From positions 1 through 23,736 of the IMG/VR virus record IMGVR_UViG_3300040801_001279: 23,736 nucleotides of DNA. One strand, 5' to 3'. Position numbers and translations under genes: made by a program. The notes under the pieces are model-generated. The model saw only the letters and a program-made list of their open reading frames with translations, had not been told where the DNA came from and did no database searches. The stretch is from a virus. Position 1 is the first letter of the stretch, and each line of letters starts with the position of its first letter. This document shows positions 1 through 23,736 of this stretch, piece after piece.

Positions 1-554
1 AAATACTGTTTTATAAAACTAGCGGCGTCTTTTTTAGGTAGAACTGTGTAATCATCCGTAGAAACACCATGATATATAACATCTATATCTTTAGTTGAAT
101 CATGTACTAAGTAAGCATCCTTACCGAAGTCTGTGTAAGCAACCAGTTTATCTACATCTTTAATATTATTGTACCAAGAAGGTTTAAGCACGCTATCTAT
201 AGGATAGTACATCACTATTTTGAAAGGAGTAGTACGGTTCTGCCTAAGGTGGGCTATAAGTTCAGGTAAAAAATCCACTATGAAGGTATCTTGTAGTATA
301 AACATAACATCAAAAGGATGCTTTGCCGCAAAATGGCAAAACTTACGTCTGCCGTAAGGGTCTCCAGCTTGATAATCCATTGCTGGCCAGATATTGAAAG
401 GATACTGATGAGGAGTACCGTGGAAATTAATTCCAAAAATATCTATATCATACTTCCCACTTTTATAGAGATTTTCTATAATATTTCTCGCTACAGTACC
501 GAAGCCTGTAGCTACTGTGGGAGAATCTGCGTAAAACAAAATCTTTTTCTTCAT
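1..554 (-). CDS. Glycosyltransferase, GT4-like, N-terminal part (runs off left edge)
   Basis: Open frame from an ATG at 554 to the window edge with no stop, so the C-terminus is missing (about 184 residues present). The start MKKKILFYADSPTVATGFG resembles the first beta-strand and glycine-rich loop of GT-B glycosyltransferases. A YHGV motif follows near residue 164, typical of the domain linker in family 4 enzymes (the 'hG.d' motif). The donor-binding C-terminal domain lies outside the window. A ribosome binding site (AAGGAGT) sits just upstream, inside the end of the preceding nuclease gene; the gap is 5 bases, so the gene is the operon's next member. The family transfers a sugar from an activated nucleotide donor. 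In a phage the acceptor could be modified DNA, a virion protein or a host surface glycan; the window does not say which. Fold confidence is good, acceptor unknown. Confidence 0.75.
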   Translation of the reverse strand, partial: MKKKILFYADSPTVATGFGTVARNIIENLYKSGKYDIDIFGINFHGTPHQYPFNIWPAMDYQAGDPYGRRKFCHFAAKHPFDVMFILQDTFIVDFLPELIAHLRQNRTTPFKIVMYYPIDSVLKPSWYNNIKDVDKLVAYTDFGKDAYLVHDSTKDIDVIYHGVSTDDYTVLPKKDAASFIKQY

Positions 555-559
555 AATTC

Positions 560-1729
560 TTACTCCTTAGTCTTTAATTTTTTAGTGGCTAAAAAAGCAC
601 TGGTAAAACTTGTCTCACTAATCTCAGGAAGCATAGGGGATACTTTAGGGTTCTTATCCATATATTTCTTTAATTTTGTGGGGGATACGCTAGAGATATC
701 TACAAAATCTTCGTAGGGTATTATACTACTAAGCTTGCGTGCGTTATAAGTAGTACGAGCGTTCTGGCGTAATACCATCTCCTTACCCATCTCTTTAGAT
801 GCCACGGGTTTTTCTTGAACTTTTATCTTTTCAAGAATAACACTAGCGATCTCATGTTCTCTCATCTCTAATATTTTCTTAGACGCTCTTACGTCTTCCC
901 ATTCTTGCATCAGCGAATCATCGGTTAGAGAATTTACATCTAGAAAAGCGAATTCTTTTTTCTTACACATTTCTTGATATTTCTCACAAACGTTACTATG
1001 ATCACACCAAGCACATAAAAAGTTCAATGCCGGTTTAGCATCTTCTTTCTTTAGACTAGCCATCTCTTTATGTACTACAGTTAAATACTTTTCAAACTCT
1101 TCCATCTCTTCATCAGTGCGATAAGTGTATACTATTTCCCCTGTTCTTAACATGTCCAAACTAAGAATTATACGTTCATACTGAGGGTATAACTTTCTAG
1201 CTACTAAGTCATACATAGATAGCTGTATGTCTGATTTTAGTTTTCCACCATCAGGGATAGTTTTAGATGTTTTGTAATCCACGATAAGTAGGGTGTTAGG
1301 GTCTATCTCAATAGCTTTATCTATCGCGCCAATAAGCTCTACCCCATCTTTAGTTGTGAGAGTCTGGGTGCCCTCAAAACCAAACTTATCCTCTATACCC
1401 ACTATCTTACTACCTAAAGCAAAGTTATTTAACCTATAGGCAACTATCTCTTTACCAGTTAAATGGTCCTCATAGTCCTCAACACCTTCTCTAACTGACA
1501 TCTCGTCATAGTAGCTTAATAACTCTTTGATTTGTTTATCTGAAAACTTCTTTAAACCCTTCTCCTGCCAGAGGCGTCCAGCCTTTTCTAAAGTCTCATG
1601 ACAAGCTAAGCCTAAAGCAAACACGGGGTTGTGTAACTTCTCTAGCCTATCTACATAGGAAAACCAATAACGCTGCTTACATTGTAAAAAGCTATTGATT
1701 CTTGTGGCACTTAATTTTACTTTATTCAC
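560..1729 (-). CDS. PD-(D/E)XK nuclease, RecB/Cas4-like with Fe-S cysteines
   Basis: 389 residues. RecB-type nuclease motifs appear in order: H44 (LACHETLEKA), D137 (GAIDKAIE), D151-x-K153 in DYKTS, and Q169/Y173 (QLSMYD). One cysteine near the N-terminus (C17) and three near the C-terminus (C239, C242, C248) match the 4Fe-4S clamp of Cas4/AddB-type nucleases. Known family activity is metal-dependent DNA end processing; a role in phage recombination or DNA degradation is inferred from the RuvC and RecA neighbours. Start choice: a longer frame opens with TTG at 1744, but GGGAGG at 1737-1742 lies 7 bases before a GTG at 1729, and that GTG overlaps the upstream stop as GTGA. This is the classic coupled arrangement, so I choose GTG. 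The C-terminal 130 residues are helical, lysine-rich and not assigned. Confidence 0.85.
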   Translation of the reverse strand: MNKVKLSATRINSFLQCKQRYWFSYVDRLEKLHNPVFALGLACHETLEKAGRLWQEKGLKKFSDKQIKELLSYYDEMSVREGVEDYEDHLTGKEIVAYRLNNFALGSKIVGIEDKFGFEGTQTLTTKDGVELIGAIDKAIEIDPNTLLIVDYKTSKTIPDGGKLKSDIQLSMYDLVARKLYPQYERIILSLDMLRTGEIVYTYRTDEEMEEFEKYLTVVHKEMASLKKEDAKPALNFLCAWCDHSNVCEKYQEMCKKKEFAFLDVNSLTDDSLMQEWEDVRASKKILEMREHEIASVILEKIKVQEKPVASKEMGKEMVLRQNARTTYNARKLSSIIPYEDFVDISSVSPTKLKKYMDKNPKVSPMLPEISETSFTSAFLATKKLKTKE

Positions 1730-2244
1730 ACGTAATCCTCCCAATAAAGATAACCATACTCTTTATCAAATCTGTATTTATATTTCTTTAAAACTTCATC
1801 CGCAAAGTATAATAACTGAGCATGAGCATCTATTATATCATTATCTTTCTTAAAAGTCAACCCCTCAAGCTCAAGTATTTCACACATGAACTCGAATAAG
1901 GTCTTTTTAGTCTTAGTTTTAAAATAAGACTTGACAGTTGTATTAGCTACTATTACTGGGTCTATACCTAATACAGTCTGACAAGTATACTTTGATACCC
2001 CCGCAAACTCACTTAATATTTTTAAGGTGCTAATATTTTTACCTGCGAAGGTATCTTCTTGTACTATATGTTTAGGTTTATATTCCTGGAGTACTTCTGT
2101 AAGCTGTTTACTAAAATCCAGTAGACGTTCTGACCTATTTTTTGTGTCATTGGTCTTTATGACACCTTTAATAAAGTCTTTACCATTACCTGTCCAGCAC
2201 CATCCTGTACAAGAAGCTGACACGTCTAAGCTTAATATACTCAT
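1726..2244 (-). CDS. RuvC-like Holliday junction resolvase
   Basis: 172 residues, the usual RuvC length. The RNase H fold pattern is visible: D7 in the first strand (LSLDVSASCTGW), E63 in VQEDTFAGKN, and a C-terminal acidic pair in DNDIIDAHA (D136, D139). The threonine/lysine-rich helix between them fits the DNA-binding part. The family cuts four-way DNA junctions as a dimer; in a phage it would resolve recombination or replication intermediates before packaging. The ATG at 2244 overlaps the dnaJ stop by one base (TAATG), with AAAGGA upstream. The 3' end overlaps the next nuclease gene by 4 bases, suggesting the two are made together. Confidence 0.85.
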   Translation of the reverse strand: MSILSLDVSASCTGWCWTGNGKDFIKGVIKTNDTKNRSERLLDFSKQLTEVLQEYKPKHIVQEDTFAGKNISTLKILSEFAGVSKYTCQTVLGIDPVIVANTTVKSYFKTKTKKTLFEFMCEILELEGLTFKKDNDIIDAHAQLLYFADEVLKKYKYRFDKEYGYLYWEDYV

Positions 2245-3014
2245 TATAGTCCTTTTAAGGCGGCTAATTGCTCTTCTGACATATATTGTTTATTAGGTAT
2301 ACGTAAATCTAGCTTTACAAAAACATCTCCTGCAGGGCCGCCATTTGTTCCGGCGCCTCCTTTACCTTGAAAACGCAGTACAGTACCATTATTAGACCCA
2401 GGAGGAATAGTAAAGTCAAAGTCTCTAGACACATTAATCGTGCCATTAGTACAGGCAGTACAATGTTTCTTGGCCAAGAATCCACGTCCTCTGCAATTAT
2501 CACATGGGACATTGGTAGTCATGTGGACACCGTTGTAATTGGCTACTTTACTAACTACTCCCGCACCTTTACAAGTAGGACAAGTCTCTTTTATCTCAAC
2601 ACCGGTCCCCTCGCACTTAGTACATACATCTTGAAAAGTAATGCTTACATCTTTAGAAGTCTCGGCTATAACTTCGTAAAGAGATACAGATACCCTAATC
2701 TGTACGTCCTGGCCTTTTCTAGGAATATTTTGTCTATTACGGTTAGAGTGTCCACCACCAAAGTGCTGACTAAAGAAATCATTAACATCAAAGCCAAATC
2801 TATTAGGTCCTCCCATACCTTGACCATCATACGCTCTTCTCTTATGTGTATCAGATAATGTTTCGTAAGCAGTATTAATCTCCTTAAACTTAGCATCTTC
2901 ACCATTATTTTTATCTGGGTGATACTTTATCGCTAGTTTTCTATACGCTTTTTTAATCTCTTCTGGGGTAGCTGACTGCTCTACCCCTAAAATTTTATAA
3001 TAGTCTTTAGTCAT
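2244..3014 (-). CDS. dnaJ: DnaJ-like co-chaperone, C-terminally short
   Basis: 256 residues against about 375 for bacterial DnaJ. The J-domain is complete at 1-63 with HPD at 32-34 for DnaK stimulation. A Gly/Phe-rich stretch follows (about 64-90), then the cysteine-rich zinc domain with four CxxC pairs (131/134, 145/148, 171/174, 185/188). The last repeat is degenerate (CTACTNGT instead of CxxCxGxG). Only the first C-terminal substrate-binding region remains (to residue 256); the second and the dimerisation helix are absent. It would recruit host DnaK, as J-proteins do; use in replisome or virion assembly is inferred. The ATG has GGAG upstream and overlaps the preceding gene by 8 bases. No frame disruption is visible, so the short form looks natural and not like a broken gene. 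Confidence 0.9.
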
Positions 3015-3363
3015 CTTCTACTCCAACCATTGTAACTATCTGACCATACATGACCACGTCATCTCCATCCAACTTGAAGTTTATAGGACAAAATAATTGG
3101 TTAGGTTCCATATCAGGATACTGGCGTGTAGCGAATAGGAGCTTAGTTACTATAGAGATGTTTACGTTACCTTCAGAGTAGATTTCGAACTCTGAGTCAT
3201 CCTCAGCAAAAAACTCACTATCTATATCACTAAATTTTCCCTTGTTTGGCATCTTGAACATATATCTATCTGAAGATACTGTAAAAGAAAACTGCTTTGC
3301 GGGTAATAGGGCCAATGTGGGTAGTCCCTGTAAAGTTTCTGTCAATTCTTCTTGCTTATTCAT
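3007..3363 (-). CDS. Hypothetical protein, 118 aa, acidic
   Basis: I do not recognise this protein. It is acidic, with a run of Asp/Glu around residues 45-62 ([17 protein letters not shown]) and a beta-strand-rich second half ending VGVEDD. There is no transmembrane segment, signal peptide or cysteine motif. An AAGGAG site lies about 9 bases before the ATG. A 23-base gap separates it from the ATP-grasp gene and it overlaps dnaJ by 8 bases, so it is part of the same transcript. Its place between replication and chaperone genes suggests an early accessory role, but nothing in the sequence defines it. Confidence 0.7.
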
Positions 3364-3386
3364 TTGTAAATACTCCTTCGTTTAAT

Positions 3387-4751
3387 TTAAGACTGGCTAA
3401 TTATAGAGGGAACTTTTGCTTTCCGTAACATATCCGCTATATGACTAGACATGCCTACGTTCCCATGAATTACTATACCAAATCCTGGTTCTATATTTTC
3501 AATAATCGATCTAAGACTTCCTAGACCTGATACAACATTAAAATCGATCTTATCTTTAAACTCTCCAGGTACAATGACTCTACCAAAGCTAGTCACAGCG
3601 CCTGTGTGTAGTTGTAATATCCAAACTTTATTTCCGTCATGTGCCCACTCAAATCTGACTGGGCCTAATACTTTAGCTATACTATTATACAAAGTAAGTA
3701 CACTATTTCTAATATTTCTAGGAAGGGGTATAGGGCTCTCTTCAGCCTGCATAAAATTATCGCCAAAACCTAGTACACCTTCTACAGTAATATTCTCTCC
3801 ATCGCTTAGTAATGCTCCAGAGTAATGGGCAGGAACCTCGTTCTGCCCTAAGCAAGAAGCCAGTACTTTACCTGTAGGGTCATCTTTATCCATAAGTTCA
3901 TAAGGATTTTCCCAAACTCTAGCAGTAGTGTATTTACCAGGTACTTGTACATTTGGACATGTACGTACCCACTCATTAGAGCTTCCAGTAGGTTCTCCAA
4001 AACTAAAGGGAGATAGGTTAGGATTACGAGGATACACAGTGGTACGAGGAACAGGAAATCCTAGAGTATCTGCCATTAGTAAACCATAAGCTTTATCTCC
4101 GATAAGTCTACTGAAATCTGTGGGCCAAGATAAATGGTGAGGTACTTTAACAAAAGGTACTTTTTCTATCTCCCACACTATAGTATGGTGGTTAGAATAA
4201 CCCCTCCGAGTAGGGTGAATACTAAATTCAAGTCTAGTCTCCTTGGAGTACTTATCAATACCTGGATCAAACCCATAAACTATTTGTAGTAGTTCGGAAG
4301 CAAATCCTTTAGGAAAAGTAGCTACCTGCTCAGTAGAAGTTTCTACAAATCTAGGTACTACTCCGGGGGCAAACTCTACCATGTCGTTCTGCAGTACTCC
4401 CGACACTCCTCCGTCATTTACGTCTATAGTCTCATTAACTATGGTGTATAAACCCTGACTAGCTAGTCTAGCTAATTCACTCATAGCAAAAGTTAAGCCT
4501 TTAATCCCATAAATAAACTCATTACTTCTAGGTTGGTCGGGCAAAAAACTCCTAATATTAATTGACTGCTCTCCACTTGCCTCAAATAATGCGGTCAAGT
4601 AGTCTAAAGGAGTGTTTTTAATAGTATCTGGGGTATACCCTGAAATTCTCTGGTACCTAACTTGTAGGTTTGGGTCAAAGCTTACGAACTGTGCTACGTT
4701 ATGTTCTTCCGCTAATTTATTCAATACTTCGTCTTTGTAAAATCCTTTCAC
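3387..4751 (-). CDS. PEP synthase/PPDK-like ATP-grasp protein with C-terminal phosphohistidine domain
   Basis: 454 residues. The central and C-terminal parts resemble the ATP-binding half of pyruvate phosphate dikinase, PEP synthase and rifampin phosphotransferase. RSFLPDQPRSNEF (around 67) recalls the RSS...ED phosphate loop; VPAHYSGALL and VEGVLGFGDNFM (about 310-335) recall the strand pair ending in a glycine-rich turn; and FEWAHDGNKVWILQLHTGA (around 370) recalls the family's 'DIEWA..g.iyiLQ' motif. The protein ends with a short mobile-domain sequence, GMSSHIADMLRKAKVPSI, equivalent to the TSH-containing phosphohistidine loop, with H437 as candidate acceptor. No PEP/pyruvate TIM-barrel is present. 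The start is GTG, one base overlapping the upstream TAG, with a full AAGGAGG 6 bases away. The substrate is unknown; a phosphotransfer role is inferred. Confidence 0.6.
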   Translation of the reverse strand: MKGFYKDEVLNKLAEEHNVAQFVSFDPNLQVRYQRISGYTPDTIKNTPLDYLTALFEASGEQSINIRSFLPDQPRSNEFIYGIKGLTFAMSELARLASQGLYTIVNETIDVNDGGVSGVLQNDMVEFAPGVVPRFVETSTEQVATFPKGFASELLQIVYGFDPGIDKYSKETRLEFSIHPTRRGYSNHHTIVWEIEKVPFVKVPHHLSWPTDFSRLIGDKAYGLLMADTLGFPVPRTTVYPRNPNLSPFSFGEPTGSSNEWVRTCPNVQVPGKYTTARVWENPYELMDKDDPTGKVLASCLGQNEVPAHYSGALLSDGENITVEGVLGFGDNFMQAEESPIPLPRNIRNSVLTLYNSIAKVLGPVRFEWAHDGNKVWILQLHTGAVTSFGRVIVPGEFKDKIDFNVVSGLGSLRSIIENIEPGFGIVIHGNVGMSSHIADMLRKAKVPSIISQS

Positions 4752-5071
4752 TAATAGCCTCCTTGTAAAACTACAAAGTTATCTATGCCTACACTAGTCC
4801 AATATGCTTTGGTCATTCCTTGGCAGTATTTGCATTTTGAGTCATAAGAGGTTTCTGCTATATGCCCCTGAACTTTTATCCAAGTACCATTAGGCAATTC
4901 AGCTAGTTGGTCCGCTAAAGCTCCCCAGGCATCTATTTTTATATACTGAAACTCTTCTCTAATAGGTACAGCAAGCTTACATTTCCAACTTGTGTACCCA
5001 TTGTACTCATCTACTTGCTTGTAAGATATTTTACCTACAAGTTTAACAAAATTCTCACCTAACAAATTCAT
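4751..5071 (-). CDS. OB-fold, SSB-like protein
   Basis: 106 residues. The layout suits a single-stranded DNA-binding OB fold: NFVKLVGKISYKQVD at the start (strand 1), KCKLAVPIREE (strand 2), YIKIDAWGALADQLAEL (strand 3 and helix), GTWIKVQGHIAETSY (strand 4) and a final strand. The middle part matches the 'v.fWgk.Ae...yl.KGs.v.v.Gri' logic of bacterial SSB. CKYC at about 80-83 is an unusual cysteine pair in the loop. There is no acidic SSB tail. It overlaps the primase gene by 17 bases and abuts the helicase-primase pair, which supports a replication role. Only a weak AGG precedes the ATG, so translation is probably coupled to the primase. It could also be a recombination-type OB protein. Confidence 0.6.
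   Translation of the reverse strand: MNLLGENFVKLVGKISYKQVDEYNGYTSWKCKLAVPIREEFQYIKIDAWGALADQLAELPNGTWIKVQGHIAETSYDSKCKYCQGMTKAYWTSVGIDNFVVLQGGY
4758..4764 (-). promoter_or_regulatory. Strong ribosome binding site deciding a GTG start
   Basis: AAGGAGG on the minus strand lies 6 bases before the GTG at 4751 that starts the PEP-synthase-like gene. This supports GTG over later ATG codons. It is one of the strongest Shine-Dalgarno sequences in the operon, suggesting the ATP-grasp protein is well expressed compared with its SSB-like neighbour. Confidence 0.75.
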
Positions 5072-6107
5072 TTAGATACCTATAAGCTTGTTCCATTGTT
5101 AATTCTGCTGGGCCATCATCGTCTTTTTTGACATCTTCCCTAGCAATTTTTACAATAGTTGTTTTTATACCTTCTTTACCTAAATATTCCTTAGCTAAAT
5201 CGGCGCCTGTTCTTCCTGCTTCGTCCGCATCAAACATCACTACAACACCGTGTAACGCGTAAGTCTTTAATAACTTCATTTGTCCTTCAGTTATGAAAGA
5301 ACCGATAGCCGCTACTACATTGTATATACCGTAATCGTATAAGCGCCAAACGGATTTAAATCCCTCAACAACGATTATAGGGAACGACTCTGCGTATAGT
5401 TTAGCATTGTTTAAGTTGTAGAGTACAGTATCCTTTAGAAAGCCTTTTGTTATAATATATTTATAATCAGAATCTGGAGGATTACGTCTTACATCTTTGA
5501 GAGAATAGGCCTGAAGTTCACCATTAGCATCACGTATAGGAATTATATCACGTAAAATATTAAACTTGTCTGTTAACCCACCCGCTACTTCAAAGTAATC
5601 TAACGTTTCATTAGAAAAATGGTCCTCTAGTATAAAGCTCTGAGACCTTAAAGGTCTATAAGATCTAAGGTGGTCCTCATTTACATACGCAGGTTTTACC
5701 GGTGTAGCGTACTCTTTTATAAAGGAGTCTCTGCTACTAGAGAACTTTCTAGCCGCCATATAGCTAGCGTTAACTACATTATCCCCTACCAATTTTTTTA
5801 GGTGCTCTAATGCTCCAATGAAGTCTACTTTAAGCACTCCCTTAATTAGACCTATTAGGTCATAGCCGTGTTCTTCGTGGCACTTATGAGTGAAGCATAC
5901 CCAAGTACGTTTTTCTTTATTTAGTCTAAAAGCACTTTTATTATCTCCACCATGCACGATACAGGTACAGCGTATTTCTCTAGAATTTTCATTAGTAACC
6001 TTAAAGCCTAAAGAGTATATAAGACTATGTAAATCTACACTTTCTTTAAGAGCATTAATATCTAAAGACTTATAAGGTGCCGTCAGCTTCTGCGAATGTT
6101 GTGTCAT
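5055..6107 (-). CDS. DNA primase, CHC2 zinc finger plus Toprim
   Basis: 350 residues. The N-terminal zinc finger reads C49-x2-H52 ... C71 ... C76 (CIVHGGDNKSAF, VCFTHKC) as in CHC2 primases. The Toprim part has E248 in IVVEGFKSVWRL and the D293-x-D295 pair in MFDADEAGRTGADL, the metal-binding residues for RNA primer synthesis. There is no C-terminal helicase domain as in T7 gp4; the helicase is the gene immediately upstream, with which it overlaps by 38 bases. It should synthesise lagging-strand primers at the fork. The ATG at 6107 has an AGGACAGG stretch upstream. It is shorter than bacterial DnaG (about 580), lacking the DnaB-interacting C-terminal domain, as is common in phages. Confidence 0.9.
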   Translation of the reverse strand: MTQHSQKLTAPYKSLDINALKESVDLHSLIYSLGFKVTNENSREIRCTCIVHGGDNKSAFRLNKEKRTWVCFTHKCHEEHGYDLIGLIKGVLKVDFIGALEHLKKLVGDNVVNASYMAARKFSSSRDSFIKEYATPVKPAYVNEDHLRSYRPLRSQSFILEDHFSNETLDYFEVAGGLTDKFNILRDIIPIRDANGELQAYSLKDVRRNPPDSDYKYIITKGFLKDTVLYNLNNAKLYAESFPIIVVEGFKSVWRLYDYGIYNVVAAIGSFITEGQMKLLKTYALHGVVVMFDADEAGRTGADLAKEYLGKEGIKTTIVKIAREDVKKDDDGPAELTMEQAYRYLNEFVR

Positions 6108-7533
6108 TATTTGCCTGTCCTACTTCAATTTTTACATCCTCTAAGTAGTCGAATTGTTCTACTTGAGCCTCTTGCTCAACTTCCTTAATAGTAAGAGTTG
6201 TCTTATAGAACTTGAATCCTATACCTGCTTCTCCAGTACCACCACCACGTCTAGAATCTTTAATACTTAAACCATAATGCCCATTGTAATCTAAGTCCCA
6301 CCCTTCTTCTTCAGCAGTTTTAAGATTACGTAAACCCCAGAAAGCTACTATATCTCCGTACCGTGCTATTCTATCAGAGTCCGCTACATCACCTGACCTA
6401 TTAAGCTGTACAGCTGTAAGGAACGGTATATCTAACTGACCGGAGAGGTCTTTAAGTTTAGTAGTAACATCTCCAAGTATCTGATGTTCTTTTCTACCCT
6501 CCACAATACTAGAGGCTTCAGGTTCCTTTATATAATCAAAAATAGCTAACTTAATATCTTCTTTGAATTTATATTTCTTGTACAAAGCGGATATTTTCTC
6601 TACATTATAGCCCGGAAGATAGTGGTGAAATAACTTACTTTTCTTTAAGTACTTAGCGGCATCGCTAATCTTTTGATGTACTATAGGGTCTTTCTTAAAT
6701 CCACCATGTTTAATAGTGCGTTCCTTTACACCGCTAATAATTGAGAGTACTCTATCTCGCCATTCCTTAAAAGTCATCTCAGTATCTAAATACAGCACGG
6801 GATACGCATTATTAACGGCAACATGTGCAGCTATATTAGTTAAAAAAGTAGATTTTCCCATCTTCTTACGTGCGGCTACAATCATTAAAGTTCCAGGTAT
6901 TAGCCCATCTATTACTTTATCTAGTATAGGAAAACCTGTAGAAAGACCTATAACCTCAACTTTTTTATCTTCTATGCTTAAAATATACTCATCTAGCCCA
7001 TCAGCTATGTGCTTAGGTTCAGATATTGCTTCGCTATTTATAGATAAAGAAAGCATGTCTGACTGTACGATATTAATAAGGTCGTCACTGGATTTAGCTT
7101 CTATAGATTTTGCGTTACTCTTGACTGTGGAAACATGTCCCTCAAGTTTTTGGTGTAACTTATACTTAGTACTATCATCTACTAACTTCTTTAGATGTAT
7201 TTCTAAGTTATCTAGAGATAAAGGTACATTTAGTATAGCATCAATAAAGGCATCTGTACATAAATCTTCACAACACAAGTCGGAGGCGGCCTTAGAAAGG
7301 GTCATCTTATCAAAAGATCTATACCCAGATCTATGTAGTAAACTTAGCATAGCGTAAAAGGCTTTAGACTCTGGTGCTAAAAAATCTGTCTCGTTAGTCT
7401 TAGCTAATACAGAAAAGAAAGCATCTTCATTCTTTGACATAATTGCCAAAACGCTTCGTTCATTATGTGGATCACAAAAATCTACGGATGCTGGATTTAT
7501 ATTAGCTAGATTTACGTTGTTGGTATAATTCAT
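6070..7533 (-). CDS. Replicative DNA helicase, DnaB-like
   Basis: 487 residues. The N-terminal part has the DnaB helical-domain look (NERSVLAIMSKNEDAFF, FLAPESKAFYAML). The RecA-like motor domain starts near 195 (GLSTGFPILDKVIDGLIPG). Walker A is AARKKMGKST (K227), followed by YLDTEMT (E252), the Walker B strand LAIFDY (D333), TAVQLNRSG (Q376) and a basic C-terminal stretch SIKDSRRGGGTGEAGIG near 423-439. It acts as a hexamer unwinding ahead of the fork, 5'-3' on the lagging strand by family precedent. AGGAG precedes the ATG by 5 bases. It overlaps the upstream small protein by 32 bases and the primase by 38, consistent with stoichiometric, coupled production. No separate loader of DnaC type is visible nearby. 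Confidence 0.9.
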   Translation of the reverse strand: MNYTNNVNLANINPASVDFCDPHNERSVLAIMSKNEDAFFSVLAKTNETDFLAPESKAFYAMLSLLHRSGYRSFDKMTLSKAASDLCCEDLCTDAFIDAILNVPLSLDNLEIHLKKLVDDSTKYKLHQKLEGHVSTVKSNAKSIEAKSSDDLINIVQSDMLSLSINSEAISEPKHIADGLDEYILSIEDKKVEVIGLSTGFPILDKVIDGLIPGTLMIVAARKKMGKSTFLTNIAAHVAVNNAYPVLYLDTEMTFKEWRDRVLSIISGVKERTIKHGGFKKDPIVHQKISDAAKYLKKSKLFHHYLPGYNVEKISALYKKYKFKEDIKLAIFDYIKEPEASSIVEGRKEHQILGDVTTKLKDLSGQLDIPFLTAVQLNRSGDVADSDRIARYGDIVAFWGLRNLKTAEEEGWDLDYNGHYGLSIKDSRRGGGTGEAGIGFKFYKTTLTIKEVEQEAQVEQFDYLEDVKIEVGQANNDTTFAEADGTL

Positions 7534-7957
7534 TTTCTCTCCTAGTTAATTCTCTTTTGAAAGAAGCTGTTAACTCTGAAATAGTTTTATCCATACCATC
7601 CAACAAGTAAAGCTCATCCTGTAAAACCTCTATCTCTAACTGTATAGCATTTAATGTAGGATCTGTCAATAGTAAACTCATCCTAGCGTCTTTTTTAGTT
7701 TTAAACTCTTTAATTATGGCGGGTGTAATCAAATGAAATAGAGTAGACTCAATTAATCGTTCTTTTTGAGAGAGTAATACCTGTTTTTCATTACATTTAT
7801 TTTTAAAATATATGTTATATTGAGATAAAGCAATTATACATTGTGCTATATATTCTCCAGTAGTCTGACCTAAAGTTCTAACGTCATACTCAAAAACTTG
7901 ACTAACAAAACTTTCTATAGGTTGTGCTTTATTTACTAGTAGTAATCCTGGTTCCAT
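7502..7957 (-). CDS. Helical protein, possible UvsY-like recombination mediator
   Basis: 151 residues, predominantly helical. After a 30-residue lead it has an Arg/Gln-rich helix, a lysine-rich central stretch (KEFKTKKDARMSLLLTDP, about 85-102), and a long C-terminal coiled-coil-like helix ending in RRENELYQQRKSS. Size, the central basic segment leading into 'LLTDPTLN', and a terminal basic helix resemble the layout of T4 UvsY, the RecA-family mediator. The resemblance is of pattern only and I cannot confirm homology. Position between the nuclease/RecA cluster and the helicase fits either a RecA mediator or a helicase-loading factor. The ATG overlaps the upstream stop (TAATG), with GAGG seven bases before it. 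Confidence 0.55.
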   Translation of the reverse strand: MEPGLLLVNKAQPIESFVSQVFEYDVRTLGQTTGEYIAQCIIALSQYNIYFKNKCNEKQVLLSQKERLIESTLFHLITPAIIKEFKTKKDARMSLLLTDPTLNAIQLEIEVLQDELYLLDGMDKTISELTASFKRELTRRENELYQQRKSS

Positions 7958-8208
7958 TAAGATACCTCATCATCATCTTTTTTATTCTCTTCTGTCACTA
8001 AATAGCCCTGACAAAAATAATCAAAGTCGTACTCTTTAGTTTCATGATTAAAGAATTGATACCAATCAGATTTCATACCTACTTGTCTACATAACTGGCT
8101 TAAGTTACAGTACTTGTGGTCGCCTGTGCGAGTTCCATCTACTAAACAAACAAAGTCATTACAATCTTTATGCAGTGTTTTGTCATTAACATTAATTAAA
8201 TATACCAT
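7957..8208 (-). CDS. Hypothetical protein, 83 aa
   Basis: A small acidic protein I do not recognise. It has four cysteines (C16, C21, C34, C40) spaced through the first half and a charged tail (EENKKDDDEVS). The spacing is not a standard zinc ribbon, though metal binding is possible. A GAGGA site six bases before the ATG overlaps the stop of the upstream nuclease gene. Its end is fused by a one-base overlap to the possible mediator gene, so it is a real operon member. No membrane segment is seen. Confidence 0.6.
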   Translation of the reverse strand: MVYLINVNDKTLHKDCNDFVCLVDGTRTGDHKYCNLSQLCRQVGMKSDWYQFFNHETKEYDFDYFCQGYLVTEENKKDDDEVS

Positions 8209-8217
8209 AAGTATTCC

Positions 8218-8565
8218 TCACTTATCGAGAGCTTCATATATCCTATTTAAGATAAGCTCATTTGTTATTTTGTCTACTGTATCATAAAAATATACTAAAG
8301 TCAACTCTTTTTTTCTCTCTGTATACTCTACCTTTAAATTATCTCTTCTCTTCTGTCCATAGAAAGCTTCTTTACTACTATGAAAATGTTTATTAAATTT
8401 AAAATGCTGTTCACCCTGACACTCAATTAAAATACCTAAATTTTTTATAAAAAAGTCAAAAAATAAACGTGTACCTTTATAATACACATAGTACTCTGAT
8501 AATACAACATCGTAAGGAAATAGTTGTTTAATTTTTATATACACATCGTCTGCTATTTTCGACAT
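8218..8565 (-). CDS. Small PD-(D/E)XK-fold (EDxHD-type) endonuclease, homing-like
   Basis: 115 residues. The core RLFFDFFIKNLGILIECQGEQHF places D37, E48, Q50 and H54 in the pattern of EDxHD/Vsr-like nucleases ('lDFyip..ll.iE.qG.qHy'). It is followed by a QKRRDNLKVEYTERKK helix and a hydrophobic strand (LTLVYFYD). In other phages and bacteria this nuclease is often fused behind zinc-ribbon repeats and can act as a homing endonuclease. Here it stands alone, directly after an HNH gene that carries such repeats. The ATG overlaps the HNH stop by one base, with AGGTG upstream. Catalytic function is likely; the homing role is inferred. Confidence 0.7.
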   Translation of the reverse strand: MSKIADDVYIKIKQLFPYDVVLSEYYVYYKGTRLFFDFFIKNLGILIECQGEQHFKFNKHFHSSKEAFYGQKRRDNLKVEYTERKKELTLVYFYDTVDKITNELILNRIYEALDK

Positions 8566-9662
8566 TATTTACACCTAAGTTCGTTATAACCACAATTAGG
8601 TAATCTATGTACCTGTTTGTGACACTTTTTACACAACGTGATACAATTATCTATATCAGCTGACTCTATTGGGTTATCAATAACTGGGTCTATATGATGA
8701 CAGTGTAGTTCTACGTCTACAGCTTTACATTTCTGACACTGGTACTTGTCTCTTTTCAAGACGAGTTTTCTTAATTGAGGCTGTACTTCTCTAGACGTAG
8801 CAAGCTTAAAGTCTTTCGGATACAGATGCTGGCCAAAGGTGGGACAAGCTTGTTTACATCCTTTAGAACAGTATAAATTATTATCAGCAGTAACTTTTCC
8901 GTGTATGCTATGAAGCCTAGCATAAACTTCACTAGCTTTAGGTACATATAATCTACCACAGTAAGTGCAGTACGTACCTAATAAATCTAAGCCCTCCTTA
9001 GAAGTTACCTTAACTACTGGGTGATACTGCGATAATCTAGAACTATAGGTAGCGTATAAAGGCAGGTTTTTATTGGATACACCTCCCTTATACGCTGGTG
9101 GGTGTGCATGTAAGTTTAATTCACGACAAATATTACACCGATAACCACTCAAAAAACTACTAAAGCGCATACTACATCTGTGTCCTTTATCACAAATAAA
9201 ATCTAGTATGTCTTTGTTACTGTTATACTCTTTAGACCTTAATCCATAACCGGCCTCAGAAACTATTTGGATGACTTCAGAGTACGTTTTCTTGATATGG
9301 CCTGAACAATAAGGGCACCTGACTCCTTTTTTAAAAGCTTGCCAAGTAATGGCATGGGTATGTCCTTCAGCACATTTGTAACTTAACTTACTTGTACTGT
9401 TAACATAAGCTGTACTAAGTAGATTAAACCCTACTTCCTCAAAAGATTTACGTATGTAATCTAAAGTAGGCTTTGCCTTTTTTGAGCAATGCGCACAACC
9501 AATACCGCTACGTAAAGCGTCTAAAGATATATAATGCGTATGCCCTTTTGGACATACGCACTTTAATTTAGTACGAGCATTTACATATTCTGAAGATAGT
9601 AAAGTGTATCCCTTAGATTTAAAAACTTGAAACACTTCTGTAAAGATTAATTTATTACTCAT
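8565..9662 (-). CDS. HNH endonuclease with three zinc-ribbon repeats
   Basis: 365 residues. Three tandem repeats of about 55-60 residues (roughly 8-59, 70-119, 129-179) each read 'GY.L.S..Y.n....L...C..GH.....f..f..G..C..C', a zinc-ribbon unit for DNA recognition. A second cysteine set follows (C232/C235 with C265, C269, C273). The C-terminal HNH domain spans about 296-352 with C309/C312, H322/H323, N339, C344/C347 and H352. Family members are site-specific nucleases, often mobile homing enzymes. It overlaps the end of recA by 8 bases (the ATG is inside the recA stop region), with AGGAT upstream. The gene sits between recA and the replication genes without disturbing either frame. Confidence 0.85.
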   Translation of the reverse strand: MSNKLIFTEVFQVFKSKGYTLLSSEYVNARTKLKCVCPKGHTHYISLDALRSGIGCAHCSKKAKPTLDYIRKSFEEVGFNLLSTAYVNSTSKLSYKCAEGHTHAITWQAFKKGVRCPYCSGHIKKTYSEVIQIVSEAGYGLRSKEYNSNKDILDFICDKGHRCSMRFSSFLSGYRCNICRELNLHAHPPAYKGGVSNKNLPLYATYSSRLSQYHPVVKVTSKEGLDLLGTYCTYCGRLYVPKASEVYARLHSIHGKVTADNNLYCSKGCKQACPTFGQHLYPKDFKLATSREVQPQLRKLVLKRDKYQCQKCKAVDVELHCHHIDPVIDNPIESADIDNCITLCKKCHKQVHRLPNCGYNELRCK

Positions 9663-10719
9663 TAGCTATCCTAAGGTCTCTGGCCTTTTGAGCTTCGTAA
9701 TACGCGGTTAGGCCCAGCATATCAGTAATCTCTTTCTTTATTACTAAAAATACATCTGGATTTTCATCAAAAAACTTGCGCACGCCCCTCTCGCCTTGCC
9801 CAATATTCTCACCGCTATACTTAAACCAACTTCCTGCTTTTTCTAGTACCCCTATATCAGTAGCAATCGTTATGATCTCTGATATAATATCGTAACCTTT
9901 ACCATAGATTAAATCTACCTTGGTCTTAATTGCTGGTGGAGCTAATTTATTTTTAACTACATCGAATATAGTAGTATGTCCTATCAAGTTACCCTTCTCG
10001 TCTACTATCCTATTAGCTTTAACACCTACACCCGACACCCTAATACGCCCTGTAGTATAGTAACCCATAGCTTCTCCACCTGTAGTAGTTTCAGGATTAC
10101 CAAACATAACTCCTATCTTCATACGTAGCTGATTTATAAATATAACACAAGTGTTAGTTTCGGCAGCTATTGGAGAGAACCTTAATAAAGTTTTACTCAT
10201 CAATCGTGCTAATAGTGCTATAGTAGTATCGTCATAAGAAGCATCCGCAGCAACTTTAGGTATTAAACTAGACACAGAATCCACTACTAATAAGTCCAGA
10301 CCCCCAGACTTCATAAGAGTTTCTGCTACTGATAAATTATCTTCTCCCGTAAAAAGGTCTATAACCTCTAACTTTTCTAAATCTACCCCCATACTGGCAA
10401 ATAAATCTGGATCTGCTGCGTGCTCCGCATCTACAAATGCGGCAGTCATTCCTCTACTTTGAGCTTCTGCTATAATAGACATTGCAAGGGTAGTTTTGCC
10501 TGCACTATTTGGTCCATATACCTCATATATCCTACCTAGAGCAAAACCTCCTCTACCCATAGCGGCATCTAGGCCTATAGACCTAGTAGATATAGTATCT
10601 ATTATTAGAGGTTTGTCGCTCATAGGTTTAACTACATCACCGAATTGCTTTGAAATGGCTTTCTTAGCAATATCCAGAGGAGAAATTTTACTTTTCACCT
10701 CTTCCGTCTTCTTCGTCAT
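9655..10719 (-). CDS. recA: RecA-family recombinase
   Basis: 354 residues, near the bacterial RecA length. Walker A is GPNSAGKTT (69-77), the catalytic glutamate lies in DAEHAADPD (E99), Walker B is LDLLVVDSVSS (D147), and INQLRMKIGVMFGNPETTTGG (about 195-215) covers the N/Q switch and the DNA-binding L2 loop. The C-terminal domain continues with YGKGYDIISEII and GENIGQGERG as in bacterial RecA, so this is closer to cellular RecA than to T4 UvsX. It forms filaments on single strands for strand exchange. AGGAG precedes the ATG by 5 bases. It overlaps the upstream unknown gene by 32 bases and the HNH gene by 8. Confidence 0.95.
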   Translation of the reverse strand: MTKKTEEVKSKISPLDIAKKAISKQFGDVVKPMSDKPLIIDTISTRSIGLDAAMGRGGFALGRIYEVYGPNSAGKTTLAMSIIAEAQSRGMTAAFVDAEHAADPDLFASMGVDLEKLEVIDLFTGEDNLSVAETLMKSGGLDLLVVDSVSSLIPKVAADASYDDTTIALLARLMSKTLLRFSPIAAETNTCVIFINQLRMKIGVMFGNPETTTGGEAMGYYTTGRIRVSGVGVKANRIVDEKGNLIGHTTIFDVVKNKLAPPAIKTKVDLIYGKGYDIISEIITIATDIGVLEKAGSWFKYSGENIGQGERGVRKFFDENPDVFLVIKKEITDMLGLTAYYEAQKARDLRIANE

Positions 10720-11281
10720 ATAATCTCCTAAGTTTTTCTAAATCGAATCCCGAATGTTTTTCTGCGTCGACTCCATTAGCCTCAACCATCCGTTCAACTT
10801 TAATTTCATTTTCTATATATTTATTTTCATTCAATATAGCTATAACTCTGTCGGTAATCCATTTACAGTTCTCGCTAAAAATACTTATACTGACTGGGTA
10901 GCTAAGATCTAGAGTTTCCTCAAAAATAAATAGACCATAGATTATATTCGCACAATCTTGTAGACTTTCGTCGAATGAACATGATAGCTCTACTTGCCTA
11001 TTTTTAAGAAAATTTGATATTAGCACCCTATCTTTTTGTCTATTAGATACTAAAGAACAAACCTCATTGTGGTAAAACTCCATTAAGTTATAAAATAAAT
11101 CTACTAATTCATCTAGCTTCTTTACTTTATGTAGAACAGGCTTCTTAGTAACTTTATATCCTACAGATTTTAGATAAGCAATGCAAGCTTCCCTAACTTC
11201 CTTCTCAGGCACATTATCTCTTAAGAAGCCCAGGGAGTCTAAGGCTTTAACTTTAGTACGTAAAGCTTCTAGTTCTTTCAT
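10688..11281 (-). CDS. Hypothetical protein, 197 aa, between clamp and recA
   Basis: I do not recognise this protein. It is helical and charged, opening with a coiled-coil-like helix (MKELEALRTKVKALDSL), then a short winged-helix-like stretch (VREACIAYLKSVGYKVTKK, about 29-47). A helical core rich in Phe/Tyr follows, and a charged tail ends LRRLYDEEDGRGEK. Its start overlaps the clamp stop (TAATG) and no clear Shine-Dalgarno is present, so translation is probably coupled to the clamp. It overlaps recA by 32 bases. Position suggests a replication or recombination accessory factor; a clamp-loader or RecA-partner role is conceivable but unsupported by motifs. Confidence 0.65.
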   Translation of the reverse strand: MKELEALRTKVKALDSLGFLRDNVPEKEVREACIAYLKSVGYKVTKKPVLHKVKKLDELVDLFYNLMEFYHNEVCSLVSNRQKDRVLISNFLKNRQVELSCSFDESLQDCANIIYGLFIFEETLDLSYPVSISIFSENCKWITDRVIAILNENKYIENEIKVERMVEANGVDAEKHSGFDLEKLRRLYDEEDGRGEK

Positions 11282-12414
11282 TATCTACGTCTTACTGGTG
11301 TAATTAAGGCCTTTTGGTTTCTAAATTGTTCTGAATCAAATATCAGTACTCCCCCATCATCAGAAAACTTCATATTGATAACGTCATCCATAATTGCATT
11401 TAATGTTTGAAATAAGTAACTACCATTAATATCTACTATTAGCTCACCATCAAAATTTATATCTCCATGATACTCAGACTCTGCAAAATCAGATCTTACT
11501 ATAAGCCTATTATTATTTATACTGATAGTTAGCCTACTATGGTCTTCCACATCTAAAGTATTCATGAAAGGAACAAAACTACTCAACATAATATCTTTAT
11601 TTATAGTAATTTCATGAGTATAGTTTTCGAAAGCTTGAGCATACTGCGGGTACTCCTCTCCAATTAATAGATTTCCATGAAGGGTAGTAGTATTAATTAA
11701 GGCTTTTATCTTACCGTCTTTAATACTAAACCTAACATCACTTTCAGCATCTATAATTTTGCGAAGTGCCATAATAAAATTATAAGATATAGTAAAATTA
11801 CCTTCAGTAAGATTACCAGTATTAGAGGTCCTGTACTCAGACAACATCTGAGCGTCTGTTCCGGCAAAGTATATCGAGTTATCCTCAAAGTTAATATTAA
11901 CACCTTGGAGAAAAGTGCGAACAGAGGCTGGATTAATCGCATAAATTACTTTAGATATGGCTAAACGTAATGTAGCTGAATTAATCTCTAGGGTTGTTTC
12001 CTCAAAAGGAGTAGGTACGGCTACCTTTTGAGAAGGGTATAATTTAAGTTTTAGCTTATGTGTGGTCTTTTTATTGCCAATAAAATGGTTATCTAAAGAC
12101 AAAGATAAATCATTTTTCAATGCTTTAAACTTTACACCTTTTACACCAGAATCATCTTCCCAGCTAGAAAAAGAGTTTAAAAAAGAACTTAATTTACCAA
12201 AAGACACACAAGTAACTCCTGGGTCCTGTACTTTACAATTTGTTATTAAATGGGTTAAAGCCAAAGAACCGTTATTACAAAGTAGTATTAATTCCCCAGT
12301 GTTCCTTACATCTAAAACTACTTGGCCTATCACATCGTCTGTGTTTTGCCTGGCTACAGAGTTTAATAACTTCATCGCTCTCTGTATATCTTCTAAATTC
12401 ACTACAAATTCCAT
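11281..12414 (-). CDS. dnaN: DNA polymerase sliding clamp, beta/DnaN-like
   Basis: 377 residues, the size of bacterial beta-clamp. The three-repeat clamp pattern shows in MEFVVNLEDIQRAMKLLNSVA (domain 1), the region TLEINSATLRLAISKVIYAIN near 140-160 followed by LQGVNINFEDNSIYFAGTDAQML (domain 2 start, like 'l.gv.l......l..vaTDg.rl'), and HEITINKDIMLSSF (domain 3 start). It ends FRNQKALITPVRRR, equivalent to the beta C-terminus 'vvmPmrl'. It would tether the replicative polymerase, which is not in this window. It is the first gene after the promoter at 12460-12488, with GAGGAG five bases before the ATG, so it heads the replication operon. Confidence 0.85.
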   Translation of the reverse strand: MEFVVNLEDIQRAMKLLNSVARQNTDDVIGQVVLDVRNTGELILLCNNGSLALTHLITNCKVQDPGVTCVSFGKLSSFLNSFSSWEDDSGVKGVKFKALKNDLSLSLDNHFIGNKKTTHKLKLKLYPSQKVAVPTPFEETTLEINSATLRLAISKVIYAINPASVRTFLQGVNINFEDNSIYFAGTDAQMLSEYRTSNTGNLTEGNFTISYNFIMALRKIIDAESDVRFSIKDGKIKALINTTTLHGNLLIGEEYPQYAQAFENYTHEITINKDIMLSSFVPFMNTLDVEDHSRLTISINNNRLIVRSDFAESEYHGDINFDGELIVDINGSYLFQTLNAIMDDVINMKFSDDGGVLIFDSEQFRNQKALITPVRRR

Positions 12415-12420
12415 AATAAC

Positions 12421-12457
12421 TCCTCATATTTAAGTTTTTATAACTACTGTATGAGGA
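12421..12457. promoter_or_regulatory. 8-bp inverted repeat over start site and clamp RBS
   Basis: TCCTCATA at 12421-12428 and TATGAGGA at 12450-12457 are perfect reverse complements separated by 21 bases. One arm contains most of the clamp GAGGAG site; the other lies at the predicted transcript start. It could be a DNA operator. An RNA hairpin hiding the ribosome binding site is possible only if transcription begins farther upstream than predicted, or comes by read-through from the tail genes. It may also be chance. Confidence 0.4.
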
Positions 12458-12459
12458 AT

Positions 12460-12488
12460 ATTATACAACAATAGAATTCAAATGTCAA
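12460..12488 (-). promoter_or_regulatory. Sigma-70-type promoter, consensus -35 and -10
   Basis: On the minus strand TTGACA (12483-12488) and TATAAT (12460-12465) are both exact consensus and are separated by exactly 17 bases. A run of A residues just upstream (plus-strand T run 12491-12496) could act as an UP-element. The predicted transcript start is near 12453, giving a leader of about 39 bases before the clamp ATG. It sits in the only sizeable intergenic gap of the window and points into the replication operon. I infer an early or middle promoter read by host RNA polymerase. Confidence 0.9.
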
Positions 12489-12494
12489 GCTTTT

Positions 12495-15194
12495 TTACAC
12501 CTTATATGGAAATATTTTACCTAGTATAAAGTGGTTGTACAACCCACCATCTAGCCCTATAAGATAACACTCATTTTGTGAAGGCACCTCTATATAGTAA
12601 TAACCAGTTTCAGGGTCTGTATCTGCATAACCCACAAGCAGCTTAGTCTCTTTATCATAGGCTAGTACTTTGGTAGCCTGCGCCTTACCGTAAGCGGTAG
12701 CGTACCCTTGCACATAGCAATCTGATACTATGAGTATGTTGTCTCTTTGCATCTTGTCAATAAAAGTTAAAGTATCTCTAGAAAATTCACTATTACTAAA
12801 CCATACTTCAGCTACTGTACCCAAAACACTATCACTAGAAGACCCTAAAAGTAGATCCTGACTAGTGTTTACTAAGTCATTAATTTCTGCATATATAGTT
12901 ATATCCTCATTTACTTTTAAAGCACTATTTGCACCAACATCATACCCTTTGTAAACTGAGTAATAAGACCAAGAGGTATCTAGGTGCTTATTTGGTATAG
13001 TAAGGATGTGCTGGTTAGAAGAATCAACCATTTCCAAATTTATACTATTAGTAGTTCTACTATTATCTGGCCAAACTACCTCCCCAGAATTTACCTTGAA
13101 ATTAAAAAAGGAAGCTGTAAAATTAGGATTATTATTCCACCCACCTTTGGTTAAATAAAAAGGTATAGTATCACTAGTAGAGAAAGTGTAAGATCCCAAC
13201 TGTGACCACCCTGTGCCGTTCCATCTATATGCTATAAAGGAGTCTCCAGACCTTACCATACGAAGCTTACCTTCCGTTATTGTTGTACTATAAGAACCTC
13301 TTCCAGTCCAACTACTACCATTATAAGTGTCGTAGTTATATTTATATCCCCCCCCAGAGTATCTATAAGATAATTGCGTAAGTCCATTATTAGGAAGCCT
13401 CATCAGTATACCTATACTCCAAGACTCTATACTTGGCATACTATCTAGACTAAACTCTACCTGTATGTCAAAATCACCTTTAAAATAATATATACTATAT
13501 ACACTAGAAGGTGTATCTACAGCTCTAAGTTTATTGTCATATATAGAAAAAACACCTGATATAGTCCATAACTTTTCATTTGCTAAGTCACCATCGTTAC
13601 CTTCAAAAGTATCATCTACAGACTCCTGCCACATTATTTCGTCTTCTGTGTAGTACATCTGGATACATTTATAATAGGGTTCTCCTTTATCTATAATTCG
13701 CCTACCTGAATCGAATTTAGCAAAAAACATCATGTCTGTAGTTATGTTATCATAATAGCGAGAACCTCCAAAATTAATATAACTAGAAGAACTAGTTAAT
13801 TCTATAGCAGAACTACCTAAATTACTTGTTACAGGTGTTGTATTATTAGTACTTACTATATTTAGTCTATTTGCTGTAGAGTCTACATAACCATAAGAGG
13901 AGTTAAAATGATGTACTGATAGAAACCCATCCCAGACTTCCTGGCTGGCTGTTCTAGCCGCTTTAAGAGATACACTTTTTGCCGTAGCTATTCTCCAAGT
14001 ACCATTAGATACACCGTAGAAGAAGTGGTAAAATCCGTCTTTTACTATGAAATAAGGAAATATACCAGCACTTACCGTGTCATAGACTCCAAGTGTATTA
14101 ATGTTAATCCACCGACTATAATTTTCCCAATGGATACCATCTATAGAGTCTGCATAATAACCCAACCATCTGGTTAAGGAAGAATTATAAATCTCAAACA
14201 GTAATTTATACTTACCCTCTTCATATGTTACCGTACTTGTTCTGATTTCTGTATAACCTATTTCTGGTATATCGTTATTATGTATTACCATCTGGTGGCC
14301 TTCCCAATTTATACCATCGGTTGAGTCACAATAAATAATATAGCCCTCATAAGGGGAATTTTTGTATCCTCCGTACCACATTTTATAAGTATTACCTTGT
14401 TTAAGTACCGCACTTTTTATAGTGTATTTATCAGAATAGTAGGTCTTACCTGTAGACACCACAAGTTGGTGGTTAGTCCAAGATATACCATCAGTAGATT
14501 CACAATACATAATTCTCCAAGTGGTACCATCAGACCCAGAATACCACATTTTGTACAAACCATCCTCATATAGAACTGTTCCTGGGTGGTGATTTTGGGT
14601 ATCGTAAGTATGGTCCCAGCCAAAAGCCAGTCTATGGTTTGTCCAAGTTACTAAGTCGGTAGACTCACAGTATAATAACCCCCACTTAGACCCATTATGT
14701 CCACAAGGCCACATTTGATACTTGTCACCAACTTTTATTACGCATCCACTAAGTATATGTGAAGTATCATAGGTGCCTTCTACTCCTGTATTTCTAAATA
14801 GGCTTAAGCCAACTTCATTAGTTTCAGATAAATACTCTATATTATCATCGTGAGAGGAGTCAAAATACATATAGAATATATTAGAATAAGTAGAAGATAG
14901 TTTTATAGGTTTAACCCAAAAGAAGGCTTCTTCAGCTACAGCGTCCCAGGAGTCTAACTCACAAAATAAAGGGTTTTCTACACCGTTTACAACCTGAGAA
15001 AAAATTATTTTTTTCCTATTAGCTACACTACTCGTACCACCTAAAGAATCAAAAATAAAAGTTATATCCGCATTTGTAATACCTGTATCATTTGCTAACT
15101 TAAACACAAAAGGTACTACGGATGCTCCCGAAACTGTTGTAGGTGGAATATAAAACTGTATCCTTTTAGTTACGTCCCATGATGTTAGTCCCAT
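12495..15194 (-). CDS. Tail/fibre protein: DUF2341, five-bladed glycosidase-like propeller, LamG
   Basis: 899 residues. Residues 1-115 read like DUF2341 (NRKKI, ELDSWD, FFWVKP, YMYFDSSHDDN). Residues about 141-407 contain five units built around 'G.YKMWYSG ... YCESTDGISW', the blade pattern of GH43/GH32/GH130-type five-bladed propellers. From about 419 (EVWDGFLSVHHF ... YVDST) a LamG/ConA-like domain resumes, followed by a second ConA-like region (about 539-690). Residues 824-896 form a carboxypeptidase-regulatory-like domain ending YNHFILGKIFP. It is probably a virion surface protein for receptor binding or glycan cleavage; catalytic residues were not identified. AAGGT precedes the ATG weakly, 5 bases after the upstream gene. 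The stop lies 7 bases before the -35 box. Confidence 0.8.
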   Translation of the reverse strand: MGLTSWDVTKRIQFYIPPTTVSGASVVPFVFKLANDTGITNADITFIFDSLGGTSSVANRKKIIFSQVVNGVENPLFCELDSWDAVAEEAFFWVKPIKLSSTYSNIFYMYFDSSHDDNIEYLSETNEVGLSLFRNTGVEGTYDTSHILSGCVIKVGDKYQMWPCGHNGSKWGLLYCESTDLVTWTNHRLAFGWDHTYDTQNHHPGTVLYEDGLYKMWYSGSDGTTWRIMYCESTDGISWTNHQLVVSTGKTYYSDKYTIKSAVLKQGNTYKMWYGGYKNSPYEGYIIYCDSTDGINWEGHQMVIHNNDIPEIGYTEIRTSTVTYEEGKYKLLFEIYNSSLTRWLGYYADSIDGIHWENYSRWININTLGVYDTVSAGIFPYFIVKDGFYHFFYGVSNGTWRIATAKSVSLKAARTASQEVWDGFLSVHHFNSSYGYVDSTANRLNIVSTNNTTPVTSNLGSSAIELTSSSSYINFGGSRYYDNITTDMMFFAKFDSGRRIIDKGEPYYKCIQMYYTEDEIMWQESVDDTFEGNDGDLANEKLWTISGVFSIYDNKLRAVDTPSSVYSIYYFKGDFDIQVEFSLDSMPSIESWSIGILMRLPNNGLTQLSYRYSGGGYKYNYDTYNGSSWTGRGSYSTTITEGKLRMVRSGDSFIAYRWNGTGWSQLGSYTFSTSDTIPFYLTKGGWNNNPNFTASFFNFKVNSGEVVWPDNSRTTNSINLEMVDSSNQHILTIPNKHLDTSWSYYSVYKGYDVGANSALKVNEDITIYAEINDLVNTSQDLLLGSSSDSVLGTVAEVWFSNSEFSRDTLTFIDKMQRDNILIVSDCYVQGYATAYGKAQATKVLAYDKETKLLVGYADTDPETGYYYIEVPSQNECYLIGLDGGLYNHFILGKIFPYKV
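13974..14774 (-). repeat. Five propeller-blade repeats in coding sequence
   Basis: Five protein repeats of roughly 45-60 residues lie within the large tail gene, each starting near a 'YDT/YSD/YTE' segment and carrying 'KYxMWY.G' and 'YC.STDGI.W'. Blades 2 and 3 are most alike (KMWYSGSDG, KMWYGGYKN), while blades 4 and 5 are degenerate (KLLFEIYN, HFFYGVSN). Five blades match one complete glycosidase-type propeller, so this reads as a full domain. Confidence 0.7.
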
Positions 15195-15199
15195 AATAT

Positions 15200-16465
15200 T
15201 TACCTTATAAACATAAAATTAAATCTACACGAAGGCATGGCGGAAGAAGCTGTACCTCTTGCTGTACCTACTCTTGGAGGATATGTGTTAGTATATGCAG
15301 GCACAGACCCGTTTTTTCCATGGAACGCCCACGACACGTAATCGTTATTTGTGCTTGTACTGGAGGATGGATGCGAGGTATAAAACGCACCTAAAGTGCT
15401 CCCTATAGACCAATGGCCGTCACCTTCTCCACCCGATAAACAATAATTATAGTAATTATTACTCAATGAGTAAGAAGTTAGGGTAGACATGTCATATTCG
15501 TACCATATAGTACCCTCTTGGTAGGATTTATTTACTAAAACCCCCACGACAGACTCTGGATCATTAGTATCAAAAGAAGTATTAAATATATTTTCTGGGT
15601 TAGCTCTGACCACTTCATATATGTCAGAGAAGTATAGGTATTTCCAAGTCCCATCGTCTATGCCCATGCTGGTATGCATAAACATACTGGCTCCTTCTGA
15701 AATGATACTCCTAATATCTATTGTAGAGGCCTGACTATTTCCTTCTGTATTAATAAGTAACATATCAGCAATATTTATATTTTCACGCATAGCATTTATT
15801 GGTAAGCATACTTCCCAGTCTCCAGAAAAATCTCTATCCCATCTAGCACACATTGTCCAACCGCCCCCTTGTGTAGTCATATCACAGTATACTTGAATAG
15901 GGTTTGTATAACTATCTGGTTGAATCCAATAAACCCCATTAAAGGTAGCTGCTGGGTTATAGTCTTTTATATCTTTTGCTGACTTTCCAGGATTTAATTC
16001 TGAAAAACCATAGTCATCAAAAACGGCAGGCATGACTAAAGCGGCTATTAAATGGTTATAACTAATACCTCCAGAGTCATCTAAGCAAACTAGAAAACAA
16101 GTACCACTTGTAGTGCTGTCTAAGAAAAATGAACCACTGCTTTCAGAAAATGAGGTGTCCATATGATTATATGTAGTTCTATTATAAGATATCACCTCTC
16201 GAATAACTGGACCAAAATCGTCTAAGATTTGTCCTGTAAAATAGTAAGGAGGTATAGTAGTATCTACTATTCCTGAAGGGGTCGTAAACTTATGTAAAAC
16301 TTCTAAATTGTATGTACCTATTAAAAGAGGTTTTTCTGCTGGAGCTTTATAAATATCACTGATAATCTCAAGACTATAAGACTGTAGCTTATTACGTACA
16401 GCAGGTGGATTATAGCTATCTACAATTATTTCTAGATTGTATAAGCTAACCTTATTAGTCTTCAT
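15200..16465 (-). CDS. Tail protein with fibrinogen-like C-terminal domain
   Basis: 421 residues. The N-terminus has three short repeats (residues 9-63, 'YNLEI...Y.PPA'). Residues 73-147 form a carboxypeptidase-regulatory-like domain ending SYNHLIAALVMP, as in two other tail genes here. Residues 152-421 look like a fibrinogen-related domain: GKSAKDIKDYN, GVYWIQPDSYTNPIQVYCDMTTQGGGWTM (split here for length: GVYWIQP, then QVYCDMTTQGGGWTMCARWD), and the end SCRFNFMFIR. Such domains in ficolins and intelectins bind acetylated sugars or exocyclic glycan groups, so receptor binding is inferred. Only a weak GGATA site precedes the ATG, 3 bases after the upstream stop, suggesting coupled translation. 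Confidence 0.8.
   Translation of the reverse strand: MKTNKVSLYNLEIIVDSYNPPAVRNKLQSYSLEIISDIYKAPAEKPLLIGTYNLEVLHKFTTPSGIVDTTIPPYYFTGQILDDFGPVIREVISYNRTTYNHMDTSFSESSGSFFLDSTTSGTCFLVCLDDSGGISYNHLIAALVMPAVFDDYGFSELNPGKSAKDIKDYNPAATFNGVYWIQPDSYTNPIQVYCDMTTQGGGWTMCARWDRDFSGDWEVCLPINAMRENINIADMLLINTEGNSQASTIDIRSIISEGASMFMHTSMGIDDGTWKYLYFSDIYEVVRANPENIFNTSFDTNDPESVVGVLVNKSYQEGTIWYEYDMSTLTSYSLSNNYYNYCLSGGEGDGHWSIGSTLGAFYTSHPSSSTSTNNDYVSWAFHGKNGSVPAYTNTYPPRVGTARGTASSAMPSCRFNFMFIR
16277..16441 (-). repeat. Three tandem ~21-residue coding repeats
   Basis: Within the fibrinogen-like tail protein, YNLEIIVDSYNPPA (9-22), YSLEIISDIYKAPA (30-43) and YNLEVLHKFTTP (52-63) form three units with a period of about 21-22 residues. 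Each has the pattern Y-x-L-E-(I/V)-(I/L). The third is the most diverged. They probably form a connector or trimerisation stem joining this protein to the tail. Confidence 0.55.
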
Positions 16466-16468
16466 ATA

Positions 16469-18163
16469 TTATCCAGAAGTGGTAGTTATAAAGCCAAACT
16501 CTGCCCCAACTAAATCAGTATTGGTCCAAGCAGCCCCTGTGGCAGGATTTTTTTCATCTATTAAATAACAACCTCTATAAGCTACGTCCTCAGGTAAAGC
16601 TTTTATACCGGAATAGGTAGTGTCTCCGACAACAATTAAGGATCTAAAGGACATATCGTTGGGGTTTGCGTAGTCTAACTGTCTTTTAGCAAAAATACTA
16701 TGACTTATCGCAAAAATATCACCTACATCAGGTAAAGCACTCATATTATAGGTGTCTTTTTCTCCCAACTGTTCTGAGTATATATATTCTCCCCTATCTC
16801 CAGAAGGCATTTGCCAGTTAACTCTTAGTCTGGGAGCTTCCGCATGAAAAGGGTCATTATAATAGCTATATCCTCTATATTTTAAATATATCCAGTTTTC
16901 CTCTCTATTAGTGTATCTATGTTTAACTATTAATGTAATTTTATTATCCTCTTCTTGCCAGTCGTGCCTATCTACAAGTTCTTGTATAATAGAACCAATA
17001 TTTAGACCTGTATCGGTGTCATCATTTAAGAGTACCCCTATAGTGCTATATACCTTGGCAGCACAAAAATTAGTCATGTTATGCACTTGCCATAGAGCTG
17101 TGGGAACGATGGCCCCTTCGGGTGTACCTGATTTAATGGCTGTAATTCTTTGTTCGTTGTCATTAGGATAATTTAGTTCACTTGTTGAATGAACTGTTGC
17201 ATACATATAAGCACTAATTATTTTAGCATTTCTTGGTATACTTACACTTGAGAATCTATACCACCAATAGGTTGGTGTGAATGACGATGAAGAATTTATA
17301 TAGTAGTTACCTCCTGGCAAATAAGAGCTGGTATTACTAAAGTAGTTGGAGCCACCCTGTTCCCAATCACTACCATCATCAGCAGCACTATATACAAAAA
17401 AATTATCACTAAATGTGGTTATATCATCTTGTATATGTTTATGTTCATCTATTAAGGTATAATTTTCTACCCCGGAAGTTGTAGGCGGAAGACTAAACTC
17501 AGAGTGTGTACCCTGACTTATTGGATATACTAAAGAAACTTCACAATTACCTAAAAAATCATTATTAACGTCACCAGAAGTGTCTGCTATATATAAGTCT
17601 TCAATATAAGCATAAGGTTCATAGGTAGCTAAGGCTTGTTGACAACTAAGTCTTATCTTATTTACATAATTAGTACCATAGCCAGCAGTATCAATATTAG
17701 TGAGAGAAATAGCTAAGTGCTCGTTTATTCTAACGTCTAAAGTACCTGATACTGTATGGGTTTTAACTTTTATCTCCACATAATTCCAATCGTTGAATTG
17801 TAGACTATGCCCCAAACCATAATTGCTTGTAGAGCCTGCTTTATACCATGAGAAGTTGTGGTCAAAAAGTCTTAAAGAGCTTTGCTCATTATCTCCATCT
17901 AAGAATATAAGCTTTACGTGTCCAGCATCTAACTTAACTTTTTTAAGGGCAAATCCTACTATAAGTTCTTCATAGTTAGCGTTTAGATATTTACCTATAT
18001 GGTCATAGTTCCTATCAGTAAAAGCACTAGTCATAGTTAAAGCCGCGCCATTCTTCCTACCAACTCCAGGCTCTATAGAGAATAAGCTATACCTGGTGTC
18101 TTCTTCCCATTTTAGCGGTATAAAATCATAGTTTTTAAAACTATCAAAAAACAGTAAACTCAT
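16469..18163 (-). CDS. Tail structural protein: ConA-like plus DNRLRE-like insert
   Basis: 564 residues. The N-terminal 200 residues (MSLLFFDSFKNY ... SWYKAGSTSNYG ... LQFNDWNYVEIKVK ... DLYIADTSGDVNNDFLGNC) match a recurrent phage ConA-like tail module. NYTLIDEHKHIQDDITTF (234-251) begins its second domain, which resumes at about 455 (GEYIYSEQLGEKDTY) and finishes with NPATGAAWT near 539-547. Between them, about 252-452, is a separate domain (VSIPRNAKIISAYMY, NIGSIIQELVDRHDW, ITLIVKHR, PRLRVNW) resembling DNRLRE-type beta domains. It probably lies on the virion surface. GAGGAG precedes the ATG by 6 bases and the gap to the upstream gene is 3 bases. Confidence 0.75.
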   Translation of the reverse strand: MSLLFFDSFKNYDFIPLKWEEDTRYSLFSIEPGVGRKNGAALTMTSAFTDRNYDHIGKYLNANYEELIVGFALKKVKLDAGHVKLIFLDGDNEQSSLRLFDHNFSWYKAGSTSNYGLGHSLQFNDWNYVEIKVKTHTVSGTLDVRINEHLAISLTNIDTAGYGTNYVNKIRLSCQQALATYEPYAYIEDLYIADTSGDVNNDFLGNCEVSLVYPISQGTHSEFSLPPTTSGVENYTLIDEHKHIQDDITTFSDNFFVYSAADDGSDWEQGGSNYFSNTSSYLPGGNYYINSSSSFTPTYWWYRFSSVSIPRNAKIISAYMYATVHSTSELNYPNDNEQRITAIKSGTPEGAIVPTALWQVHNMTNFCAAKVYSTIGVLLNDDTDTGLNIGSIIQELVDRHDWQEEDNKITLIVKHRYTNREENWIYLKYRGYSYYNDPFHAEAPRLRVNWQMPSGDRGEYIYSEQLGEKDTYNMSALPDVGDIFAISHSIFAKRQLDYANPNDMSFRSLIVVGDTTYSGIKALPEDVAYRGCYLIDEKNPATGAAWTNTDLVGAEFGFITTTSG

Positions 18164-18166
18164 TTA

Positions 18167-20413
18167 TTACTCCTCATCATATATCCAAAATTTCTCTGCT
18201 TGTCTGTAAGTCCAGTCCAGATTACTATACGGTGCTGGAGCAACATATCCTGGATCTTCAAATATTAACTTGACATTTTCTGGGGCTGGAGGCTCATAAG
18301 ATCTGCCTACTATATTTGCAGTTAGATTATTTGTATCTTTATACATAAGAGGTTGTATACTACCAGATAAAGAGTCCTCGGCCTGCGCAAGACATTTTAT
18401 CGCGCCTAATAAAGACCTAGACCAAGTTTTTTTACCTTTAACCAACACGTAGGCAGCTAGATTACGGTAGTCTAAGTCATAAGGAATTATGGTGGCTCCT
18501 AAATCTAAGGATCTGTACAAAGTTACCCTATCTATAAGGTCTCGTATAGCGGCGTCTACGGTAGCATAATTCTTCATATTAAATACATACTTTACGTTAA
18601 CTTTATTTCTTGTGTAAATAGTATCCGTGTCTTCTTGATATCCGGTAACTTCTATCCGCCAAGTTCTATTTTTGTCAACTTTATACACTTTGTTTTCACC
18701 AGACACATAAAAATAATGATAATCCTCCTGGGAATTAGTAAAAAACATAAGTTCAACAAACCTAGTCCATCTTTCCTCAAAACGTTTTATATTTAATGTT
18801 ACAATATTAGTTTTAGGGTCTATCCACTCAGGAATTGTAGTAAAGTTAGCTATAGGTTTAGCAGTAATGTAAGACTTTAAATTAGAAGAGTTTCGTACTC
18901 CCGTTATATAGGCTGCAAGAAAATGAGTAGAAAAACCTTCGGTTACACTGTAGAAATTAAAGGTCTTATAAGGGTCTTTTACGTCCCCTGAAATAGAGTG
19001 AGTATTTGAAATCTTATGTCCTACTTCTCCTTGTATTGATATTGAGTTTTGTACAAAATAACTCCCAAAATTTATATAAGCTGCCAAGTCTTTAACATTA
19101 TCTGCCTGTCCACTGTGCCAACCTATGATATAAGCTTTTAAGTCTAATTTTCTCATAGCATAAATACTGCTGTAAAGGTCTCTATAACTAGAACTTTTAC
19201 AGCTATATTGTATGGTAGCCCGCAAGTCTTTATGTTCAAACAAAGGTACTAGGATCATTCTTTTAATATTAATTGTTCTAGGGACAATTCTAGCCTCTAA
19301 ATCTAGATATTTACCTACAGCGTCAATGTATGCTTTTAAGTTTTTTGCCGCATTAACCCCTATATAAGCTAATAAGTCTTGTTTATACACACCGTGTATA
19401 TATCCAGGAAGGTCAAAAGGAATAGCTGTACCAAATACTGCGTTTATTTTGGCCTGGATATCTACTGGTGTAGAAGCACCTATAATAGCTTGGAGGTCAT
19501 TAGGCTGATAACCTTGTATTAAAAAGGCACTTAAATTGTACGCAGCATATCCATGTAAAGACGCGCCTAAATCTACGGGGAGTATACATTTTATAAGAGA
19601 AGTTAAATCTTTATGTATAGCAAAGAATCCTGCATTAAGTGTACCAAATAAATCCAAAGTAGAAAAAGAAGTGATACGAGCGCTTAAGTCAAACGTAGCC
19701 CAACCAAATAAAGATGCAGCGATAATATTATTAGACCTAGCTAATATTCTATGGAAAGAAGCCCCCAACTCTGCACTACCCTTCCAATATACACCTTCTA
19801 TAGTAGAAGCAAGATTCCTAATTTCTATAATATTTACATAACCACCTATATCTACTGGTTGAATATCTTGTAGGTAAGCTCCCAAATCTATAGGTATTTT
19901 ACTTCCCTTAACAAACTTCATATAGCCGCTAAGATCTATATTTTGTCTCAGAGATTGTCTAACAAAAGAGCTGAAACTTATACTAGTGTTTTGTGTAGGA
20001 CGTATAAAAGGAATTAAATCGGATTGCCCGGCTGTGGCGGCTCTCTGAAAAGTGCCCAAGTCTAAAAAAGCAAATATAGCAAATAAGTCTGCGGATAAAT
20101 CAGCGTATGGAGGCTGGGTAGTTAAAAATGCTCCTAAATCTCTGATTCCACCATACAAACAAGGAAGTTTAAGGGTCTGAATACCAGAGGCGGAATAGCC
20201 TACAATAATCGTTTTACACTCTTTTACATAAGTATACGTAGAGTCCTGATATAACTTCATAACTTCGATAGAAGCCTGTAAATTTGTAGTGCTAGAACTT
20301 TTAGGTCTCAACGAGAAGTTAATATTAACCTCGTCAAATGCAGGCGCAGTATATCCACCACTACCAAAAGTGAACGCAATATTATCTATATTAGGTGGAA
20401 TATAATTTGCCAT
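18167..20413 (-). CDS. Tail protein built on ~12-residue DLxAxI repeats
   Basis: 748 residues; not a family I can name. About 30 copies of a six-residue core, (D/N)-(L/I)-x-(A/G)-x-(I/L), occur. Twenty-two are consecutive between residues 160 and 447, mostly 12 or 13 residues apart, with steps of 15-16 where 3-4 residues are added. This suggests a solenoid or fibre shaft. A non-repeat domain lies at about 520-630 (WTRFVELMFFTN, YHYFYVSGENKVYKV), and five looser repeats follow to 701. Both ends carry a similar motif (PPNIDNIAFTFGSGGYTAP at 6-24, PPAPENVKLIFEDPGYVAP at 708-726). One base separates it from the upstream gene and no Shine-Dalgarno is evident, so coupled translation is likely. A tail location is inferred from neighbours. 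Confidence 0.7.
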   Translation of the reverse strand: MANYIPPNIDNIAFTFGSGGYTAPAFDEVNINFSLRPKSSSTTNLQASIEVMKLYQDSTYTYVKECKTIIVGYSASGIQTLKLPCLYGGIRDLGAFLTTQPPYADLSADLFAIFAFLDLGTFQRAATAGQSDLIPFIRPTQNTSISFSSFVRQSLRQNIDLSGYMKFVKGSKIPIDLGAYLQDIQPVDIGGYVNIIEIRNLASTIEGVYWKGSAELGASFHRILARSNNIIAASLFGWATFDLSARITSFSTLDLFGTLNAGFFAIHKDLTSLIKCILPVDLGASLHGYAAYNLSAFLIQGYQPNDLQAIIGASTPVDIQAKINAVFGTAIPFDLPGYIHGVYKQDLLAYIGVNAAKNLKAYIDAVGKYLDLEARIVPRTINIKRMILVPLFEHKDLRATIQYSCKSSSYRDLYSSIYAMRKLDLKAYIIGWHSGQADNVKDLAAYINFGSYFVQNSISIQGEVGHKISNTHSISGDVKDPYKTFNFYSVTEGFSTHFLAAYITGVRNSSNLKSYITAKPIANFTTIPEWIDPKTNIVTLNIKRFEERWTRFVELMFFTNSQEDYHYFYVSGENKVYKVDKNRTWRIEVTGYQEDTDTIYTRNKVNVKYVFNMKNYATVDAAIRDLIDRVTLYRSLDLGATIIPYDLDYRNLAAYVLVKGKKTWSRSLLGAIKCLAQAEDSLSGSIQPLMYKDTNNLTANIVGRSYEPPAPENVKLIFEDPGYVAPAPYSNLDWTYRQAEKFWIYDEE
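19073..19936 (-). repeat. Tandem 12-residue (about 36-base) coding repeat
   Basis: The repeat core begins at residues 160, 176, 188, 200, 215, 230, 242, 254, 269, 281, 293, 306, 318, 334, 346, 358, 371, 382, 396, 412, 424 and 442 of the tail protein. Examples are DLGAYL, DLSARI, DLGASL, NLSAFL, DLPGYI, NLKAYI and DLEARI. Copies differ strongly at the DNA level, so the array is old and held by selection on protein, not a fresh slippage product. Confidence 0.8.
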
Positions 20414-20414
20414 A

Positions 20415-23400
20415 TTAAGGTTCTATTTTATCAAATATTTGGGCATTAAAATCTGCTCTAGGGTGAAGAGCGGCTATGTAATGTTCCTCATTAAACATGG
20501 TATCTATACTAAATGTGCCTCCTGTTCCTGCTATAGTTGTTCCTGCTAATTCACCTGTAGACCTTCTATGTAAATTAAGAACTACACCTGAAGCAGTATT
20601 AACGGGGTCATTTACTATTCCAGAACATAAATATCTAACATAAAATGAATATAAAGGTGTAGTATAGGATAACCCAAGGTCATTAAGACTAACATCAGCA
20701 TACCAAAAATAGTCTACGCCACTATAAGTAGCTAAAGAAGTAGATACTTCTGTGCCTACTGGTGTACCGGAAATTGTTGGAAAAATAGCAACATCGTCTA
20801 CATTATAAAATGTTGTATCATAGTAGTTAGTACCTTCTAAACCACTAACAGTAACCATAAGTTGAAGTGCTTGATTAAACCCATAAACTTTACTATATCC
20901 TATAGGATAGGGGTTCATTACAGTAATCTCGTATCTATTTATATTAAGTAATTGGTCAAAATCACTATTATAACTTGCTTCAAGCCACGTAGCTGATCTT
21001 GCTATTTTTGAAATTTTGATAGACTGAATACTATTAGCAGAGTAGTATCCTAAATATTGTATAGATACTGGTGCAGAAGAAAGGTCTTCAACCGTTACCA
21101 TATTAGATACGGAGTCTATTATACCATTACCGACACTTCTTACCGCCCCCGAAGACAGTACTAAGCCATAAGATTTAAAATTAGAAGGGTCAATAACTAC
21201 GTTTGACTGTAGGTCATCACTGCCTAAACCTGAGTTCAAATATCCCGATGTATCATACTCAGCTAAATATATGGAACCAACGGTACGATTACCAATTTCA
21301 CAAAGATTTGTCCATGCTGTAGCTGAAGAAATAACCCCTACACACTCTAAAGTAAACTCGGTTTGTAATGTTGATAAATTACTATTAGTGGATTGCAGAT
21401 AATCATCTACACCATCTAATTTAAGAGCCTTTCCTATAACACCGTCTATTTGACTTAAATAAGTTGTCATACTACCATAAGAGGTTAAATTCCTACCATT
21501 AAAGGTAGAATCTTTAACTGTAGTACTTGGATCTTGGCTTAAATGGTATACTGCTTCATAATTGTTTTCCCATACTCTTTTAGAGGGGTAGCTTCCTATA
21601 TCATCTACGTGTCCGCTTACTATCTCAGAAATTGATCTTGTTGGAGGAGTAAAGTTTTCAGTATATCGGCCAGTTCCTTTAGTTATTATTAGATCATCAA
21701 TATATCCATAATAATAGTTATCAGAAGTACCTGCTCCTCTAAACCCAACCATTAATGGATAATTAGTATCATTAATATTTACACTTAAACCTGTTCTCTC
21801 TGTTTGTAGAATACCATCATAAAATGACCTCCAGGTAGTTCCTTGTCTACTTACAGCGTAGTGCCTCCACTGTGACCCATCATTTCCTGGAAAGTTTAAG
21901 TCGTTAGCAGTAGTGCCTGCAAACCTGAAGCAACCAGTTCCCCCAGATTTTCTTATGAATATTTCAAAGTCGTCTACGTTTAGATGCCCAGCCGAACCTT
22001 TAGATAGCACCTCCATGTAATTAGGAGTTCCGAATTTAACTAAGCACCAAAATTCAATAGTAAAATCTGAGGTGCCTAATTGTGTAGCAGTGTCTGATGC
22101 AGATCCTATAGTTAAATAATCCCCACTTCCATCAAAATACCCAGACGTTCCTCCAAAAACACTTTGGTCTGATTCAATATGAGTGTTCCCGTATCCTGTA
22201 ATGGATTTCGGAGTGGGGGAAATATCAGTAATTGTTGTTGACCCATCAGCACCATCAAAGGGTAAGGCCAATACTACATTGCTCCAATAAGGATCTTCAT
22301 TTTGATTATTATCTACATGTGTTGAATCATAATACAATTTTAGAACTGTGTTATCCGTACTAGAGACTATAGGTACTTTTGTCCATAACTGAGCGCTTCT
22401 TTCTATTGAATCCCAACGTTCAATTTCAACAAAGAGTTGTTCTCCACTTGCTACGTCCTCTATTGCCAGTTTTTTTGGTGTAACTAAATCATTATATTGA
22501 AATGATTTTGTTGGTGGGGTAAAATCTGCTGTATATCTGGCTACTCCTTTTGTGATTCTTAGGTCGTCTATGTATCCAAGCATATCTCCAGCAGGATTCC
22601 AGTCAAAACGTCCTATTCTTAAATTAGTAAAAGATTGTGCTGCTCCAGATATAGCAATTGTATCTCCAAGAACCCCATCAACAAAAATAAGGAGATTATC
22701 TCCACTTCTAGCCAGTGCAACGTGTGACCATTTATTAGCCATACTTCCTGTAGTATTTGAGGCTCCAGTCGTATATGTTCCAGAAGTATTCTGGAACCAC
22801 CCAACGATTCTAGTTGCAGTCCCTTGATATACTCCCCAGGGCCTATTACCAATAGATGTACCACAAATCACTATACCGTTACCGTTTGCATCTGGGTCAT
22901 TCGTTGGTCTAAACCAACATTCAACAGTAAAATCTCCACTACCCATATCAATATCGCTAGAATACGGAATACTTAAATAATCTCCATTACCATCAAAATA
23001 ACAGGATGTTACTCCAAACTTACTTTGGGTATTTTCTATATGGGCATTCCCAACTGCTGTAACAGTTTTCGGAGTTGCTGATATATCAGTAATCGTGGTA
23101 CTTCCGTCTGTTCCATCAAAAGGCAAAGCAAGAACAACATTATCCCAGTGCGGGTCATCAGAAGGAACTAAAGTTGTATATGAAGCTGTAGAGTAGTCAT
23201 TAGAGCCCCCTAAGAAGGGTGCAGTATATACAGTAGAGACAGAAGAAGAGCCATTATAACCACCAAGTAAATAAACCCTGGAGTTAGTAACTACGGCGGA
23301 AGAGCTATGTAAAACTCCAGGAAGACTTGTGCCTGTAGTCCAAGGACCAAGGGACCCATCTAAATTAATTTGGGCTGTATACACGGTAGAAACAGAAGTA

Positions 23401-23736
23401 CTTGTGCTACCCCCCAATAAGTAAACTCTTGAGGTAGTAACTACGGCGGAAGAATTATTTAAAACTCCTGGAAGACTTGTGCTAGTAGTCCAGGTCCCTA
23501 AAGTCCCATCTGAATTAATGGGTGCTGTATAAACAGTATCAATAGATGCCCAAGCATCTCCAGCTCCACCCAACAAATAAACCCTCGAATTAGTAACTAC
23601 CGCAGTAGGATAAGCCATTACTCCAGGCAAACCCGTACTCGAAGTCCAATTTCCTATAGTGCCATCTGAATTAATGGGGGCAGTATAAACAGTATCGACC
23701 CAAGTACTACTATAGCCCCCAAGTAGATAGACCTGT
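20415..23736 (-). CDS. Tail/fibre protein: Kelch, LamG x3, DUF2341 part, Ig-like (5' end cut)
   Basis: The frame stays open to the right window edge: 35 further codons precede the TTG at 23630 and encode another Kelch unit (VYLLGGYSSTWVDTVYTAP), so the true start lies outside. Numbering from that TTG: Kelch units to about 142, LamG-1 158-378, the C-terminal half of a DUF2341-like domain 379-443 (PKKLAIED, VEIERWDS, LYYDSTHVDN), LamG-2 445-665, LamG-3 686-895 (VWENNYEAVYHLS, KALKLDGVDDYL), an Ig-like stretch 900-1000, and a carboxypeptidase-regulatory-like C-terminus 1003-1071. LamG units carry the phage signature GYIDDLRITKGVARYT. It is probably a large receptor-binding or tail-surface protein. 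The next gene starts one base after its stop. Confidence 0.85.
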   Translation of the reverse strand, partial: QVYLLGGYSSTWVDTVYTAPINSDGTIGNWTSSTGLPGVMAYPTAVVTNSRVYLLGGAGDAWASIDTVYTAPINSDGTLGTWTTSTSLPGVLNNSSAVVTTSRVYLLGGSTSTSVSTVYTAQINLDGSLGPWTTGTSLPGVLHSSSAVVTNSRVYLLGGYNGSSSVSTVYTAPFLGGSNDYSTASYTTLVPSDDPHWDNVVLALPFDGTDGSTTITDISATPKTVTAVGNAHIENTQSKFGVTSCYFDGNGDYLSIPYSSDIDMGSGDFTVECWFRPTNDPDANGNGIVICGTSIGNRPWGVYQGTATRIVGWFQNTSGTYTTGASNTTGSMANKWSHVALARSGDNLLIFVDGVLGDTIAISGAAQSFTNLRIGRFDWNPAGDMLGYIDDLRITKGVARYTADFTPPTKSFQYNDLVTPKKLAIEDVASGEQLFVEIERWDSIERSAQLWTKVPIVSSTDNTVLKLYYDSTHVDNNQNEDPYWSNVVLALPFDGADGSTTITDISPTPKSITGYGNTHIESDQSVFGGTSGYFDGSGDYLTIGSASDTATQLGTSDFTIEFWCLVKFGTPNYMEVLSKGSAGHLNVDDFEIFIRKSGGTGCFRFAGTTANDLNFPGNDGSQWRHYAVSRQGTTWRSFYDGILQTERTGLSVNINDTNYPLMVGFRGAGTSDNYYYGYIDDLIITKGTGRYTENFTPPTRSISEIVSGHVDDIGSYPSKRVWENNYEAVYHLSQDPSTTVKDSTFNGRNLTSYGSMTTYLSQIDGVIGKALKLDGVDDYLQSTNSNLSTLQTEFTLECVGVISSATAWTNLCEIGNRTVGSIYLAEYDTSGYLNSGLGSDDLQSNVVIDPSNFKSYGLVLSSGAVRSVGNGIIDSVSNMVTVEDLSSAPVSIQYLGYYSANSIQSIKISKIARSATWLEASYNSDFDQLLNINRYEITVMNPYPIGYSKVYGFNQALQLMVTVSGLEGTNYYDTTFYNVDDVAIFPTISGTPVGTEVSTSLATYSGVDYFWYADVSLNDLGLSYTTPLYSFYVRYLCSGIVNDPVNTASGVVLNLHRRSTGELAGTTIAGTGGTFSIDTMFNEEHYIAALHPRADFNAQIFDKIEP
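21636..23159 (-). repeat. Paralogous LamG cassettes (22497-23159 and 21636-22298)
   Basis: Two LamG-like domains of about 221 residues in the same gene are close relatives. Both open with D-P-x-W-x-NVVLALPFDG, continue GSTTITDIS.TPK, share YFDG.GDYL, and close with GYIDDL.ITKG..RYT..FTPPT. The DUF2341-like segment lies between them (about 22302-22496). They look like one cassette used twice, diverged mainly in the central strands. Confidence 0.75.
23205..23736 (-). repeat. Kelch-type repeats, period about 150-156 bases
   Basis: Four units, the first and last incomplete, begin with (R)VYLLGG and contain VYTAPIN.DGTLG.W....SLPGV. Their starts are at about 23732, 23582, 23426 and 23276, so the period is 50-52 residues. 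DNA copies remain visibly similar, for example the stretch around 23292-23345 against that around 23441-23494, indicating fairly recent expansion or recombination. A Kelch propeller needs more blades, so further units are expected beyond the edge. Confidence 0.8.

Follow-up and report, generated by a model that had tools for sequence, protein, structure and literature searches.

A conserved 12-residue-repeat protein of the tail-tip gene block of uncultured large phages, probably a spacer or scaffold for sugar-binding proteins

The locus

The window, by which we mean the whole 23,736-nucleotide stretch analysed (the 23.7-kb IMG/VR virus record IMGVR_UViG_3300040801_001279), encodes a 748-residue protein built largely from a short repeat with the core DLxAxI (Table 1). 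The gene lies near the end of a block of distal-tail adhesin genes, ahead of replication genes for the sliding clamp, RecA and DnaB.

Table 1. Features of the repeat gene and its neighbours in the window
Feature	Position	Strand	Basis
Adhesin with Kelch and two LamG domains, cut by window end	20415..23735	-	Pfam LamG_3 5.1e-27, Kelch_1 8.4e-06
Whole gene, DLxAxI repeat protein	18167..20413	-	748-aa open reading frame; ~60 relatives
N-terminal motif YxPPxxxNIxFxFxxGGYTAPxFxxV, residues 5-33	20315..20401	-	kept in most window-like members; C-terminus similar
Conserved two-Cys block, residues 55-93 (KEC...GYS..GIQ.L..PC.YGGIRDL)	20135..20251	-	alignment A1
Main repeat array, residues 44-447	19073..20284	-	weight-matrix scan
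Constant-length core, residues 238-436	19106..19702	-	193-202 aa in 26 members
Conserved non-repeat domain, residues 522-634	18512..18850	-	alignment A10; profile
Five final units, residues 637-701	18311..18505	-	weight-matrix scan
C-terminal tail with copy of N-terminal motif, residues 705-748	18170..18301	-	local alignment to N-terminus
Three more adhesin-like genes (together)	12495..18163	-	Pfam and PHROGs
Adhesin-like gene	16469-18163	-	Pfam and PHROGs
Adhesin-like gene, fibrinogen-like start	15200-16465	-	Pfam and PHROGs
Adhesin-like gene	12495-15194	-	Pfam and PHROGs
Sliding clamp, first replication-block gene, landmark	11281..12414	-	Pfam DNA_pol3_beta_2 6.5e-10; synteny

Two other minus-strand genes of the window were recorded in their own right. 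Adjoining RecA, a 365-aa protein (8565-9662) combines CxxC zinc-ribbon-like repeats with an HNH domain, and its relatives occupy differing places in other loci, in the manner of a homing endonuclease gene. A 454-aa open reading frame (3387-4751) has no Pfam match and no relative among the neighbour set; by eye, its C-terminus resembles the PEP-utiliser mobile domain.

Repeat unit and protein layout

The preliminary description had counted about 30 copies of the repeat core, a number borne out by a position weight matrix trained on relatives only, with the window protein and its nearest relative excluded. At a score of ≥5 the matrix finds 30 units in the window protein (31 at ≥3), compared with a mean of 0.8 and a maximum of 5 in 500 shuffles of that protein. 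The protein has 19 matches to the strict motif [DN][LI]x[AG]x[IL], where 5000 shuffles averaged 0.41 and never exceeded 4. The extent first given for the repeats, 19067-20284 (residues 44-449), is right, and the reported run of 22 consecutive units (residues ~160-447) is nearly so, although near residues 216, 230 and 383 it takes in two or three degenerate units to which the matrix gives a low score or none.

Across 1179 units from 43 proteins the consensus is D/N-L-x-A-x-I-x-G/A-hydrophobic, with Asp at position 1 in 63% of units and Asn in another 30%, Leu2 conserved in 86%, Ala4 in 78% and Ile6 in 64%. Units in the 43 members are spaced by 12 residues in 364 cases, 13 in 148, 14 in 82, 16 in 72 and 15 in 44. 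A metal-binding Asp ladder, as had been suggested, is unlikely, because Asn takes the first position so often, Leu2 and Ala4 are better kept, and no second recurrent acidic position exists in these units. Since Asp is less well conserved than Leu and Ala and is often replaced by Asn, a role for Asp/Asn1 as a strand or turn cap would fit the unit better than one as a metal ligand.

The window protein is only partly repeat: a separate conserved domain of ~110 residues interrupts the units and is followed by five more. The profile of this domain matches all 11 long family-bearing records. Window-like members share a layout of N-terminal motif, two-Cys block, repeats of variable length, constant core, ~110-aa domain and a few final units, and a C-terminal copy of the N-terminal motif is often present. 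In the window protein, local alignment of the two termini scores 53, compared with a maximum of 43 in 1000 shuffles, and the two ends are alike in eight of eight tested members (p≤0.04 by shuffling), these having been preselected by visible resemblance. The core part, 199 residues in the window protein, measures 193-202 aa in 26 members that are 31-52% identical to it. Most family members are 600-750 aa in size; L377 (959 aa) and L389 (1359 aa) have additional units inserted past the N-terminal part, L389 reaching 46 loose motifs.

A family from uncultured viral contigs

Searching IMG/VR with the window protein alone returned no relatives. Through DNA patterns of two to three consecutive units, profiles of the first members and clamp-anchored searches, all in IMG/VR, we recovered ~60 distinct related proteins, some of them fragmentary, on contigs from uncultured viruses, the longest of 545 kb. 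They include two branches linked by profile comparison (hhalign probability 100, E 1.9e-55, 483 columns) and more distant members, one of which, on a megaphage-size record of 545,322 bp (G012, locus L171, 220387-222033, minus strand), has a DLxVxF-like variant of the unit.

No family member was found by tblastn of the window protein and its relatives against 50,697 phage records, where the sole match involved a single relative and lay in its LamG region; the ~110-aa domain alone gave a single chance match in these records (E≤10). In a pattern scan of prokaryote genomes, no member was encoded in stretches among the matches listed.

Against Pfam, the window protein matches no family at E≤1, curlin, RTX, YadA, adenovirus-fibre and pentapeptide repeats included, and 23 family members give five single-member matches, all at E 0.017 or worse. 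Its best PHROG is phrog_20818 (E 0.047). In the other branch, phrog_4390 (3.7e-06) and phrog_6011 (0.00024) match two of 12 members, possibly over their LamG part, and phrog_6745, called an endolysin, matches five of 26 domains (best E 0.00013), its alignment spanning just 56 of 396 positions in one inspected member. A PDB profile search with the full family and with the repeat core yielded no matching chain; the one PDB match of the ~110-aa domain, MCM6 (E 0.87), is at chance level and was rejected. No 12-residue tail-fibre repeat came up in a search of the literature. There is thus no confident match to a known tail family and nothing convincing in Pfam, PHROGs or the PDB, in agreement with the earlier failure to assign the repeat to a named family. 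Judged by these comparisons, the proteins make up an undescribed family whose repeat and companion domain have no convincing match in the libraries searched. Both family and repeat are new; repeat-built distal-tail proteins are already known as a kind.

Gene order across relatives

The sliding clamp lies at most five genes downstream of the repeat gene in 30 of 33 loci and is immediately next in 22. When loci were instead collected through the clamp, blind to the repeat, the repeat protein turned up ahead of it in every one of the 26 loci whose upstream sequence reaches 3.4 kb or more; six of these are on contigs absent from the earlier repeat-based searches. Another 11 clamp loci lacked a repeat-protein match but, having 0.9-2.8 kb upstream, were left uncounted as too short, since the window's own repeat gene is 5.7 kb from its clamp. 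In every tested locus the repeat gene has a single copy and a fixed place. In seven loci, including L126:11966-12730, a thymidylate-synthase-like gene stands between repeat gene and clamp.

A 228-kb relative (G001, IMGVR_UViG_3300035698_010479) shares the window's gene order and provides a wider view. Its late genes run from terminase, portal and major head protein through a 7430-aa tape-measure-like reading frame and uncharacterised genes to adhesins related to the window's LamG genes and the repeat protein, past which come further adhesins and then sliding clamp, RecA and DnaB. The repeat gene therefore sits within the tail gene block, after the head and tape-measure genes and beside LamG, Kelch and DUF2341 neighbours, as expected of the tail protein that it had been proposed to encode.

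Members of the other branch link the repeat protein with LamG domains. L142 has LamG domains fused at its C-terminus (Pfam 6.9e-33), and L114, L034 and L008, of similar length, align with it across nearly their entire length and by this similarity would also carry a C-terminal LamG. In L152 a separate LamG gene (4.9e-19) is immediately upstream. The window member itself is without a lectin domain, its adhesin link consisting of gene neighbourhood and the fusions in the other branch.

No tail-sheath family (PF04984) is present in 11 long records, which are possibly incomplete, and on this basis the tails of these phages are probably non-contractile. A large aquatic phage lineage (PMC12619734) was set aside because contractile tail proteins are present there.

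Two late genes of G001 merit separate description. If the 7430-aa reading frame (171772-194061, minus strand), found at the tape-measure position, is the tape measure, the tail would be ~1.1 micrometres long at 0.15 nm per residue; the longest tail known, that of P74-26, measures just under 1 micrometre (PMC10034513). The same frame contains LDYDGDQ between residues 2200 and 2300, a stretch resembling the DxDGD motif of RNA polymerase subunits of the beta-prime type, and the frame may thus include a virion polymerase. The terminase large subunit (207931-210942, minus strand) is 1004 aa long, with matches to phrog_9666 and to an endonuclease family in its first half that may reflect an intein or homing insertion.

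Structure prediction

AlphaFold2 modelled the whole protein with a mean pLDDT of 38.8 and the 199-aa core with 46.1, both low confidence. Each model places one β-strand in each unit, in partial support, at that confidence, of the structure first proposed. Since both models are poor, we make no choice between a solenoid and a trimeric fibre. The folds closest to the core model (mean pLDDT 46) are β-solenoids at uninformative scores, the best at Z 6.9 (SufB), and a BFVD fold search with a low-confidence model gave no match at E≤0.001; fold searches on such low-pLDDT models were excluded as fold evidence. Residue correlations between units at lags 1-6 are weak, inconsistent and confounded by relatedness, giving no clear signal for parallel or antiparallel stacking, and turn lengths are not correlated. 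By our estimate, a monomeric solenoid of 22 units would span ~4-5 nm, short for a fibre.

Proposed role

The reading we consider best, with a probability of about 0.7, is that this conserved and previously unlisted protein of the tail-tip block is a structural component of the distal tail (the tail-tip or adhesion apparatus) in a lineage of large tailed phages, with one β-strand per unit, and that it spaces or scaffolds the sugar-binding proteins by which the phage holds on to its host cell. Each 12-residue unit would form a short β-strand, D/N-L-x-A-x-I, followed by a turn of ~5 residues, with Leu2, Ala4 and Ile6 on one side, packed into a continuous β core, and Asp/Asn1 most likely capping strand or turn. 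Docking to other tail proteins is the probable task of the terminal motifs and of the non-repeat domain towards the C-terminus, and the repeat block between these parts would space or support adjacent or fused lectin-like adhesins of LamG, Kelch, DUF2341 and fibrinogen-like types. We prefer this role because lectin-like proteins neighbour members of the family or are fused to them, and lectin domains of the LamG3 type are also known on the tail fibres of jumbo phages (PMC7824862); we count in its favour, too, that repeat number varies between conserved ends. A bolder version, in which the DLxAxI block is a β architecture unseen in phage tails and the universal adhesin carrier of a widespread lineage of uncultured large phages, is tentative and somewhat doubtful.

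The closest rival is a fixed-size hub or scaffold of the tail tip that forms no arm, in which the work is done by the constant core and the 110-aa domain, with the repeats merely building the body. The constant core, the narrow size range of most members and the single copy in a fixed place would all suit such a hub; the variable repeat number outside the core, extreme in L389, and the C-terminal LamG domains on some members do not, and we regard it as unlikely. It is quite improbable that the protein decorates the virion elsewhere, as a head or tail-tube fibre or whisker: gene order alone does not fix a virion position, and head and tail whiskers are possible on jumbo phages (PMC7824862), but the gene sits amid the distal adhesin genes, distant from the head genes. 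Least probable of all is a tailspike-like enzyme whose β-helix cleaves host surface sugars, as the weak resemblance of the poor model to polygalacturonase and tailspike solenoids (Foldseek) is set against the lack of any Pfam enzyme-family match in the window protein and invariant core residues that are the Leu, Ala, Pro and Cys of the repeat core, with no constant set of acids.

Whether or not its product is a spacer or scaffold, the repeat gene offers a fixed landmark in a lineage of phages for which no cultured member was found among the 50,697 phage records, and a family profile would aid in finding and placing such phages in metagenomes. The family is also a compact target for structural work, and, if the solenoid or fibre is true, its regular unit could be useful for protein design.

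Comparison with known systems

One close parallel is with the LamG/concanavalin-like lectin tail proteins of jumbo phages (PMC7824862), which the family resembles in gene block and in the LamG domains fused to some members; it differs in having a repeat block and a 110-aa domain outside LamG, and in a window member that is lectin-free. The triple-stranded β-helix of T4 gp5, with its repeat VxGxxxxx (PMC4576200), is likewise a short β-strand repeat of a phage tail-tip protein, as is predicted for the window protein, but its unit is an 8-residue VxG, whereas here DLxAxI recurs every 12-16 residues in what is a candidate trimer. Flat β-solenoids (Rhagium antifreeze protein, CsgA and FapC) would share small and hydrophobic inward residues and short β-strand units with the family; they are weak matches of a poor model, have no sequence match and are unrelated in function and origin. 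Pentapeptide repeats, A(D/N)LxX with a period of 5, likewise repeat (D/N)L close to a small residue, but the period here is 12-16 and no Pfam match connects the two.
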